From Streptomyces sp. NBC_01485 (lineage in GTDB: Bacteria > Actinomycetota > Actinomycetes > Streptomycetales > Streptomycetaceae), in contig NZ_CP109435.1 of the NCBI RefSeq assembly GCF_036227125.1, positions 4,340,001-4,404,000 on the forward strand: DNA of 64,000 bases, written 5' to 3'. Of this stretch, positions 1-64,000 are shown in pieces (position 1 is the first letter of the stretch; every line of letters starts with the position of its first letter). Below the pieces are notes generated by a model. That model saw only the letters and a program-made list of their open reading frames with translations, was not told the DNA's origin and searched no databases. The translations under genes were made by a program, and so were the position numbers.

Positions 1-11
1 CAGAGGTCGTC

Positions 12-764
12 TCAGAAGCCATCGTTGAGCCTCCTGCGGGCCAGGACCGCCTCGGCGAGGACCAGGTCGAGCGGGCGGGTGACCTTGAAGGCCTCCTCGT
101 GGCCGGGCACGACCACGACCGTCAGGCCGAGCTGCTCGACCATGCTCGCGTCGTCGGTGACGTTGTCCGTGACCGTCTCGTGGGCGCGGATCAGGGTGGC
201 CCGGTCGAAGCCCTGAGGGGTCTGGACGGCGCGCAGGCGGGCGCGTTCGGGGGTGGCGACGACCGGCTCGGGGTCGCCGGGGGTCGCGGCCGGTTCGACC
301 TCCTTGACGGTGTCGGCGAGCGGCAGCGCCGGGACGACGGCCGGGGCGCCCTCGCGTACGGCCTCGATGACGGCGTCCACCGTGTCCACGGGGACGAGGG
401 GGCGGGCGGCGTCGTGCACGAGGACGATGTCGTGGCCGGGGGGCAGCGCGTCCAGGCCCAGCTTCACGGACTCCTGACGGGACCCGCCGCCGGGGACGAC
501 CAGGAAGTCGGTGCGGTCGGGCAGCGCGTGCGCGTCGAGGAGCGACTTGACCTCGGCGGTGCCGTCCGGCGGGGCCACGACGACGACCAGGGAGACGGCG
601 CGGGAGGCGGCCAGGGCGCGCACCGCGTGGATCAGCATGGGCGTGCCGCCCAGCGTGCGCAGCGCTTTGGGGGCGCCGGGACCGAGGCGTACACCCCGTC
701 CGGCGGCTGGAATCACCGCGGCCGTGCGGGCGGGCGCGGGGGAGGGACGCGAATCGTCAGACAT
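12..764 (-). CDS. ispD: 2-C-methyl-D-erythritol 4-phosphate cytidylyltransferase
   Basis: Transfers CMP from CTP to 2-C-methyl-D-erythritol 4-phosphate in the cytosolic MEP route to isoprenoids. The 250-residue protein is full length for the family. Near residues 19-34 it shows the nucleotide-binding signature AAGRGVRLG followed by the APKAL lysine, and further on VHDAARPLV, both typical of IspD. It lies downstream of carD on the same strand, about 320 nt away, as in other Streptomyces. The stop is only 11 nt from the window edge, so a downstream ispF would lie just outside. The ATG start precedes a short Pro/Ala-rich leader. Confidence 0.95.
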   Translation of the reverse strand: MSDDSRPSPAPARTAAVIPAAGRGVRLGPGAPKALRTLGGTPMLIHAVRALAASRAVSLVVVVAPPDGTAEVKSLLDAHALPDRTDFLVVPGGGSRQESVKLGLDALPPGHDIVLVHDAARPLVPVDTVDAVIEAVREGAPAVVPALPLADTVKEVEPAATPGDPEPVVATPERARLRAVQTPQGFDRATLIRAHETVTDNVTDDASMVEQLGLTVVVVPGHEEAFKVTRPLDLVLAEAVLARRRLNDGF

Positions 765-892
765 CGGTTCCTGTCAGGTTTGTGTGCCGGCCTGGCGTGG
801 GTATGGCCTGGGAAGTGCCGGGCGCGACGCCTTGACCGGACCCTTCCGTGACGCACCGGTCGAGGCAGCAGCCCGGGCCCGGCACATCCAGT

Positions 893-927
893 ATCGAAGT
901 ACGAAGTACATCGAAGTACGGGGGCGA
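893..927. repeat. Triple CGAAGTA repeat, ispD-carD gap
   Basis: CGAAGTA occurs at 895-901, 902-908 and 912-918, the first two copies in direct tandem. It lies in the roughly 320-nt gap between carD and ispD. No function is apparent; it could be slippage or a regulator site in the ispD leader. Confidence 0.5.
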
Positions 928-1010
928 GCGACAGCTACGGCGTCCGGGCGTGAACATGCCGCAGCGCCCGGCGACGGAAAATACGTCATCGGGCACCGCG
1001 GCATTTCGGT

Positions 1011-1094
1011 GTTCTTCAGTGTGCTGTGTACGCGTTCTTCAGCGTGCTGAGACCGGTCTCGGGCACCGATGTCAGGACGACCGATGTCAGGACG
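1011..1094. repeat. Nested short duplications at the carD 3' end
   Basis: Two tandem-type duplications are visible. GTTCTTCAGYGTGCTG occurs at 1011-1026 and 1034-1049. ACCGATGTCAGGACG is perfectly duplicated at 1065-1079 and 1080-1094, and its second copy contains the carD stop codon (complement of 1087-1089). Recent replication slippage is the likely origin. The rest of 765-1086 holds nothing else I recognise. Confidence 0.7.
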
Positions 1095-1569
1095 CGAGAA
1101 CCTCGTCGAGCAGCGCTTCGGCCTTGTCCTCGTTGGTGTTCTCCGCGAGAGCGAGCTCACTCACCAGGATCTGGCGAGCCTTGGCGAGCATGCGCTTCTC
1201 ACCGGCGGAGAGTCCGCGCTCGCGCTCACGACGCCACAGGTCACGCACTACTTCCGCGACCTTGATGACATCGCCGGAGGCGAGCTTCTCCAGATTTGCC
1301 TTGTACCGACGCGACCAGTTCGTGGGCTCCTCGGCGTACGGCGCGCGCAGCACCTCGAAGACCCGGTCCAGCCCGTCCTGACCGACCACATCACGTACGC
1401 CGACGAACTCCGCATTGTCCGCTGGCACACGTACCGTCAGGTCACCCTGGGCGACCTTCAGCACCAAGTAGGTCTTGTCCACGCCTTTGATCTGGCGAGT
1501 TTCGATAGCCTCGATCAGCGCGGCCCCGTGATGGGGATAGACCACGGTGTCGCCAACCTTGAACGTCAT
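1087..1569 (-). CDS. carD: CarD-family RNA polymerase-binding regulator
   Basis: CarD proteins bind the RNA polymerase beta subunit through an N-terminal RID/Tudor-like domain and stabilise open complexes. The 160-residue protein begins [17 protein letters not shown], the usual CarD start, and continues with the RID fold (about 1-60). A helical DNA-contacting C-terminal domain follows, including the conserved [13 protein letters not shown] stretch (about 95-107). It lies upstream of ispD in the same orientation and is divergent from the lipoprotein gene. The stop codon lies inside a 15-bp tandem duplication. Confidence 0.95.
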
Positions 1570-1864
1570 GTGACAGGTACCCCTTCCGTGGCTATCCAGG
1601 GTAACACGGAAACTACGGGTTCTGAATGACGTTTTCGCAGGTCAGGGCATATCTCAGGGCTTGACAACAGCAACAGGAACGTGCTGCGGAGGGGCTGCGG
1701 AAGCAGGTATTCGCAGGTCGGAGCGGCTCTCCGAGGGGGGAGAAACGCGCACGGTACACACATCCGGAGGCCCGCGCGAGCGGTTGAACGTCCGCAAATG
1801 TCCGCTTCCAAGCGTGCGACTTACGCTACTCCGTTCGGTGTGCGCGGCCGGATACGAGTCGTTT

Positions 1865-1911
1865 CCGGAATTGATCATCCAGTCTTCGACCGGGGTCGTG
1901 ATCAATTCCGG
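1865..1911. promoter_or_regulatory. 13-bp perfect inverted repeat between carD and lipoprotein gene
   Basis: CCGGAATTGATCA at 1865-1877 is the exact reverse complement of TGATCAATTCCGG at 1899-1911, with a 21-nt spacer. It lies in the roughly 685-nt divergent region between carD and the lipoprotein gene, about 300 nt upstream of the carD start. There is no T-tract, so an operator or structured leader is more likely than a terminator. Apart from this and the repeat at 2176-2202, I see nothing definite in 1570-2254. Confidence 0.55.
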
Positions 1912-2175
1912 TGATCGTCTCGTTTTCCTTCACGGAAAATCCGTGCGGGGGTGTCGGACGCGCTTGTCGGACGCGCTTATGTGAATGGCAGACGAGCGGG
2001 AAGACGAGTGACGAGTCAGGAAGACGAGTGGTGAAGCCAATGTGACTCACGGGTCGCTCGTGGTGGTCGGGGCGGGGGTGGCGGAGAGACGTGCGGGGCG
2101 TCCGCCGAGGCCCCTGATCGCCCCGGATCGCTCTAGAGGCGGGTCGGGTGCGGTGGCGCGGGAACGGCTCGGTAA

Positions 2176-2202
2176 CCTAAGGGCCGCTGACAGACCCTTA
2201 GG
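2176..2202. promoter_or_regulatory. Inverted repeat upstream of lipoprotein gene
   Basis: CCTAAGGG at 2176-2183 pairs with CCCTTAGG at 2195-2202 across an 11-nt spacer, about 53 nt before the GTG start of the lipoprotein gene. The position suits an operator or leader hairpin. No binding protein can be named. Confidence 0.45.
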
Positions 2203-2254
2203 GCGGCTTTGTTCACAGGGAAGCCGCCCGCGTGTTCAAGGAGTTGCCGCCGCC

Positions 2255-2947
2255 GTGAGCAGCAGCCTTCGACGTGGCGCCCTCGCCGCTTCCGCCATCG
2301 CGTTCTCGATCGCCTCGCTCGCCGCCTGCGGGGCCGGCAACGACTCCCAGACCCTGGAGATCAAGCCGGACAACGCCGCCACCAGCGTCGGCGACATCAA
2401 GCTGCAGAACGTCGTGGTCATCACCCAGCCCGACCTGGAGTCGACGGGTCCCGCCGTGATCTCGGCGACCGTCTTCAACACCGGGAAGACCGCCCAGACG
2501 CTGGACTCCATCACCGTCGACGGCACCGGCAAGTCCGCCGAGCTCAAGCCCGCCAAGGGCAAGGGCAAGCTGACCGTCCCGGCCGGCGGCTCGGTCGTCA
2601 TCGGCGGCGCGGACAACGCCTCCGCCGTCCTGCCGAGCAGCCGTGAGGCCGTCCGGGACGGCGACGCGCAGAAGATCACCTTCACCTTCAGCGACACCGG
2701 CGAGATCAGCCTGCGCGCCTTCGTCGTCCCCTCCGAGAGCTACTTCTCGTCGTGGGGCCCGACCGACATCCCGAGCGCGTCGCACAGCGCTTCGGCGGGT
2801 TCTTCGGAGGGTTCTTCGGCGGGCTCCTCCAAGTCGCCGTCCGCGAGCACGTCGGGGTCCCCGGCGGCGGGCGGCGAGGCCGGCTCGGCCTCCCCGTCCG
2901 GCTCGGCCTCCGCGAACGCCTCGGAGTCGGCGACGGCCGGCCACTGA
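2255..2947 (+). CDS. Conserved secreted lipoprotein
   Basis: Predicted exported lipoprotein of unknown function, 230 residues from the GTG start. I chose GTG 2255 because it directly precedes an N-terminus with arginines, a hydrophobic stretch and a lipobox-like SLAAC (Cys about 25). The in-frame extension upstream lacks these features and a ribosome site. The mature part resembles the copper-chaperone-like/DUF461 type of extracellular domain, followed from about residue 175 by a Ser/Gly/Ala-rich disordered tail. It sits between carD and the pho genes, as in other Streptomyces. The family assignment is tentative. Confidence 0.8.
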   Translation: MSSSLRRGALAASAIAFSIASLAACGAGNDSQTLEIKPDNAATSVGDIKLQNVVVITQPDLESTGPAVISATVFNTGKTAQTLDSITVDGTGKSAELKPAKGKGKLTVPAGGSVVIGGADNASAVLPSSREAVRDGDAQKITFTFSDTGEISLRAFVVPSESYFSSWGPTDIPSASHSASAGSSEGSSAGSSKSPSASTSGSPAAGGEAGSASPSGSASANASESATAGH

Positions 2948-2959
2948 GCCTCGTGAGCA

Positions 2960-3003
2960 ACGCCGAAGGGCGGCACCCCGCGTGGGGTGCCGCCCTTCGG
3001 CGT
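2960..3003. terminator. Bidirectional terminator between lipoprotein gene and phoP
   Basis: A perfect 20-bp stem: 2960-2979 pairs with 2984-3003 around a GCGT loop. It lies between two converging genes (stops at 2947 and 3032) and can serve both strands. No long U-tract follows, which is normal in Streptomyces. Confidence 0.9.
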
Positions 3004-3031
3004 ACGTCCTGACGGACCGTGCCGGGCCGGC

Positions 3032-3712
3032 CTACGGCTCGAACTTGTAGCCGAGACCACGGACCGTGACGAGGTACCTCGGGGCGCCCGGGTCGGGCTC
3101 GATCTTGGCGCGGAGGCGCTTGACGTGGACGTCGAGGGTCTTGGTGTCGCCGACGTAGTCGGCGCCCCAGACCCGGTCGATGAGCTGCATGCGGGTCAGG
3201 ACGCGGCCCGCGTTGCGCAGCAGCATCTCCAGGAGGTCGAACTCCTTGAGGGGGAGGTCGACCTTGGAACCGGAGACCGTCACGACGTGGCGGTCGACGT
3301 CCATGCGGACCGGGCCGGCCTCCAGGGCCGCCGGAGTGACCTCCTCCGGTTCGCCGCGGCGGCGCAGGACGGCCCGGATGCGGGCGACCAGTTCGCGCGA
3401 GGAGAAGGGCTTCGTGACGTAGTCGTCGGCTCCTATCTCCAGGCCGACGACCTTGTCGATCTCGCTGTCCTTGGCCGTCACCATGATCACGGGGACGTTG
3501 GAGCGGCCGCGCAACTGGCGGCAGACCTCCGTGCCAGGCAGGCCCGGCAGCATCAGGTCGAGGAGGACGAGGTCGGCGCCGTTGCGCTCGAACTCGTCCA
3601 GCCCGTCGGGCCCGGTGGTCGCGACGGCGACCTCGAAGCCCTCTTTGCGGAGCATGTACGACAAGGCGTCGGAGAAGGACTCCTCGTCCTCGACGACGAG
3701 CACTCGGGTCAC
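3032..3712 (-). CDS. phoP: Phosphate response regulator PhoP
   Basis: OmpR/PhoB-family response regulator for phosphate starvation. The N-terminal receiver domain shows the acidic pair at EDE (residues 8-10), the phospho-acceptor Asp about 52 in LLDLMLP and Lys about 102 in VTAKD. The C-terminal winged helix (about 130-226) ends with the GLGYKFEP signature. Its ATG overlaps the phoR stop (ATGA on the minus strand), so the two are translationally coupled. In Streptomyces, PhoP binds PHO boxes made of 11-bp direct repeats; one is present upstream of phoR at 5153-5185. Confidence 0.97.
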   Translation of the reverse strand: MTRVLVVEDEESFSDALSYMLRKEGFEVAVATTGPDGLDEFERNGADLVLLDLMLPGLPGTEVCRQLRGRSNVPVIMVTAKDSEIDKVVGLEIGADDYVTKPFSSRELVARIRAVLRRRGEPEEVTPAALEAGPVRMDVDRHVVTVSGSKVDLPLKEFDLLEMLLRNAGRVLTRMQLIDRVWGADYVGDTKTLDVHVKRLRAKIEPDPGAPRYLVTVRGLGYKFEP

Positions 3713-5079
3713 GGAAGGACCTCCGGGGCGGAAAGCGTCTGGTACGCGGACGGGTCGGGGGAAGAGGCGCGGGGTGCTGCTCGGGGTGAGTGGTGAGGGG
3801 AGGTGTGGGAGGAGCGGGTGACCTCGGCGAGGTCGCCGGCGTCGTCGTCGAGGCCGTCGACGGCGTCAACGTCGTCGATCTCGTCCTCGTCCTCGTCCGG
3901 GTCGGGGTGCTGGTGCGCGCGGTCGCGGGGCGCGCCCGCCTCCGGCAGCCGCAGGGTGAACGTGGAGCCCTGGTTCTCGGCGCTCCACACCGTGACCTCC
4001 CCGCCGTGCGAGGCGGCCACGTGCTTGACGATAGCCAGTCCGAGGCCCGTACCGCCCGTCTGGCGGGAGCGGGCCGGGTCGACGCGGTAGAAGCGCTCGA
4101 AGATGCGTTCCTTGTCCTTGTCGGAGATGCCGATGCCCTGGTCGGTCACGGCGATCTCGATCAGGTCCCCGCCGGGCGCGCTCACCCTGCGGGCGGCTAT
4201 GCCGACGCGGGTGCGGGCCGGCGAGTAGTTGACGGCGTTCTCGACCAGGTTGCCGAGGGCCGCGGCCAGCTGGCCCCGGTGCCCGAAGACCCGCAGGTCG
4301 GCGGTGCCGGCGGCGGCGATGGTGATCTGCTTGGTACCGGCCTGGTGCCGGCAGCGGTCGACGGCCTCGGCGACGAGTTCGTCGATGCCGACCGGTTCGG
4401 CGTCCTCGAGGGGATCGTCGTTCTGGACCCTCGAGAGGTCGATGAGCTCCTGGACCAGGCTGGTCAGCCGGGTGGCCTCGATCTGCATCCGGCCGGCGAA
4501 CCGCTCCACCGCCTCGGGGTCTTCCGAGGCGTCCATGACGGCCTCGGAGAGGAGGGAGAGCGCGCCGACCGGGGTCTTCAGCTCGTGGCTGACGTTCGCC
4601 ACGAAGTCCCGCCGCACCGCCTCGATACGACGGGCCTCGGTGAGGTCCTCGACGAGGAGCAGGACGAGCCGGGAGCCCAGCGGGGCGACTCTCGCGGACA
4701 CGGCGAGAGCCTCGCCGCGCCCGGTCCCGCGCCGGGGAAGGTCCAGCTCCACCTGGCGTATCTCTCCGTCGCGTCTGGTGTCCCGCGCCATCTTCAGCAT
4801 CGGCTCGACGCTGAGCCGGCCGCCGCGGACCAGCCCGAGGGCGTACGCGGCGGAGCTTGCCTTGACGACGGCGTCGGCCTCGTCGAGGACGACGGCGGAG
4901 GAGCGGAGCACGGACAGGACGGTGTCCACACCCGGCGGAAGCACCGGGTCCGTGTGGAGAGAGGTGCGCGTGGGGCGCTTCTGCTCCCGCTCGCTCCAGC
5001 GGAACGCCAGCATGGCGATGACACCGGTGAGCACCCCGGCGATCGCTGCCGCTGCGGCGACCGCCGCGTTCACGTCCAT
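3709..5079 (-). CDS. phoR: Phosphate sensor histidine kinase PhoR
   Basis: Membrane sensor kinase paired with PhoP, 456 residues. One N-terminal membrane helix (about 5-27) is followed by a PAS-like region (50-145). The HisKA domain has FVANVSHELKTP with His about 165. The HATPase domain contains the N box (LVENAVNYSP) and the glycine motifs DQGIGI and GTGLGLAIVKH. After the ATPase domain there is an unusual acidic tail (about 390-420, rich in Asp/Glu) and a Ser/Pro-rich end. The gene is divergent from phoU and likely autoregulated through the PHO box. Confidence 0.96.
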   Translation of the reverse strand: MDVNAAVAAAAAIAGVLTGVIAMLAFRWSEREQKRPTRTSLHTDPVLPPGVDTVLSVLRSSAVVLDEADAVVKASSAAYALGLVRGGRLSVEPMLKMARDTRRDGEIRQVELDLPRRGTGRGEALAVSARVAPLGSRLVLLLVEDLTEARRIEAVRRDFVANVSHELKTPVGALSLLSEAVMDASEDPEAVERFAGRMQIEATRLTSLVQELIDLSRVQNDDPLEDAEPVGIDELVAEAVDRCRHQAGTKQITIAAAGTADLRVFGHRGQLAAALGNLVENAVNYSPARTRVGIAARRVSAPGGDLIEIAVTDQGIGISDKDKERIFERFYRVDPARSRQTGGTGLGLAIVKHVAASHGGEVTVWSAENQGSTFTLRLPEAGAPRDRAHQHPDPDEDEDEIDDVDAVDGLDDDAGDLAEVTRSSHTSPHHSPRAAPRASSPDPSAYQTLSAPEVLP

Positions 5080-5152
5080 GCACCCAGGTTAGGCACGGGT
5101 TGCGTCCTGGCCACAGCCATCGAGGTGCGAGCTCGAACACTCGTCGCCCAGA

Positions 5153-5185
5153 GTTCACCTTGGAGCCAGTGGTGGTTCATTTGAG
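5153..5185. promoter_or_regulatory. PHO box (PhoP operator) between phoR and phoU
   Basis: Three consecutive 11-bp direct-repeat units: GTTCACCTTGG (5153-5163), a degenerate AGCCAGTGGTG (5164-5174) and GTTCATTTGAG (5175-5185). This matches the known Streptomyces PHO-box pattern of GTTCA-type repeats every 11 bp. The position between divergent phoRP and phoU fits shared PhoP control. Confidence 0.85.
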
Positions 5186-5224
5186 GTGACGGAAATCGAC
5201 GCGTACGGGGCGGACCGTGGCACC

Positions 5225-5415
5225 GTGGGGTTCGCAGCACCGGTTCCACGGCCGGTCGGCACCGGTTTCACGGCCGGTTCCGCCTCGGTTCCGCGGCCGG
5301 TTCCGACCCCTGGAGCCGAGTCCGGAACCGAAATCGGAGCCACAATCCGAACCAAATCGGATCCGAGACCCAGACCGAAACCCGAACTGAACCCGAACCG
5401 AACCCTGAGAACGAC
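5225..5415. repeat. Low-complexity phoU leader
   Basis: The leader upstream of phoU is built of imperfect copies of CACGGCCGGTTCC and then of CCGAAC-type units. No hairpin typical of a riboswitch stands out. It may be a slippage-prone spacer between the PHO box and phoU. Confidence 0.5.
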
Positions 5416-5433
5416 GTACGAGAGGGAATCCTG

Positions 5434-6147
5434 ATGCGGGACGCGTACCACGAGGAACTGGACTCGATCGGCGACAGCCTGGTGGAGATGGCCCGGCTGG
5501 TCGGGTCGGCGATCGGACGCGCGACGACCGCCATCCTCGACGCCGACCTCAAGCTCGCCGAGAGCGTCATCGAGGCCGACAAGAGGGTCGACGAGCTCCA
5601 GCACGACCTGGAGGCCAAGGCCATAGCGCTGCTGGCGCGGCAGCAGCCGGTGGCGACGGACCTGCGGATCGTCGTCACGTCGCTGCGTATGTCCGCCGAC
5701 CTGGAGCGTTCCGGCGACCTCGCCCAGCACGTGGCGAAGCTGGCCCGGCTGCGCTTCCCGAACCGCGCCGTGCCGCACGACCTGCACGCCACGATCCTGG
5801 AGATGGGCCAGCTCGCGCAGCGCCTGATGGCGAAGGCGGCGGAGTGCATCATCACCAAGGACGTCGACATGGCCCTCCAGCTGGAGGCGGACGACGACGC
5901 GATGGACCTCCTGCACCGCACGCTCTTCCAGCACCTGATCGACGACCGCTGGAAGCACGGCATCGAGACGGCCGTCGACGTCACGCTGCTGGGCCGCTAC
6001 TACGAGCGGTTCGCCGACCATGCGGTGGCGGTCGCCAAGCGCGTGGTGTTCCTGGTGACGGGCGAGCACGCGGACGAGCTCCAGCCGGACCTTCAGCCGG
6101 AGATCCAGCCGTCGGGCGGGCCGGGGACGGCGGCCGAGGGAGCCTGA
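5434..6147 (+). CDS. phoU: Phosphate signalling regulator PhoU
   Basis: Cytosolic all-helical regulator that modulates phosphate transport and PhoR signalling. At 237 residues it has the two tandem three-helix PhoU repeats (about 1-110 and 115-215), each with the conserved acidic and arginine pattern (for example LRIVVTSLRMSADLERSGD in the first repeat). A GGGA-type ribosome site precedes the ATG. It is divergent from phoRP with a PHO box upstream. The last 15 residues are a variable Gln/Pro/Gly tail. Confidence 0.95.
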   Translation: MRDAYHEELDSIGDSLVEMARLVGSAIGRATTAILDADLKLAESVIEADKRVDELQHDLEAKAIALLARQQPVATDLRIVVTSLRMSADLERSGDLAQHVAKLARLRFPNRAVPHDLHATILEMGQLAQRLMAKAAECIITKDVDMALQLEADDDAMDLLHRTLFQHLIDDRWKHGIETAVDVTLLGRYYERFADHAVAVAKRVVFLVTGEHADELQPDLQPEIQPSGGPGTAAEGA

Positions 6148-6281
6148 CCGGGGCCGAAAAGGGGCCTGAAAAGGGGCCTGCGCGGAGGGGCTGGGGCGTA
6201 CGCGAGCCACTGTGCGCCGTTGATGCGCCCAGCGGAACGGGCATGCAATGGGCACAGGCCCTACGCCTCCGGGAGGAACCC

Positions 6282-6440
6282 ATGGCCGAGTCCCCCAGTA
6301 CCCCCACGCCCGACCCCACGCAGGAACGCCCGACCGAGCGGCCCGCCGAGATCAGGAACCTGATGCTGATCGGCGCGTGCGGCTGCGGTTCGGGGTGCGG
6401 CTGCGGGTGCCAGTCGGGCAGCCCCTGCCAGTGCGGCTGA
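6282..6440 (+). CDS. Small Cys-rich peptide
   Basis: Encodes 52 residues. The ATG has a good ribosome site (GGGAGGAACCC). Residues 1-30 are Pro/Thr/Glu-rich and hydrophilic. A short LMLIGA segment follows, then a C-terminal Gly/Cys stretch with seven cysteines in alternating CG-C pattern (ACGCGSGCG at its start). A metal-binding or post-translationally modified peptide is possible, but I know of no assigned function. It sits 165 nt upstream of a homologue of a nickel-binding protein and is followed by a strong terminator, so it is probably its own transcript. Confidence 0.75.
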   Translation: MAESPSTPTPDPTQERPTERPAEIRNLMLIGACGCGSGCGCGCQSGSPCQCG

Positions 6441-6466
6441 GGCAGTACGAAGCGAACGTACGTGGA

Positions 6467-6498
6467 TGAAGGGCCCCGGCGCCGCGCCGGGGCCTTCG
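6467..6498. terminator. Terminator after the Cys-rich peptide gene
   Basis: GGCCCCGGCG (6472-6481) pairs with CGCCGGGGCC (6485-6494) around CCG; flanking GAAG and CTTC almost extend the stem. It follows the small gene by about 30 nt. Confidence 0.85.
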
Positions 6499-6605
6499 TC
6501 GTGCGGTCGCCGCAGGGGGTACGCGGGCGCAGCATGGAGGTGAAGGAGCCGGGCACCGGCTCACAGAGGGATTACGGATACGGACAGGGAAGGGGGTGGG
6601 CAGTC

Positions 6606-6854
6606 ATGACCCGCTTCATGGACGTCCACCACAACATGAAGGGCATCACGGGCGACCAACTCCTCGAGGCCCACAGGGCCGACCTCGCCATCGAAGGCGA
6701 GGAGGGCGTGCACTTCGCGCACGCCTGGGCGGACCCGGAGTCCGGCACCGTCTACTGCCTCTCCGAGGGCCCCTCGGCGGAGGCCGTCCAACGCGTCCAC
6801 GAACGCACCGGCCACAAGGCGGACGAGATCCACCCGGTACCGCTGGCGGTGTGA
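6606..6854 (+). CDS. DUF4242-type nickel-binding protein homologue
   Basis: An 82-residue ferredoxin-like (DUF4242) protein beginning MTRFMDVHHNMKGITG. It closely resembles, from memory, the structurally characterised nickel-binding SCO4226 of S. coelicolor. The His pair near residues 8-9 and the C-terminal HKADEIHPV motif are consistent with metal binding. The start is the ATG after GGGAAGGGGG. Its stop overlaps an alternative GTG of the next gene. In synteny it follows phoU, as in S. coelicolor. The metal role is inferred by homology. Confidence 0.85.
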   Translation: MTRFMDVHHNMKGITGDQLLEAHRADLAIEGEEGVHFAHAWADPESGTVYCLSEGPSAEAVQRVHERTGHKADEIHPVPLAV

Positions 6855-6868
6855 GACCGGAGGCACCC

Positions 6869-8547
6869 GTGGCGCACGCCGGAGCGACGGACGTACTGAT
6901 CGCGGGCGCCGGCCCGGTCGGGTTGAGCGCGGCCGCCGAACTGTGCCGGCAGGGGGTGAGCTGCCGGCTCGTCGACCGCCTGCCCGCCCGCCTCCCGTAC
7001 GCGAAGGCGGTCGGCATCCAGCCGCGCACGCTGGAGATCTGGGACCGGATGGGCCTGGCCCGCACGGTCCTGGAGGCCGCCGCCGTACTGCGCGGCCAGT
7101 TGATCTACGTCAACGGCCGCGAGCAGGCACGCATCGACCTCTCCCTGCCACCCGAGGTGCCGTACGAGTTCGCCGCGCTGCCGCAGTACGAGACCGAGCG
7201 CCTCCTGGAGGAGTACGTCGCCGGCCTCGGCACCGTCATCGAACGCGGCACCGAACTCCTGTCGTTCACCCAGGACGACGACGGCGTCACCGCCCGCCTG
7301 CGCACCGCCTCCGGCGCCGACGAGGAGCTGCGGGCCGGCTATCTGATCGGCTGCGACGGAGCGCACAGCACCGTGCGCAAGGCGCTGGGCCTCAGTTACG
7401 AGGGGGCGGCCTTCGCCGAGGAGTACATGCTGGGCGACGTCGAGGCCGACTGGGACCTGCCCCCCGGCTACGGCATCCGCTCGACCCACCGCACCCCCGA
7501 CGGCGCCACCGACGACCTGCTGGTCTGCGTCCCGCTGCCCGGCACGGCCCGCTACCGCATGTCGATGCTGGTCCCACCGGAACTCAAGACGCAGAACGCC
7601 GATGGCGACGGCGACGGCGACGGCGACGGCGTGACACACGGTCTACAGGGCGGCCTGGGGAACGGCCGCACCCCGGCCCCGGAACTGCGCCACCTCCAGA
7701 CGGTCGTAGACCGCCTCGCCCCCAAGCCAACCCCCCTCTCCCACCTCCGCTGGTCCTCCGTCTTCCGCATCAGCCACCGCATCGTCGACCGCTACGCCGA
7801 CGGGCGGGTGTTCGTCGCGGGCGACGCCGCCCACATCCACCCGCCCACCGGCGCCCAGGGCATGAACACCGGCATCCAGGACGCCTGCAACCTGGCCTGG
7901 AAACTCGCCCTCGTCCTCCGGGGCGAGGCCGGCCCCGCCCTCCTGGCCACCTACGACGCCGAGCGCCGCCCGATCGGCGAGGAGGTCGTCGGCCGCACCG
8001 TCCGCCACGCCACCCAGGGCTTCGAATCCGACCCCGACGACCCGCGCACCCTCCTGCTCCGCGAGGCCCAACTCCTCGTCACCTACCGACCCGGCCCCCT
8101 GGCCACCCACCCTCACGGCCCACCCGACGCCCCCCCCAACCCGGCGACCGCGCCCCCGACTGCCCCGGCCTCACCACCCCCACAGCCACCTACCCCTGGC
8201 GCCTACTGGACATCCTGCGCAACCGCCCGGACCACGTGCTCCTCCTCTACAGCACGGACCTCAAAGCCATAGCCACAGCCGCAGCAGCCGCCGTTGCCCT
8301 GACGAAAACGACGACTGGACCCCCCATCCACCCCATCGCCATCCTGTCCCGCGACACCACCCCGTCCTCCCCCACCACGTTGCCCTTCCCCGCCTACCGA
8401 GACACCACCGGCAACTTCGCCCACCTCTACCACCCAGACACCCCAACCGCCTTCGTCATCCGCCCAGACGGCTACTTGGGCCCCCGCTTCCCCCTGACCG
8501 AGACCACGACAGCCCTGTCGTCCTACTTCACGACGCTGGACAGGTGA
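6869..8547 (+). pseudogene. Frameshifted FAD-dependent aromatic monooxygenase
   Basis: Class A flavoprotein monooxygenase (PHBH/rifampicin-monooxygenase-like). GTG 6869 has GGAGG five bases upstream. The dinucleotide fold GAGPVGLSAAAE, the YLIGCDGAHSTVRK DG motif and the second FAD motif VFVAGDAAHIHPPTGAQGMN are intact. After about 8100 the reading frame ends as low-quality sequence. The thioredoxin-like C-terminal domain (from GDRAPDCPGL to the stop at 8547) continues in another frame. One missing base at or near the eight-C run 8130-8137 explains this. It may be a real pseudogene, phase variation or a sequencing error. A (GGCGAC)n Gly-Asp repeat sits at about 7609-7632. Confidence 0.8.
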
Positions 8548-8606
8548 CGGCAGCGCGAACAGTGTCGTACCGGACGCCGAAGGCAGCGACGAGACGAGGG
8601 TGGCCG

Positions 8607-8893
8607 ATGGCGGGCGAGTACTTCTTACTCGTATGCGACGACGTACCTCACGACGTGATCCTCACCGCCCCTGGCACCCATGCCCTGGACGTCGCCCAAG
8701 TCGTACGCAGCCTGACCGGCCTGAGCCTCTGGCACAGCAACGCTCTGACGACACAGCCCCCGCCGTGATCCTCGACGGCGTCAGGCAGAGAGACGCCGAG
8801 GCAGCGGTCACAGCTCTCCGAAAGGCAGGAGCCCGGGCAGAGACAAGGAAACAGCCGCCGCCGAACTTCCTCAGGAACGGCTCTTCGCCGTAA
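8607..8893 (+). pseudogene. Frameshifted L7/L12 C-terminal-domain-like protein
   Basis: The first frame reads MAGEYFLLVCDDVPHDVIL and onward to LWHSNAL. It then runs out at 8768, while a second frame continues (APAVILDGV to RKAGARAET) to 8893. Together they resemble the ribosomal L7/L12 C-terminal-like proteins of Streptomyces. The shift lies around 8740-8750. The Leu codon in EYFLLV is TTA, the rare bldA-dependent codon. The end runs straight into an integrase remnant, suggesting the 3' end was disrupted by an insertion. Confidence 0.6.
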
Positions 8894-9066
8894 AAGCCGG
8901 CATGCCCGAGCGCTTCGGGGCCGTGGTCGACCTGGGCGGCGGATTCGGCCTGCGCCAGGACGAGATCCTCGGTGCAGCCGTCGACGCGATCGACTCCGCA
9001 TGGGACACACTCCACATGGTCCGGCAACTCGAGCCGAGTCGGAGCAAAGCGGGTCTTCGAAGGTGA
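8854..9066 (+). pseudogene. Integrase (tyrosine recombinase) fragment
   Basis: About 70 codons in one frame read AVKAGMPERFGAVVDLGGGF, then GLRQDEIL and a downstream HMVRQL. This resembles the catalytic-domain start of actinobacterial tyrosine integrases, whose active-site Arg lies in GLRQGEI. The rest of the gene is absent and a TGA ends the frame at 9064-9066. It is a stub left by a lost integrative element. Confidence 0.65.
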
Positions 9067-9433
9067 GCGGTGCGCGGGCACGCCGGGTCCCCCATAGGTG
9101 AGCCGCAGAAATGTGACACTCCCGCACCAAAGTGTCACCTTCCTGCGCGGACCACCCCCTGGCAGACACCCGGCACAGAGCCGCACCGCCCGAGCCGTGT
9201 CCGACGTCTTTCTGAAGCGTCTGCACCCCGAACCGTGAGATTCGTGAGCGGTCCGGCAGGATGCTCGGACCTGGTTACCTCGGGGAGGGAATCCATGGAC
9301 GCGACGGATGGCGTCATCAGTCTGATCCATCTGACCGACAGGCCCGGCACCAGCGGACACAGCGTCTCCCTGCGCATCCTGAGGCGGTCTCAACCCGGAA
9401 TCCTGAGAGACGGCCCACCCAGCCCCGCCAAAA
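9067..9433. other. Gap without a confident gene
   Basis: Between the integrase stub and the gpmA terminator. An ATG at 9295 with GGGAGGGAATCC upstream opens a frame that starts plausibly but runs antisense into gpmA with no coding character. It is probably the 5' end of a lost gene. Nothing else is recognisable. Confidence 0.4.
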
Positions 9434-9468
9434 GCCCCCGCCCCGCGAAGGAACCGCAGGTCGGGGGC
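9434..9468 (-). terminator. Probable gpmA terminator
   Basis: GCCCCCG (9434-9440) pairs with CGGGGGC (9462-9468); a small GCG/CGC pair inside makes a compact structure. It is just downstream of the gpmA stop on the minus strand. Confidence 0.5.
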
Positions 9469-9488
9469 CCAAAGGCTGAAGGTGGGGG

Positions 9489-10250
9489 TTACTTCTTCTT
9501 GCCCTGGTTCTTGACTGCCTCGATTGCGGCTGCCGCCGCGTCCGGGTCGAGGTACGTTCCGCCCGGGGTCAACGGCTTGAAGGCGGCGTCGAGTTCGTAG
9601 GCGAGGGGGATGCCCGTCGGGATGTTCAGGCCCGCGATGTCGGCGTCGGAGACGCCGTCGAGGTGCTTGACGAGGGCGCGGAGCGAGTTTCCGTGGGCGG
9701 CGACCAGGACCGTGCGGCCGGAGAGGAGATCCGGGACGATGCCGTCGTACCAGTACGGGAGCATGCGGACGACGACGTCCTTCAGGCACTCCGTGCGCGG
9801 GCGCAGCTCCGGGGGGATGGAGGCGTAGCGCGGGTCCGAGGACTGGGAGAACTCCGAGTCGTCCGGCAGCGGAGGCGGCGGGGTGTCGTAGGAACGGCGC
9901 CAGAGCATGAACTGCTCCTCGCCGAACTCCGCGAGGGTCTGCGCCTTGTCCTTGCCCTGGAGGGCGCCGTAGTGGCGCTCGTTCAGGCGCCAGGAGCGGT
10001 GGACCGGGATCCAGTGGCGGTCGGCGGATTCGAGGGCCAGTTGGGCCGTGCGGATCGCGCGCCGCTGGAGGGACGTGTGGACCACGTCGGGGAGGAGGTC
10101 GGCGTCCTTCAGGAGTTCGCCACCGCGGACTGCCTCCTTCTCGCCCTTCTCGTTCAGGTTGACGTCCACCCAGCCGGTGAACAGGTTCTTCGCGTTCCAC
10201 TCGCTCTCGCCGTGGCGGAGGAGGATCAGCTTGTACGGTGCGTCGGCCAT
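9489..10250 (-). CDS. gpmA: 2,3-bisphosphoglycerate-dependent phosphoglycerate mutase
   Basis: Interconverts 3- and 2-phosphoglycerate in glycolysis. At 253 residues it is full length. The LRHGESEWN motif holds the phospho-accepting His about 12, [15 protein letters not shown] is the family signature, and [14 protein letters not shown] carries the second catalytic His. ATG 10250 was chosen because [19 protein letters not shown] is the usual N-terminus; the longer in-frame extension is not conserved-looking. It ends in a Lys-rich tail. Confidence 0.97.
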
Positions 10251-10460
10251 GCGTATGAGCGTAATCCACCGCTCCGGCCGGTTGTGCGCCCGCTCGTACA
10301 GCGGACAGCTCGGCGGACGGGGCAGTGGAGAGGGCCGTGGACAGGCGCTGCGGCATGGCCTCGACGGTTCACTGGATCCCTTAATTGAGTGGCCTCTCCC
10401 GGGGCTCTCCTCGTAAGTTCTGGTTGCCACCTGCGCCACTTACAACCCGGGGGATCCGTC

Positions 10461-11756
10461 ATGTCCGTCGCCACTCTCAGACGTGCCACCCGCGAGACGC
10501 TCTCCGGGCTGCCGCGCGAGTTCTGGTGGCTGTGGACCAGCACGCTCGTCAACCGGCTCGGCGGGTTCGTCGCCACGTTCATGGCGCTGTACCTCACCCT
10601 CGACCGCGGGTACTCCGCCTCCTACGCCGGGCTCGTCGCCTCTCTTCACGGGCTCGGCGGGGTGATCTCCTCCCTCGGGGGCGGGGTCATGGCGGACCGG
10701 CTCGGGCGGCGGCCCACGCTGCTGATCGCGCAGGTCTCCACCGCCCTGTCCGTCGCGCTCCTCGGGTTCGTGACCGACCCGCTCGCCATCGCCGGCGTCG
10801 CCTTCCTCGTCGGGACGGCCTCCAACGCCTCCCGACCGGCCGTGCAGGCGATGTTGGCCGACATCGTGCGGCCCGAGGACCGGGTCCGCGCGTTCTCGCT
10901 CAACTACTGGGCCATCAACCTGGGGTTCGCCGTGTCCTCCATGGCCGCCGGGTTCATCGCCGAGGTCAGCTACCGTGCCGGGTTCCTCGTCGAGGCCGGG
11001 ATGACGTTCGTGTGCGCGCTCGTCGTCTTCCTCAAGCTGCCCGAGTCGCGGCCCCGGCAGGAGGAAAAGGCCGCCCCGGAGGACTCCGTCGGGCTGGGGA
11101 CCGTACTGCGCGACGGGCGGTTCATGAGCGTCGTCGGGCTGTGTTTCCTCGTCGGGCTCGTCTTCCAGCAGGGTTCCGTGGGGCTGCCCGTCGCGATGGG
11201 CGCAGCCGGGTTCACGCCGGCCGACTACGGCATGGTGATCGCCGTCAACGGTGTACTGATCGTCGCGCTGCAACTCCCCATCACCCGGTTCATCGAGCAC
11301 CGGGATCCGCGACGGCTGCTGGTCGTCTCCTCCGTCCTCGCCGGGTACGGCTTCGGGCTCACCGCCTTCGCCGGGTCGGTCGGCGTCTTCGCGCTCACGG
11401 TGTGCGTGTGGACCCTCGCCGAGATCGTCAACGCGCCGACCCAGACCGGGCTCGTCGTCCGCCTCTCCCCCACCCACGGCCGCGGCCGCTACCAGGGCAT
11501 GTACACGCTCTCCTGGGCCGTGGCCTCCCTGGTCTCCCCTCTCATGTCCGGCTTCGTCATCGACCGGTTCGGCGCGGAGTGGCTGTGGGGGATGTGCGCG
11601 GTCGTGGGGACGGCGGCGGGGGTGGGGTACGGGGTGCTGATGCGACGCCTGCCGGACGAGGAGGCCGCCCCCGCCGAACATACGGCCGACCCCGACCCCG
11701 ACCTCGACGCAGGTGTCGGCGTCGACACGAAGTCCGAGGTCAGCGCTGCCGGCTGA
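10461..11756 (+). CDS. MFS transporter
   Basis: Major facilitator superfamily transporter of 431 residues with about 12 hydrophobic helices. The loop 2-3 signature appears as GGGVMADRLGRRPTLL (about residues 73-88). Start ATG 10461 is preceded by a GGGGGATC ribosome site. The C-terminal tail after the last helix is acidic and disordered. The substrate cannot be told from sequence; DHA1-type drug or metabolite efflux is most likely. It converges with the DUF2000 gene (7 nt apart). Confidence 0.88.
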   Translation: MSVATLRRATRETLSGLPREFWWLWTSTLVNRLGGFVATFMALYLTLDRGYSASYAGLVASLHGLGGVISSLGGGVMADRLGRRPTLLIAQVSTALSVALLGFVTDPLAIAGVAFLVGTASNASRPAVQAMLADIVRPEDRVRAFSLNYWAINLGFAVSSMAAGFIAEVSYRAGFLVEAGMTFVCALVVFLKLPESRPRQEEKAAPEDSVGLGTVLRDGRFMSVVGLCFLVGLVFQQGSVGLPVAMGAAGFTPADYGMVIAVNGVLIVALQLPITRFIEHRDPRRLLVVSSVLAGYGFGLTAFAGSVGVFALTVCVWTLAEIVNAPTQTGLVVRLSPTHGRGRYQGMYTLSWAVASLVSPLMSGFVIDRFGAEWLWGMCAVVGTAAGVGYGVLMRRLPDEEAAPAEHTADPDPDLDAGVGVDTKSEVSAAG

Positions 11757-11762
11757 GACGCC

Positions 11763-12206
11763 TCACGGGTGCATCCGGGCCCCCTTCAGTACCTTGTCCA
11801 CCGCGTTGCGCGGGCCGTAGACCGCCAGGCCCGCCAGGTCCAGGTCGGCTGTCCGTACGGCGCGTACCGCGGCGCGGTTGTCGCGGTCGTTGCCGGTGGT
11901 GAAGAGGTCGGTCGTGAACGCCGCGCGCGGGAGGGCTCGGGAGAGCACGCGCGCGTGGGCCGCTGCCAGCGTCTCCTTCGTGCCCTCGAAGACCAGCACC
12001 GGCTGGCGGAACATCGGGAGAAAGCCGACGCCGTCCGCATCCTCGTACGGCTCCCCGATCACCTCGGGGACCGTGGTGCCGAGGCCGCTGACCAGGAACG
12101 CGGTGACGTTCAGGCGCTGCCAGGTCTCCAGGTCCTCGCGCAGCAGGACGGCGATCTTCGTGTCGAAGCGCATCGGTTCCGCGCTCACCATCGGTTCAGT
12201 GCTCAT
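11763..12206 (-). CDS. DUF2000 family protein
   Basis: A 147-residue cytosolic protein of the DUF2000 family (conserved FDTKIAVLLREDL start, GEPY motif, central VFEGT). It is divergent from an AraC regulator 49 nt away; this pairing is common in Streptomyces and suggests control by that regulator. The biochemical function is unknown. Confidence 0.85.
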   Translation of the reverse strand: MSTEPMVSAEPMRFDTKIAVLLREDLETWQRLNVTAFLVSGLGTTVPEVIGEPYEDADGVGFLPMFRQPVLVFEGTKETLAAAHARVLSRALPRAAFTTDLFTTGNDRDNRAAVRAVRTADLDLAGLAVYGPRNAVDKVLKGARMHP

Positions 12207-12255
12207 GGAGCGAGACTGCCGAACGGCCTACGACCCCGTCTTGTACGTTCTTTGC

Positions 12256-13059
12256 ATGGCCGCCCAGCAGGAAGTCTCCGCCTGGCGCCCGGCCGTCGCG
12301 GGCGTCGTGGAGGTCTTCCACGCGCGTTTCACCGAGTACGCCTACCCGATGCACGTCCACGACGCGTGGACGCTGCTCATCGTCGACGACGGCGCCGTAC
12401 GGTACGAACTCGACCGGCACGAGCACGGCACGCCGCACGACACGGTGACCCTGCTGCCGCCGCACGTCCCGCACAACGGTTCCGCCGCCACTCCCGGCGG
12501 CTTCCGCAAGCGGGTCCTGTACCTCGATGCCGGTGTGCTCGGCGAGGAGCTGATCGGGTCCGCCGTCGACGCGCCCGGCCTGTGGGATCCCGTGTTGCGG
12601 CGGCGGGTGGGGCAGTTGCACTCCGCGCTCGCCCGGCCGGGCGACGAGTTGGAGGCCGACAGCCGGCTGGCGCTGATCGGCGAGCGGTTGCGGGTCCATT
12701 TGCGGGCGCAGCGGCCGGACGGTCCCGCGCGCCGTGACCCCGCCCTCGCCCGCCGGCTCCGTGAGCTCCTCGACGAGCGTGTCGTCGAAGGCCTCGTACT
12801 GGACGAGGCGGCAGGGCTGGTGCAGGCCCATCCGGCCCATCTCGTACGGGCGTTCAGCGGGGCATACGGCATCGCGCCGCACCAGTACCTCACCGCCCGC
12901 CGCGTCGACCTCGCCCGCCGGCTCCTGCTCGACGGGCGTCCGCCGGGGGAGGTCGCGGCGGCGGCCGGGTTCTACGACCAGGCCCATCTCACGCGCCATT
13001 TCCGGAAGTTGGTGGGGGTCACGCCGGGACGGTATGCGCGGAAGTTCTCCGTCCGGTGA
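12256..13059 (+). CDS. AraC family transcriptional regulator
   Basis: A 267-residue regulator. It has an N-terminal cupin-like AraC ligand domain (HVHDAWTLLIVDDG about residues 34-47) and a C-terminal double helix-turn-helix (about 165-262, ending HLTRHFRKLVGVTPGRYAR). The start is ATG 12256. It probably controls the divergent DUF2000 gene across the 49-nt shared promoter region. The effector is unknown. Confidence 0.9.
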   Translation: MAAQQEVSAWRPAVAGVVEVFHARFTEYAYPMHVHDAWTLLIVDDGAVRYELDRHEHGTPHDTVTLLPPHVPHNGSAATPGGFRKRVLYLDAGVLGEELIGSAVDAPGLWDPVLRRRVGQLHSALARPGDELEADSRLALIGERLRVHLRAQRPDGPARRDPALARRLRELLDERVVEGLVLDEAAGLVQAHPAHLVRAFSGAYGIAPHQYLTARRVDLARRLLLDGRPPGEVAAAAGFYDQAHLTRHFRKLVGVTPGRYARKFSVR

Positions 13060-13083
13060 TCGCCGCGGGCTAGCGTCGCGTTC

Positions 13084-13593
13084 ATGGACGAGACTCAGAG
13101 CGCAGAGGCAGAGATAAAGGCAGAGAACAGACGAGACAGGACGCGGCGTAGACATCTGGGGCGATTCGCGGCCGCTGTCGCAGGGGCCTCGGCGCTGGTG
13201 GCCGTGAGTGTGGGCGTCGCCCTCGCGGCCGGTTCGGACGAGGGGCCCGACGGCCCCGTACCGAGCGCGTCGTCCACGCTGGATCCGGTCACCGAGGTGC
13301 CCGCCGACACCGGGGGCGGCACCGGAGGCACCGTCACCGGCGGCGGTGACAGTGGCGGTACCGACGCCGAGCCCGACCCTGATGCGACCGATCCGGTGCC
13401 CACGCCCACCCCGTCGGCCGATCTCGACGAGATCAACCGGCGTATCACCGAACTCGGCGCGAAGGTGGACCAGTTGCCCACCAAGCAGGAACTGGCCGAC
13501 GCCCTGCGCGCCTTCGCCGATCAGCTCGACTCGCCGACGTCCCCCACGTCTGCCCCTACGCAGGCCCCTAGCTCTGACCCTGATCCTTCCTGA
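13084..13593 (+). CDS. Membrane-anchored hypothetical protein
   Basis: 169 residues: a charged cytoplasmic N-terminus (1-25), one membrane helix (about 28-48), a Gly/Asp/Thr/Pro-rich extracellular linker, and a short coiled-coil-like segment (about 118-152, EINRRITELGAKVDQL). A Pro/Ser/Thr tail ends it. No family is recognised. The 3' end overlaps the convergent YbjN gene by 26 nt. Confidence 0.75.
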   Translation: MDETQSAEAEIKAENRRDRTRRRHLGRFAAAVAGASALVAVSVGVALAAGSDEGPDGPVPSASSTLDPVTEVPADTGGGTGGTVTGGGDSGGTDAEPDPDATDPVPTPTPSADLDEINRRITELGAKVDQLPTKQELADALRAFADQLDSPTSPTSAPTQAPSSDPDPS

Positions 13594-14155
13594 CCGGATC
13601 CGGCGAGTCCGCCGGGCGTCGGGTCAGGTGGGCGAACGCGTCCAGGTTGCGGGTCGGCTCGCCTCGGGAGACGCGCCACTCGTACTCCTTGCGGATGGCG
13701 CTCGCGAAGCCGAGTTCCAGGAGGGTGTTGAAGGCGCCGTCGGCGGCCTCCAGGACCTGGCCGAGGAGGCGGTCGATCTCGTCCGGGGTGATGGACGAGA
13801 GGGGGAGGCGGGCGGTGACGTAGACGTCGCCGAGCTGGTCGACGGCGTAACTCACGCCGTACAGCTTGAGGTTGCGCTCCAGGAGCCAGCGGTGGACGCC
13901 GGGCTCGTTCTCGTCGGGGTGGCGGATGACGAAGGCGTTGAGGGAGAGGGAGTGGCGGCCGACGATGAGGGAGACGGTCGTCTTGAGCTTGCGGGTGCCC
14001 GGGAGTTGGACCACGTAGGTGCCGGGCTCGGGGGTCTCCCACTCCAGCGCCCCGTCCTCCGTGCCCTCCGCGCCCTCCGTGGCCTCCGCGTCTTTCAGGA
14101 AAGCCTCGATGACCTGCGCGGTCGTCTTCTCCGCGGCACCCATGACGTCACCCAT
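13568..14155 (-). CDS. YbjN domain-containing protein
   Basis: A YbjN-type (type III chaperone-like fold) protein of about 195 residues. The core is [21 protein letters not shown], then [33 protein letters not shown] and [18 protein letters not shown] 14155 is chosen; an ATG six codons upstream is also in frame. The 5' end overlaps the end of mshA by a few nucleotides, so the pair is co-transcribed, as in other Streptomyces. Function uncertain. Confidence 0.88.
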
Positions 14156-15485
14156 GATCGGAGCGTACGCCACGGCGGTGGGCCTGGGTCGCGGCCGCGT
14201 AGACGTCGGCGGTGGCGGCGGCCGCGGTGTCCCAGCCGAAGGACTGGGCGTGCGCGGCGGCGGCCGCGCCCATGCGGGCGGGGAGTTCGGGGCCGTCGGC
14301 GAAACGTGCGAGCACGCGCGCGTAGTCGGCCGGATCGTGGCCCTGCACCAGGAAGCCCGTCTCGCCGTCCCGGACGGCCACCGGGAGGCCGCCGACGGAG
14401 GCCGCGAGCACCGGGGTGCCGGCCGCCTGCGCCTCTATGGCGACCAGGCCGAACGACTCGCTGTAGGAGGGCACGACCAGGACGGACGCGGCGCGGAACC
14501 AGTCCGCGAGCTGGTCCTGGCCGACCGGCGGACGGAACCGTACGACGTCCGCGATGCCCAGCCGCGCGGCCAGCTTCTGCAGGCCCTCCGGTTTGGCGAG
14601 GCCGCTGCCGCTGGGGCCGCCGACCACGGGGACGACGAGGCGGGAGCGCAGCTCCGGGCGCTCGTCGAGGAGGACGGCGACCGCGCGCAGGAGGACGTCC
14701 GGGGCCTTCAGGGGCTGGATGCGGCCCGCGAAGAGGGGGACCAGGGCGTCCTGGGGGAGGTCGAGGCGGGCGCGGGCGGCGGCGCGGCCGTCGGCGGGGC
14801 GGAAGCGGTCGAGGTTGACGCCGGGGTGCACGACGGCGACCTTGCCGGGGTCGGCGTGGTAGTGCCGTACGAGTTCGTCGGCCTCCTCCGCCGTGTTGGC
14901 GATGAGGCGGTCGGCGGCGGCGACGATCTGGGTCTCGCCGATGACACGGGCGGCGGGCTCGGGGGTGTCGCCGTCGGCCAGGTTGGCGTTCTTGACCTTG
15001 GCCATGGTGTGCATGGCGTGCACCAGGGGGGCGCCCCAGCGCTGGGCGGCCAGCCAGCCGACGTGGCCGGAGAGCCAGTAGTGCGAGTGGACGAGGTCGT
15101 AGTAGCCGGGGCGGTGGCCGGCCCAGGCCTGCATCACACCGTGCGTGAACGCGCACAGCTGGGCCGGGAGGTCCTCCTTGGCGAGGCCCTCGTAGGGGCC
15201 GGCGTCGATGTGCCGGACGAGGACTCCGGGGGCCAGTTCGACGGTCGGCGGGAGGCCGCCGGTGGTCGCCCGCGTGAAGATCTCCACCTCGATGTTGATC
15301 GCGGCGAGGCGCTGCGCGAGCTCGACTATGTAGACGTTCATGCCGCCGGCGTCGCCGGTGCCGGGCTGGTGGAGCGGTGAGGTGTGCACGGAGAGCATCG
15401 CTACGCGGCGGGGGCGGCGGTGGAGCCTGAGCCGCGAGGGGGCCGCCGTAGAGCGACGCCCGAGCCTGTTGACGTACTGGCTCAC
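14148..15485 (-). CDS. mshA: D-inositol-3-phosphate glycosyltransferase MshA
   Basis: First step of mycothiol synthesis: GlcNAc from UDP-GlcNAc is added to 1L-myo-inositol 1-phosphate. It is a GT4 glycosyltransferase of 445 residues with an N-terminal [19 protein letters not shown] motif, HSHYWLSG, and the C-terminal [17 protein letters not shown] nucleotide-sugar motif. The start is GTG 15485, preceded by GGAGGAACGCCAC; long upstream extensions in frame have no family similarity. It overlaps the YbjN gene. Confidence 0.93.
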
Positions 15486-15693
15486 GTGGCGTTCCTCCTT
15501 GCTCTTGCTGCGGGCGCGGGCATGCGGGAAGGAGGGTGTGGGGCGCCCTCCACGGGGGTGCAACATCGGAGGGAGGCATTCCCATTCCGGGCGGGTTTGG
15601 GGAGGGGCGGTTTTTGCCCAGTCGTTACCGGGGTCGCTCAACTGTTCGGGGGCGAGGGGCGTGGGGGTCCCTTGTGCGCATACCCTCCTAGGT

Positions 15694-16512
15694 ATGACAT
15701 CCCGCGCCCCCGCCCGCCCCGTGGGCACGGTCACGCGCGGGACGACCAATCCCAATCGGCTGCGCCGCATGGACCGCTGGATCGTCGCCGCGCACGGCGC
15801 TGAGCTGCGGCGGGCCGGTGAGCCGGTCGCCGTCGACCTCGGGTACGGGGCCGCGCCCTGGACGGCCGTCGAGTTGCTGGCGCGGCTGCGTTCCGTCGCT
15901 CCACGCGCGCGTGTCGTGGGCGTCGAGATCGAACCGGCCCGGGTCGCGGCAGCCGAGCCGTACGCGCGCGAGGGGCTGGTCTTCCGGCACGGCGGGTTCG
16001 AGATCCCCGTCCCCCGGCGGCCCCACCTCGTACGCGCCGCCAACGTCCTGCGGCAGTACGACGAGGACGAGGTCGCCGCCGTCTGGGAGCGGCTGTGCGC
16101 GCGGCTCGCGCCGGCCGATCCGGTGACCGGATCCCGTGGCGGACTGCTCGTCGAGGGGACCTGCGACGAGATCGGCCGACGGCATGTCTGGGTCGCGCTC
16201 GGGCCGGAGGGGCCGCGGACCGTCACCTTCGCGACCCGGCTGGGGTCCCTGGAGCGGCCCTCGGACCTGGCGGAGCGGCTGCCCAAGGCACTGATCCACC
16301 GCAACGTTCCGGGCGAGCCGGTGCACTCTTTCCTCCGCGACTTCGACCGCGCCTGGGCGGCCGCCGCGCCCTACGCGTCGTACGGCGCCCGCCAGCGGTG
16401 GATCCGCGCGGTGCGGGACCTGACGGCCGACTGGCCGGTGACGGACGGGCCGGTGCGGTGGCGGCAGGGGGAAGTGACGGTGCGGTGGGGGGCGTTGACT
16501 CCCCGGAGGTGA
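15694..16512 (+). CDS. Class I SAM-dependent methyltransferase-like protein
   Basis: 272 residues. [17 protein letters not shown] (about 50-66) is the SAM-binding motif I, and [16 protein letters not shown] is motif II-like. [21 protein letters not shown] follows. The family is conserved next to mshA in Streptomyces but has no assigned substrate. The start is the ATG of GGTATGACATCC. It is divergent from mshA across about 200 nt. Confidence 0.82.
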
Positions 16513-16566
16513 GCGGAGGCGAGCGGGGGTGAGCCGGAGTGAGCCGGAGTGAACAGTTGGCCGGCC

Positions 16567-16609
16567 TTCGGGAACTCGGGGAACTTCGGGAACTTCGGGA
16601 ACTTCGGAG
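16567..16609. repeat. GGGAACTTC tandem repeats
   Basis: Four to five near-identical 9-bp GGGAACTTC units, followed by a short inverted pair (GATCTCC / GGAGATC about 16621-16658). They lie in the gap before the NlpC/P60 gene. This could be a control region or slippage product; nothing else is seen in 16513-16810. Confidence 0.55.
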
Positions 16610-16810
16610 CCGCCGGGAACGATCTCCGTGAGTCGTTCGTCACACTGACGGGGAGATCGTCATGCCGGGGTGGGTGAGCGCGGGGAAGCAGGGTGGGGAG
16701 CAGGAAAGTGCAGCATTTGTCTGCGCCTCTGTCGTTCTCGGCCGTGACATGGCACGATCCCCCGGGCACCGTAAGTTACTGACGGTTAATCAGGGGTTGG
16801 GGGACGGGGT

Positions 16811-17929
16811 ATGGGAACGGGCAAGCGCGGTCTGCTCGCGGCGGCTGTGAGCGTGGTCTGCGCGGTCACCGTGCTGGGGGCGCCCGGCGTCGCGTTCGCC
16901 AGCCCCGGCGCGCCCGACCCCGGGCCCAGTTCCAGTGCCACCACGTCACCGGCGGCGGGGTCTTCGGCCCCTCCGCTCCCCTCGACCGCGTCCAACAAGG
17001 ACCTCGAGGCCGTCCACATCAAGCTCGAAGCGCTCTACCACGACGCCGCCGTCGCCACCGACGACTACAACGCGGCCGAGGAAGCGACGAAGAAGCAGTC
17101 CGCGGAGATCGTGGAGCTGGCCAAGAAGATCGTCGCGGGGCAGGCGAAGCTGGACGACCTCAAGGACCGCGCCGGCGCCGCGGCCCGCGCCCAGTACCGC
17201 ACCGGCGGGCTGCCGGACGGGGCGCGGTTGATGTTGAGCGACGACCCGGCGGAGTTCCTCGACGGCGCGGGCCGGGTGCTCCAGGGCGAGCGCGCGACCA
17301 AGGGCATGATCGGCGAACTGACCCGCACCCAGCAGGACTTGGAGCAGTACTCCAAGGACGCCTCCACGCAGTGGCAGAAGCTGGAGGCGGGCCGCAAGAC
17401 GAAGGCGGCGGCCCAGAAGAAGATCGAGAAGCAGATCGCGGCGGCCGAGAAGCTCGAGTCCCAGTTGGAGAAGGAGGAGAAGGAGCGCCTCGAACAACTG
17501 GAGCGGCAGGACGCCCAGAAGGCGCAGACCGCCTGGCTGGACACCGGCATCCTCGCCGAGATCAACAGCGCGGCGTCCGTACAGGGCAAGAGGGCCGTGC
17601 AGTTCGCCACCGCGCAGATGGGCAAGGCGTACGAGTGGGGCGCCGAGGGCCCGGACACTTTCGACTGCTCCGGACTGACCTCCGAAGCCTGGAAGAGCGC
17701 CGGCCAGGCGATACCGCGCACCTCGCAGGAGCAGTGGAAGCAGCTCCCGCACGTCGCCGTCGAGGACATGCGCCCCGGCGACCTGATCATCTACTTCGAC
17801 GACGCCAGCCATGTCGCGCTGTACGTGGGCGACGGCGCGATCATCCACGCCCCGCGCCCGGGACGGACGGTCACGCTCGCCGGGGCGGGTTCGATGCCGA
17901 TACTCGGGGTCGTCCGACCGGACGCGTGA
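16811..17929 (+). CDS. NlpC/P60 family cell-wall endopeptidase
   Basis: Secreted peptidoglycan hydrolase, 372 residues. The signal peptide runs about 1-30 (VLGAPGVAFA/S). A long coiled coil (65-250) is followed by an NlpC/P60 domain (about 258-372) with catalytic Cys about 286 in DTFDCSGLTSEAW, His about 334 in ASHVALYVGDG and a third polar His about 346 in IIHAPRPG. This architecture matches the RipA/SwlA-type D,L-endopeptidases of actinomycetes. Confidence 0.93.
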   Translation: MGTGKRGLLAAAVSVVCAVTVLGAPGVAFASPGAPDPGPSSSATTSPAAGSSAPPLPSTASNKDLEAVHIKLEALYHDAAVATDDYNAAEEATKKQSAEIVELAKKIVAGQAKLDDLKDRAGAAARAQYRTGGLPDGARLMLSDDPAEFLDGAGRVLQGERATKGMIGELTRTQQDLEQYSKDASTQWQKLEAGRKTKAAAQKKIEKQIAAAEKLESQLEKEEKERLEQLERQDAQKAQTAWLDTGILAEINSAASVQGKRAVQFATAQMGKAYEWGAEGPDTFDCSGLTSEAWKSAGQAIPRTSQEQWKQLPHVAVEDMRPGDLIIYFDDASHVALYVGDGAIIHAPRPGRTVTLAGAGSMPILGVVRPDA

Positions 17930-17934
17930 GGTCG

Positions 17935-18125
17935 GGCGCGCGAGATCGGGCGCGTGCGGTCGGGCGCGTGCGGTCGGGCGCGTGCGCGGTCGGGCGCGTG
18001 CCGTAAGACGCGTGGCGACGGCCGTAAGGTGCGCGTGGCGACGGTCGGGCGACGGCCGCATGAAGTGGGCCCGCTGGGCCGCATGAGGTGAGCCGCCTGG
18101 GCCGCATGAGGTGGGCCACGTGACC
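17935..18125. repeat. Imperfect GC-rich tandem repeats
   Basis: After the hydrolase gene, repeats of GGTCGGGCGCGTGC run through about 17935-18002, then GGGCCGCATGAGGTG-type units at about 18060-18120. They have no coding character. The rest up to 18370 carries only the promoter region of the next gene. Confidence 0.6.
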
Positions 18126-18370
18126 CACGGCACCTCGCTCCACCCCCCAAACTCCCCGCGGACGTGACGTTCGTCATCCCACCCCGTTCCCACCCCCCTC
18201 CCGCCCTGCCCAACTGCGGTACGGAACGCGGCATATGACAGCGGCGAGAGATCAGGCGGCGTGCCGTACACCATTCCGTTGCGCCGCCTTCTGCCGCTAT
18301 GGTCCCGGTCGGTGGGTCGAGGTCCCTCGTCCCCGCCATGCCCTCGGGGGGAGGGAAGGAACCCAGGACG

Positions 18371-19924
18371 ATGCCCGTACCCATACCGCGGCAGAGAACG
18401 ATCCCGCCCGTGGAGAGTGGTCAGGCGCAGGCCGCGCCCGCCGTCGGCGGCCCCTCCAAGGCAGCAGACGTTCGCCACGAGGACGCCGTGGACACGGTGG
18501 ACACTGTCGACTCTGTGGACACTGTCGACTCCGTGGACGCTTTGCTCGACGAGACGACGACGGTCGAGAACGGCGGCCCGCTCAACGCCACGCCCGCCGA
18601 CGGCGTCCACCATGGCGTGAGCACCACCGGCATGAGCACCACCGGCGGAAGCACCGCCCCGGCCTGCACCGCCGTGGGCTCGACCGCCGTGGGCTCCACT
18701 GTCGTGGGCTCCGCAGGCATGGCCGCCACCGGCACGGCCTCCGCCCCCCACACCCCCCTCACCCTCCTCCTGATCGAGGAGGACCCGACGGCCGCACCGA
18801 TCGTCCGCGACCTGCACGACTCCGACGGCAGGCCGATCCGGGTGCGCACCGCCCGCAACCTCACCGAGGCCGAGCGGCTGCTCACGCACGACGTGCACTG
18901 CATCCTGCTGGACCTCGCGCTGCCCGCGCCCGGCAAGGCGGGCGAGCCCGACGACGAACTCGCCGTCCTGCGGCACGTGCTCCGTCTCGCGCCCCGGCAC
19001 GCCGTACTCGCGCTCACCGCGTCCGGCGACGCCGAGCGCGGCGCCGAGGCGGTACGCGTGGGCGCCCAGGACTACCTGTTCAAGGACGAGCTGGACGGCC
19101 GGCTGCTGAGCCGCGCGATCCGGTACGCGGTGGAGCGGAAACGTTCCGACACGGCCGAGCGACGGCTCGCCGAGGGCAGGCTGCGCGCGCAGGAGAACGC
19201 CCGCCTGGAGCGCGGCCTGCTGCCCACGCCCCTCCTGGAGGGCTCCCCGCTGCGCTTCGCCGCCCGCTACCGCCCCGGCCGCTCGCGCGCGCTGCTCGGC
19301 GGCGACTTCTACGACACCGTCCGCACGCCCGACGGCACCGTGCACGCCATGATCGGCGACGTCTGCGGGCACGGCCCGGACGAGGCGGCGCTCGGCGTGG
19401 AGCTGCGCATCGCCTGGCGGGCGCTGACACTGGCGGGTCTGTGCGGGGACGACCTGCTGAACACGCTCCAGCAGGTACTGGAGCACGAGCGCGACGACGA
19501 CGAGATCTTCGCGACGCTGTGCACGGTGGACATCGCGCCCGACGGCCGCCGCGCGGGCCTGTGCCTGGCCGGCCACCCGGCGCCGCTGATCGCCCGCCCG
19601 GACCGTCCCGCGCGCCTGCTGCCGTACGACAACAACGGCCCCGCCCTCGGTCTCCTGCCGGGCGCCCGCTGGCCGCGGATGCAGGTCGAGCTGGGCGCCG
19701 AGTGGAGCCTGATGCTGTACACCGACGGCCTGATCGAGGGTCGGATCGGCGGGGGCCGGGAACGGCTGGGTCAGGACGGCATGGTGGAGATCATCCGCCG
19801 CCAGCTCTCCGAGGGGCTGCGCGGAGAGGCGTTGCTGCGGGCCACGGTGAACGAGGTGCGTGAACTCAACGGGGGCGAGCTGACGGACGACGTGGCGGTG
19901 CTGTTGCTGGACCGCATGCCGTAA
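18371..19924 (+). CDS. Receiver-PP2C (RsbU-type) serine phosphatase
   Basis: About 517 residues. A disordered N-terminus has VDTVDS and TTGMSTTGGST-type repeats. A receiver domain follows (LLLIEEDP acidic cluster, phospho-Asp in ILLDLALP, Lys in YLFKDEL). Then comes a short helical linker (SDTAERRLAEGRLRAQENARLE) and a SpoIIE/RsbU PP2C domain with metal-binding GGDFYD, GDVCGHG and TDDVAVLLL. Such proteins dephosphorylate anti-anti-sigma factors in partner-switching pathways. I chose ATG 18371 with AGGA upstream; in-frame ATGs at 18299 and 18338 are alternatives. Confidence 0.88.
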   Translation: MPVPIPRQRTIPPVESGQAQAAPAVGGPSKAADVRHEDAVDTVDTVDSVDTVDSVDALLDETTTVENGGPLNATPADGVHHGVSTTGMSTTGGSTAPACTAVGSTAVGSTVVGSAGMAATGTASAPHTPLTLLLIEEDPTAAPIVRDLHDSDGRPIRVRTARNLTEAERLLTHDVHCILLDLALPAPGKAGEPDDELAVLRHVLRLAPRHAVLALTASGDAERGAEAVRVGAQDYLFKDELDGRLLSRAIRYAVERKRSDTAERRLAEGRLRAQENARLERGLLPTPLLEGSPLRFAARYRPGRSRALLGGDFYDTVRTPDGTVHAMIGDVCGHGPDEAALGVELRIAWRALTLAGLCGDDLLNTLQQVLEHERDDDEIFATLCTVDIAPDGRRAGLCLAGHPAPLIARPDRPARLLPYDNNGPALGLLPGARWPRMQVELGAEWSLMLYTDGLIEGRIGGGRERLGQDGMVEIIRRQLSEGLRGEALLRATVNEVRELNGGELTDDVAVLLLDRMP

Positions 19925-20054
19925 CTCTCCGCTGGGCTCGCCGCTTCGGAAACCCGCCGTTGCGGGGCCTGTCGCATGCCGATGCCGGCTGCCGGTCCGT
20001 ATTGGCTGGTCGCGCCGCGCGGCGGAGCCGCATATCGATGCTGCCCCGCGCCCC

Positions 20055-20077
20055 CTGGAGGGCTGCGCCCCCTCCAG
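20055..20077. terminator. Terminator between PP2C and DUF2516 genes
   Basis: CTGGAGGG (20055-20062) pairs exactly with CCCTCCAG (20070-20077) across a 7-nt loop. Upstream sequence (GGCTGGTCGCGC ... CCCCGCGCCCC) resembles the dispersed GC-rich terminator element common in Streptomyces intergenic regions. It serves both converging genes. Confidence 0.75.
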
Positions 20078-20091
20078 AGCCCTACTGGCCT

Positions 20092-20448
20092 CTATCGGCC
20101 GCCGTTGTACGGGCCGTACGGGCCGTCGCTGCTGCTTCCGCCGCGTCGGCCGCCCCAGCCGCCGCCGCCCGAGATCTGCCGGAGGGCGGGCCGTACGTCC
20201 ACGAAGAAGACGATCGTGGCGACGAGCCCCGCGAGCTGCAGGAAGAGCATCGGCACCAGGAGGTTCACCGCGACCGCGATGCCGAGGATGATCAGCCAGA
20301 AGCCCTTGTTCTGCTTGCTGGCGGCCCGGTACGCGTCATCACGGAACAGAGCGGCCATCACCAGCGCCACCACGGCGAGGACCAGCATGGCGAGGTAGAG
20401 CACCCACACCAGCCCCGCGAAGCCTGCCATCAGCACAACGCCCACCAC
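20092..20448 (-). CDS. DUF2516 membrane protein
   Basis: 118 residues with two to three hydrophobic helices (about 5-35, 47-70, 72-90) and the DAYRAASKQNKGFWLIILGIAV core typical of DUF2516 in a short loop. The C-terminal tail is Gly/Ser/Tyr-rich. A start at the internal methionine of MAGFAGLVW is also possible. Function unknown; it stands upstream of the HBHA-like and XRE genes as in other Streptomyces. Confidence 0.82.
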   Translation of the reverse strand: MVGVVLMAGFAGLVWVLYLAMLVLAVVALVMAALFRDDAYRAASKQNKGFWLIILGIAVAVNLLVPMLFLQLAGLVATIVFFVDVRPALRQISGGGGWGGRRGGSSSDGPYGPYNGGR

Positions 20449-20664
20449 CCGACTCGACGTATCTCGTCTCGACTAGACCTGACCTGACTGGACCGGACGG
20501 GACCTGGTCCGGCTTGGCCGACTTGCCGACTTACCCGTCCCTACGCGGTCACCGTACCCGCAACCGCGCTCCCGCTACCCGTACAACGGGCCGGGCACCC
20601 GATGAGTGCCCGGCCCGTGACCGTATGCCGTCGTCTGCCGCGTCCGTCCCGGCGGTCGTCGGTC

Positions 20665-21321
20665 TCACTTGGCCGGCGGCGTCGTCTTCTTCTCGGTGAT
20701 CTTGCGGGCCGGAGCCTTCTTGGCGACGGGCTTCTTCTCCGAGGCGGCCCCGGACTCGGCCTCCACCGCGACGAGCTTCGGCTGCTCGTTCTTCTCGGCC
20801 GCGACCGGCTCCGCCTTCGGCTCGACCGCGATCGCCAACTCCTCGATCTCCTCGGCGGCCTCGCCGCGCCAGGTCTTCACGGTCTGCTCGCCGTGCTCGG
20901 CGACCTTCTCGTACGTCTCGCGGGCCTTGACGGCGTACTCGGCGGCGACGCCGACACCGCGCAGCGCGAGATCCTGGGCGGACTCGCCGAGCTTCTTCAG
21001 GTCGGCGTCGAGGGTGCTGCCGAGCTTCTTGATGTCGCCGTCGAGCGTGCCGATGAACTCGCTGACCTTGGTCTGGAGGTTCTCCTGCGCCTCCTTGGCC
21101 TTGACGCTCGCCTCCTTGGCACGGGCGGCGGCCTTCTCCTGCACGGCCTTGGGGTCGGTGTTGCGGACGGCCTCGAAACGGGCCGGGGCCTCGGTGCGCA
21201 GCTGCTCGACCAGACCCGGCACCTTCTTCGCCTGCTGGAAGGCCAGGTCGGCGGTGCCTGCGGCGAAGTAGAGCGGAGTCGGGTCGCTGAAGGTCTTGCG
21301 CAGGTCGTCGGTGATGGCCAT
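20665..21321 (-). CDS. Heparin-binding-hemagglutinin-like coiled-coil protein
   Basis: 218 residues beginning MAITDDLRKTFSDPTPLYF. The middle (40-150) is a long amphipathic helical/coiled-coil region. The C-terminus is Lys/Ala/Pro-rich (KKPVAKKAPARKI), as in mycobacterial HBHA. ATG 21321 was preferred to the 36-codon in-frame extension, which is low-quality. It is next to the XRE gene on the same strand, and the pair probably forms one unit. Role in Streptomyces unknown. Confidence 0.85.
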   Translation of the reverse strand: MAITDDLRKTFSDPTPLYFAAGTADLAFQQAKKVPGLVEQLRTEAPARFEAVRNTDPKAVQEKAAARAKEASVKAKEAQENLQTKVSEFIGTLDGDIKKLGSTLDADLKKLGESAQDLALRGVGVAAEYAVKARETYEKVAEHGEQTVKTWRGEAAEEIEELAIAVEPKAEPVAAEKNEQPKLVAVEAESGAASEKKPVAKKAPARKITEKKTTPPAK

Positions 21322-21425
21322 GGTAAAGATCCTCCCGGATTCACGTATGTCTTGTGCGTGCTGTACGTCGTTTTCGGCTGAGGGTCGTGCAGGTCCGCAG
21401 CGGGGCGGCCGGTCCCCTGGTCCGG

Positions 21426-21884
21426 TCAACTGGCCGTCTGCTGCGGATCGGCGTCGCTCTCGTGGTCCTGCTTCTGTTCCTGCTTCCGCTTCCGCTCCTG
21501 GGCGTCCACCGCACCGTCGCCACTGTCGCCGTCCACGAATCCGTTCTCCTTGCGGAAGGACTCGTAGACCTGGAGCAGCACCTGCTTCTGCTGCTCGGTC
21601 AGCGTGGGATCGGCGAGGACGACGGCACGCGTCTCCACCTCGTCCCGGTCCCGCTCCGCGTCGAGGATCCCGGCCCGCACGTACAGCGTCTCGGCGGAGA
21701 TCCGCAGGGCCTTGGCGACCTGCTGCAACACCTCCGCGCTCGGCTTGCGCAGCCCGCGCTCGATCTGGCTCAGATACGGATTGGACACCCCGGCGGCGTC
21801 GGCGAGCTGCCGAAGCGACAACTGCGCATTGCGCCGCTGCTCCCGCAGGTACTCACCAAGATTGCCGACGTTGAGCGATGCCAT
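21426..21884 (-). CDS. XRE family transcriptional regulator
   Basis: 152 residues with a Cro/C1-type HTH (about 8-65: LREQRRNAQLSLRQLADAAG, then VSNPYLSQIERG). A helical middle and a Lys/Gln/Asp-rich tail follow. ATG 21884 (MASLNVGNLGEYL) is the conserved start. A 26-bp perfect palindrome sits 28 nt upstream and is probably its own operator. The Tn7-like element is inserted just beyond that operator. Confidence 0.9.
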   Translation of the reverse strand: MASLNVGNLGEYLREQRRNAQLSLRQLADAAGVSNPYLSQIERGLRKPSAEVLQQVAKALRISAETLYVRAGILDAERDRDEVETRAVVLADPTLTEQQKQVLLQVYESFRKENGFVDGDSGDGAVDAQERKRKQEQKQDHESDADPQQTAS

Positions 21885-21911
21885 GCCTCCACTGTGCACC
21901 AGCCCCGCTAA

Positions 21912-21937
21912 CTATTGCAAGCACATGCTTGCAATAG
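21912..21937. promoter_or_regulatory. Palindromic operator upstream of XRE gene
   Basis: CTATTGCAAGCA (21912-21923) and TGCTTGCAATAG (21926-21937) are exact inverse complements with a 2-nt centre. The site is 28 nt upstream of the XRE start codon, the normal place for an autoregulatory operator. Confidence 0.8.
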
Positions 21938-21958
21938 TGTGTCGCGCCACTTCGGACG

Positions 21959-22015
21959 ACGCTTGTGACTGAGCACGATAGGTGTCGTATTTGCAGGACA
22001 ACTGTCGTGCAGTCT
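21959..22015 (+). repeat. Left end of the Tn7-like element
   Basis: Contains the direct repeat ACGCTTGTGAC (21959-21969), then TGAGCACGATAGGTGTCG (21970-21987) and a second site TTTGCAGGACAACTGTCG (21990-22007). The same two motif types recur inverted at the right end, the pattern expected of TnsB-binding sites. Confidence 0.75.
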
Positions 22016-22047
22016 CACCGCTGGTCGGGGCCCGCAAGCGAGCATGG

Positions 22048-22080
22048 GTGCAGGGGTCCACTCTGAGTGGACCCCTGCAC
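22048..22080. terminator. Terminator after the DGQHR gene
   Basis: A perfect 15-bp stem: 22048-22062 pairs with 22066-22080 around CTG. It lies 21 nt downstream of the DGQHR gene stop and insulates it from the transposon end and XRE operator. Confidence 0.85.
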
Positions 22081-22100
22081 CTGGCGATGGGCTTCCCTGG

Positions 22101-23297
22101 TCAGAGCTGAATGCTCTCCGCAGGGGAGGGCAGACGGCTCTGAATGAGGAGACTGAGACGCCTACGGCCAGCGTCACCGCTGAATCCCGAGGCGACCGAG
22201 CCGACGCGCCAGAAGTCGGCACCCGAGCGGATTGCACGCTGGCCGTCGTTGTCGACGGACTCGCCCTCCAGGGTAGGAAGCTCGCTCATCACCTCGGCAT
22301 ACCCCTCGGGCTGGCCCAACCTCCCGCCACTGCTGCGGACCACTTCGACCACCTGCGGCAATACGCGGTGCAGCGCCACGGCTCCGTTGCCCTTCTGCAG
22401 GACGAAGTCCGACGCTTCCTCGAACGGCTCGGGCATGACCTGCTTGATGCCGGCCCAGTAGGCATTGAGTACAGCTGCGACGGTCGCCGCGTCCGCGCGT
22501 TTGAACGACGGCATGTCGAGCACCGGCTTGAGGGAGCGGGCGAACTGCGGCTTAGGGATGGTCACCCCGTCACCTCGGGTCTTACGGCGGTTGGCTTCCT
22601 GGAACCTGCCCTTCCACGGACCGTCAAGCTTCTCCAGCTCGTCGACGACGGCGTAGGCGCGAGTGATCCAGTCCTTGTCCTCTGCCGCGAGCATCTCGCG
22701 AAGCTCAGGGTTGTCTTCCGCCATCTTGGTCAGCAGCTGCCAGGCGAGGTCGGTCTTGACGCTGGCGGCATTCGTATTGACCTCGTAGAACTCGCGCATC
22801 TCCTCACCAGGGTCCAGGCCCAGGGTGAGACTGATGGGAACGGGGAAGTCCTCGAAGTCCTCCTGCTCGCCCAGCAGCTGATTCAGACCGCCGGCGCGAT
22901 GCTGGCCGTCATAGATCCACAGCGACAGGTCGTCGGTGAACTCGATGCGCCCGGTGCCGATCCAGTTTCCCCCTTCGAGGACGGCGTTCTCATATCCCGC
23001 CTGGTCGTCGTCGACGACGATGACGACCCGCTCCCCGTCCATGTCGTCCTTGCGGATGTTGATCAGGAGCGGGTTCGGCATCCGGCCCTTCTTCTCGTCG
23101 TAGTACCGGGCCGCCTTGCGCACCCGGGCCGTCACAGGAGCCCGCTGGTAGCCCTCGTTCGTGTCGGGGTCGAAGATATCGACCTCCTGGTGGTCCGACA
23201 CTGTGATGGCGTCGGCGAACGCCTGCAGCATGCGCGTGCCCCTCTGCACGCACAGCGCACCCGCGATCTGAACCGTCTCCTTGACCTGCTTGGCCAC
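22101..23297 (-). CDS. DGQHR domain-containing protein (DndB-like)
   Basis: 398 residues from GTG 23297 (GAGGAG seven bases upstream; the TTG five codons earlier lies over that ribosome site). The hallmark is IYDGQHRAGGL (DGQHR about residues 130-134), followed by EEMREFYEVNTNAASVKTDL, the FxxVN-type motif of the family. DGQHR proteins include DndB of phosphorothioate systems and other defence-associated proteins. No dnd or other modification genes are nearby, so the role here is open. It is divergent from the HTH gene across four AGATCT repeats. Confidence 0.85.
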   Translation of the reverse strand: MAKQVKETVQIAGALCVQRGTRMLQAFADAITVSDHQEVDIFDPDTNEGYQRAPVTARVRKAARYYDEKKGRMPNPLLINIRKDDMDGERVVIVVDDDQAGYENAVLEGGNWIGTGRIEFTDDLSLWIYDGQHRAGGLNQLLGEQEDFEDFPVPISLTLGLDPGEEMREFYEVNTNAASVKTDLAWQLLTKMAEDNPELREMLAAEDKDWITRAYAVVDELEKLDGPWKGRFQEANRRKTRGDGVTIPKPQFARSLKPVLDMPSFKRADAATVAAVLNAYWAGIKQVMPEPFEEASDFVLQKGNGAVALHRVLPQVVEVVRSSGGRLGQPEGYAEVMSELPTLEGESVDNDGQRAIRSGADFWRVGSVASGFSGDAGRRRLSLLIQSRLPSPAESIQL

Positions 23298-23347
23298 GTT
23301 GTTGCTCCTCAAGATCCTTGAATGGCAGAGTGAAGCCTGGAGCTTCG

Positions 23348-23399
23348 TTAGATCTGAATATTAGATCTACCGTTTAGATCTGTCAATGAGATCTGGTAA
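23348..23399. promoter_or_regulatory. Four AGATCT repeats at exact 13-bp spacing
   Basis: TTAGATCT begins at 23348, 23361 and 23374 and TGAGATCT at 23387, so the period is exactly 13 bp four times. Each core AGATCT is itself palindromic. The array lies 50 nt upstream of the DGQHR start, in the divergent promoter region shared with the HTH gene. An operator for cooperative binding, or an iteron-like array, is most likely. Confidence 0.8.
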
Positions 23400-23450
23400 A
23401 TGGGCCAGCTTGCGGGTGATCACGCCTCCATCCGCTCGGCGTCGTCCGGT

Positions 23451-23640
23451 CTACTCCTCCGTGCCGTCCATCCAGTCGCAGTGAACACAGCGGGCGCCGC
23501 AGTAGGTCAGCCCTGCATGCTCCAGGAGGTGGTCGATCTCGACCGACTCAAGCTCGGCGCTCCGCACTGGGGGCAGCCCAGGAGAGCCCCGACCCCACTG
23601 AACCACCGAGGCTCCATTCCGGAAGCCGCGAAGAACTCCC
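23451..23640 (-). pseudogene. Possible small zinc-ribbon protein, frameshifted
   Basis: One frame (MEPRWFSGVGALLGCPQCGA, start about 23620) gives a CPxCG knuckle. A second minus-strand frame ends HAGLTYCGARCVHCDWMDGTEE at 23451, giving a matching CGARCVHC knuckle. A one-base shift near 23555 would join them into a protein of about 55 residues with four paired cysteines. It is either a decayed zinc-ribbon gene or a sequencing error. Codon quality is moderate; treat as tentative. Confidence 0.4.
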
Positions 23641-23783
23641 GCGCCGACGCCGGGGCGATCTGGGACTGCGCGCACTTTGGTCGCGTGATGCAGGTCACAC
23701 GGAAATCTGTGGAGGCGTTGTCGGATCGGGCCCGTGTGAGGCCCAAGGGGAGAAGGATTTTCCAGCGACGCGAGGAGGCACCC

Positions 23784-24722
23784 ATGGCCACCGAGGACCA
23801 GACGCCCAGTTACTACATGGTCGAGGACAACGACTCCATCGACACCCAGATGGCGGAGCGGATCAACGAGTTCAACTGGGACCCGGATGCCGCAGGGGCC
23901 GTCATGGCCTTGTTCCCGGTTGATTGGGCCGGGTGCGAAGGCGAACTCGTGACCCTTCGCCAAGATGGGACCGTCGCCATCGACATCGACGGTACGTTCG
24001 CACTGCCCGAGCCGTTCGATCGCGGTACTCACAGCACGATGATCACCACCACCACCGGCATGGCGGTGCTCAAACCCGATCACCCGGCCAACCAGATGGT
24101 CGAGTCCGGCTTCCAGGCGGTCGGCGTCCCGGTGCCCGAGGTGGTCCGGGCGCTGAACGCCCGCGAGGCCGCCCTCACCGGGGACCGGGCGGCGATCCGC
24201 GCCTACACCTCGGAGGCGCTGGGAAGGTGGAGCGGGTGGAGCGAGCCGATCTCCACCGCCCTGCTCGGCAACTGGGCGGACCCGCTTCACAACGAAGGCC
24301 GACTTTCCCCCGGTGCCCTGGCCCTGTTCCTGGCCGAGGCCAGCGTCATCAACAAGCAACTCAAGCCGATCTGGGACCGTAAGGCCAACAGGGAGTACGT
24401 GCGACTGCTCGACGCCCCGCTCAGCCACGGGATGACCCTGCACGACGTGCTTTCTGGACAGCCGGCCATCGACCTCAGCTTCGATGGCTTCGAGGACTCG
24501 CGCCTGATCGAGATCCTGGAGACCCTGTCCACGGACGAGCGGGCAGTGGTTATGTGGCGCAGCCGCCACGGAATCACCAGCTGGGCCGAAGCCGCTATGG
24601 CCGCCGGTGTTCCAGAGCCGGAGGTTGTCGGCAAGCGGGTCCGCCGGAAGGTGAAGCGGCTTGCCGCCCACATCACCAGTGGCGCCCTCCAGGCCGGGGC
24701 GGGTACGGGGAACGTGCGATGA
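23784..24722 (+). CDS. Hypothetical protein with C-terminal sigma-region-4-like HTH
   Basis: 312 residues from an ATG with a strong GAGGAGG site. Residues 1-200 match no family I know (starts MATEDQTPSYYMVEDNDSID). The C-terminus (LIEILETLSTDERAVVMWRS ... SWAEAAMAAGVPEPEVVGKR) resembles a sigma-70 region 4/LuxR-like helix-turn-helix. A following small membrane gene overlaps by ATGA. It could bind the 13-bp AGATCT array upstream, but that is inference. Confidence 0.72.
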   Translation: MATEDQTPSYYMVEDNDSIDTQMAERINEFNWDPDAAGAVMALFPVDWAGCEGELVTLRQDGTVAIDIDGTFALPEPFDRGTHSTMITTTTGMAVLKPDHPANQMVESGFQAVGVPVPEVVRALNAREAALTGDRAAIRAYTSEALGRWSGWSEPISTALLGNWADPLHNEGRLSPGALALFLAEASVINKQLKPIWDRKANREYVRLLDAPLSHGMTLHDVLSGQPAIDLSFDGFEDSRLIEILETLSTDERAVVMWRSRHGITSWAEAAMAAGVPEPEVVGKRVRRKVKRLAAHITSGALQAGAGTGNVR

Positions 24723-24958
24723 GTGCTCCCGCTCCGGGCCCATCGCGCCCGGCCGTACGCCGGGAGATGGTGCTGCGGATCACCCCGCCGGACCTGCCGG
24801 CCTGCACCGCGATGCTCGGCACCGGCAGCCTCGGTGCGTTCTTGGTCCACGGTGCTGTCCCGGCAGGATCCCCGTTCGTGTGGCCGCTCGTGGTTCTCGC
24901 GCTCGGCGCGATGGCGTACGACGTTGCGCTCCGGGCCGTGCGCCGCCGAGAGGGCTGA
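24719..24958 (+). CDS. Small membrane protein coupled to HTH gene
   Basis: 79 residues. The ATG overlaps the previous stop (ATGA), so translation is coupled. Residues 1-25 are Pro/Arg-rich and cytosolic-looking; about 30-70 hold one or two hydrophobic helices (GSLGAFLVHGAV, PFVWPLVVLALGAMAYDVAL); a basic RAVRRREG tail follows. No family recognised. Pairing with the HTH protein suggests a membrane partner or regulator. Confidence 0.7.
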   Translation: MSAPAPGPSRPAVRREMVLRITPPDLPACTAMLGTGSLGAFLVHGAVPAGSPFVWPLVVLALGAMAYDVALRAVRRREG

Positions 24959-24987
24959 CGACCGCCCTCCAGATGACGTGGGCTGGT

Positions 24988-25016
24988 GCGGCCCGGGGGA
25001 ACGACCCCCGGGCCGC
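24988..25016. terminator. Bidirectional terminator
   Basis: GCGGCCCGGGGG (24988-24999) pairs exactly with CCCCCGGGCCGC (25005-25016) around AACGA. It lies between two convergent genes ending at 24958 and 25023. Confidence 0.92.
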
Positions 25017-25022
25017 GCCGTG

Positions 25023-26528
25023 TCAGCGCTGCTGGGGGCCGAAAAGGGGGATGGCCTTCCAGCCCTCCTCCAGGATCGGGTTGTTCTCCAGGAACTCGTG
25101 CCCCGTGAACAACTGCAGCAGCGTTAGGGCGCCGTTCGGCGGGTCGGTGAGCAGGAGCTGGGACAAGCTGATGTCGGTGATGGTGACGGCGTGCTCCAGC
25201 TCGTGGATCGAGGCCGTGGTGATGGGGATGGTCTCGCCCGTCACCGGGTTCGGGGTGGGCTGGATTCCGGCGCGGAGCTCGGCGGTGTTGAGCAGGTGGA
25301 ACGGCTCCATCGTGATCACCATGCCCCGCCGCGGCAGGTGGGACGGGATCTGCGCGAACGCGGGGTTGCCCTCGGAGATGAGCCGGTCGGTCTTCTCGAT
25401 CTGGGTGAATCCTTCGCCGGGCGTCTTGGCCAGCATCTGGGCGTAGTTCTCCGCGCCGAGGCGCAGGTTGGCGTTGGGTCGGGCGGACTTGACCTCCACC
25501 AGCAGCACCAGGTCCGGGAAGACGACAATCCAGTCCACGGACTTACCGCCGTCCCCCTTCCTCGCGCCCGGATGCCGGATCTCGGGGTAGACCGTCGCGT
25601 TGTCGAGCAGGCCGAGCTGGCGCCCGACGTACGCCTCGAAGAGGTGCCCGAGGTCTGTGGTGAACAGCTTGCCGCGCGGCGTGGAGTTCTCCTCGCCGCC
25701 GGTGTAGTAGAGGCCGAGCATGCTCGCCTTGGACAGGACGGCGGCCGGCACCGGAACCAGGTAGCCCTCGCCGAACCCGGCGACCAGCGGGGTCGTCCGC
25801 AGGGGGTTGTGGCCGTAGCGGCGCAGCAGCGGGTCCGGGGAGGCCGGGTACGTCGCCTGGAGTCCGGGGGCGTCGGTCACGAAGTGGCGCTCCAGGACCG
25901 CAGTCGCATCGGCTACGGACCGCAGCGTGGAGAAGGCCGAGTAGTCCGCCGGGGCGAGCATCATGTCCGGGATGAATCGGCCCTTGAGCTCCGGGATCGG
26001 GATGCTGGTGGTGGTCGCCCAGACGTAGCGGGCCAGGCCGACGTAGTCGGCCACCGAGCACCCGAGCACGTCTTGTGCCCAGCCAGGGCCGATCACCTTG
26101 AGGGGCTCCGGGGTGCTGGTCTGGGTGAGGAGAGCGACCGCGCGGCTCAGCTCGGCGTACTCGTCTACCTGCCAGATGAACTGCTGGCCGGCCACCCGCA
26201 GGAGCAGGCGCGTGAGCTTCTCCTGCGGCGACTCCTTGTAGAAGGGGTCGTCCAGGGCGAGGTAGAAGCCCAGTATCTGTGCAAGGTCGCGCGGCTGTGC
26301 CGGGGCGCGGTTGATGTCCTGGCCGAGGGCAAGGGAGATCCAGGCGGCGTCGGCGAGGGCCCAAGGGCCGTATACGCCGAGACCTTCGTGCTCGCGCAGG
26401 TCACGGGGGTGCGGGAGCTGTGCGCTCGTGGAGGCGATGAGTTCCACGAGTGAGCTCTGCGAGTGGCGCAGGATGCGCCGGACGTACTGGGAATCCGGGA
26501 CGCCGGATGCGGGGACGGAGTACGGCAT
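25023..26528 (-). CDS. PD-(D/E)XK nuclease-like protein
   Basis: 501 residues with no clear named family. The region about 296-350 shows a restriction-endonuclease-like core: a helix with Glu (LFEAYVGRQL, Glu about 298), then SVDWIVVFPDLVLLVEVKSA with Asp about 332, Glu about 345 and Lys about 347 (the D...ExK pattern). The N-terminal 290 residues are mostly helical and may bind DNA or a partner. It is transposon cargo, between the HTH unit and a Tn3 remnant, so a defence role is plausible but unproven. Confidence 0.72.
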   Translation of the reverse strand: MPYSVPASGVPDSQYVRRILRHSQSSLVELIASTSAQLPHPRDLREHEGLGVYGPWALADAAWISLALGQDINRAPAQPRDLAQILGFYLALDDPFYKESPQEKLTRLLLRVAGQQFIWQVDEYAELSRAVALLTQTSTPEPLKVIGPGWAQDVLGCSVADYVGLARYVWATTTSIPIPELKGRFIPDMMLAPADYSAFSTLRSVADATAVLERHFVTDAPGLQATYPASPDPLLRRYGHNPLRTTPLVAGFGEGYLVPVPAAVLSKASMLGLYYTGGEENSTPRGKLFTTDLGHLFEAYVGRQLGLLDNATVYPEIRHPGARKGDGGKSVDWIVVFPDLVLLVEVKSARPNANLRLGAENYAQMLAKTPGEGFTQIEKTDRLISEGNPAFAQIPSHLPRRGMVITMEPFHLLNTAELRAGIQPTPNPVTGETIPITTASIHELEHAVTITDISLSQLLLTDPPNGALTLLQLFTGHEFLENNPILEEGWKAIPLFGPQQR

Positions 26529-26598
26529 AGCCGATGATTCTTCCGGTCGGTGGGGCCGCCTCGCACCCGGTTTCGCCGGACTGGCCGCACACCGGCGC

Positions 26599-27006
26599 TC
26601 AGCGGTGCAGGTACGCGGTGGCGGCCCGGATCACGGCGTCGAGCCTCGGCAGGTACGGCGAAGAGGTCACCAGCCGGGCGAACCGGCTCACCCCGGCAGC
26701 AGCACCCTCCGCTCGCGCAGCCACCCCACCGCCGCGTCGAAGATCGCCTTCGGCCCCTCCCTGGTCGTCCAGGCCCGTGCGTCCAGCCACCCCACCAGCT
26801 CGTCCCGGACCTCGGCGAAGTCCCGCCAGCCCTGTCCTGCTGGATCTCCCCGGCGGGCGAGCGGGCCGTACCGTCCCGCTCGCCGTACTCCGCCAGCACC
26901 CCGGCGTCCGCGATCCCCGGCTGCTCGCCAGGTAATCCGCCACCTCCGTCGGCACCTGCCGCGGGTGCGGCAGGTGCCGCCCCAGGAACCGCACCGTCAT
27001 CGCCAA
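26599..27006 (-). pseudogene. Tn3-family transposase N-terminal (DUF4158) remnant
   Basis: Three minus-strand frames in sequence read MTVRFLGRHLPHPRQVP, then GVLAEYGERDGT, then FAEVRDELVGWLDARAWTT and EGPKAIFDAAVGWLRERRVL, then SRFARLVTSSPYLPRLD. These match, in order, the DUF4158 N-terminal domain of Tn3-type transposases. At least three frameshifts and loss of the catalytic domain make it a dead fragment, nested inside the Tn7-like element. Confidence 0.75.
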
Positions 27007-27082
27007 GGCCCTCGGCTATCACGACAAGACCGCGAATCGGCTAGTCACCGAAGCTGGCGGCACCTGGAGCCACACATGGTGA
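26997..27082 (+). pseudogene. Recombinase C-terminal scrap
   Basis: The plus strand reads IAKALGYHDKTANRLVTEAG then GTWSH before a stop at 27080-27082. This resembles the C-terminus of hypothetical recombinase/integrase proteins of Streptomyces elements (ADALGYHDKTTTRL-type). It abuts the Tn3 remnant and is too short to be functional. The rest of 27083-27162 shows nothing. Confidence 0.45.
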
Positions 27083-27162
27083 CAAGACTTCCGCCGCCCC
27101 CGAGGAATACGCGACTCTTCAACATGCGGGCCTACCAGTCAAGGCCGTCGGCGCGTCCGCCT

Positions 27163-27492
27163 TCAGCGCGCACCTTCCTGAGCCTCCCGGTGAGCGGCGA
27201 TCGGGTCGGCGGGCATGCCGCCGCCCGGGTACGTCGGGCCGTACATCAGCCCTTCCCGGTCGGTGTACTCCACACTGCAGTACTCCCGTTCACCGGGGCA
27301 CCGGTGTGGTTCCTGGGTCCAGCCGATCATCACGTGATCGTGGAACACTCGCACTTGTTGCTGCGGGTCGTCCCCGTTAGGCACGTACCAGCCGCCCCGG
27401 TAGACGGTCAGCCCGAGCGCCGGCCAACCAGCTGCGACGGGCCCCAGCAGTTCACCGATTTCGTCGGCGGTCATGGGCACCTGCTTCGGCAC
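27163..27492 (-). CDS. Hypothetical protein
   Basis: 109 residues, soluble. It begins MPKQVPMTADEIGELLGPVA and is rich in aromatic residues in the middle (TVYRGGWYVPNGDD, VFHDHVMIGWTQEPHRCPGE). There is no signal peptide or membrane helix. No family recognised. An isolated cargo gene near recombination debris. Confidence 0.55.
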   Translation of the reverse strand: MPKQVPMTADEIGELLGPVAAGWPALGLTVYRGGWYVPNGDDPQQQVRVFHDHVMIGWTQEPHRCPGEREYCSVEYTDREGLMYGPTYPGGGMPADPIAAHREAQEGAR

Positions 27493-27716
27493 GGCCGATC
27501 CCCTCCCCCTTCACTGACAGCAGCAGACCCGGCGACCCTAGCCGCCCCCGGCAGCCCACCACCTGGATTCAGCAGAAGACCCCCTGATCGTGCGCCTGAC
27601 GTGCAAGGCAACCAGGATCTTTTGTGCAGCGCCAATCGCTTCAGCGATGTTCCAGGGCCGCACAGCCCGGTATATACGCGCATGGCATAGAAGGCCCTTC
27701 GGTAGCCTCACTCCCT

Positions 27717-27956
27717 ATGACAGGCGATATTCACGAGCAACTTGCCGCGTACGACCGGGCAGTGCGGCTCGCTGGGGAGACGGACCCGGGGATGTCAGCC
27801 GATGAGAGGTGGGCGCGCGGTGTGGCGGCACCCCAGTTGGCGGCGCATGCGCCGAGCAACCGCCATGAACCAGCGTGTGCTGGGTGCGACGGGTCTCCGT
27901 GGCCTTGTGAAACAGTTCGAGGCGCCATGGTGATGGCCAACCCTCACTACAACTGA
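27717..27956 (+). CDS. Small CxxC...PWPC protein
   Basis: 79 residues. The start is MTGDIHEQLAAYDRAV. The C-terminal half has HEPACAGCDGSPWPCETV, a Cys pattern seen in small Streptomyces phage- or plasmid-borne proteins. It is possibly metal-binding. No named family. The 224 nt before it (27493-27716) hold no gene I can support. Confidence 0.55.
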   Translation: MTGDIHEQLAAYDRAVRLAGETDPGMSADERWARGVAAPQLAAHAPSNRHEPACAGCDGSPWPCETVRGAMVMANPHYN

Positions 27957-28014
27957 ATCCGTCCGAGCCGCAATTGGCCGTAGGGGTGGGGAGCTCATCG
28001 CTAGGGTCGTGTCC

Positions 28015-29202
28015 ATGAGCCCTGACAGCGTGGACTACTCCTGGCTGCCGGACCACCAGCTTCACGTGGTCGCGACGCTGGCCCATGTGGATCACACGAT
28101 CGACCGCGCTCTGCAGCTGACTCATGATTACACCGAGCGGGGGCCGATCACGTTCGCCGAGGTGGTCACGGGCGACCGGGTGGAGGTTGTGGTCAAGGCA
28201 CTTGCGCCTCTCCCGGAAGCGGTACCCCGGCTAGTGGCTGACGCTCTCACCCAGCTACGGGCTGCGTTGGAGCACACCCTGTACGCGGAGGTCGAGGCCA
28301 ATCTCGGGCGACCCTTGACGGACGAGGAGGCGCGGGGTGTCGAGGTGCCCGCCACCACGGACGCCGGGACGCTCGCCAAGTGGTTCCGAGACAGCCGGCG
28401 GCGCCGGCTTCCGCCGCTTCATGTCGGCACACCCCTCGCGCAGCGCATCGAGCGGCTGCAGCCGTTCCAGCGCCGGGACTCGGACGAGCATCCGCTGCGA
28501 CTCCTAGCCGTCCACACCAACCTAGCCAAGCACCGTACCCCCGCTGTCGCGGCGACACGGCTCGGGGCCGTGTACCCGGATAATCCGCGCAGCGACCTGA
28601 CGGTTGCGCTTCCCCTCAAACCGCGACCCCAGCCGGGCGACGGCCTACCCCTACGTGAAGGCGATGTACTCGCCAGCGCCCCACGTGGTGCCCGCATTCC
28701 CTTCTCCGTGGTGCCGACCGTTTCGCTGCAGCGACCTCACAGTGGGGTGTGGGTCATCGCCGCCCATGAGCTGGAGCTTCTTGAGCACTGGGTGCGCACC
28801 ATAGCCATCCCCATTCTTGTCACCGGAAGCTACGAGGTGAGCCCGCTGCCGCCGCAGCTCGACATCGCGGTCGGGCGCGCAGACCTACGCGCTGAACTAA
28901 CAACGGCGGGCCGCGCACCCGCTGTTGTGCGTGCCCGGGACAGGATCTCGGCTGTCGTTGCCCGTGCCGGTCTCGTCGAGGTCCTCGCTCCATCCCCTGA
29001 AGGGCCTGAGGCGGAAACGGTCCGGATCTGGCTCGACTCACTGGACGACAAGGCGGTTGTGGAGCGAGCCGTTCATCTTGGAGTTGTTCGCGACCAACCG
29101 CATGAGCTGGTCAAGGTGTACCGCGAGCTGATCGCCGAAGCCCTCAGCCACAAGGAGCGGGCCCCGGAGACCTTGCGCACGGACGGCGGCGAGGCGCAGT
29201 AA
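28015..29202 (+). CDS. Hypothetical cargo protein
   Basis: 395 residues, soluble, mostly helical in the first 120 (DHQLHVVATLAHVDHTIDRA, then a helical AALEHTLYAEVEANLGR). The middle is mixed alpha/beta and the end helical and charged. An in-frame GTG lies two codons upstream. I recognise no domain or active-site motif. It lies between recombination debris and the CBASS regulator, so it belongs to the cargo. Confidence 0.65.
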   Translation: MSPDSVDYSWLPDHQLHVVATLAHVDHTIDRALQLTHDYTERGPITFAEVVTGDRVEVVVKALAPLPEAVPRLVADALTQLRAALEHTLYAEVEANLGRPLTDEEARGVEVPATTDAGTLAKWFRDSRRRRLPPLHVGTPLAQRIERLQPFQRRDSDEHPLRLLAVHTNLAKHRTPAVAATRLGAVYPDNPRSDLTVALPLKPRPQPGDGLPLREGDVLASAPRGARIPFSVVPTVSLQRPHSGVWVIAAHELELLEHWVRTIAIPILVTGSYEVSPLPPQLDIAVGRADLRAELTTAGRAPAVVRARDRISAVVARAGLVEVLAPSPEGPEAETVRIWLDSLDDKAVVERAVHLGVVRDQPHELVKVYRELIAEALSHKERAPETLRTDGGEAQ

Positions 29203-29300
29203 CCGGCTGCACGCCAGCCCGCGAAGTTGCGACGCCCCCTCACGGGGAGACGGCGTGGTGCGGCTGCGTACGGACATCTTGCGCGTACGAGCCAGTGCGG

Positions 29301-30326
29301 TCATGCCGCTGACGCGGTCTGGAGGCTTTCCACGATCTGGGCCGGCAGGATGGCTCGCGCCGGGGCGCTGTCGACAGAGGCAAGGTAAGCGAGGAGCCTT
29401 GTCGGCTGCTCCGGCCGACCAAGAGGGACCGGTTCAACACGGCGCCATCCCCGGGCAGACGCCGCCTTGATGGCGGTTAGATAGGTGTTCTCATTCATGC
29501 GCCCCAGGGTCCGGGCACGCATGAGCAGAGCGGCCAGGGACACCTGCCACTGCCGTTTGAGCGCGAAGAGGGCTGGCCAGTCGACAGTGGTCGGCAATTG
29601 GTCGTGGATGTCTTCTGCGGGCATAAGGAAGGCCGCCGCGAACTGGTGGGCCTGGGTCTCGACCTCCTTTACGCCCCAGATCTGCTCGCCGTGCAGCACT
29701 AGATGGGCGAGTTCGTGTGCGCTGTCGAAGCGGGACCGGGCTCGGTCGTCCTTGTCGGTACCCAGGACGACAACGGGATGATCAGGAAAAGGCAGGGAGA
29801 AGGCGTCGACATCCGTGTTGTCGAGGGGGAGACGGATCACCGCGACACCACGCGCCTCAAGAAGTCCAACGACGTCGGACACCGGTCCGGAAGGCAGTCC
29901 CCAGATCTTCCGTACCTGAGCCGCAACCTCTTCGACCTCCGCCCGTTCCGCCTGCAGTCCGCTCACGGGGAGCATCGGCACGTCGCCGGCACAGAACCGC
30001 TGCGCGGATGAGGCATGGACGGCCAGGTCGTGAGCCACGTGAGCGATGGCCCGCGCACGGCGGCGGTCGGACACCGACGTCCGGCGCAGCGACCGGAAGA
30101 AGCCCTCGTGGCTTTCGACCATCGCTTCGTGGAAGAACTCCTGAGGCACCCCAAGTACCGAGGCCAGGACACTGCTCGTCTCCGGGCTGGGTCGTACCGC
30201 GCCGCTCTCAAACTGGCTGATCGCGGCAGGAGTGAGCCCGCTCGCGCGGGCGAGCTGCGTCTGGCTCCAACCTGCCAGTTCGCGGGCGGTCCGCAGCCGA
30301 GAGCGCTCGAACGCCTGCGTGCTCAT
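29301..30326 (-). CDS. XRE-ImmA/IrrE regulator with metallopeptidase domain
   Basis: 341 residues. An N-terminal Cro/C1 HTH (about 8-62: ARELAGWSQTQLARASGL) is fused to an ImmA/IrrE (COG2856) zinc peptidase domain with SAHELAHLVLH (HELAH about 204-208) and a downstream ETQAHQFAAAFLMP. Such proteins cleave or sense repressors during stress. It starts at ATG 30326 after AAGGGGAAAG and is divergent from the CBASS operon, with a 9-bp inverted repeat between, so it is the likely CBASS regulator. Confidence 0.88.
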   Translation of the reverse strand: MSTQAFERSRLRTARELAGWSQTQLARASGLTPAAISQFESGAVRPSPETSSVLASVLGVPQEFFHEAMVESHEGFFRSLRRTSVSDRRRARAIAHVAHDLAVHASSAQRFCAGDVPMLPVSGLQAERAEVEEVAAQVRKIWGLPSGPVSDVVGLLEARGVAVIRLPLDNTDVDAFSLPFPDHPVVVLGTDKDDRARSRFDSAHELAHLVLHGEQIWGVKEVETQAHQFAAAFLMPAEDIHDQLPTTVDWPALFALKRQWQVSLAALLMRARTLGRMNENTYLTAIKAASARGWRRVEPVPLGRPEQPTRLLAYLASVDSAPARAILPAQIVESLQTASAA

Positions 30327-30383
30327 CTTTCCCCTTGCCTGGCCTGCCGGACTTTGATCTCCACATCTTGGCGGAACACAGAA

Positions 30384-30409
30384 ACCACGCACGCTCCAGG
30401 GTGCGTGGT
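30384..30409. promoter_or_regulatory. Inverted repeat in the CBASS divergent promoter
   Basis: ACCACGCAC (30384-30392) and GTGCGTGGT (30401-30409) form exact 9-bp arms with an 8-nt spacer. They lie between the XRE-ImmA start (30326) and the capV start (30543). The position fits an operator of the XRE protein controlling both directions. A smaller CGCGT/ACGCG pair follows at 30431-30444. Confidence 0.7.
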
Positions 30410-30542
30410 CAACACAAACCTTACGACTTCCGCGTGGAAACGCGCACGGAAACACATGCCGTGATAATAAGTACTCTCGATAGTGGAGATCCGACTGCGA
30501 CAGGCGGAGCTTCCTCGAACCCATGGCGCGGGGGCGGTTGAA

Positions 30543-31490
30543 GTGACGGAGCGTTTCCAGATTCTGGCCCTCGACGGCGGCGGCTTCCGTGGCATGTTCT
30601 CCGCCGCGGTCCTGGCCCGCCTCGAAGAGGATCTCGGTGTCCGCATCGCCGACCACTTCGACCTGATCGCCGGCACCTCGACAGGCGGAATCATCGCGCT
30701 GGGCCTCGGACTCGGGCTGTCCCCGCAGCAGATCCTGGAGTTCTACACCGAGCATGGGCCGCGCATCTTCCGGGACCGTAGCCGCCTGCGGGGCCTGAAG
30801 CACCTGATGCGCGCGAAGTACAGCGCGGAGCCGCTGCGCGCGGCCCTCACCGAAGTCTTCGGCGAACGGACCTTCGGAGAGAGCACCAAACGCCTGGTCA
30901 TCACCTCCTACAACGTCGCGGCCGACGACGTCTACCTCTTCCGGACCCCGCATCTGCCCGGCCTCAAGCGCGACTGGCGCGAGAAGGCCGTCAACGTCGC
31001 GTTGGCCACCTCTGCCGCGCCGACCTACCTGCCCGGGATGCCTCTGGATGGAGCACGGCTCGTCGACGGCGGCATCTGGGCGAACAACCCGGCCATGGTC
31101 GCGCTGACCGAGGCCGTGGGCCCCTTGTCTGTGCCCCTCGACACGATCCGGGTGTTCAGCCTCGGGACCACGACCGACGTCCGCCACCGCCACCGCCGTC
31201 TCGACCGCGGCGGTCTGCTGCCCTGGGCCCGCGACGCGGTCGAGGTCCTCATGCGGGCACAGAGCGAGAGCGCCGCGAAGCAGGTACGCCACTTCGTCGG
31301 CAAAGACGACGTGCTCCGTCTCAACCCGACGGTCCCCACCGGCGCCCTCGCGCTGGACGACGTGGACACCACAACCCTCTCGGGATGGGCCGGACATGTC
31401 AGCCGCGACGTCTCCCCGGCCGTCCACCGCACTTTCTGCGATCACCTCGCGTCGGCTTTCGTCCCCCTCCACTCTGCTCGTAAGGAATGA
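30543..31490 (+). CDS. capV: CBASS patatin-like phospholipase effector CapV
   Basis: 315-residue patatin-like phospholipase. Oxyanion-hole motif DGGGFRG (residues 11-17), nucleophile elbow GTSTGG with Ser46, and catalytic Asp175 in LVDGGIWANNP are all present. CapV-type effectors are activated by a cyclic dinucleotide and degrade the cell membrane. GTG 30543 gives the usual VTERFQILALDGGG start; a GTG 20 codons upstream is the alternative. The stop is one base before the GTG of the CD-NTase gene, so it is the first gene of the operon. Confidence 0.92.
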   Translation: MTERFQILALDGGGFRGMFSAAVLARLEEDLGVRIADHFDLIAGTSTGGIIALGLGLGLSPQQILEFYTEHGPRIFRDRSRLRGLKHLMRAKYSAEPLRAALTEVFGERTFGESTKRLVITSYNVAADDVYLFRTPHLPGLKRDWREKAVNVALATSAAPTYLPGMPLDGARLVDGGIWANNPAMVALTEAVGPLSVPLDTIRVFSLGTTTDVRHRHRRLDRGGLLPWARDAVEVLMRAQSESAAKQVRHFVGKDDVLRLNPTVPTGALALDDVDTTTLSGWAGHVSRDVSPAVHRTFCDHLASAFVPLHSARKE

Positions 31491-31491
31491 C

Positions 31492-32661
31492 GTGAACGCG
31501 TACCACCAGACGCAGGACAACACCGACTCCGCCGAGCAGATGCTTTCCATGCTGCTCGACGGCGCCGTGGAAGTCCTCGACATCGCCCCTGACCTCCACG
31601 ACACCGCCATCGAGCGGTACGGAGAAGTCGGAACCTGGCTCGCCGAGAACGGCAGCCCCGGATGGGAGATCCACTCCCAGGGCTCCTTCCTCCTCGGCAC
31701 CGTGGTCCGCCCCAACACCGAGACCGGCGAGTACGACATCGACCTCGTCTGCCGGCTCCCGCTGCAACGGGACAGCACGACGAAAGAGGAACTCAAGCAG
31801 CGAGTCGGTGACCAACTGGTGGCCTACCGGCGCTGGAAGCAGCGCCAAGGCCACACCGACGGCCCCGAAAGCCTCGAAGCCCGCCGCCGCTGCTGGACCC
31901 TCGGGTACCCCGGCTTCCACCTCGACGTCCTGCCCGCCATCCCCGACGAGGAACACCCGCCCACCGGAATCCTCCTGACGGACAAGAAGCTCCACAAGTG
32001 GCAGCACAGCAACCCTCTCGGCTACGCGGACTGGTTCCGCGCCCGCTCGGAACTCTCCCGCGCCCTCCTCGAAAAGCGGCTCGTCGCCAGCGTCGCGAAG
32101 GTTCCCGAACACCACATCCGCAGCACCCTGCAGAGGCTCGTACAGATCCTCAAGTGGCACTGCATGCTCTTCTTCGCCGACGACCCCGACAACCGGCCGC
32201 CCTCCATCCTCCTGACCACACTCGCCGCCCGCGCCTACCGCGGTGAAGACGACCTGTTCACCGGCGTCCGCAACGTCCTCGCCGCCATGCCGTACTTCAT
32301 CGAGAAGCACGACGGCCAGTGGCGGGTTTCCAACCCGGCCCACGAGGACGAGAACTTCACGGATAAATGGAACGAATACCCTGAGCGGCGTGAGGCGTAC
32401 CTTTCCTGGTTCAGTGAAATCAACACGATCATGGACAACCTGGCCCTGACGGAATCCAAGGGCCTGCACGTGGTCTACTCCCAGCTCATCAAGTCCTTCG
32501 CGCCCGGCCCCGTGATGCACTCCTTCGCGAGCTACGGCGCCCGCATGAAAGCCCCCACCGGCCAGCGAATGAGCGCCACCGGGCTGCTCTCCGCAACCGC
32601 CGCAGGTCCCCGCAGGAAGCCGAACACCAACTATGGCCAGCATCCCGGCGCGCGCGGTTAA
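31492..32661 (+). CDS. CBASS CD-NTase (cGAS/DncV-like nucleotidyltransferase)
   Basis: 389 residues. The nucleotidyltransferase core has GS at 64-65 (SQGSFLLGT), the metal pair D82/D84 in EYDIDLVC and a third acidic residue D145 in FHLDVLP. This is the signature of CD-NTases that make cyclic di- or trinucleotides on phage infection. GTG 31492 follows AAGGA. The C-terminus is disordered and ends in Gly (PGARG), the kind of terminus conjugated in type II CBASS. It overlaps the E2 gene by 29 nt. Product nucleotide and clade are not assigned. Confidence 0.93.
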   Translation: MNAYHQTQDNTDSAEQMLSMLLDGAVEVLDIAPDLHDTAIERYGEVGTWLAENGSPGWEIHSQGSFLLGTVVRPNTETGEYDIDLVCRLPLQRDSTTKEELKQRVGDQLVAYRRWKQRQGHTDGPESLEARRRCWTLGYPGFHLDVLPAIPDEEHPPTGILLTDKKLHKWQHSNPLGYADWFRARSELSRALLEKRLVASVAKVPEHHIRSTLQRLVQILKWHCMLFFADDPDNRPPSILLTTLAARAYRGEDDLFTGVRNVLAAMPYFIEKHDGQWRVSNPAHEDENFTDKWNEYPERREAYLSWFSEINTIMDNLALTESKGLHVVYSQLIKSFAPGPVMHSFASYGARMKAPTGQRMSATGLLSATAAGPRRKPNTNYGQHPGARG

Positions 32662-33064
32662 CCTCGGCCGCCAGCTGGCCGCGATCAAGGCCGCCGTCCC
32701 CGACGCCCAAGGGACCGTGCGAGGCGGTGAACTCCTCTGCACGCTCACCCTTCAACCGACCCCTATGAGTAGGAGCTACAGAGTTCGGATCGTCTACCGC
32801 CATCGGCGCAGGCCACGAGTCACCGTCACCGACCCACCCCTGGCACTGCATCCGGACGCCACCGCCCTACCGCACGTCTACCCCGACGGCGACCTATGTC
32901 TGCATTTGCCCGGGGAGTGGAGGGACCACATGTTCCTCGCGGACACGATCTTGCCGTGGACCTCAGCATGGCTCCTGCACTACGAACTCTGGATGGCCCT
33001 TGGCTACTGGACCGGCACCGGCGACCAACACCCAGTACCGTCACCCGCGAACCGGATCCGATGA
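32633..33064 (+). CDS. CBASS E2-like conjugating protein (type II-short)
   Basis: 143 residues with a ubiquitin-conjugating-enzyme-like fold: a beta-rich middle, then HVYPDGDLCLHLPGEW with the candidate catalytic Cys89 in the HxYPDGxLCL motif, and a helical end (TSAWLLHYELWMALGYW). E2-only modules without E1 or JAB genes define type II-short CBASS, where the E2 conjugates the CD-NTase C-terminus. No E1 or JAB gene is present here. It is last in the operon; 33065-33235 holds nothing recognisable. Confidence 0.85.
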   Translation: MASIPARAVNLGRQLAAIKAAVPDAQGTVRGGELLCTLTLQPTPMSRSYRVRIVYRHRRRPRVTVTDPPLALHPDATALPHVYPDGDLCLHLPGEWRDHMFLADTILPWTSAWLLHYELWMALGYWTGTGDQHPVPSPANRIR

Positions 33065-33235
33065 CAGATTCGCGGCCATGATCTCTCCCTCCGCCCAGGC
33101 GGAAATGCGGGCGATGTGGCTCTGCCACTCCCGAATACCACGACCGGCTCCCGGTCATGGCAGGGGATAGTCAAGCAATGCACCTGGGAAAGCCGCAGCC
33201 GATGAGCCCAGCGTGGTGCGTCACGAGTTGAGCGA

Positions 33236-34402
33236 TCATGCTGCGCCCCTTCTGCCCATCGGAAGATCCATGACCGCTTGCCTCAGCGAGACCGAGATCC
33301 AAGACGGGCGGCGAAGCCAGGTGCTCAGTGCGAGGTCCACCTCCCTCAGCCGTTGAACGAGCGGTGCCAACCGACTCCGGGCGTCTCCCGGATCGTGTGC
33401 GTCGAGCAGGTTCGTCGCGATGGCGAGTGCCGCGCCGGTGGCGAGGCACTCTGTCGGCGGCACGGTGTAAGGCTTGGAGGTCTTCTTCTTGCCCGGGGTG
33501 TTGAGCAGCGGCTCGGCCTGCGCGGCGCGGGAGGTGTACTCCGCATCGAGGGCGTCGGCCAGGCAGGGGGTGCTGGCGTACGCGCGGGCGACGGGCCAGG
33601 ACCGAAAGATCATGGCGACCGCGGCGCGCAAGTCAGCGAAGTAGTGGAGGACGGAGACCGGTGCGCCGGCGCTCATCACGGTCTCGGGTCCGCTCGCGAC
33701 AAGCAAGTTAATGAGCTGTCGCTGGACTTGTAGGAGCACGGGCATCGTGACCGCATCGGGTGTTACGGGAAACAGATCAGGCCGGGTCAGATCGGCTGCG
33801 CAGACTGCTTCGGGCTGCTCTGGTGATACTGGACGCGCAGCGATGCGGCACTGCCATGGGTGGAGTGTGTCATCGGTCAGCCGCGCGATGGCGTCTGCCG
33901 CGGGGGCGAACTGAGCGGGTGCTTTGCAGCCAGGGCATTGGTGCTGGAGGAGGCGTTGGTGCCTGGGGCAGAGGAATATCACGGGGAGACGCCAAAGCCG
34001 CCTCCATGCGCCACCGTGGAGATCCTGGATGGCGGTACCGTCCCCAGCGAGACAGTGCGGGCAGTAACGCGTGGAGCGGGTCAGAACCCACGGGTTGTCG
34101 TAGATCATCCGCGCTGGGGTACGGCGTGGGGTGAGCGCGGGGTTCAGCGGCCCGTAGCGGTCTCCGAGTGGAGCTAGGAGCATGCCGCTGACTTCGGCGG
34201 GCGTCAGCTGTGTGGCGAGAGCGAAACCCGTGAGGTATTCGTCGTCCAAGTGGTACAGGAAGCTCAGAGGCAGTCGAGAGGGCAAGCCGGTACGGACGGC
34301 GATCTCTCCGGGTGTCGTACCCAGCCTGTGGGAGAGCCGGAGTACGAATCCAGTGAGGGTTTCGTCGGGCAACGGGTCGAGGCTGCGTGGCAGAGGACGC
34401 AT
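33236..34402 (-). CDS. tniQ: TniQ family protein (second copy)
   Basis: 388 residues of the TniQ/TnsD family that choose transposition targets. The start MRPLPRSLDPLPDETLTGFVLRLSHRLG is typical. A zinc finger is seen in RYCPHCLAGD and in CPRHQRLLQHQCPGC. The C-terminal half is divergent from the upstream copy and may bind different DNA. The start is 2 nt from the stop of the other tniQ, so the two are co-translated. It is the last gene of the transposition operon and faces the cargo. Confidence 0.88.
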   Translation of the reverse strand: MRPLPRSLDPLPDETLTGFVLRLSHRLGTTPGEIAVRTGLPSRLPLSFLYHLDDEYLTGFALATQLTPAEVSGMLLAPLGDRYGPLNPALTPRRTPARMIYDNPWVLTRSTRYCPHCLAGDGTAIQDLHGGAWRRLWRLPVIFLCPRHQRLLQHQCPGCKAPAQFAPAADAIARLTDDTLHPWQCRIAARPVSPEQPEAVCAADLTRPDLFPVTPDAVTMPVLLQVQRQLINLLVASGPETVMSAGAPVSVLHYFADLRAAVAMIFRSWPVARAYASTPCLADALDAEYTSRAAQAEPLLNTPGKKKTSKPYTVPPTECLATGAALAIATNLLDAHDPGDARSRLAPLVQRLREVDLALSTWLRRPSWISVSLRQAVMDLPMGRRGAA

Positions 34403-34404
34403 GA

Positions 34405-35634
34405 TCAGCCGTTTCGTGGGCCGCGGACGTAGATCTCGGCGCTCGAACTGTCCGTTGCCTCCTTCGCCACTCCGAGAACTTCCTGCAACGCGGATGAAGT
34501 GCCGGGAAGGCGGGCGAGTTTCTGGAAGGTGTCCCGGTGCAGCGTCAGGGCGCTGCCATAGGCCGGGCCTACGGCCCTTCGAGTCCACTGTTTCTCTCGG
34601 CCATCAAGCATGCGTTCGGCGATCCCCAGTACTGCACCCATGGTCAGGGGGGATTCCATAGGCGCGAGCAACGAGTTGATCCCATACGGTCTTTTCGATG
34701 CGCCTGATGTGCGGCGCCGGCTGTCGCGCAGTCGCTGGTCTGCTTCTCGCCCGATTGCCTGGGCCAGGGTAGGTGTCGCCGCGAAGCCGCTGGCCTCCGG
34801 CCAGGAAGCCAGGACCAGGGTGGCCACGACACGCAGGTCGATGAAGTACTGGGCGACCGGTACGAGTTGGCCGCAGCTGTTGACCTTCTGTGGCCCGTCG
34901 GCTGACAACAGCGCATCGAGGCGTTGCTGAAGGGCCAGCAGCACACCGACGGAGTCTGCGTCTCCCGGCAGGCGAGTGGGGCGGATACGCGCGAGGTCGG
35001 TCCCGCAGACCGAGCGTCGCCCCCGACCCGTGTGCAGGGCGGGGGACACGGCTCGGCACTGAGCTGGATGAAGATCTTCCGTGCCTGGGCGAGCGATCAG
35101 GCCGGTGGGGGCGAACTGTCCGGGGGTTCGGCACTTAGGACAGGTACGGCTCAGGAGTTGCTGATGCCGCGAACACGCGAAGACCACCGGCAGCCGCCAG
35201 GCCCGTTTCCAGGCACCTCCGTACAGGCGTCCCAGCGAGTCGTCATCACCCGCGAGGCACGGCGGGCAGTACTGAGAAGTCCGGATGAAGACCCAGCGGT
35301 TGGGGCGGGCCAGTTGCTGCGGGCTCGTCCACGGCCAGTATCGGCGGCTCACGAGGCCGTATTTATGTCCCATAGGGGCCAGCAGCAGCTTGCTGGCCTC
35401 CGCCACAGTGAGGTGTGTCGCGCGTGCCGTCCGGACAAGACGTGGCTTGTCCATGTCCGCAAGCAGCCAGGGCGAAACGACGCCGGGAGCGTTGCCTGCC
35501 TCGTCCATCAACCCCATACGAGCGGCGATTTGAGCAGGGTTCGTGCCGTTATGACAAGCGAGGCGGAGGAGAAAGCCGACGATGGTCTCGTCGTCGAGCG
35601 GGTCAAGACTGCGCGACAGCGCGCGGCTAGTCAT
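34405..35634 (-). CDS. tniQ: TniQ family protein (first copy)
   Basis: 409 residues. The start MTSRALSRSLDPLDDETIVG and FLLRLACHNGTNPAQIAARM match TniQ. Zinc-binding cysteines lie in QYCPPCLAGDDD and SRTCPKCRTPG. The C-terminal region differs from the neighbouring copy. The ATG overlaps the tnsC stop (ATGA). Two tandem TniQ genes suggest two target-choice proteins, or one TnsD-like plus one accessory factor. Confidence 0.88.
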   Translation of the reverse strand: MTSRALSRSLDPLDDETIVGFLLRLACHNGTNPAQIAARMGLMDEAGNAPGVVSPWLLADMDKPRLVRTARATHLTVAEASKLLLAPMGHKYGLVSRRYWPWTSPQQLARPNRWVFIRTSQYCPPCLAGDDDSLGRLYGGAWKRAWRLPVVFACSRHQQLLSRTCPKCRTPGQFAPTGLIARPGTEDLHPAQCRAVSPALHTGRGRRSVCGTDLARIRPTRLPGDADSVGVLLALQQRLDALLSADGPQKVNSCGQLVPVAQYFIDLRVVATLVLASWPEASGFAATPTLAQAIGREADQRLRDSRRRTSGASKRPYGINSLLAPMESPLTMGAVLGIAERMLDGREKQWTRRAVGPAYGSALTLHRDTFQKLARLPGTSSALQEVLGVAKEATDSSSAEIYVRGPRNG

Positions 35635-36920
35635 GCTTCAGCCGCCGGAGGTGTGCCTCGGTCGTCGTAGACGCTGTTGCGGCCCTTCCTGGGCTTCGGG
35701 CCCGGTTTCCGCTTCGGAGAAGTGTCGACGTCGGGGATCTCGCCAGCTTCGGCGTCCCGCCCGTCGTCCTTGCCGGGGACGTTGCCCAGGTTGATGGTGA
35801 TCTCGTCGAGTAGGTCGATGGTCAGGTCCTCCGAGCCGCTCTCCATGGCCTTGGTCAGCCCGTCCTCGATCAGGCGCCGCAGGAGACCGACGATGCCGTG
35901 GGTCCGGCGGTAGAGGTACTCGGGCATCAGCCCCTGGGACAGCGTGCCAGGGCCGGCGTTGAAGAGCCGGATCTGGTTCTCAACGCCGACGAGGTGGTCA
36001 ATGAAGGCCGCGATGCCCGCGTCGCTGCTGTAGTCGAAGGGGTCGAGTGTGACCAAGTCGAAGCGGCGCTCGGTCTGGGTGGAGGCGTCGGGGTTGTAGC
36101 TCTTGCCCTTCTTCAGTGGTGCGTAGACCCACTGGTTGGTGCGGGGGTCGTGCCAGCCCTCCCTGAGCAGGCCGGAGCGGGGGATGTTCACGCCGATGAG
36201 GACGAGCGTGACGTCCAAGTCCATCAGGCCGCGGATCAGGTCGAGGGTGTCCTGGTCGTCCTCCCGGTGCATCTTCAGTCGGGTGATGTCGTCGATGATC
36301 AGGACAGTGGTGGCGTGCGCCTTGATCGATTCGCGGGCGTTGCGGATCATGCCGCGCAGGTTCTTGCCGTAGGGGGCACCGTAGTAGTCGAGAATTGCCT
36401 CGCACAGGCCGATCGGGGTGGCCTTCACCGGGGTCTGGCAGTAGGCGACCGGCGCGATCAGGTCCCGGGTGCCGGGCATTGGATCGAAGTAGCACTCGGG
36501 GTACTGCTCGAACAGGTCACGCCAGGTGTCCTCGAACTCGACGGCGGTCCGGCAGGCGGTCTCCGTCTTGCCCTGGTACCCACCGCCGTTGATCATCAGC
36601 CCGTCCAGGGTGCTCGGGCCGATACGCATCGCGTTGTTCTGGATCCGCGAACGCATCAGCGTGGTGACCATCTCGCTCATCGGGGTGTCCAGCATTTGCA
36701 TGTTGACGTGCGTGGCCGCACGGTGCAGGTCATACAAGGACCTTTTGCGCGGGCTCATCAACCCGTACTCGGCCAAGGAGATCTTCCTGACCGGCACAAA
36801 CAGATCCCGTGTCCGGCGGAACTCCTGCCAGCCCTCATGCCGGGTCCGGTCCGACCTCGGGCCGAAGCGCAGGAATGGCACGGGCGCGTTCGGCGGCTCC
36901 GGGCGCAGGTTGCTCCTCAT
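35631..36920 (-). CDS. tnsC: TnsC/TniB-type AAA+ ATPase
   Basis: 429 residues. Walker A GGGYQGKTE (about 112-120) and Walker B VLIIDD (206-211) are intact, followed by a sensor region (TLVLIGVNIPRSGLL). This ATPase links TniQ to TnsB in Tn7-like transposition. ATG 36920 (MRSNLRPEPP) is preceded by GGAGACGTGAG; upstream in-frame sequence is not conserved-looking. The start is 1 nt from the tnsB stop. The C-terminal 50 residues are Lys/Pro/Gly-rich. Confidence 0.9.
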   Translation of the reverse strand: MRSNLRPEPPNAPVPFLRFGPRSDRTRHEGWQEFRRTRDLFVPVRKISLAEYGLMSPRKRSLYDLHRAATHVNMQMLDTPMSEMVTTLMRSRIQNNAMRIGPSTLDGLMINGGGYQGKTETACRTAVEFEDTWRDLFEQYPECYFDPMPGTRDLIAPVAYCQTPVKATPIGLCEAILDYYGAPYGKNLRGMIRNARESIKAHATTVLIIDDITRLKMHREDDQDTLDLIRGLMDLDVTLVLIGVNIPRSGLLREGWHDPRTNQWVYAPLKKGKSYNPDASTQTERRFDLVTLDPFDYSSDAGIAAFIDHLVGVENQIRLFNAGPGTLSQGLMPEYLYRRTHGIVGLLRRLIEDGLTKAMESGSEDLTIDLLDEITINLGNVPGKDDGRDAEAGEIPDVDTSPKRKPGPKPRKGRNSVYDDRGTPPAAEA

Positions 36921-36921
36921 C

Positions 36922-39216
36922 TCACGTCTCCTCCGTCGACTGCGGGTCCGGTTCGTCGAATCCGTCATCGTCGTCGGCGATGACGAAGAGATTGCGACCG
37001 CGGCGGCTCGATCCCAGCGGCGCGGGTGCCGACGGCTGCTGCGCTGGCTTGGCCGTCTCACGCCGTCGTCGCCGGTGCGCGTCCAGGCCCTCGGTGGCCT
37101 GCCGGGCCCGTTCCCGCCACTGCGGCTGCCCATCCGGTGCGCCGACGGCAGCCAGGCGCGGTGGCTTGTTCGACTTCGGCGGCTGTTGCGGTCGGTCCGC
37201 GGCTGCCGCCTGGGCCTGGGTGATCTCCCGCGCGTGCTGCGTCCGCTGGGATTTGGTCAGCTGGGACGGCCACTTCGCGACCGGATCGACGGCCCCCAGC
37301 ATCTCCAGGAGTTTGGGGACGAGCTCGCTGTCAGAGCGTGGCTTGAGGCCTGCTTCCCGTACGCGGGTGAGGAGTTCCTCGACCCGGGCGTCACCGAAGG
37401 CCGGCATCTCGCCCTCCGGCGGCAGGCCCGTCCAGCGCAGTTCGTGCCATTCATGGGTGTCGGGATCCTGGAAGTACACCACCCGCCGGTCGCGGGGTTC
37501 GCGGTGGATGACCCAGTGCTGCTTGTAGCGGCCCCCGCGCGCGGAATTCATGTCGGGCTGGTGCAGTAACGCGGCTTCGTACCAGAGCCCCTTGACCTTC
37601 ACGCCCCGCCGGTGAATCCGCTTCACGTGGTGCTCGGGCAGGAAGCGGTAGTACGTCTCCGAGGAGGGAATGTCCAGGTCGAAGCCCTCCTGGGCGAAGG
37701 AGGCGGCAAACAGGGTGTTGGGGCTGTGGTCACCGCCGGGATCCCAGCTGGGCGCGAACTCGCCGAGCCTGCGGTTCTGCCAGACCTTCACGACCCAGGT
37801 CGCGATGAAGTGTTCCATCTCGGCCAGGGTCATCACCGCGTCGCCCTCCGGGTCCGCGCCGCGATCGGAGACGTCAACCCCCGTGTAACCGGCCAGCTTC
37901 TCGAATACTAGCGAGCGGATACTGCCGAAGACGCGCTCCACCGCGCTCTTGTCCTGCGGGCGCAGCACACGCGCCGGAAGAATCCGGCAGCCCATCGCCT
38001 CTTGGACATCCACCAGATGGTGATTGCGATAGACGGAACCGTGGTCGGAGGTGACGGTCTCGGGGGTGAAGAACGGCAGCCCGGCCACCTCGTACCCGGC
38101 GAACTCGGAGACCATGGCGGCCGGCAGCCCCGGATAGGGCCACTCCATGTCCTCGCCCCACTCCTCCCGCATGGGCAACGGCAGCATGACATCGCGCAGC
38201 ACCATCGCGACGTCCACCGAGGAGTCCGACACCAGCGTGAGCCGGAACGCGCAGATGGAGTGGGTGTAGACGTCTAGCGCCAAAGTGAGGTGGACGGTGG
38301 TCGGGTCACCGAAAACGTTCTCGCGGACCATCACCGGCAGGATCGTCGTGTCCAGCGCGACGACCTGGCCGGGGCGGGTCACAAGCACATGCCCGTTCTT
38401 GGTGGGCAGTTCGGCCGAGCGCTCGTACTTCTGTCGGGCGCCGCCCGGCCCGAACCACTCCTTCCACACCCGCAGCAGCGTGTGGTAGCTGGGGACCTCG
38501 ATCTTCTCTCTCTCGTCCCCGTCTTCGTTCTCGAAGGTCTCCCGCACATAGCGACGGATCATGATCTCGCGGGTGCGTGCGCTCACCCGGGACCGGTGGT
38601 GCTGCGTCTCCGCCCTGACCGCGAAGATCGCCTCGCGAACCTCCTCGCTGACGCTCGGGTGTCCTCCGCTCGCCCGCAGCCACCGGTGATCGGCGCAGCC
38701 CACGATCCCGTACTTCCTGCGCCTGCGCTCCCAGCGCTCCAGCGTGCGCACCCCGACGTGCGCGACGCCCAGAAGCAACTTGGCCTCTTCTGGCCTCAGC
38801 GCCGATAACTCAGCGGCCTTCGCCGCCCGCCGTTCAGTCAGCGTCGTACGATCCGGGTCGTACTCAGGGTGCGGCTCCCCCGGCTCGGGACGGAACGGAT
38901 CACCACTGCGGAAACCGCAGTTGACTTCCATAAGATGCGCGAAACGCTGTTCCATCAAGGGCCGCTTCTCCGGCTTCACATCACTCCACGAAGCCGACTG
39001 CCGCCCACGGTTGGCGCCCTCCGCCGCTGTACGCGACGACGGCCGACAACGCGGGTGGTTAACCAGGAAGCGGAAGCTCGCCCGCTGGCGCTCGCCGTCC
39101 GCACGCACCAGGTGGACCCGCCCCAGATGTGGCTCCTGACGTTCGACCAGCCACTCCACCTCGTCGAGCACCACGCCCGCGCCAGGCGAGAGATCCAGTG
39201 CCGCCGCCCCCATCAT
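36922..39216 (-). CDS. tnsB: TnsB/TniA-type DDE transposase
   Basis: 764-residue Mu/Tn7-like transposase. The N-terminus binds transposon ends. The rve core holds Asp289 (VVALDTTILPV), Asp391 (VTSDHGSVYRNHH) and Glu427 (SAVERVFGSIRS), the DDE triad. A Mu C-terminal beta-barrel follows (GVKVKGLWYEA), then a basic Pro/Gln-rich tail likely contacting TnsC. Start ATG 39216 (MMGAAALDLSPGAGV) overlaps the tnsA stop as ATGA, with GGGAGG before it. Confidence 0.93.
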   Translation of the reverse strand: MMGAAALDLSPGAGVVLDEVEWLVERQEPHLGRVHLVRADGERQRASFRFLVNHPRCRPSSRTAAEGANRGRQSASWSDVKPEKRPLMEQRFAHLMEVNCGFRSGDPFRPEPGEPHPEYDPDRTTLTERRAAKAAELSALRPEEAKLLLGVAHVGVRTLERWERRRRKYGIVGCADHRWLRASGGHPSVSEEVREAIFAVRAETQHHRSRVSARTREIMIRRYVRETFENEDGDEREKIEVPSYHTLLRVWKEWFGPGGARQKYERSAELPTKNGHVLVTRPGQVVALDTTILPVMVRENVFGDPTTVHLTLALDVYTHSICAFRLTLVSDSSVDVAMVLRDVMLPLPMREEWGEDMEWPYPGLPAAMVSEFAGYEVAGLPFFTPETVTSDHGSVYRNHHLVDVQEAMGCRILPARVLRPQDKSAVERVFGSIRSLVFEKLAGYTGVDVSDRGADPEGDAVMTLAEMEHFIATWVVKVWQNRRLGEFAPSWDPGGDHSPNTLFAASFAQEGFDLDIPSSETYYRFLPEHHVKRIHRRGVKVKGLWYEAALLHQPDMNSARGGRYKQHWVIHREPRDRRVVYFQDPDTHEWHELRWTGLPPEGEMPAFGDARVEELLTRVREAGLKPRSDSELVPKLLEMLGAVDPVAKWPSQLTKSQRTQHAREITQAQAAAADRPQQPPKSNKPPRLAAVGAPDGQPQWRERARQATEGLDAHRRRRRETAKPAQQPSAPAPLGSSRRGRNLFVIADDDDGFDEPDPQSTEET

Positions 39217-40031
39217 GAGATGCCTCCCGCCAGCACCACCCGCGAACTGTCCGTCAACGGCTGAGCAAGGTCGATCCCGAGCCTGCGATGCCACAACAGG
39301 TGCAGCAACTGGGCCCGTGCCACCGGCCAGTACGTCTGCGCGGCTGCCAACTCTCCAAATGTGACGCCCTCTTCGGCATGAGCAAGCAGATCGGCCTGAA
39401 TGTCGAGCACGTCGCGTGTCGGACGGCGCTTCCCGTACAACGCGCCGAGCGTGGACCGCACATGCGGACGCCACTCGGCCGCGACCGCGTAGTGCCACCC
39501 GCAGACCAACGCCACGTCCTCCGCGGCCGCGAACGACTCCAGGTCCCCGGGCTCGATCAGGTCCCGGGGCCGCACGTCGATCAGCCAGGTCCCCACCCGC
39601 GTGACTGCGAAGAAGTCCGGGGTGTGGTTGCGCCACTTCTCCGCTGTACGGAACCGGATACGCAACGGCTGCGACAGCACTTCCAACAGATCACCGGCAA
39701 AGTCCAGAGCTACCAGCAGCTGATCCTCTTCGAGGCTCTCGAACCCATGCAGGCGCCCCGTCGACACCAGGGACTCCAGCCCGGGCCTGTGCCGCTGCTC
39801 CCGCCGCCAGGTGAACCCCCGCATCGGCCCGCGGCTCGCTACCGGCACCTGCCCCAGGTGCCGGACCGGCCCCGCAACCTCGTCCCCGGCGTACTTCCAC
39901 GTCGCCGTCCACCGGTCCGGCCAGCCATCGGACAGGTCGAGGTCGCCCCGCCCCGCGTCCAGCGAGACAGGGACCAGCAGATCCGTCCATGTACAGCTGT
40001 GGGACCACAAGGAGCCCCGGGTATCGCTCAT
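39213..40031 (-). CDS. tnsA: TnsA-like endonuclease subunit
   Basis: 272 residues. The PD-(D/E)XK-type core reads SLEEDQLLVALDF (acidic helix about 99-110), HTPDFFAVTRVG with Asp139, then TWLIDVRPRDL around 149-157. TnsA cuts the non-transferred strand, giving cut-and-paste transposition with TnsB. The third motif is D-V-R where Lys is usual, so the catalytic lysine may be replaced or supplied nearby. It is first in the operon, close to the right end. Confidence 0.82.
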   Translation of the reverse strand: MSDTRGSLWSHSCTWTDLLVPVSLDAGRGDLDLSDGWPDRWTATWKYAGDEVAGPVRHLGQVPVASRGPMRGFTWRREQRHRPGLESLVSTGRLHGFESLEEDQLLVALDFAGDLLEVLSQPLRIRFRTAEKWRNHTPDFFAVTRVGTWLIDVRPRDLIEPGDLESFAAAEDVALVCGWHYAVAAEWRPHVRSTLGALYGKRRPTRDVLDIQADLLAHAEEGVTFGELAAAQTYWPVARAQLLHLLWHRRLGIDLAQPLTDSSRVVLAGGIS

Positions 40032-40081
40032 AGTCCCAGGTAATCCGCATGCATCCCGTCGAAGGAGCGATCTTCGAAGTT

Positions 40082-40227
40082 GGCGACAACTTGCCTGCAA
40101 AAAGCACGGAACACGTCAACAACGACGCGAATTCGGCGACAGATATCGTGCTCAGTGCTTCAAGCAAGGCCAGGTCGGGGTGGGAGGTTAACGACAACTA
40201 TCGTGCTCAAGCTCAACGCTTGTGACA
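40082..40227 (-). repeat. Right end of the Tn7-like element
   Basis: Read outside to inside on the minus strand from 40227: TGTCACAAGCG, then TGAGCACGATAGTTGTCG (40209-40192), TGAGCACGATATCTGTCG (40154-40137) and TTTGCAGGCAAGTTGTCG (40101-40084). Three copies at this end against two at the left is the asymmetric pattern of Tn7-type ends. The ACGCTTGTGAC direct repeat is at 40216-40226. Confidence 0.78.
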
Positions 40228-40407
40228 GCTCGCGGCAGTTGGCACTTCGCAGCGCTGGTTGGCGCGGAGCGGCCACTGGCGGGAATGCCGTTGTGAACTC
40301 GTGGGACTTAGCGTTCCAGGCGGCACGCAGGCGACGAAGGTGGGACCGCGAGCCTGCGGGAAGGAAACGCAGGTGTCGGCTCCGGGCCGCGCAGGCAGGA
40401 TCTCGGT

Positions 40408-40860
40408 ATGTCGACCGACGTCAGTGGACTGATCGAATGCCGTCCGGGAGCCCGGCTGTGGGGCCCCGGCGACGAGGACTCCGTGTGGCAGGCGGCCATC
40501 GACCTGTTCCTGCTCAACATGGGCAACGCCTATGACGGCCTCGCTTGTCTCTTCGGAATCCGCAATTCCTTCGGCTTCCGCCCCCTGGCTGAGGGCCGCG
40601 GCTTCCCAGAGGACGCGTCGGATGGGCTGCGTGGTGATTTCGCCGCCTACGGCGGTCCCAGCGATGTGTACGGGACCACATGGCTGACCTGGGCCGAGCT
40701 GGCCAACGCCGACTGGCAGGAGACAGATGCCTCTGGTACACGAAGCCGTGCCTCGGCCGCAGGGGCCGGTAGCGACTGGGGTCGGGTGTGGAGCGTCATG
40801 CGCATACTCAGCGAACTCCACGGCGCGCAGAACGTACGTCTCGTCGTCTGGTTCTACTGA
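40408..40860 (+). CDS. Conserved Streptomyces hypothetical protein
   Basis: 150 residues. Recognisable start SGLIECRPGARLWGPGDEDS, then VWQAAIDLFLLNMGNAYDGLA and NVRLVVWFY at the end. I recall longer relatives with an additional middle segment, so this copy may have an internal deletion. Soluble, no signal. It is the first gene right of the transposon; the 180 nt before it hold only its promoter region. Confidence 0.6.
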   Translation: MSTDVSGLIECRPGARLWGPGDEDSVWQAAIDLFLLNMGNAYDGLACLFGIRNSFGFRPLAEGRGFPEDASDGLRGDFAAYGGPSDVYGTTWLTWAELANADWQETDASGTRSRASAAGAGSDWGRVWSVMRILSELHGAQNVRLVVWFY

Positions 40861-40969
40861 CCCAACACCACGGCCGAGCACCTGCTTTGGCCGCTGATGG
40901 CCACGACGGCGCCTAGCTCCATGTGCGCGGGCCAGGCCCGGTGTCAGCGGCGCCACGTACGGTCTGCGC

Positions 40970-41668
40970 ATGATTGATCAGTGGGCAGGGGTACGGGAAC
41001 GCGTGGCGGCGTTGGGCACTCAGCCGGCGTGCAGTGAAGTCTTCGGGGCGCTCGGGCACCGGTGGGCCCTGGAGGAGCCACTCACCGAGGAGGGGCTTGC
41101 TGAACTCGAAGGCCAGATAGGTGTGAGGCTGCCAGACGGCTACCGGACCTTCCTCCTCCACGTCGCCGCGGGCGGCGCGGGACCGGCCTACGGCCTCTTT
41201 CCCCTGCGGCGCATACAGAGCCGGTGGCGCTGGGAAGGCGACGGAGCCGACCTGGCAGACCTCTCCACGCTCGCGGAGCCGTTCCCGGAGCAGGGACCGG
41301 ACCCCAAGAGCCTCGACGAGCTCCTTGCCCTACGCCCCGAGGAAGAGGACTTCGACGAGATCAAGGACTTCGACGACGCCATCGAAGCGTGGGACGAGCA
41401 GTGGGACGCCCTCATGTTCGCCCCGGGACGCACCGCCGGCGCCATCGTGATCTCTCATCTGGGCTGTGCCCTGCGGGAGTGGTTGATCATCAGCGGCATG
41501 CATCGGGGCACGATCTGGTCGGATGGCCGGGCGGACGACGTCGACCTGGTGCCGCGCCTCGACGATGACGGGAAACCGGTGACTTTCGCCCGCTGGTACA
41601 CCGACTGGCTGGAGCAGGCCGAGCGTCTGACGCTGCCATCTCCGTCGGATGCCTGCAACCTGTTCTGA
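40970..41668 (+). CDS. SMI1/KNR4 family protein
   Basis: 232 residues. The SUKH/SMI1-KNR4 core is LTEEGLAELEGQIGVRLPDGYRTFLLHV, followed by GGAGPAYGLFPL and an acidic middle. C-terminal WLIISGMHRGTIWSDGRADD completes the domain. In bacteria these proteins often act as immunity proteins to polymorphic toxins; no toxin is visible nearby. Accessory gene. Confidence 0.82.
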   Translation: MIDQWAGVRERVAALGTQPACSEVFGALGHRWALEEPLTEEGLAELEGQIGVRLPDGYRTFLLHVAAGGAGPAYGLFPLRRIQSRWRWEGDGADLADLSTLAEPFPEQGPDPKSLDELLALRPEEEDFDEIKDFDDAIEAWDEQWDALMFAPGRTAGAIVISHLGCALREWLIISGMHRGTIWSDGRADDVDLVPRLDDDGKPVTFARWYTDWLEQAERLTLPSPSDACNLF

Positions 41669-41792
41669 AGCTGCCGACGAGCGGTACGAGCGGCGTAGAA
41701 CCCTGAGCACGCTACCTGGTCGGCAGGTCCAAGCAGCGCGTTCAGGCATGACTCGGCTGAGTGTGGGTGGCCCGGCCGGTAGGGTCGCGCGC

Positions 41793-43049
41793 ATGTGGGT
41801 GGGAGTGGGATTGGATGCGGTCGACTGGGCTGGGCTGAAGCACAACTACGGGTCTGCCGAGGACGTACCCGGCCTGCTCCGCCGATGCGAGGGTCCGGAT
41901 CCGGACGATGCGGACGACGCCTCGTCCGAGCTGCTCAACCTGCTCTTCCATCAAGGTGGCTGGGTCTGCTCCGCCGCCCCGGCCGCACTGCCCTTCGTAC
42001 TGCGCCTGGCTGCGACCCCGCAGGTGCCGAGCCGCTGCGCGATGCTGGAACTGGTGGCGATGCTGGCGGCGGAAGCCGGTCGGGTCAAAGCCCGGTTCCT
42101 TGATCCCGGCTGGGCGCCGGCGTGGACACAGGCCCTGCCCGAGTTGCTGGGTCTGCTGGACGATCCCGAGCCGGAGATCCGGCGGGCCGCGGCCGACGTG
42201 CTCGGTGTCTGCGACAGCCCCGGCGAGTTGGTTCTGCCTGGGCTGCTGCGGTGCTGGGAGGCGGAGGACGATCTGCCAACCCGCCTTGAGCTGGTCCTCT
42301 CACTCGGCCAGGCGGCCCTGCGCGCGCCAGTCGGCGGGCATGGCGCCGAGGTCTTCGACCTGCTCCGTGGTCTGCTCGATTCTCCCCAGGCTCAGATACG
42401 CCTGGCAGCGGTGCACGCGCTCGCCCCGCACGACCCGGGCCTGCCTGCGCGACGGCTCGACCTCATGCTCGAAGCGCTCCGGGACCCGACCATCGAGCTG
42501 TGGCGCCACACCAGCTCGGTGCAGACCGGCGTCCTGGGTGTCCAACACTGGGCTGCGCGGCTGATAACCGGCCCCTCCCCCACCTTCACGCTCGGCCTGC
42601 TGGCGGACCATCACGACGACGAACAACGGATCGGTGCCCTGTCCCAGGCGGGCGGACTGCTGTCTCAGTGGCGCTCACCGACCGCTGCCCTTTTACCGCG
42701 TCTCGTCGCGCGACTGGACGATCCGGCCCCCGAAGCCCGCTTCCGGGCAGCCGAGCTGCTGGCCTGCCTCGGCCCGGCGGCCGCCGCCCACGCCGACGAG
42801 GTCGCCACACTCCTCTCCGACACCGCCGTCCGCACCACACGTACCCGCACCACACGTGAACGGGGGACCGTCGGCGAGGCCGCCCTGTGGGCTCTGGCCC
42901 GGATGAACGATCCGCGCTGCCTGCCGGGCCTGATCGAACTGACCGCCGGCACACACTCCGGCTTCGCATCGGCTTCCGCCCACTACCCCGCCGGAGGCCA
43001 CAAGTTCGGGATTACCGAAGGGTTTTCGGGGAGGAACTTGAGGGTGTAA
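41793..43049 (+). CDS. HEAT-repeat protein, probably truncated
   Basis: 418 residues of HEAT/PBS-like helical repeats (for example LPELLGLLDDPEPEIRRAAA, LLPRLVARLDDPAPEARFRA). The start MWVGVGLDAVDWAGLKHNYG is typical of a Streptomyces family whose members, from memory, are much longer. The frame here ends abruptly after SASAHYPAGG with an unrelated tail (HKFGITEGFSGRNLRV). This suggests loss of the 3' part by deletion or frameshift. Function unknown. Confidence 0.65.
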   Translation: MWVGVGLDAVDWAGLKHNYGSAEDVPGLLRRCEGPDPDDADDASSELLNLLFHQGGWVCSAAPAALPFVLRLAATPQVPSRCAMLELVAMLAAEAGRVKARFLDPGWAPAWTQALPELLGLLDDPEPEIRRAAADVLGVCDSPGELVLPGLLRCWEAEDDLPTRLELVLSLGQAALRAPVGGHGAEVFDLLRGLLDSPQAQIRLAAVHALAPHDPGLPARRLDLMLEALRDPTIELWRHTSSVQTGVLGVQHWAARLITGPSPTFTLGLLADHHDDEQRIGALSQAGGLLSQWRSPTAALLPRLVARLDDPAPEARFRAAELLACLGPAAAAHADEVATLLSDTAVRTTRTRTTRERGTVGEAALWALARMNDPRCLPGLIELTAGTHSGFASASAHYPAGGHKFGITEGFSGRNLRV

Positions 43050-43082
43050 CAGTACTGCCGTCCCAGCTCCGGTCGGTGTTTT

Positions 43083-43778
43083 CTAGTGGCCGCGGTTCAG
43101 CAGGAGGTGGGCTGCCGGGCGGCATGGCCTCCCGATATCGGTGCATCGCCTCTCGAAGTCTGGTGGAAGCCAGCCGCGTCCCAGCAGTCGGGGGTGGGCG
43201 GGGAAGGCTGTGACAGCGGCCAGGACGAACAGCAGGGACGCCCAGGGAGTGTGGAGCTGGACTGTCGTCTGCCGTCCGCTGTGGATGTTGCGGAAGCTGG
43301 CCTGGAAGACCTCGGGTGCAACGAGGTCGATCGTGTCCAGGCCGCCCCAGGCGAGGTCGAGTGGGCACTTCGGGTGTCCGAAGTAGACCTTGCGCGTGGT
43401 GACGGTGATTTCGCCGGACCCGTCCACCACCCAGCGCGGTTGCGCGTCGTTTGCGGCAGCACGGCGGCGGGCGGAGTTACCGAGGGCCGAGCCGGCCATG
43501 CTGCTGAGTACGAATGTGGGACTGCCGAACGCAACGACGCTTCGGTGCATGTAGCTGCCGTCGCCCAGGGCCCGCCAGGTCAATCGCGTTGCGGGGCCGA
43601 CGGCGAGTGCGCGTTCTCCGGGATCGAGCCGGGCGACGGTGGTGACCAGCGGACGCTGCTCCAGCCGTCCTTCGGCCAGGTCGGCGATGATGTCGCACGA
43701 GACCCATAGGTACTCGTCGAGCCATGACCATCCCGGCCGTTTCTCCATGCCGGAGGCAGGGGCGTAAGGGTTGTTCAC
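43083..43778 (-). CDS. Hypothetical protein
   Basis: 231 residues. The start is MNNPYAPASGMEKRPGWSWL. No signal peptide; one weak hydrophobic segment (WASLLFVLAAVTAFPAHPRL, about 182-200). Central beta-rich sequence (GDGSYMHRSVVAFGSPTFVL, GSGEITVTTRKVYFG). No family recognised. It converges on the HEAT gene with no clear terminator. Confidence 0.55.
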   Translation of the reverse strand: MNNPYAPASGMEKRPGWSWLDEYLWVSCDIIADLAEGRLEQRPLVTTVARLDPGERALAVGPATRLTWRALGDGSYMHRSVVAFGSPTFVLSSMAGSALGNSARRRAAANDAQPRWVVDGSGEITVTTRKVYFGHPKCPLDLAWGGLDTIDLVAPEVFQASFRNIHSGRQTTVQLHTPWASLLFVLAAVTAFPAHPRLLGRGWLPPDFERRCTDIGRPCRPAAHLLLNRGH

Positions 43779-43854
43779 TGTCTCTCCGTTCCCCAGTACT
43801 GATGCACCATCAACTTCGCTCGATCATGGCCACTTTACTGAGGTGCCTGTGCAC

Positions 43855-44154
43855 TCACGAGGGCGTTGGTTTGGCCGCACTGCTGGCAGGGTGCGTACTG
43901 TCGTAGCGTCCGTGGACGGCATCGACATACCGCTGGGCGGTATCGGGTCGCAGTCCGAAGACTGCCGCGATGTGCAGAGGGTCGCGGACCCCTACGGCTT
44001 CGACTTCGTCGAGGATCCGGTCCTGTCGCAGGAGGTCGAGGCTGGCCTCCTGGCCGCGCAGGACAGTTCTGAGCCATACCCGGCTGACCGGGCTGTCGTG
44101 ATGGGCGGTCTGCTGGGTGATCAGCAGATGGGGGTTGGTCAGGGCCCACGCGCC
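43855..44154 (-). pseudogene. Integrase/recombinase C-terminal remnant
   Basis: A single minus-strand frame from about 44154 to a TGA at 43855 reads TNPHLLITQQTAHHDSPVSR then LRGQEASLDLLRQDRILDEV and DPLHIAAVFGLRPDTAQRYV. This matches the C-terminal segment common to actinobacterial recombinase-like proteins (NPHLLVNQQTA, then DPLHLAAVFGI). The upstream catalytic portion is missing, so it is a remnant. The remainder of 43779-44227 shows nothing else. Confidence 0.6.
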
Positions 44155-44227
44155 ACCTCGCCCTCAAGTCGTACGCAAGGAAAGCGACCTCGCCGGGATT
44201 CCAGCGCTTCGCGATCACTGCCGCTCG

Positions 44228-44896
<669 letters not shown>

Positions 44897-45158
44897 TGCA
44901 TCTGATCCACCTGTCCGTTCCCGGCGAATGGGTGTGGAGGATCAGCCTGGTGCTTCCTTGCCCACCGGGTGCTCCGCGCCTCCGGGGAAGCTGGCGCGGT
45001 GGAAGGGGCCTCGGCGGTGGTGCGCAGGTTGCGTGCCTGTGGGCAAGCAGGACGAACCGCCGTTCGCGCCACAGCGGCACCCCGACGACCGAAGAAACCG
45101 TCACAGCCCGGCACCCTACGGCGGCCCGGTCCGACGCATCGACGCTTTTTTTCGAGGG
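44897..45158. other. Gap without a recognised gene
   Basis: Both strands are open in several frames, but none shows family similarity or good ribosome sites. The start of this gap (GCATCTGATCCACCTG) resembles the sequence around 9315-9335 (GTCTGATCCATCTGACC), possibly by chance. Confidence 0.4.
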
Positions 45159-45665
45159 CTACGCCCCTCGCTGCCCTCTGATCCACTCCTCCACAATCAC
45201 GAAGTCCGCGTCCGTGAGACCTCGGGCGGGATGGACGCGGTGGAGGAGTGCGGCGCCGGGGTGATGAACGGCCGTCCAGACGCGGTCGGCGTCGGTGATC
45301 TCGTCGTCGAGCCAGACGAAGGGGCGACCGGCGGCCCGGGCGACAAGTGGCCGTGTCTTCCAGTGCACGCCGCCGCCTCCCGGTCCCAGTCCCGGTTCCG
45401 CGTCCGCGCCCTCGTCCTCGTCCTCCGGCCACTGCACCACCGGCAGCGTGGGCAGGCCGAGTCGCGGTGTGAGGACGGTGTTCGCGTCGTCCAGCCAGGT
45501 CGTCGCCCACACCAACTCGCAGCCCAGACTGAGCAGTTGGGGGCCGAGGGACGGGTCCAGGCGGGACAGGAGCGGGTGTTCGGGCGACGGTTCTCCGTAC
45601 TCCGGGTGGGGAGCCGTGCCCCCGAACGGGATCAGCGTTCCGTCGACGTCGAGGTAGAGCAGCAT
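45159..45665 (-). CDS. HAD-like hydrolase
   Basis: 168 residues. HAD motif I is LYLDVDGTLI (Asp about 5 and 7). Next come WATTWLDDANTVL, a likely motif II/III region, and FVWLDDEITDAD, motif IV. It lacks a cap domain, like the Streptomyces secondary-metabolism-associated HAD phosphatase-like family. The start is ATG 45665, with an alternative GTG eight codons upstream. It is downstream of the HelD gene on the same strand. Confidence 0.8.
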   Translation of the reverse strand: MLLYLDVDGTLIPFGGTAPHPEYGEPSPEHPLLSRLDPSLGPQLLSLGCELVWATTWLDDANTVLTPRLGLPTLPVVQWPEDEDEGADAEPGLGPGGGGVHWKTRPLVARAAGRPFVWLDDEITDADRVWTAVHHPGAALLHRVHPARGLTDADFVIVEEWIRGQRGA

Positions 45666-45718
45666 CGCCGTCCAGGATGCCCCAGTCACTCCGGTTCGTG
45701 TTCCGGGCGCCCTCTGCC

Positions 45719-47794
45719 TCACCCCTCCCACGGCAACTCCCGTCCGTGTACCACCTCCAGGCGGGACACCGCTCGGGTCAGGACTACGTACAGCCGGTTC
45801 AGGCCGCGTTGTTCCGACTCTGCGATGGCTGCCGGTTCGACGGCGACGACGTGGTCGTACTCCAGGCCCTTGACGAGGGTCGCGGGGACGGTCGTCACGC
45901 GGGCGGCCGGGTCGTCCGGGCCGGAGGTCGGGATGCCGGCTGTGGTGAGGGCTGCGCGGACGCCGTCGAGTTGTGCGTCGGCGGCGATGACGCCGACCGA
46001 GCCCTCGTGGGTGAGTGCGTCGCGTACGGCGGCGACGACCGCGGCGTGCAGCATGGCGGCGTCTGTCCCTGTCCGCCGGAGGCGCAGTTCGCCGTCCCGG
46101 CGGAGGGAGTGGGCGCGGGGTACGTCGGCGTCGAGGCGGTCGAGGAGGCGGGACGCGAGGGTGAGGACGGCGGCCGGGACCCGGAAGCCCAGGGTCAGGG
46201 GGACGATCGTCGCATCCGGTTTGCCCAGGTGGGTCAGCTGGACCGGCCAGGAGGTCGCCGCCCAGGGGGTGGTGCCCTGGGCAAGGTCGCCGAGGACGGT
46301 GAGCGAGCCGAAGGGGACCCGGCGGGCGACGGCCCGGCACTCCATCGGGGAGAGGTCCTGGGCCTCGTCGACGACGACATGACCGTAGCTCTGGGGATGG
46401 TCGAGGAGGCCGGCGATCTCGTCGAGGAGGACGAGGTCGGCGGCCGACCAGCGCGCCGACCTGGGTGAGCGGGGCGGGCGCGGCCAGTGCAGGGCCTGTT
46501 GTTCGTCGGGGTCGAGGAGGCCGTCCGCCGCCTGTGCCAACTCGGCCGGGTCCGTCAGGAGTTGGGACAGCACCTCCTCCGGGCGGGCCTTCGGCCACAC
46601 GGCTTCGACGCAGGCGCTGACCGCCCGCGCCCGTTCGACCCGGCGGGTCCAGGAGGCCGGGCGGGTCCCGCTCCGGCGTTCGGCCCGCTCCTGGATCCGG
46701 CGGACGATCCGGCTGCGCACCCGCTCCCGCCCGGTCTCGTACGGCAGTTCGTCGGCGAGGACCCCGGCGACGATCGCCGTCAGTTCGCGGCCCGCGAGCC
46801 GCCAGCGGTAGGAGCCGTCCGGGAGGGAGAGGTCCTCGGCGCGGTCGGCCGTCACCCGGCCGTACACCGCGCGGCGCAGCACCTCGGCCATCCGGGCGTC
46901 GTGTTTGACGGCGGCGGCCCGGTCGGGGTCCACCCCGGTGACCGGGTGGCGGGCGATCTCGTCGTGGAGCGTCGACTGCCGTACGCCGGTCTCGCCGAGG
47001 GAGGGCAGGACTTCCGCGATGTAGGTGAGGAAGGCGCGGTTGGGGCCGAGGATCAGCAGGCCGCCGCGCTGGATGCGGCGCGGGTGGGTGTAGAGGAGGT
47101 AGGCGGCCCGGTGCAGGCCCACGGCGGTCTTGCCGGTACCGGGGGCGCCCTGCACGCACACCGACTCGGCGAGGTCTCCTCGTACGAGGTCGTCCTGCTC
47201 GGGCTGGATGGTCGCGGCGATGTCCCGCATGGGGCCGACGCGGGGGCGTTCGATCTCCCGGGCGACGATGCCAGCCGGCCGCCCGGACCCGCCGCCGTCC
47301 CGGACGTCGAACTCCTCGCCTGTGTCGAGGTGTTCGTCCTCCAGGCCCGTGAGGTCGGCGGAGTCGCCCCGGCTGGCGGGGGCCCAGCCGAAGCGTCGCC
47401 GGACGGCCACGCCCTGCGGGTCGCGGGCGCTCGCCTGGTAGAAGGCGCGGGAGACGGGGGCCCGCCAGTCGACGACGAGGGGCGGGGCGGCCGGGTGTTC
47501 GCTGATGCGGAGGCGGCCGATGTGGTGGGCGAGATCCGCGTGATCGCCGCCCGTGCCGTGGGCGAAGTCCAGCCGGCCGAAGAACAGCGGGCCCTCGGGC
47601 AGCTCGTGCAGGGCCTTGGCGTGGCTGCGCAGCCGGTAGCCGAGGACTTCCGCGTCGGCGCCGGACGCGGAGACGTCCTCACCGGTGACCACCTGGAGGT
47701 CGGCGCCCTCGACCATCGCGGCGAGGGCGGCACGGCAGGTGTCGTGGTGGGCGCGTTCCCGGTGGAGGGCGGTGTCGAGGTCGGGTGCCGTCAT
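45719..47794 (-). CDS. HelD-like UvrD/Rep-family helicase
   Basis: 691 residues. Walker A QGAPGTGKTAVGLHRAAYLL (about 226-240), the VVVDEAQDLSPMECR Walker B/motif II, and C-terminal motif NRLYVVLTRAVSRLEVVHGR. The long N-terminal arm without helicase motifs is typical of HelD proteins, which remove stalled or inhibitor-bound RNA polymerase; actinobacterial HelR gives rifamycin resistance. Whether this is HelR cannot be settled. A TetR gene lies upstream on the same strand. Confidence 0.88.
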   Translation of the reverse strand: MTAPDLDTALHRERAHHDTCRAALAAMVEGADLQVVTGEDVSASGADAEVLGYRLRSHAKALHELPEGPLFFGRLDFAHGTGGDHADLAHHIGRLRISEHPAAPPLVVDWRAPVSRAFYQASARDPQGVAVRRRFGWAPASRGDSADLTGLEDEHLDTGEEFDVRDGGGSGRPAGIVAREIERPRVGPMRDIAATIQPEQDDLVRGDLAESVCVQGAPGTGKTAVGLHRAAYLLYTHPRRIQRGGLLILGPNRAFLTYIAEVLPSLGETGVRQSTLHDEIARHPVTGVDPDRAAAVKHDARMAEVLRRAVYGRVTADRAEDLSLPDGSYRWRLAGRELTAIVAGVLADELPYETGRERVRSRIVRRIQERAERRSGTRPASWTRRVERARAVSACVEAVWPKARPEEVLSQLLTDPAELAQAADGLLDPDEQQALHWPRPPRSPRSARWSAADLVLLDEIAGLLDHPQSYGHVVVDEAQDLSPMECRAVARRVPFGSLTVLGDLAQGTTPWAATSWPVQLTHLGKPDATIVPLTLGFRVPAAVLTLASRLLDRLDADVPRAHSLRRDGELRLRRTGTDAAMLHAAVVAAVRDALTHEGSVGVIAADAQLDGVRAALTTAGIPTSGPDDPAARVTTVPATLVKGLEYDHVVAVEPAAIAESEQRGLNRLYVVLTRAVSRLEVVHGRELPWEG

Positions 47795-47815
47795 ACGACA
47801 AGGGTAACGAATAAC

Positions 47816-47828
47816 GTAACCGAGTTAC
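47816..47828. promoter_or_regulatory. Putative TetR operator
   Basis: GTAAC (47816-47820) and GTTAC (47824-47828) form an inverted repeat with a CGA centre; another GTAACG lies at 47804-47809. The pattern GTAAC-N3-GTTAC is common for TetR-family operators. It sits between the TetR gene end and the HelD start. Confidence 0.6.
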
Positions 47829-47871
47829 ATCTTTTACCGAGTATCAGCAGCGCCGATCGGACGGTCCGGAG

Positions 47872-48549
47872 TCAGGTCAGTCCCGGCAGACCCGCCCCCA
47901 GCACCGCGAACGCCCGCTCCGCCGCCGCGACCGCCTCGCCCCGGACGTCCTCCAGCCGCTCCCCCGCCGCGATCCGCCGCCAGTTCTCCTCGGCGAGGAT
48001 CCGCCGGACGGCGATGATCTGGCCGGCCGCCAACCGGGCGTCGAGAGCACTGGGCAGCCCCTCCCCACGTCCCTCCCCGCGCGCGTCCCCGCCGACATCT
48101 CCGAGAACGCCGGCGACGGCGTCCGCGAGGGCGGACTCCGAGCGCTCCAGGTAGCCGTAGAGGCGGGCGACCAGGGAGGGGGTGCCGTAGAGGAGGTCGT
48201 AGAAGGCGCGGACGTTCGGGTGGTCGTTGAGGCCGGTGACGGGGTCGTCGGCGGCGAGTCCGTCGAGGAAGTGCCGGCGCAGGGCGGGGAGCGGGGCCAC
48301 CCCCTCGGCGCGCGCCGCGACGACGATCCGCGCCGCCTCCTGCTCGTGATCGGCGATCCGGTGCAGGACCAGGTCCTCCTTGGTCGGGAAGTACCGGAAG
48401 AGGGTCGGCTTGGAGATCTCGGCCGCGGCGGCGACCTCGGCGACGGACACCGCGTCGAAGCCGCGCTCCATGAAGAGCCGGACGGCGATGTCCGACACGG
48501 CCTGGTACATCCGCTGCCTCTTGCGCTCACGCAGCCCGGTCTCGCTCAT
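47872..48549 (-). CDS. TetR family transcriptional regulator
   Basis: 225 residues. The N-terminal HTH (about 15-60: IAVRLFMERGFDAVSVAEVA, then SKPTLFRYFPTKEDLVL) is clear. The C-terminal ligand domain is helical with a Gly-rich insertion (GGDARGEGRGEG). It is 77 nt upstream of the HelD gene, whose leader has an inverted repeat, so it probably represses that gene. Confidence 0.9.
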   Translation of the reverse strand: MSETGLRERKRQRMYQAVSDIAVRLFMERGFDAVSVAEVAAAAEISKPTLFRYFPTKEDLVLHRIADHEQEAARIVVAARAEGVAPLPALRRHFLDGLAADDPVTGLNDHPNVRAFYDLLYGTPSLVARLYGYLERSESALADAVAGVLGDVGGDARGEGRGEGLPSALDARLAAGQIIAVRRILAEENWRRIAAGERLEDVRGEAVAAAERAFAVLGAGLPGLT

Positions 48550-48631
48550 GGGGCGAGCCTACGGCGACGGGTCGCCGGAGCGGGTCCGCTCCCCCCTCCC
48601 CAGAGCGCCCCATCCACCCTCGCCCGCCCCC

Positions 48632-50824
48632 CTACCCCAGCGCCCGCGCCAGATAAGGGTTCGCCGTTCTCGACACCGGCAGGCCCAGGCAGGCCGTGGC
48701 CGCCGCGAGGGTGCCGGCGTAGGAGTCGACGGCTCGGCGGACGTTGGGGGCGTCCAGGCTCGCCCGGGTCGCCAGGCGGTCGAGGTCGATGTACGCGGAG
48801 CGGACGATCTCGATCCAGCGGTAGACGGACCAGTCCTTGCCCCAGTCCTTCGTGTACCGCTTCGGCAGCTTCTCCTCCCAGCGCCGGAACATCCGGGTCC
48901 GGATCTCCGGCCGGGTCGGTGTCAGGTGCATGTGCCGGACGAGGTCGTAGAGCGGGTCGCCGACGAGGGCCATCTCCCAGTCGATGATGGTCAGGGCCAG
49001 ATCGTCGGTGCGGCGCACCAGGTTCCACGGGTTGAGGTCGCCGTGCAGCAGGGCCGGCGCCCGGCGGCTCACCCGGTGCCGGGACAGGATCTCCCGCAGC
49101 CGCCGCTCGTCGGGCAGCCCCAGTGTGCGGGCCAGTTGGAGGGACTCCTTCGGCAGGTTGCGCACCAGGCCTACGAGTTGCTCCTTCAGCCACTCGTTGA
49201 AGTCGATGCCCCCGGCCTGCGGGTCGATCAACGCATGGTCCACGCCCGTCAGTTCGCACAGTTGGTGGACGAGCGCGTCCGCCTCGTGCGGGAGCAGACC
49301 GTTCACCGGATGGCCGGGCGGCTGGTCGATGCGGGTGCCGACGTACGTGTGGATGCTGAAGGCGTCGTCCGGATAACTCTCGCCCAGCGCCAGGACCTGC
49401 GGCGCCGCCACCCGCACGCCCGACTCCTGGATCGCGCGCAGGACGACGTGCTCACTCAGGTAGACGGGCTCCCTGCGCAGGACGTTGGCCAGCTTGCGGC
49501 GTACGACGACGGGGGTGCCGACGCCCGGGACCTGGACCACCGAGTTGAGGTGGCCGGTCCCCTTGAACACCCGGTGCGCGGGGGCGGCGCCCTCGGCGAG
49601 GAGGGCGTCGCGCACCGCGGAGGCGGGGAAGGCGGGCTGCTCGGGGAAGCGCGGGTCGGGACGCCAGTCGCAGGCCTTCGCGATCCAGTGGCGGCCGCTG
49701 ACGTCCCCGTCGCCCCGCGACGCCAGCCAACGGAACAGCGCGCGCTCGATCTCGTCCTCCGCCGGAACGTTTCTCAGCCGCAGCGGCTCCGACGCCGTCT
49801 CCAGCGCCCTGCTCACCTCCGAGGTGGCCTCGTCCAGGCTCCGCTGGGTGAAGGACCCCTGCAAGGACCGCGCGGCCCGCATGACGTCCGGGTACACCGA
49901 CTGGGCGCGCTCGAAGTCGAGGTAGTGCCGCAGGTCCCTGGCCAGCCCCTTGACCGCGCCGGGCTGAAGGGCGCGCATGGCGTCGGCCCACGCGTCGATC
50001 ACCTCCGACCACTGGTCCCGCGGGTAGCGCATGCGCACCAGATGGGTGGCGAGGTCGTGCAGGGGATCGCCGTAGGTGGCCAGTTCCCAGTCCACGCAGA
50101 CGAGGGGCGGGGCCGCGTCGTAGGACACGATCAGGTTGTCCCGGTGCAGGTCCGCGTGAAGCAGGCTGTACGGCCGCCGGGCCATCGACGGCACCCGCTC
50201 GGACAGCCGGACCATGGCGTCGTCGGAGATGCCCAGCGCCTTGAACAGGCCGCCGAACTCAGCCCAGTTGGGCGTCCGGATCTGTTCGTCGGCGAGCCGG
50301 ACCAGGGTCTTGAGGAAGGCCTGGCTGTCGCTGTGGTTGGCGGGCCAGCAGGTCGGCAGGGCCGGCAGCACCGCCCGCCGCACCTGCGTCATCCGGGCCA
50401 GCAGCTCGACCAGCGCCTCCATGAGCAGCGTGTCGACGAGCTTGCCGTTTCCGCAGACGGTGGAGAGCGGGACGCCTTCCACATAGCTGTGGATGGAGTA
50501 CTCCGCGCGCTTGACCAGACACTCGGGGGCCGGGGACAGCCCGCTCCGCACGGCGCGCAGGATCGCCGCCTCGTCCTGCCAGGTTCTGATCACCACCGGC
50601 AGCGCGTCGGCGCGCCGGATGCGCACCGTCACCGGCGTGCCGGCCTCGCGCCCCAGCAGCCGCGCCACCTCCGGGGTCAACGGCAGCACATGGTTGCGGT
50701 TGTGGTGACCGCTGGACTCCTTGGTCGCCTCCGCGGCCCGGACGAAGGCCGCCAGGGCGCTGGACGCGGCCTCGGCGGCTCGTTCCCCCACGAGACGTCG
50801 GGGAACAAGGGGGTCGACGACCAC
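48632..50824 (-). CDS. Tandem aminoglycoside-phosphotransferase-fold protein
   Basis: 730 residues with two complete kinase-like (APH/CHK) domains. Domain 1 (about 60-330) has LLHADLHRDNLIV and VCVDWELATYGDPL; domain 2 (about 400-700) has LLHGDLNPWNLVR and TIIDWEMALVGDPLYDL. Each pair is the Brenner/HxDxxxxN catalytic loop and the metal-binding DWE. Small-molecule phosphorylation is expected; the substrate is unknown. The start is GTG 50824. It precedes the GntR/HAD cluster. Confidence 0.85.
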   Translation of the reverse strand: MVVDPLVPRRLVGERAAEAASSALAAFVRAAEATKESSGHHNRNHVLPLTPEVARLLGREAGTPVTVRIRRADALPVVIRTWQDEAAILRAVRSGLSPAPECLVKRAEYSIHSYVEGVPLSTVCGNGKLVDTLLMEALVELLARMTQVRRAVLPALPTCWPANHSDSQAFLKTLVRLADEQIRTPNWAEFGGLFKALGISDDAMVRLSERVPSMARRPYSLLHADLHRDNLIVSYDAAPPLVCVDWELATYGDPLHDLATHLVRMRYPRDQWSEVIDAWADAMRALQPGAVKGLARDLRHYLDFERAQSVYPDVMRAARSLQGSFTQRSLDEATSEVSRALETASEPLRLRNVPAEDEIERALFRWLASRGDGDVSGRHWIAKACDWRPDPRFPEQPAFPASAVRDALLAEGAAPAHRVFKGTGHLNSVVQVPGVGTPVVVRRKLANVLRREPVYLSEHVVLRAIQESGVRVAAPQVLALGESYPDDAFSIHTYVGTRIDQPPGHPVNGLLPHEADALVHQLCELTGVDHALIDPQAGGIDFNEWLKEQLVGLVRNLPKESLQLARTLGLPDERRLREILSRHRVSRRAPALLHGDLNPWNLVRRTDDLALTIIDWEMALVGDPLYDLVRHMHLTPTRPEIRTRMFRRWEEKLPKRYTKDWGKDWSVYRWIEIVRSAYIDLDRLATRASLDAPNVRRAVDSYAGTLAAATACLGLPVSRTANPYLARALG

Positions 50825-51029
50825 TGGCCGCTCCGGATACTCGCACTGACGGGTGGGGCAGACGGAAAATCCGCCGCACGACCGGAGCGAGGATCAGGTG
50901 AGCACAACGGGTGGTCTGCCACTCTGCCGCGTCAGGCCGTCGAGACGGTTGTTTTTCGCCGTCTCATACGTATGGACGGGAGCGGTTGCTCGCGCGATTT
51001 GGGGAATGCTAGCGCAACGGATGACCACT

Positions 51030-51103
51030 ATTCGGCCAGACGCTCATCCGGCCGGACGCCCATTCGGCCAGACGCTCATGCAGCGAGACGCTCATTCGGC
51101 CAG
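51030..51103. repeat. 16-bp tandem repeats at the GntR gene 3' end
   Basis: Units ATTCGGCCAGACGCTC start at 51030, 51046, 51062, 51078 and (partial) 51094, so the period is exactly 16 bp. The last unit overlaps the final codons and stop of the GntR gene. The array therefore grew from that gene's terminal sequence. Confidence 0.9.
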
Positions 51104-51985
51104 CCGATGCCAGACCGAGTCGAACCACGACTGCCAGGTGTCGATGAAGACGGAGCCCGGCGAGTCCGGGTCCACGTCCTTCACATGGTGGGTGAGCGTG
51201 GCGCCGAGGCCCAGCACGTCGTAGGCGATGATGACCTCGCCGGATTCCAGTTCGATGGGGCGCTCGATCACCTCGTAGGGACCGAGCAGCGCCTCCGTTC
51301 CGTTGAAGACGTACAGCTTGAAGGTGGGTGTCAGGGGCGCGCGCCGGATCTGGACGTCGACGGACGGCACGAGTTCCTCGACCGCCAGGCCCTTGAGCAC
51401 CTCGAGCAGCGACTTGGTGTGGCGGGTGGTGATGTCGTGCAGCCGGTCGCGCAGCCGCTGGTCGTCCTTGTCGTCCTTGACCCTCGGGTAGGGCAGGTCC
51501 AGGTCGGGCGAGGGCAGGAGCATCCGCAGGCCGATGTGCCGGGGAGCGATGTCACCGCGGCGGATCCGCTCGGCCTGGAGCCGGATGTGGGCGTCCAGGG
51601 ACTCGGAGGTCAGCGTGTAGACGTCCAGCGTGACCTCCGGCTGTTCGAAGGCCTCGCTGAGCAGCGGCCCGAGCGTCGACTGCTGACGCTGACGGGTGGC
51701 CTTCGGCGTGTACGACCGGATGCGCTGCGTCTTGACCACCGTGTCGACGACGACCCGGGACCCGCTGCCCTGACGGGACTCGATCCAGCCCTCGCTGGCC
51801 AGTTCCCGCAGCACGCGCTGGACGGTGTCCCGGGAGACCCCGAACTCCCCGGCGAGGTCCCGCTGCGGCGGCAGGAACGAGCCCAGCGGATACGTCCCGT
51901 CGGCCATCCGGGCGCGCAGCGCGTCGGCGACCCGGTGGAACTCCCGGCCGCCTCCGTCACCGCTGCCGCTCTGTTGCGCTCCCAC
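51092..51985 (-). CDS. GntR family regulator 1
   Basis: 297 residues from GTG 51985 (an upstream TTG at 52018 is an alternative). The N-terminal GntR winged HTH (about 13-80: LPPQRDLAGEFGVSRDTVQRVL, written here in two parts: LPPQRDLAGEFGVSRD and TVQRVLRELASEGWIES). The C-terminal effector-like domain (LLPSPDLDLPYPRV, APLTPTFKLYVFNGTEALLG, TWQSWFDSVW) is not a standard UTRA or FCD domain but is shared with the two GntR proteins downstream. It is divergent from a mini membrane protein. Confidence 0.85.
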   Translation of the reverse strand: MGAQQSGSGDGGGREFHRVADALRARMADGTYPLGSFLPPQRDLAGEFGVSRDTVQRVLRELASEGWIESRQGSGSRVVVDTVVKTQRIRSYTPKATRQRQQSTLGPLLSEAFEQPEVTLDVYTLTSESLDAHIRLQAERIRRGDIAPRHIGLRMLLPSPDLDLPYPRVKDDKDDQRLRDRLHDITTRHTKSLLEVLKGLAVEELVPSVDVQIRRAPLTPTFKLYVFNGTEALLGPYEVIERPIELESGEVIIAYDVLGLGATLTHHVKDVDPDSPGSVFIDTWQSWFDSVWHRLAE

Positions 51986-52079
51986 AGGGCGACCGTACCG
52001 CCATCCGTCCACGGGCAAACCACTGTCGGTCAGATCTCGGACAACTACCCCGGATTAAGGATCAACCAGTCCGGGGAAA

Positions 52080-52185
52080 TCCACTTCAAGTCAACCAGTC
52101 CAATTGGACCGACAGTTGAAAGCTTGGCAGAAATTCACAGAGGCTCGCAGTGATTCACAGAGGTCGCAGTGATTCGCAGCGAACG
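52080..52185. promoter_or_regulatory. Operator-like sites between GntR 1 and mini membrane gene
   Basis: GTCCAATTGGAC at 52098-52109 is a perfect 12-bp palindrome flanked by CAACC and GTTG. Upstream, CAACCAGTCC occurs at 52068-52077 and again at 52093-52102. A duplicated GCAGTGATTC lies about 52148-52176. The sites fit autoregulation by GntR 1. Confidence 0.6.
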
Positions 52186-52203
52186 GCATGGAGGGGGAAG
52201 GCC

Positions 52204-52392
52204 GTGCTCCTGTTATCGGCCCTCTTGGAACTCGGCGCGTACTGCGCGGGCTTGACGGTGCAGGCGAAGTTGGGCGCGCTGGGCGTGATGCTCATGATCA
52301 CGGTGGCGGTGGGCGTCCGGGCCCGGCACAAACTGCTCACCGCGGTGGCGGGCTTCGCGCTCGTGGTGCTGATGCTCAGGCCCGGCGCCTGA
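52204..52392 (+). CDS. Mini membrane protein (GntR 1 partner)
   Basis: 62 residues: start GTG 52204 with GGAGGGGGAAGG just upstream. Two hydrophobic helices are predicted (LLLSALLELGAYCAGLTVQA; ALGVMLMITVAVGVRA and LLTAVAGFALVVLML), ending RPGA. It is divergent from GntR 1 and overlaps the HAD gene end-to-end by 17 nt. A similar small gene accompanies GntR 3. Function unknown. Confidence 0.72.
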   Translation: MLLLSALLELGAYCAGLTVQAKLGALGVMLMITVAVGVRARHKLLTAVAGFALVVLMLRPGA

Positions 52393-53161
52393 CCGTCTCC
52401 AGCACCGTCTCCAGCGAGTTGACCACCAGAGCGGCGCCCGCTCCCCGCAACCGCCGCTCCTTGTCCGCGTTGCGCGCGTAGCCCAGGAACGGGACGCCGG
52501 CCGCGTCGGCCGCCGCGAAGTCGGACGGGGTGTCGCCGATCATCAGGGCGTCCTCGGGCGCCGAGCCCAGGGCACGCAGCGCGAGATGCAGACAGCGCGG
52601 GTGCGGCTTGAGCAGGCGGAGATCCTGGGTGCGGCCGTATATGTGGGGGGTGAAGCAGTCGGTGAGGCCACGCCCGGCGAGGTAACTGGTCACCACCCTG
52701 GGCGAGTTGTTCGTGGTGATCGCCAGCCGCGGGCCCGTCGCCGCCCAGGTGCGGATCAGGGGGTCGGCGTACGCCGTGGGCATCGCCGAGGCCACGGCCA
52801 GCAGTTCCTCCTGGGTGAGACGTTCCTCCAGCTCGGCCGCCAGGTCGCTGCCGGGCCGCACCCGGTCCACCGCGCGCACCACGACGTGCGGGTCCAGCGA
52901 GTGCCGCTCGGTCTCGGTCAGCAGGCGGTGCAGGCCCCGCCCTTCGAGCCAGCCCATCAGCTCCTGGGCCACGCGCTGCGCCGAATGACCCGCGAACAAC
53001 CGGCACATCGGCCCGTCGAAGTCCCAGAGGACGACGCGCGCACGCGTGATCGCCTTCCGCCGCTCCGCGGCCTCGTCGCCACTGCCGCTGCCTCTGTCAC
53101 TACCGGTGTCGGTGCCGCTGTCGGGTGCCACCTGTTCAGTCTGCGTCGTATGAGAGGTCAC
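52376..53161 (-). CDS. HAD family phosphatase
   Basis: 261 residues. A disordered Ser/Asp/Gly-rich N-terminus is followed by HAD motif I VLWDFDGPMCRLF, motif II TTNNSPRVV, motif III Lys in LKPHPRC and motif IV MIGDTPSDFAAADAAG. The GTG start at 53161 overlaps the GntR 2 stop (TAGTG), so the genes are translationally coupled. Phosphosugar or nucleotide dephosphorylation is likely; the substrate is unknown. Confidence 0.82.
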   Translation of the reverse strand: MTSHTTQTEQVAPDSGTDTGSDRGSGSGDEAAERRKAITRARVVLWDFDGPMCRLFAGHSAQRVAQELMGWLEGRGLHRLLTETERHSLDPHVVVRAVDRVRPGSDLAAELEERLTQEELLAVASAMPTAYADPLIRTWAATGPRLAITTNNSPRVVTSYLAGRGLTDCFTPHIYGRTQDLRLLKPHPRCLHLALRALGSAPEDALMIGDTPSDFAAADAAGVPFLGYARNADKERRLRGAGAALVVNSLETVLETVRRRA

Positions 53162-54012
53162 TAGGAGAGTGTCAGGTCCGTCGTGATGGTTTCCCAGAGG
53201 GCGTCGAACCACTTCTGGGATTGCTCGACGAACGCCGCGTCGCGCTGGCCTGCCGACTTCCCGAAGGAGAAGAGGAGCGACTCGGTGCCGAGCACGTCGT
53301 ACATGTCGAGGCGCCCGGCGTCGGTGTGCTCCTCCCGCCGCATGACCATGTAGTACGCCATCAGCGCCTCCTCGCCGTTGAGGAGGTACAGCTTCACCGG
53401 CGGGGTGAACGGCAGGGCGCGGAACGTGATGTTGACGTCGATGCCGTGCGTGCGCAGGGTCTGGAGGTTGTGCCGCAGGACGTGCCCCTGGGCGTTGCGC
53501 ATCGACAGCCAGCGCTCGTGCACCGGGTCGTCGTCGCCGCGGCTGTCGACCGGGACCGGGAAGGCGAGGCTGATGTCCCGGGACGGCAGCAGGATGCGGA
53601 CGTCGATCCGCTCGGGGCGGATACGGCCGCCGTGGATCAGCCGCAGCGGCTCGGCCAGGGCCGGGATGAGGCTCTCGGCGGTGAGACAGGCCGCGTCGAC
53701 GCGTACGTGCCTGGCGGAGAAGGCCTCGGTGATCCGGGGGGCCAGGGCGACCATCGTGGGCTGGGGCTCGTCACGGCCCGGGTCCGGCGGCTGCGCGATC
53801 CGGGGCGGGCTGCCCTTGCTCACGTTGGTGAGGAGACCGTCGTCCTGAAGGGCCCGCAGCGCCTGGCGTACGGCGCCCCGCTCGACGCCGAACTCGTCCG
53901 CCAGCTCGGCCTGGGTGGGCAGCCGGTCACCGGCCCTGAGATCCCCGCCGTGGATGCGTTCGCGCAGGACAGCGGCGATCTGGTCGGGCGAGAGCCTTCT
54001 GTTGCCGTTCAC
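53161..54012 (-). CDS. GntR family regulator 2
   Basis: 283 residues from GTG 54012 (AGGAG nine bases upstream; other in-frame GTGs at 54018 and 54033). GntR HTH (about 5-70: ADEFGVERGAVRQALRALQ). The C-terminal domain shares PSRDISLAFPVPVD, TPPVKLYLLNGEEALMAYY and QSQKWFDALWETI with GntR 3 and, more loosely, GntR 1. It is divergent from a mini membrane gene, with the AAGTTGGC operator between them. Confidence 0.85.
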   Translation of the reverse strand: MNGNRRLSPDQIAAVLRERIHGGDLRAGDRLPTQAELADEFGVERGAVRQALRALQDDGLLTNVSKGSPPRIAQPPDPGRDEPQPTMVALAPRITEAFSARHVRVDAACLTAESLIPALAEPLRLIHGGRIRPERIDVRILLPSRDISLAFPVPVDSRGDDDPVHERWLSMRNAQGHVLRHNLQTLRTHGIDVNITFRALPFTPPVKLYLLNGEEALMAYYMVMRREEHTDAGRLDMYDVLGTESLLFSFGKSAGQRDAAFVEQSQKWFDALWETITTDLTLS

Positions 54013-54128
54013 TGCCACGTTCTCCTGGGTCACGACCAAAAGCTACAACTTCCATCCATCTGACGGGAGTTGTTTGAAAGTTGTTTAGCAGTTGCTGCCA
54101 AGTGGGGACAACATAGTTGTAGTTGGTT

Positions 54129-54148
54129 GCCAACTTGAGCAAGTTGGC
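54129..54148. promoter_or_regulatory. GCCAACTT-N4-AAGTTGGC operator
   Basis: Exact 8-bp arms at 54129-54136 and 54141-54148, about 75 nt upstream of the mini membrane gene and 117 nt from GntR 2. AGTTG words recur at 54069-54100. The same half-site forms a palindrome upstream of GntR 3 (55401-55421). Confidence 0.72.
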
Positions 54149-54223
54149 GGAAGGTTTGCCTCCCACTCCGGCCCACTCGCGGCCTCTCCGACCCTCTCCA
54201 CCCTCCGAAAGGGGGGAACCACC

Positions 54224-54418
54224 ATGCCCGTCCTCGTCCTCCTCAGCGCCGCCTTCGTCGTCGGCGTCGAGCAGACCATCCAGTGGAAGTACGGCACCGC
54301 CGGCGCCGTAGGTCTGCTCCTGCTCAGCATCGGCATCAAGGCCAAGAGCCCCGTGATCAGCTCGGCCGGCGCCGTGATCCTGGCCCTCCTCGCCACCGGG
54401 CCCGCCGTCAACTCGTGA
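54224..54418 (+). CDS. Mini membrane protein (GntR 2/3 partner)
   Basis: 64 residues. ATG 54224 follows GGGGGGAACCACC. Two hydrophobic helices (MPVLVLLSAAFVVGVEQ and AVGLLLLSIGI; SSAGAVILALLATG) with a WKYGTA turn. It is divergent from GntR 2 and overlaps GntR 3 end-to-end by 11 nt. It parallels the gene at 52204. No family recognised; a small ion- or signal-related membrane peptide is conceivable. Confidence 0.72.
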   Translation: MPVLVLLSAAFVVGVEQTIQWKYGTAGAVGLLLLSIGIKAKSPVISSAGAVILALLATGPAVNS

Positions 54419-55316
54419 GCACCAGCTCCGAACTGATCGTCTCCCACAGCGCGTCGAACCACAGACGGGACTGCCGCACGAACGTCGTGTCACGTGGTCC
54501 GGCGCCCTGTTCGAAGGCGAACAGCACCGACCGCGTGCCCTCGGCGTCGTACATCTCCAGGTGCTCCTGGTCGATCGTCTGCTCGCCCCGCTGCACCGTG
54601 TAGTAGGCGAACAGCGCTTCCGTGCGGTTGAGCAGGTACAGCTTGACGGGCGGGGTGAAGGGCAGCGCGCGGAAGGTGACGTGCACGTCGATGCCGTGCG
54701 TGGCGCGCAGGGTGAGCAGGTTGTGCCGCAACACCTGGCCCTGGGCGTTGCGATGGGCCAGCCAGCGGCGCTGCAGCCGCCCGGTCTCCGAGATGTCCAC
54801 CGGCGCCGGGAAGGCGAGGTCGATGTCCCGGGACGGCAGCAGGACCCGGACGTCGATCTTGGCCGGATTCAGTTGCCCCGCGTGGATCTGACGCAGGGGT
54901 TCGCCGATCGCGGCGGTCAGCGAGACCGCCGTCAGACACAGCGCGTCGACCTCGACATGCTCGGCGGCGAACGCCTGGGTGATACGGGGCGGAAGGCCGA
55001 CCATCGAGGGCTGCGGCACCGCCCCGGGCCCGACCGGGGGGCCGGCCGCACCGGGCCGCACGGCGACCGTCGCCGGGCTTCCCTTCGAGACGTTGGTGAG
55101 GAGCTGCTCGGACTGCAGAATCCGCAGCGCCTGGCGTACGGCACCCCGCTCGACGCCGAACTCGTCCGCCAGCTTGGCCTGGGTGGGCATGCGCTGACCC
55201 GGCCGCAGCACCCCGGTTCTGATCCGGGCGCGCAGCTCGTCGGCCACCTCGCGGTGTGACCGCTGCGGCCGCTCCGCCCCCCTCCGCGCAGTGACGGAGG
55301 CATTTTCCGGGTCCAC
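54408..55316 (-). CDS. GntR family regulator 3
   Basis: 302 residues from GTG 55316; a TTG at 55331 is an alternative. The GntR HTH reads LADEFGVERGAVRQALRILQ, almost identical to GntR 2, and the C-terminal domain has LPSRDIDLAFPAPVD, TPPVKLYLLNRTEALFAYY and LWFDALWETISSEL. GntR 2 and 3 are close paralogues, probably from a local duplication together with the mini membrane gene and operator. Confidence 0.84.
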   Translation of the reverse strand: MDPENASVTARRGAERPQRSHREVADELRARIRTGVLRPGQRMPTQAKLADEFGVERGAVRQALRILQSEQLLTNVSKGSPATVAVRPGAAGPPVGPGAVPQPSMVGLPPRITQAFAAEHVEVDALCLTAVSLTAAIGEPLRQIHAGQLNPAKIDVRVLLPSRDIDLAFPAPVDISETGRLQRRWLAHRNAQGQVLRHNLLTLRATHGIDVHVTFRALPFTPPVKLYLLNRTEALFAYYTVQRGEQTIDQEHLEMYDAEGTRSVLFAFEQGAGPRDTTFVRQSRLWFDALWETISSELVLTS

Positions 55317-55400
55317 GTCCGCACAGTACAACTTCCCGCCATCTTTGGGCAGTTCAAAGAGAGATGGTTATAGGACGCTTCCAAGCGGACATAAGTACAG

Positions 55401-55421
55401 TGAAGTTGGCAGCCAACTTCA
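55401..55421. promoter_or_regulatory. Palindromic operator upstream of GntR 3
   Basis: TGAAGTTGGC (55401-55410) and GCCAACTTCA (55412-55421) are exact inverse complements around one A. It is the same AAGTTGGC half-site as upstream of GntR 2, with a tighter centre. Confidence 0.78.
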
Positions 55422-55505
55422 GCAACATGGTCAAACTTTCAGATGGTTGGCCGGTGGGTTCCCTTCCGGAGGGGAGCCGGGAGCCCGAACGGTCGGCACC
55501 GACGT

Positions 55506-55579
55506 ACAGCCACAACTGAACATCGCCCGCACAGCCACAACTGAACAGACAGAGCAGGACCGCACAGCCACAACTGAAC
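55506..55579 (+). repeat. Three ACAGCCACAACTGAAC repeats
   Basis: Identical 16-bp copies start at 55506, 55531 and 55564. They are followed by ACACGGACACACG-type repeats (about 55586-55630). They fill the gap between GntR 3 and the acetyltransferase (55332-55661), which otherwise shows no gene. Confidence 0.85.
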
Positions 55580-55661
55580 AGCTACGGATACACGGACACA
55601 CAGACACACGGGTACACGGACACACGAGTACCCAGACCCTCCGCCCGACCGAAAGGAGCCG

Positions 55662-56903
55662 TCAGAACATGTCCGGGCACCAAGGTCGCCCGGACGTGCG
55701 CAGCAGGGCGTCGGCCCCTCGGGCGGCGCCCGCTCGTTCTTCCCGGAGCCGGCCCAGCGCCGCCAGCCGCCCCGCCGACTCGTCGCCCAGCCACAGCGTC
55801 GCCAACTCGGCGACGCCCAGGGTGAGGTCGGCGCTGCGGGTGGTCGGCGTACAGGAGGCGCCGTCGGGGGTCGCGTCCAGCAGGAAGCGGCCTCCGGCCA
55901 GACCGGCCGGGTCCACGACCTCCAGGACCAACGAGCCCTCCGCGTCGTACGTACGCGCCTGAAGGGCCTGTACGACGTCCAGGATCCGCACCCACAGCCA
56001 GTCCGCCTGCGTGCTGATGCTCGCCGCGCGCGGGTCGGGCAACAGGAGCGGGACCAGGTCGTCCGGGGCCCGCCAACCCGTCTTGACCTGTGTGATCCAG
56101 TCGATGGAGCAGAGGTAGCGCCACAGGGCGCGCTCGGCGGCCGGGGTCACCGCGAGCAGCCAGTTCACGGACGCCGTGTTCCGCGGCTGCTTGGCGGCGC
56201 TCCACGTCTCGTCGGCCGCGTACGACACCAGTCCCTCCACCGTGCCGTCCGCCGAGCGGTACACCGCGTAGAAGGGTTCGGTCCAGGGGTTGCCGCCCGG
56301 CCGCAGCAGGCCGGTGTCCGCGGCCCACCAGTGCTCGTCCCGGCTGACCGCGCCGGGCTGGGCGAGCCGCAGCCGCTCATGGAGCTCGGGACCGGCCTTG
56401 CGGACCTCCTCGGCGTCGGCGAGGTCGATCCGGCCGCCGTCCTCCGGGCCCGACCGGCGCGGGTCGAGGCCGGCCCGGGGTACGTCGATCGTCCACTCGG
56501 TCATCGTGGTGGCCGGGCCGAAGCCGTACCGTCCGTAGATCCGGTACTCGGCGGCGATGAGGGTGGCGACGACGTCTCCGCGGTCCTTCGCGGCCGTCAG
56601 GTCGTCGCTGATCAGACGGGTGAGGAGACCGCGGCGGCGGTGGGTGGCCGACACGGCGACGTTGGAGATGGCGTCGGCGGGGACGGGGGCGCCGCCCACC
56701 GCCGTGAGCTCCTGGGCGAACGAGCGGAACGTCGCCACACACCGGCCCGCGTCGAAGGCGCCCGAGGTTCGGGAGTCCGCGATCGTGGTGCGGCGGTCGG
56801 CGAGGGCCTGGTCGGTGACGGTGGGCGGACGCAGGAAGCCCGTGTTGAGGGCGCGTGTCCAGTCGGGAAGCTCGGCGTCGGTGATCGGGCGTATGTCGGT
56901 CAT
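55662..56903 (-). CDS. Eis-like GNAT N-acetyltransferase
   Basis: 413 residues. The N-terminal GNAT domain has the acetyl-CoA loop [15 protein letters not shown] (about 87-101). The middle domain and the C-terminal sterol-carrier-like region ([20 protein letters not shown]) end in a free C-terminal Phe (PWCPDMF). This is the Eis/DUF4081-type three-part layout, in which the C-terminal carboxylate acts as the general base. The acceptor is unknown; amino compounds such as aminoglycosides are accepted by relatives. Confidence 0.88.
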
Positions 56904-57004
56904 ACGATCACCGTATGCAGGTGGGGGCGGGTGGGCGGGGGATTTTTTCGGCCCCGCACACCCGCCCGTACCGCCCCCGCCCGCTCCCGCTACCGCTCCC
57001 TGAG

Positions 57005-57571
57005 TCACACCAGCAGGTCCTCCACCTGCGCCTCGCCCTCCCGGTACCGTCGCGTGACCTCCGCGCCCGACTCGTCGGCCGTCCGCTGGAGTCGCTGGCG
57101 GCTGCTGGAGACCTGCTGTTCGTAGCGCACGAGGCGGGCCATCGCCTCGTGGAGTTCGAGGTCGGTGCGGGCGTCGAGGTCGGAGAGTTCGACGTCGGCG
57201 AGCATGTCGGCGGCCAGCCGGCGGTACTCCTCGCTGTGCGGGGTGCCCAGCGTGACGTGCCGGGCCGAGGAGCGGTGGCCGGACGGGGCGTCGGTGAGGA
57301 TCTCCGACAGCCGGTCGACCACGGACGCCGCACCCGTCGGGGACCGCCGGGCCAGCTCCGCGCGCAGGATGTCGATACGGCCCTGGAGCAGCCGTCGTAC
57401 GTAGCTCAGGTCGGCCTCGTCGCGCTGGGCGTCCCGGCGCAGGGTGCGCAGCTCGGGCAGGCTCAGCCGGGGCAGGTCGTGCTCCGGTGGTTCCGTGGGC
57501 AGCACGGGGCTGTCGCTGCGCTGTGCCGGCGGCCGCTGTGTGGCAGGCCGCCCGGTACTCGGTGTGCTCAT
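57005..57571 (-). CDS. rsiG: Anti-sigma factor RsiG (AmfC)
   Basis: 188 residues. RsiG sequesters the sporulation sigma factor WhiG when loaded with c-di-GMP. The diagnostic motif E(X)3S(X)2R(X)3Q(X)3D occurs twice: in [16 protein letters not shown] (first helix) and in [16 protein letters not shown] (second helix, near the C-terminus), both exact. The N-terminus is Pro/Ser-rich and disordered. The start is MSTPSTGRP at 57571. It was earlier known as AmfC for an aerial-mycelium phenotype. Confidence 0.92.
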
Positions 57572-57734
57572 GTCCCTCTGCCCCGTCCCCTCGGCCGGCG
57601 TGTGGTGGAAGCATCGTGCCACCCCAAGTCGCCGCTATGTGACCGAGTCCCCCCGAACGGCCCCAGATAGGGGCTTAAGGATCAAAAATGGGCCCCCGCG
57701 AGCCGCCCGCCGGGGACCCGGCATCATGGTCGGC

Positions 57735-58160
57735 ATGCGAGCGGTGGTGCAGAGAGTGGACGGCGCGAGCGTCGTCGTGGACGGCGAGACGGTCGGGGAG
57801 ATCAGCGGCGAGGGCCTGTGCGTCCTGGTCGGGGTCACCCACGAGGACACCAGGGAGACGGCGGCCCAGCTCGCCCGCAAGCTGTGGTCGGTGCGCATGC
57901 TGAACGACGAGAAGTCGTGCAGTGACATCGACGCCCCGCTGCTGGTGATCAGCCAGTTCACGCTGTACGGCGACGCCCGCAAGGGCCGCCGCCCCACCTG
58001 GAACGCGGCCGCCCCCGGCGACGTCGCCGAGCCCCTCGTCGACGAGGTCGTCGCCCGGCTGCGCGCCCTCGGCGCGACGGTGGCGACGGGCCGGTTCGGC
58101 GCGCAGATGCGCGTGTCACTGACGAACGACGGCCCGTTCACCGTCCTGATCGAGATGTGA
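57735..58160 (+). CDS. dtd: D-aminoacyl-tRNA deacylase
   Basis: 141-residue cytosolic enzyme that removes D-amino acids from mischarged t[21 protein letters not shown] start, catalytic [15 protein letters not shown] (SQFTLY) and C-terminal [11 protein letters not shown] (NxGPVT-type) are typical. The GGTCGGC before ATG 57735 gives a modest ribosome site; an ATG at 57726 is out of frame. Confidence 0.95.
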
Positions 58161-58211
58161 AAAACCGGGGGCGCGAACCGGCGTGGCGAACTGACGCGGC
58201 GCACTGGCGAA

Positions 58212-59177
58212 CTAGGGTTCGACGACGACTTCCTGGGCCGCGGCCGTGGTGCCCGCCACCAGGGGGGCGTCCAGCGGGACGTTGCGTTTCACCAGGGCCA
58301 GGGCCACCGGGCCGAGTTCGTGGTGGCGGGCGGACGTGGTGATGAAGCCGATCTTGCGGCCGTCGGGGTCCTCGGTGGCGACGCGCAGTTCGGTGCCGGC
58401 CGGCGGGAGAAGGACCTCGCTGCCGTCCAGGTGGAGGAAGACGAGGCGGCGGGGCGGCTTGCCGAGGTTCTGCACGCGGGCGACCGTCTCCTGGCCCCGG
58501 TAGCAGCCCTTCTGGAGGTGGACCGCCGTGCCGATCCAGCCCAGCTCGTGCGGGATGGTGCGGTGGTCGGTCTCGAAGCCGAGGCGCGGCCGGTGGTGCT
58601 CGACGCGGAGCGCCTCGTGGGCGAGGATCCCGGCCGGCGGACCGGCCTGCGCGGCGTACGACTCCAGGTCGGCGCGGGGGAGGAAGAGGTCGCGGCCGTA
58701 CGGGGTCTCGCGGACGACGGCGCCGGGCGGGACGGGTGCGATCGACCCCGCCGGGAGGTGGACGACCGCGGTGTCCGCCGTCCGGTCGGCGACCTCGACC
58801 CGGTAGAAGAACTTCATCGATTCCAGGTAGGCGATCAGCGCGTCCTGGGTGCCGGGTTCGACGTGCGCCCAGACCGTCTCACCGTCGTCCACCAGGTAGA
58901 GCGCGTGCTCGATGTGGCCGTGCGCGGAGAGGATCAGCGCCTCGGTCGCCTGGCCGGCGGGGAGGTCGGTGACGTGCTGGGTGAGCAGCAGGTGCAGCCA
59001 GCTCAGCCGGTCCGCGCCGGTGACGGCGACGACTCCGCGGTGCGAGAGGTCGACGAAACCGGCGCCGTCGGCGAGGGCACGCTGCTCGCGGAACAGGTCG
59101 CCGTAGTGACCGGCGACGTCTTCGTCCACGCCCTCGGCGGGGACGGCGCCGGGCAGGGACAGCAGAGGGCTCTTCAT
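58212..59177 (-). CDS. ygfZ: Folate-binding protein YgfZ
   Basis: 321 residues, tetrahydrofolate-dependent aminomethyltransferase-like fold. It carries the YgfZ signature KGCYRGQE with the conserved Cys (in LQKGCYRGQETVARVQN). YgfZ helps repair or assemble Fe-S clusters in the cytosol. ATG 59177 gives MKSPLLSLPGAVP. It is 10 nt from the end of the nur gene on the same strand. Confidence 0.93.
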   Translation of the reverse strand: MKSPLLSLPGAVPAEGVDEDVAGHYGDLFREQRALADGAGFVDLSHRGVVAVTGADRLSWLHLLLTQHVTDLPAGQATEALILSAHGHIEHALYLVDDGETVWAHVEPGTQDALIAYLESMKFFYRVEVADRTADTAVVHLPAGSIAPVPPGAVVRETPYGRDLFLPRADLESYAAQAGPPAGILAHEALRVEHHRPRLGFETDHRTIPHELGWIGTAVHLQKGCYRGQETVARVQNLGKPPRRLVFLHLDGSEVLLPPAGTELRVATEDPDGRKIGFITTSARHHELGPVALALVKRNVPLDAPLVAGTTAAAQEVVVEP

Positions 59178-59187
59178 ACGCCTAAGC

Positions 59188-59679
59188 CTACGACTCGGTA
59201 GTTGAAGCCTTGGCGGTTGAAGGCTGGGCAGTTGAAGGCTGGCCGGTTGAAGCCTTGAGCGAGCAGTCCTTGCAGCGGCCGAAGATCGCGAAGTGCTTCA
59301 TGTCGGTCTCGAAGCCGAAACTCGCCTTCAGCTTGGCCCGGAACTCGGCGGCCACCTGGACGTCCGCCTCGATCACGTTCTGGCAGTCCCGGCAGACGAG
59401 GTGGATGTGGTGGTGCCGGTCGGCGAGATGGTACGTCGGCGCGCCGTGCCCGAGGTGGGCATGGCTGACCAGCCCGAGCTCCTCCAGGAGCTCCAGGGTC
59501 CGGTACACGGTCGAGATGTTGACCCCCGACGCCGTCTTCCTCACTTCCACGAGGATGTCGTCGGGGGTCGCGTGCTCCAGGGTGTCCACGGCTTCGAGCA
59601 CAAGTTGCCGCTGCGGGGTCAGCCGGTAGCCGCGTTGCCGCAGGTCGCTCTTCCAGTCGGTGCTTCCAGTGTTCACCAC
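59188..59679 (-). CDS. nur: Fur-family nickel regulator Nur
   Basis: 163 residues. Winged HTH (RQLVLEAVDTLEHATPDDIL), then the Fur dimerisation domain with HHHIHLVCRDC, and KHFAIFGRCKDC with a second Cys pair. His residues in DRHHHIHLV and at KHF match the metal ligands described for Streptomyces Nur, and the gene context (ygfZ, nitrobindin-like) agrees with the nur locus of S. coelicolor from memory. The C-terminal tail is a Ser/Thr/Gln-rich repeat (STGQPSTAQPST) made by local DNA duplication. Confidence 0.88.
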   Translation of the reverse strand: MVNTGSTDWKSDLRQRGYRLTPQRQLVLEAVDTLEHATPDDILVEVRKTASGVNISTVYRTLELLEELGLVSHAHLGHGAPTYHLADRHHHIHLVCRDCQNVIEADVQVAAEFRAKLKASFGFETDMKHFAIFGRCKDCSLKASTGQPSTAQPSTAKASTTES

Positions 59680-59695
59680 ACCGAAGAGTCTAGGT

Positions 59696-60271
59696 CTACT
59701 TGAAGAAGGCGATCCCGTCGTCCGGCATGTCGTCCGGGAGGGCCTTCGCCCAGCGTTCGACGTCTTCCGGGGTGACGACCTTCTTCAGGTGGGCCGACAG
59801 GTAGGGGCGCAGCTCGACCTCGGGGGTCTGCTTCTCGCCGACCCACATGAGGTCGCTCTTGACGTAGCCGTACAGACGCTTGCCGCCGGTGTACGGGCCG
59901 GAGGCGGCCGTGCGGGCGACCGCGTCCGTGACCAGGTCGATCTGCGGCTTCTTGGCGGCCAGGTCGCCGTACCAGATCTCGACCACGCCGTCGTCGCGGA
60001 CCATGGTCACCTCGACCTTGCGGTCGGCGTCGATGCGCCAGAAGCCGGACTCCGACTCCAGGGGGCGGACCTTGTTGCCGTCGCCGTCCAGGACCCAGGT
60101 GTGGGAGTGGTACTCGAGGAAGTCACGGCCGTCGTGGCCGAAGGTGACCTCCTGTCCGAAGTTGCACTTCTCGGAGCCGGGGAAGTCGTGCACGCCCGCG
60201 CCCGCCCAACTGCCGAGCAGGAAGGCGAGGGGGAGAAGGTCCTTGTGGAGGTCGGACGGGATCTCGATCAT
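59696..60271 (-). CDS. FABP/nitrobindin-like heme protein
   Basis: 191 residues, beta-barrel FABP family (DUF1794/THAP4-like). It has the GSWAGAGVHDFPG motif at about 20-32 and then FGQEVTFGHDGRDFLEYHSH. Nitrobindins bind heme and isomerise peroxynitrite; the usual distal His lies near the C-terminus, and YLSAHLKKVV is a candidate. The gene ends 17 nt upstream of nur on the same strand. Confidence 0.87.
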   Translation of the reverse strand: MIEIPSDLHKDLLPLAFLLGSWAGAGVHDFPGSEKCNFGQEVTFGHDGRDFLEYHSHTWVLDGDGNKVRPLESESGFWRIDADRKVEVTMVRDDGVVEIWYGDLAAKKPQIDLVTDAVARTAASGPYTGGKRLYGYVKSDLMWVGEKQTPEVELRPYLSAHLKKVVTPEDVERWAKALPDDMPDDGIAFFK

Positions 60272-60302
60272 GAGTGGCGGTTCCTGGACTGGACGTGGTC
60301 GG

Positions 60303-60401
60303 TCAGCGCTGGCCCTGGTACAGCTTCTTCACGGTCAGACCGGCGAAGGCGAGGACGCCGACGCAGACCAGGACCAGCAGGGCTTCGAAGAAGATCTCCA
60401 C
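60303..60401 (-). CDS. Short membrane peptide (32 aa)
   Basis: GTG start at 60401 with GAGGAG upstream. The sequence begins MEIFFEALLVLVCVGVLAFA and ends LTVKKLYQGQR: one membrane helix with a basic tail. Highly conserved-looking in Streptomyces beside the nitrobindin-like gene. Function unknown. Confidence 0.75.
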   Translation of the reverse strand: MEIFFEALLVLVCVGVLAFAGLTVKKLYQGQR

Positions 60402-60614
60402 GGGGTGCTCCTCGGATGAGCGTGGTTCGGTACACGTACAGCTTCGGTACACGTACGACAGGGCCGGAGGCCAGCTTACGGGTCAGCCGAGAAGCCGGCT
60501 CTGCAGGGCCACCGTCTGCTGGATGGGAACGGCGGCTGCCGCGCCCGCGCGGGACTGGACGACCAGGGCGATGACGTCACCGGCGGTCGTGGGGTAGCTG
60601 ATTACGATTCAGGT

Positions 60615-60977
60615 ATGGCGAAGAAGCTCGTGATCAAGGTGACGGCGGGTGCCGATGCGCCCGAGCGGTGTTCTCAGGCGTTCACGGTCGCGGCGGTGGC
60701 CGTGGCCAGCGGGGTCGAGGTCTCGCTGTGGCTGACCGGGGAGTCCGCGTGGTTCGCGCTGCCGGGCCGGGCCGCCGAGTTCGAGCTGCCGCACGCGGCC
60801 CCGCTGCCCGACCTGCTCGACTCGATCCTCGCGGGCGGCCGCCTCACCCTGTGCACCCAGTGCGCGGCCCGCCGGGACATCACGGAGAAGGACGTCATCG
60901 AGGGCGTACGGATCGCGGGGGCGCAGGTCTTCTTGCAGGAGGCGCTGGGGGACGAGACGCAGGCGCTCGTCTACTGA
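60615..60977 (+). CDS. DsrE family protein
   Basis: 120 residues of the DsrE/TusD-like sulfur-transfer fold. Starts MAKKLVIKVTAGADAPERCS, then FTVAAVAVASGVEVSLWLTG, and a Cys pair in RLTLCTQCAARRDI that could carry persulfide. The partner is unknown. It converges with the DUF3099 gene, with a small TGAGAC/GTCTCA pair (60975-60990) between them. Confidence 0.85.
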   Translation: MAKKLVIKVTAGADAPERCSQAFTVAAVAVASGVEVSLWLTGESAWFALPGRAAEFELPHAAPLPDLLDSILAGGRLTLCTQCAARRDITEKDVIEGVRIAGAQVFLQEALGDETQALVY

Positions 60978-61008
60978 GACAGCCGTCTCACTGCGGGGCG
61001 GCGGGGCG

Positions 61009-61269
61009 CTACGGGCGGCGTTTCTTGCCGTCCAGCTCGTCCCACCACTCGTCGGACTTCGGGTCGCCGGAGGGGTCGTCCCACCAGCGGTCCTCGGGGC
61101 CGCGCCGGTTGGCGACCATCGCGGCGACCGGCGGGATGACCATGGCGACCACACACATCCCGACGGCCACGGGCATCGACCACAGACGCACGACTCCCCA
61201 GGCCAGGACGAAGAGGCCGATGCAGGTGCCCATCATGGCGAAGTAGACGTGCCGGCGGCGGGCGTACAT
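61009..61269 (-). CDS. DUF3099 membrane protein
   Basis: 86 residues. Two hydrophobic helices (YFAMMGTCIGLFVLAWGVV; MPVAVGMCVVAMVIPPVAAM) and a charged end (RWWDDPSGDPKSDEWWDELD). The start is MYARRRHVYF at 61269. The coding start region is duplicated 162 bp upstream (61410-61431), leaving a false in-frame extension. Function unknown. Confidence 0.8.
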   Translation of the reverse strand: MYARRRHVYFAMMGTCIGLFVLAWGVVRLWSMPVAVGMCVVAMVIPPVAAMVANRRGPEDRWWDDPSGDPKSDEWWDELDGKKRRP

Positions 61270-61431
61270 ACCTTCAGCGTAGATCCGAGCCAACGATTCC
61301 GGGCAGCTCGGGAACCCAGGACACAGGCCCACGCCGAAGGCCGCCGGACGGAGTCCGGCACAGGGCTCCGAAGCCTGCGAAGCAGTGCGAGGGCCCGTCG
61401 AGGAGGGGTCGTGCCGGCGGCGGGCGTACAT
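61248..61431. repeat. 22-bp direct repeat around the DUF3099 start
   Basis: An identical 22-bp segment occurs at 61248-61269 and 61410-61431; it encodes the first residues MYARRRH and the ATG in each case. The 140 bp between are GC-rich and non-coding. A duplication of the gene start is the simplest reading. Confidence 0.85.
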
Positions 61432-61467
61432 GCGTCCTGGGTAGGCCCGTGTACGTGGCATGGCGAA

Positions 61468-61498
61468 GGGCCGTACCCCTGCGTACGGGGTACGGCCC
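61468..61498 (-). terminator. Terminator of the rhodanese/DUF1416 operon
   Basis: GGGCCGTACCCC (61468-61479) pairs exactly with GGGGTACGGCCC (61487-61498) around a 7-nt loop. It lies 17 nt beyond the DUF1416 stop on the minus strand. Confidence 0.85.
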
Positions 61499-61515
61499 TG
61501 CCGGTGCTGCTGTCG

Positions 61516-61803
61516 TCAGACGGTGATCGCGACCTCTGCGAGGCCGCCCGTCTGGGCGACGACGGTGCGGTCCGCCGTGCCGCCCGGAACGAGGGCGCGG
61601 ACGGTCCAGGTGCCCTCGGCCGCGTAGAAGCGGAACTGTCCGGTCGCCGAGGTCGGGACCTCGGCCGTGAACTCGCCGGTCGAGTCCAGCAGGCGGACGT
61701 ATCCGACCACCGGCTCGCCGTCGCGGGTCACCTGACCCTGGATGGTGGTCTCACCGGGCTTGATCGTCGAGGCGTCCGGGCCGCCGGCCTTCGCTCCACA
61801 CAT
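61516..61803 (-). CDS. DUF1416 protein
   Basis: 95 residues, starting MCGAKAGGPDASTIKPGETT. Beta-rich Ig-like fold (IQGQVTRDGEPVVGYVRLLD, then GQFRFYAAEGTWTVRALVPG). It is always found next to the rhodanese gene in actinobacteria (27 nt downstream here). The N-terminal Cys2 suggests a sulfur-carrier or redox role, but this is not established. Confidence 0.9.
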   Translation of the reverse strand: MCGAKAGGPDASTIKPGETTIQGQVTRDGEPVVGYVRLLDSTGEFTAEVPTSATGQFRFYAAEGTWTVRALVPGGTADRTVVAQTGGLAEVAITV

Positions 61804-61829
61804 GTCTTGTTTCCTTCTGGTCGCAGCGG

Positions 61830-62669
61830 TTACTTGTTGGCGCCGAGCTCGATCGGGACGCCGACCAGGGAGCCGTACTCGGTCCAGGAGCCGTCGTAGT
61901 TCTTGACGTTCTCCACGCCCAGCAGCTCGTGCAGCACGAACCAGGTCAGGGCCGAGCGCTCGCCGATGCGGCAGTAGGCGATCGTGTCCTTGGCGAGGTC
62001 GACCTGCTCGTCGGCGTAGAGCTCCTTGAGCGCGTCGTCCGACTTGAAGGTGCCGTCGTCGTTGGCGTTCTTCGACCACGGGATGTTGCGGGCGGACGGG
62101 ACGTGGCCCGGACGCTGCGACTGCTCCTGCGGGAGGTGGGCCGGCGCGAGCAGCTTGCCGCTGAACTCGTCGGGCGAGCGGACGTCGACCAGGTTCTGCG
62201 CGCCGATCGCCGCCACGACGTCGTCGCGGAAGGCGCGGATGGCGGTGTTCTGCGGCTTGGCCGAGTAGGACGTCTCGGGGCGCGCGGGCACCTCCTCGAC
62301 CAGCTCGCGGGCGTCCAGCTCCCACTTCTTGCGGCCACCGTCGAGCAGCTTGACGTTGTCGTGGCCGTACAGCTTGAAGTACCAGTAGGCGTAGGACGCG
62401 AACCAGTTGTTGTTGCCGCCGTACAGGATCACCAGCGTGTCGTTGCCGATGCCCTTGGCCGACAGGAGCTTCTCGAAGCCCTCCTGGTCGACGAAGTCAC
62501 GGCGGACCGGGTCCTGGAGATCCTTGGTCCAGTCGATCCGGATGGCGTTGCGGATGTGGTTCTTCTCGTACGCGGACGTGTCCTCGTCGACCTCGACGAT
62601 GGCGATGTCGGCGTTGTCGAGATTGGCCTCGACCCAGTCTGCGTCGACCAGGACGTCGCTGCGGCTCAT
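61830..62669 (-). CDS. cysA: Thiosulfate sulfurtransferase (rhodanese)
   Basis: 279 residues, two rhodanese domains. Domain 1 (about 1-125) is inactive; domain 2 has the catalytic loop YCRIGERSALTWF with Cys about 233. It transfers sulfane sulfur from thiosulfate to acceptors. The ATG at 62669 follows GGAGGAGAACGAG. A leader peptide with two cysteines lies 137 nt upstream, suggesting cysteine-dependent attenuation. It is the first main gene of the operon with DUF1416. Confidence 0.94.
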   Translation of the reverse strand: MSRSDVLVDADWVEANLDNADIAIVEVDEDTSAYEKNHIRNAIRIDWTKDLQDPVRRDFVDQEGFEKLLSAKGIGNDTLVILYGGNNNWFASYAYWYFKLYGHDNVKLLDGGRKKWELDARELVEEVPARPETSYSAKPQNTAIRAFRDDVVAAIGAQNLVDVRSPDEFSGKLLAPAHLPQEQSQRPGHVPSARNIPWSKNANDDGTFKSDDALKELYADEQVDLAKDTIAYCRIGERSALTWFVLHELLGVENVKNYDGSWTEYGSLVGVPIELGANK

Positions 62670-62806
62670 GCTCGTTCTCCTCCGGGGCAGTTGCGGCGGG
62701 GGTGTGCAAGAAAGAGGGGTGCGCGGCCGGGTCTCGCCGGCGGCCGGCGCACGGATGCCCTCGAGTGAGGGCGCCGGGAGGCGCGGAAGGCCGGCGGCGC
62801 TTCCGC

Positions 62807-62890
62807 TCAGAAGGGGCGACAGAGCATGGCGGCGACGCGGCACAGGTCTACTGCCCGCCGCTTCGTGAGATCCGCCTGTCGCTGCATCAT
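62807..62890 (-). CDS. Putative cysteine leader peptide
   Basis: 27 residues ending TKRRAVDLCRVAAMLCRPF. It matches the actinobacterial putative-leader-peptide type placed before sulfur genes, with two Cys codons near the end. Ribosome stalling or speed at these codons could set expression of the downstream rhodanese. Two ATGs are adjacent at 62890 and 62887. Between its stop and the rhodanese start, GC-rich inverted segments could form alternative hairpins. Confidence 0.82.
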   Translation of the reverse strand: MMQRQADLTKRRAVDLCRVAAMLCRPF

Positions 62891-62975
62891 GCCGTCGATC
62901 GTAGGGACGGACAGGCGGCCGTGTCACCAGTGCTCCGAATGGTGAGACGCGATCGTCCGGATACTGGGACATGCG

Positions 62976-63013
62976 AAGCGCCCGGGCCGTCGGTGTGCGG
63001 CTTCCGGGCGCTT
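62976..63013 (-). terminator. Terminator of the DUF2993 gene
   Basis: AAGCGCCCGG (62976-62985) pairs with CCGGGCGCTT (63004-63013). It is about 90 nt beyond the DUF2993 stop on the minus strand. Confidence 0.75.
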
Positions 63014-63103
63014 GTATCCGTCATCACAGCTACGGTGCGGACGGCGGCGTCTCGCCTGTCGGACGTCGGCCGTCCATCAAGGACATCGTCCTGAAGGCCA
63101 GCC

Positions 63104-63841
63104 CTACCCGGCCAGCTTGACGTTCGAACCCTTCACCGAGATCTCCACACCGTTCTTCCCCGCCTCGACCTTGTCGAGCTTGATCCCGCCGGGCAGCTCG
63201 TCGATCTTCTGCTGGAAGTCGGTGATCGAGCGCACCTCGTTCTCGGCGGCCCGGACCCCGCCGAAGCTGGGCAGCGAGTCGGCGTGCACCCGGACGGTGT
63301 CGCCCTCGACGGCGACCGTGCTGAGGACGTACACGGGCTGCGGCAGCTTGGTGCCGAGGACGGTGGCCTCGACGGCGACCTTGATCTTGCCGTTGCCGCC
63401 GTCGGAGAGACCGACGACGTTGGCGGTGACGCCCGGCATCACCTGCGTCGGCTCGGACTTCGCCGTCTTCAGCAGCTCGGCGTAGGTGATGGACGCGGTG
63501 CCGGTGGCGCTGGCCGCGGTGGCGGAGCTGTAGTCGCCGGAGAACGCGACGCCCTTCATGTCCGCCTGGAGGTCGTCGATACGGATGGTCCGGCCGCTGG
63601 TGCCGGTCGCCGCCTCGTAGTCCTTGATGCCGACCTCGACGTCGTCCAGCGAACCGCCGACGACCTGGGTGAGGAACGGGAAGCCCTTGATGGACACGTC
63701 CGGGGTGGCGGCGAGGCCCTCGCTGGTCTTCAGCTTGTCGGCCACCTCGCCCTGCGCGAAGTTGACGGCGAGCCGGTCCGCGAGGACGAACAGGCCGCCC
63801 AGGATCACGACGACGACCAGCAGAATTCGAAGCGCACGCAT
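63104..63841 (-). CDS. DUF2993 (LmeA-like) phospholipid-binding protein
   Basis: 245 residues. A single N-terminal signal/anchor helix (RILLVVVVILGGLFVLAD) is followed by the DUF2993 domain (IKGFPFLTQVVGGSLDDVEV; MKGVAFSGDYSSATAASATG) and its C-terminal half (GVEISVKGSNVKL). LmeA-type proteins bind lipids at the outer face of the membrane and act in envelope lipid metabolism in mycobacteria. The role in Streptomyces is unknown. Confidence 0.9.
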   Translation of the reverse strand: MRALRILLVVVVILGGLFVLADRLAVNFAQGEVADKLKTSEGLAATPDVSIKGFPFLTQVVGGSLDDVEVGIKDYEAATGTSGRTIRIDDLQADMKGVAFSGDYSSATAASATGTASITYAELLKTAKSEPTQVMPGVTANVVGLSDGGNGKIKVAVEATVLGTKLPQPVYVLSTVAVEGDTVRVHADSLPSFGGVRAAENEVRSITDFQQKIDELPGGIKLDKVEAGKNGVEISVKGSNVKLAG

Positions 63842-64000
63842 GTGGTGGTTCCCCCTGACATCACTGACGACGGTTCAACGTAACCCGCAGGGCAAGGGCT
63901 GCCGCCGAATTGTCGATCACCTGTGACAGACCCTTGCCGCGTCTTGACTTCCCCGTGCCGGACCGACGCCGGCCCTACGGCGGACCTGTGCCAGCCCTAC

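Follow-up and report, generated by a model that had tools for sequence, protein, structure and literature searches.

An exact 13-bp ladder of AGATCT palindromes upstream of a DGQHR/DndB-like gene in Streptomyces: a conserved array with the features of a self-operator

In the genome of Streptomyces sp. NBC_01485, four short palindromes stand at regular steps in front of a gene for a DGQHR/DndB-like protein, and the question that this locus raises is what such a ladder is for and which protein would read it. We analysed the 64,000-nucleotide stretch of DNA that contains it, referred to here as the window. The AGATCT cores lie at 23350-23355, 23363-23368, 23376-23381 and 23389-23394 (cores 1 to 4, assigned to no strand), each step being exactly 13 bp, as an initial reading made from the letters alone (the sequence-only reading) had stated. 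The positions given there, 23348, 23361, 23374 and 23387, are the starts of 8-mers two bases 5' of each core (TTAGATCT in three copies, the repeat family at 23348, 23361 and 23374, and TGAGATCT as the fourth); the coordinates needed this correction, and the register stood. The same reading had held that successive sites rotate around the helix, and indeed 13 bp corresponds to 1.24 turns at 10.5 bp per turn, a rotation of about 86 degrees per site. AGATCT occurs 18 times in the window, against a mean of 6.24 in shuffled sequences, and none of 100 shuffles reached 18. Across the organism's own genome (9.17 Mb), exact AGATCT-N7-AGATCT was found at the array only; one mismatch brought in four other places, and three AGATCT in 13-bp register, with up to two mismatches allowed, again returned the array as the single place. 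A palindromic hexamer repeated three times at 13 bp arose in 0 of 20,000 simulations with a first-order Markov model of the 200-bp upstream stretch of the window.

The gene next to core 1 occupies 22101-23297 on the minus strand and encodes a protein of 398 amino acids with a GTG start at 23297. The mechanically called open reading frame begins at a TTG at 23312; the GTG is favoured because of the alignment to relatives and a ribosome-binding site, GAGGAG at 23305-23310 on the minus strand, recognised by eye. Relative to this start, cores 1 to 4 lie at -58 to -53, -71 to -66, -84 to -79 and -97 to -92, core 1 being the nearest. The protein scores above the cut-offs of two curated models, PF14072 (40.1 bits against 29.1) and TIGR03187 (88.2 bits against 58.85), and carries the DGQHR motif at residues 130-134, which places it in the family. 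Other members of the DGQHR family belong to systems for DNA modification and defence such as Dnd and Dpd. The window protein showed no identifiable DNA-binding domain; an AlphaFold2 model built on a three-row alignment had a mean pLDDT of 41, too poor for a fold search, and a sequence profile run against the PDB gave a best E value of 0.016, with no convincing match to a ParB-type or other structure. Just past the stop codon, a perfect 16-bp hairpin at 22047-22081 on the minus strand is a probable terminator (region 22036-22096, -36.7 kcal/mol, z -5.0), so the gene looks monocistronic.

On the strand of the DGQHR gene, a promoter-like TTGACA-17-TAATAT is predicted inside the array. The -35-like TTGACA (23381-23386, minus strand) matches the consensus at six of six positions; it is located between cores 3 and 4 and shares one base with core 3. 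The putative -10-like TAATAT (23358-23363, minus strand) matches at four of six, is located between cores 1 and 2 and shares one base with core 2. The 17 bp that separate the two elements take in nearly all of cores 2 and 3, and cores 1 and 4 fall outside them. The partial recurrence among the spacers (CATTGAC, GATTGAC and TATTTGAC) is explained by the -35 box sitting there. The arrangement had been called unusual for an operator; that holds for the spacing and fails otherwise, overlap with a promoter-like element being typical of operators.

Related loci were searched for a conserved spacing. Counting the window, four close DGQHR loci were found, and the three relatives, two from Streptomyces and one from a genome of another family, are 92, 90 and 88% identical in protein to that of the window. 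Among 295 Streptomyces genomes, a close DGQHR gene was present in two, the organism's own included, and seven other matches were remote. An order-wide search of 391 genomes returned four with DGQHR genes: the own genome (G000), G275, G403 and the distant G405. A class-wide search returned 2 of 345, namely the own genome and one weak match without a ladder, and in the family of G405, 2 of 14 genomes matched, both known already. A peptide-seeded scan of 84,980 species, which uses exact short peptides and so misses distant relatives, yielded two close DGQHR loci, one of them in the organism of G275; further 13-bp ladders may exist beyond those found. The AGATCT ladder precedes the DGQHR gene in all four close loci, and the relatives have three to five cores roughly 50 to 100 bp before the start codon. 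Streptomyces swartbergensis (L016) has three cores, S. hyaluromycini (L017, the organism of G275/L007) has five, two of them with one mismatch, and the third relative (L106/L108, genome G403) has five, at steps of 13, 14, 13 and 13 bp. Promoter-like elements inside the array were also predicted in L108 (TTGACA-17-TAAGGT) and L017 (TTGACG-17-CATGCT), and the match in L016 is weak (TTGCTA, four of six, with a poor -10). Thus, the array and its 13-bp pitch recur before homologous DGQHR genes.

The conservation is confined to the cores. Core start positions in the four loci range from -102 to -48 relative to the start codon, and all 17 cores have GATC, with the outer A and T kept in 16 of them. 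The flanking bases show a weaker preference, C or T on the 5' side and A or G on the 3' side, each in 14 of 17. Mean identity is 96% for the cores, against 27% within loci and 29% between loci for twelve of the thirteen spacers, all 7 bp long, the single 8-bp spacer being excluded. By blastn, the coding sequences of the four loci align at 83 to 86% and the array region does not. Judged from these alignments, cores conserved among random spacers are the mark of selection on binding sites and not of tandem duplication.

A fifth, distant locus was found in G405 (L109), the DGQHR protein of which is 31% identical to that of the window. AGATCT repeats are absent there; instead, GTCGAC occurs three times, at -98, -85 and -72, with the same 13-bp pitch and at a similar distance from the gene. 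Taking all 64 palindromic hexamers, exact triples at 13 bp numbered four in the 285,710 bases of fetched loci, a set that includes the array loci and some overlapping sequence; all four lie before DGQHR genes, in the window, L016, L108 and L109, L017 being left out because its cores are degenerate. In the same bases, the other spacings between 8 and 44 bp yielded four such triples in total. The GTCGAC ladder was spotted by eye before this count, so that the test is partly post hoc and the GTCGAC case is a single one. If that ladder holds, the family would have kept the 13-bp pitch while the palindrome changed, and it is this same pitch with another palindrome before a distant DGQHR gene that suggests the DGQHR protein as the binder. 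Such a pattern would be expected of a protein that fixes the pitch and has a diverged recognition surface.

The ladder has limits within the family. None was seen at the more remote DGQHR loci, which comprise seven in Streptomyces (L008-L013 and L015), one in another genus (L112) and five on proteobacterial plasmids (L113-L117); an eighth Streptomyces match (L014, G195) was weak, with a frame that is not DGQHR-like, and was excluded. By eye, the seven remote Streptomyces genes closely follow another open frame. A phage or plasmid origin of the gene was considered and rejected: tblastn against 50,697 phage records gave no match, in 72,556 plasmid records the window protein matched only five DGQHR genes, all of them remote and lacking a ladder, and the L109 protein matched none of these plasmid records. 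When viral contigs were compared with an alignment of five DGQHR proteins, 200 stretches matched the seed and 0 were confirmed.

Three ways in which the array could have arisen or could act apart from the neighbouring protein were weighed. That it is a functionless 13-bp minisatellite left by tandem duplication is scarcely credible. Streptomyces do have AGATC-containing 13-bp tandem arrays: a scan of 392 genomes for the pattern with up to two mismatches found it in 15, where, among the fetched loci, a DGQHR relative was present only at G000 and G275, and the remaining 13 showed, by eye, mostly tandem 13-mers with like spacers. Imperfect 13-bp repeats are in fact common, as the same pattern written backwards matched 38 of the 392 genomes, and because this control exceeded the forward pattern, single imperfect matches are uninformative. 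The case for the array rests instead on exact cores, random spacers and recurrence before one gene. Spacer similarity within loci, tested directly, is at the random level, and the same cores precede the same gene in otherwise unalignable DNA, so the minisatellite was rejected. The sequence-only reading had suggested an iteron, and a replication element with a 13-mer unwinding region has next to no probability here. The argument for it comes from elsewhere: of 41 viral contigs with the pattern, 39 have 13-mers starting with AGATCT next to DnaA-box-like repeats. Those viral 13-mers have near-constant spacers by eye and the DGQHR arrays do not; no DnaA-box-like TTRTCCACA, with at most one mismatch, was found in the window between 22800 and 24000 or near the arrays of the relatives; and none of the seven window proteins scanned around the array against Pfam is a replication protein. 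With no such box and no repeated spacers, the iteron claim falls. We consider it highly improbable, too, that the array is a methylation-sensing operator in which adenine methylation within GATC (or GTCGAC) would tune binding and couple the gene to a methyltransferase. AGATCT and GTCGAC are well-known restriction and methylation words, which fits the idea, as does the position of the S. swartbergensis DGQHR gene directly before HmaA, HmaB (a methylase) and HmaC. Against it, two loci whose Hma genes are 85 to 91% identical to these (L132 and L133) have neither a DGQHR relative nor an array, and the HmaB model found no match in G000, G275 and G403 and only a weak fragment in G405.

The remaining two alternatives grant the array an operator role and assign it to other proteins. 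The sequence-only reading had pictured a multimeric binding platform for a divergent pair, the DGQHR protein and a right-hand helix-turn-helix (HTH) protein. Two divergent genes do flank the array, the right-hand one (23784-24722, plus strand) at a distance of about 390 bp. The protein encoded there, however, had no match at E 0.1 among the Pfam, NCBIfam and PADLOC families, so that the assignment as an HTH protein finds no backing in the Pfam and NCBIfam models. Its homologues at 59 to 67% identity (L019-L021) have no pair of AGATCT at 13 bp in their flanks and no DGQHR gene. Conversely, the DGQHR relatives retain the array with no right-hand-gene relative nearby (none is encoded in L016, L017, L108, L109 or L110), and of 295 genomes, 34 gave a match to the right-hand gene, whereas G275, which has the DGQHR gene, did not. 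No locus with both genes was found outside the window. Because DGQHR relatives keep the array and right-hand homologues lack it, the array goes with the DGQHR gene; the link to that gene survives from the earlier view, the pairing does not, and a shared operator or platform for the divergent pair, now very unlikely, was rejected. Lastly, the array could be the operator of the DGQHR gene and be bound by a different trans-acting regulator encoded elsewhere. The operator of an unlinked regulator would look identical, the DGQHR protein has no recognised DNA-binding domain, and in two of the four loci (L017 and L108) a divergent serine recombinase gene adjoins. Yet the exact ladder is unique in its own genome, which would leave such a binder one obvious target; the four neighbourhoods have no gene but DGQHR in common; and before a distant DGQHR gene a different palindrome keeps the same pitch. 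We regard a separate regulator as unlikely, though less so than the preceding four alternatives.

The array is probably the operator of the DGQHR gene's own promoter, with the DGQHR protein as the most likely binder, which would repress its own gene cooperatively. The operator role is well supported by the position, core conservation and promoter-like overlap read from the sequences. Under self-repression, each AGATCT, with GATC at its core, would be a symmetric site for one dimer. Dimers would sit side by side every 13 bp, about 86 degrees apart, wrapping the promoter, the -35 and -10 elements of which lie between and against the cores and would be covered. As the DGQHR protein accumulates, it would cooperatively shut off its own transcription. 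Several observations weigh against this reading. The close loci are only four and the distant one is single; L017 has two degenerate cores, L108 has one 14-bp step, and L016 has a weak promoter match; the remoter DGQHR genes have no array; and no DNA-binding domain was found in the protein. Also, the DndB motif TACG-N10-CGTA is absent from the 200 bp upstream of the DGQHR gene in all five loci (the window, L016, L017, L108 and L109).

Known systems offer partial parallels. In MetJ, a ribbon-helix-helix protein, tandem met-box palindromes at an 8-bp pitch are bound by side-by-side dimers over a promoter; the window likewise has tandem short palindromes over a promoter, and differs in its 13-bp pitch and in the DGQHR gene. 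DpdB is similar at the family level, but the window protein scores 39.9 bits with NF041060 against a cut-off of 300. Streptomyces BldC binds promoters as a cooperative oligomer, on repeats that vary in number (PMC5859096); cooperative oligomerisation is what we propose here, whereas the BldC repeats are asymmetric, head-to-tail direct repeats with 9 bp per subunit (same source) and those of the window are palindromes at 13 bp. The nearest precedent is DndB. In Salmonella enterica, the promoter of the DndB (DptB) operon contains two palindromic boxes, TACG-N10-CGTA, to which DndB binds, and the operon is repressed by DndB (PMC4507180); S. lividans DndB is also called a negative regulator of its own gene (PMC6186775). 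As with the Salmonella protein, a DGQHR-family protein here has repeated palindromes in its own promoter, binding and repression being known for DndB; in place of the two 18-bp boxes of Salmonella (PMC4507180), the loci here have ladders of three to five palindromes, each of 6 bp, at a 13-bp pitch. DndB has been assigned to the ParB superfamily, and binding of ATP and GTP has been described for a DndB-like protein (PMC12704722 and PMC10853773); the latter source doubts that transcription control is the whole role of the DndB-like protein. The window gene differs from a dnd operon in being followed by a hairpin, and no DndD-family gene (TIGR03185) exceeds the cut-off in its genome, the best scoring 33.2 bits against 245.85. 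With this, the hairpin and the absence of TACG-N10-CGTA sites, DndB proper was set aside as an identity for the protein.

Best read, then, the array is real and conserved and would represent an unusual variant of DndB-type autoregulation, neither an iteron nor a shared divergent operator. A literature search of incomplete coverage, hence no proof of absence in print, found no matching operator or DGQHR regulation, and we know of no DNA targets of stand-alone DGQHR proteins. Four spacing-locked loci and a re-coded fifth would make a testable DNA target for a DndB-like protein, and the array offers a way into how such a protein recognises DNA and, as a repressor, may polymerise along it. A broader picture is speculative and, taken as a whole, rather doubtful: a branch of DGQHR (DndB-like, ParB-type) proteins might polymerise on 6-bp palindromes at a 13-bp, quarter-turn pitch, with the pitch fixed and the palindrome lineage specific (AGATCT or GTCGAC). 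In that case, the array could be a parS-like nucleation strip for NTP-switched spreading or signalling, self-repression would be only its visible side, and the stand-alone gene would move between genomic sites.

The surroundings of the gene vary. When frames of at least 100 amino acids were compared across the four close neighbourhoods (16.5 kb of the window and the whole of L016, L017 and L108), all matches at 1e-8 fell on the DGQHR gene, except for a recombinase that L017 and L108 have in common. L016 has a pentapeptide-repeat gene and HmaABC, and L017 and L108 have the serine recombinase, so the DGQHR gene and its promoter look, from these comparisons, like a stand-alone unit in varying surroundings. 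The divergent serine recombinase beside the array, with a phage-type zinc-finger domain, is encoded at L017:6787-7746 and L108:7103-8191, and the two copies are 54% identical; its presence hints at mobile DNA as the carrier of the DGQHR gene. In S. swartbergensis, HmaA, HmaB and HmaC (L016:9647-17195; PADLOC E values of 1e-189, 6e-133 and 4e-94) directly follow the DGQHR gene. HmaB was detected in 11 of 238 Streptomyces genomes at 1e-30; nine of the eleven regions were opened, and BLAST with the five DGQHR proteins matched none of the nine, nor did any of them show a 13-bp ladder; in three (L134, L136 and L140), a frame contains a DGxHR-like motif, recognised solely as a pattern. Since the adjacency occurs only in L016 and L132 and L133 have neither partner, a role of DGQHR as an Hma regulator was dropped, and on this evidence the association appears incidental.

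Some further observations concern repeats and genes near these loci. In five Streptomyces loci (L048, L049, L054, L056 and L060), tandem 13-bp AGATC repeats have near-identical spacers and are distinct from the DGQHR ladder. The 39 viral contigs noted above (L063-L103 without L091 and L101) form one family of about 50% GC in which AGATCTAAGACTA-like 13-mers stand beside TTATCCACA or TTGTCCACA boxes, an arrangement reminiscent of a DnaA-type replication origin. Behind the GTCGAC-type DGQHR gene lies a gene (L109:9574-10656) for a P63C-domain protein (PF10546, E 7e-32). In the window, a gene near the DGQHR gene (25023-26528, minus strand) has a weak GapS1-like match (NF047931, 31.9 bits against a cut-off of 320). 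On the other side, a chromosomal HTH gene at 21426-21977 shares 80 to 91% DNA identity with 12 other Streptomyces genomes; the long matches of its region end at about 21930-21980, with only short scraps beyond, and this point looks like the edge of an acquired stretch.
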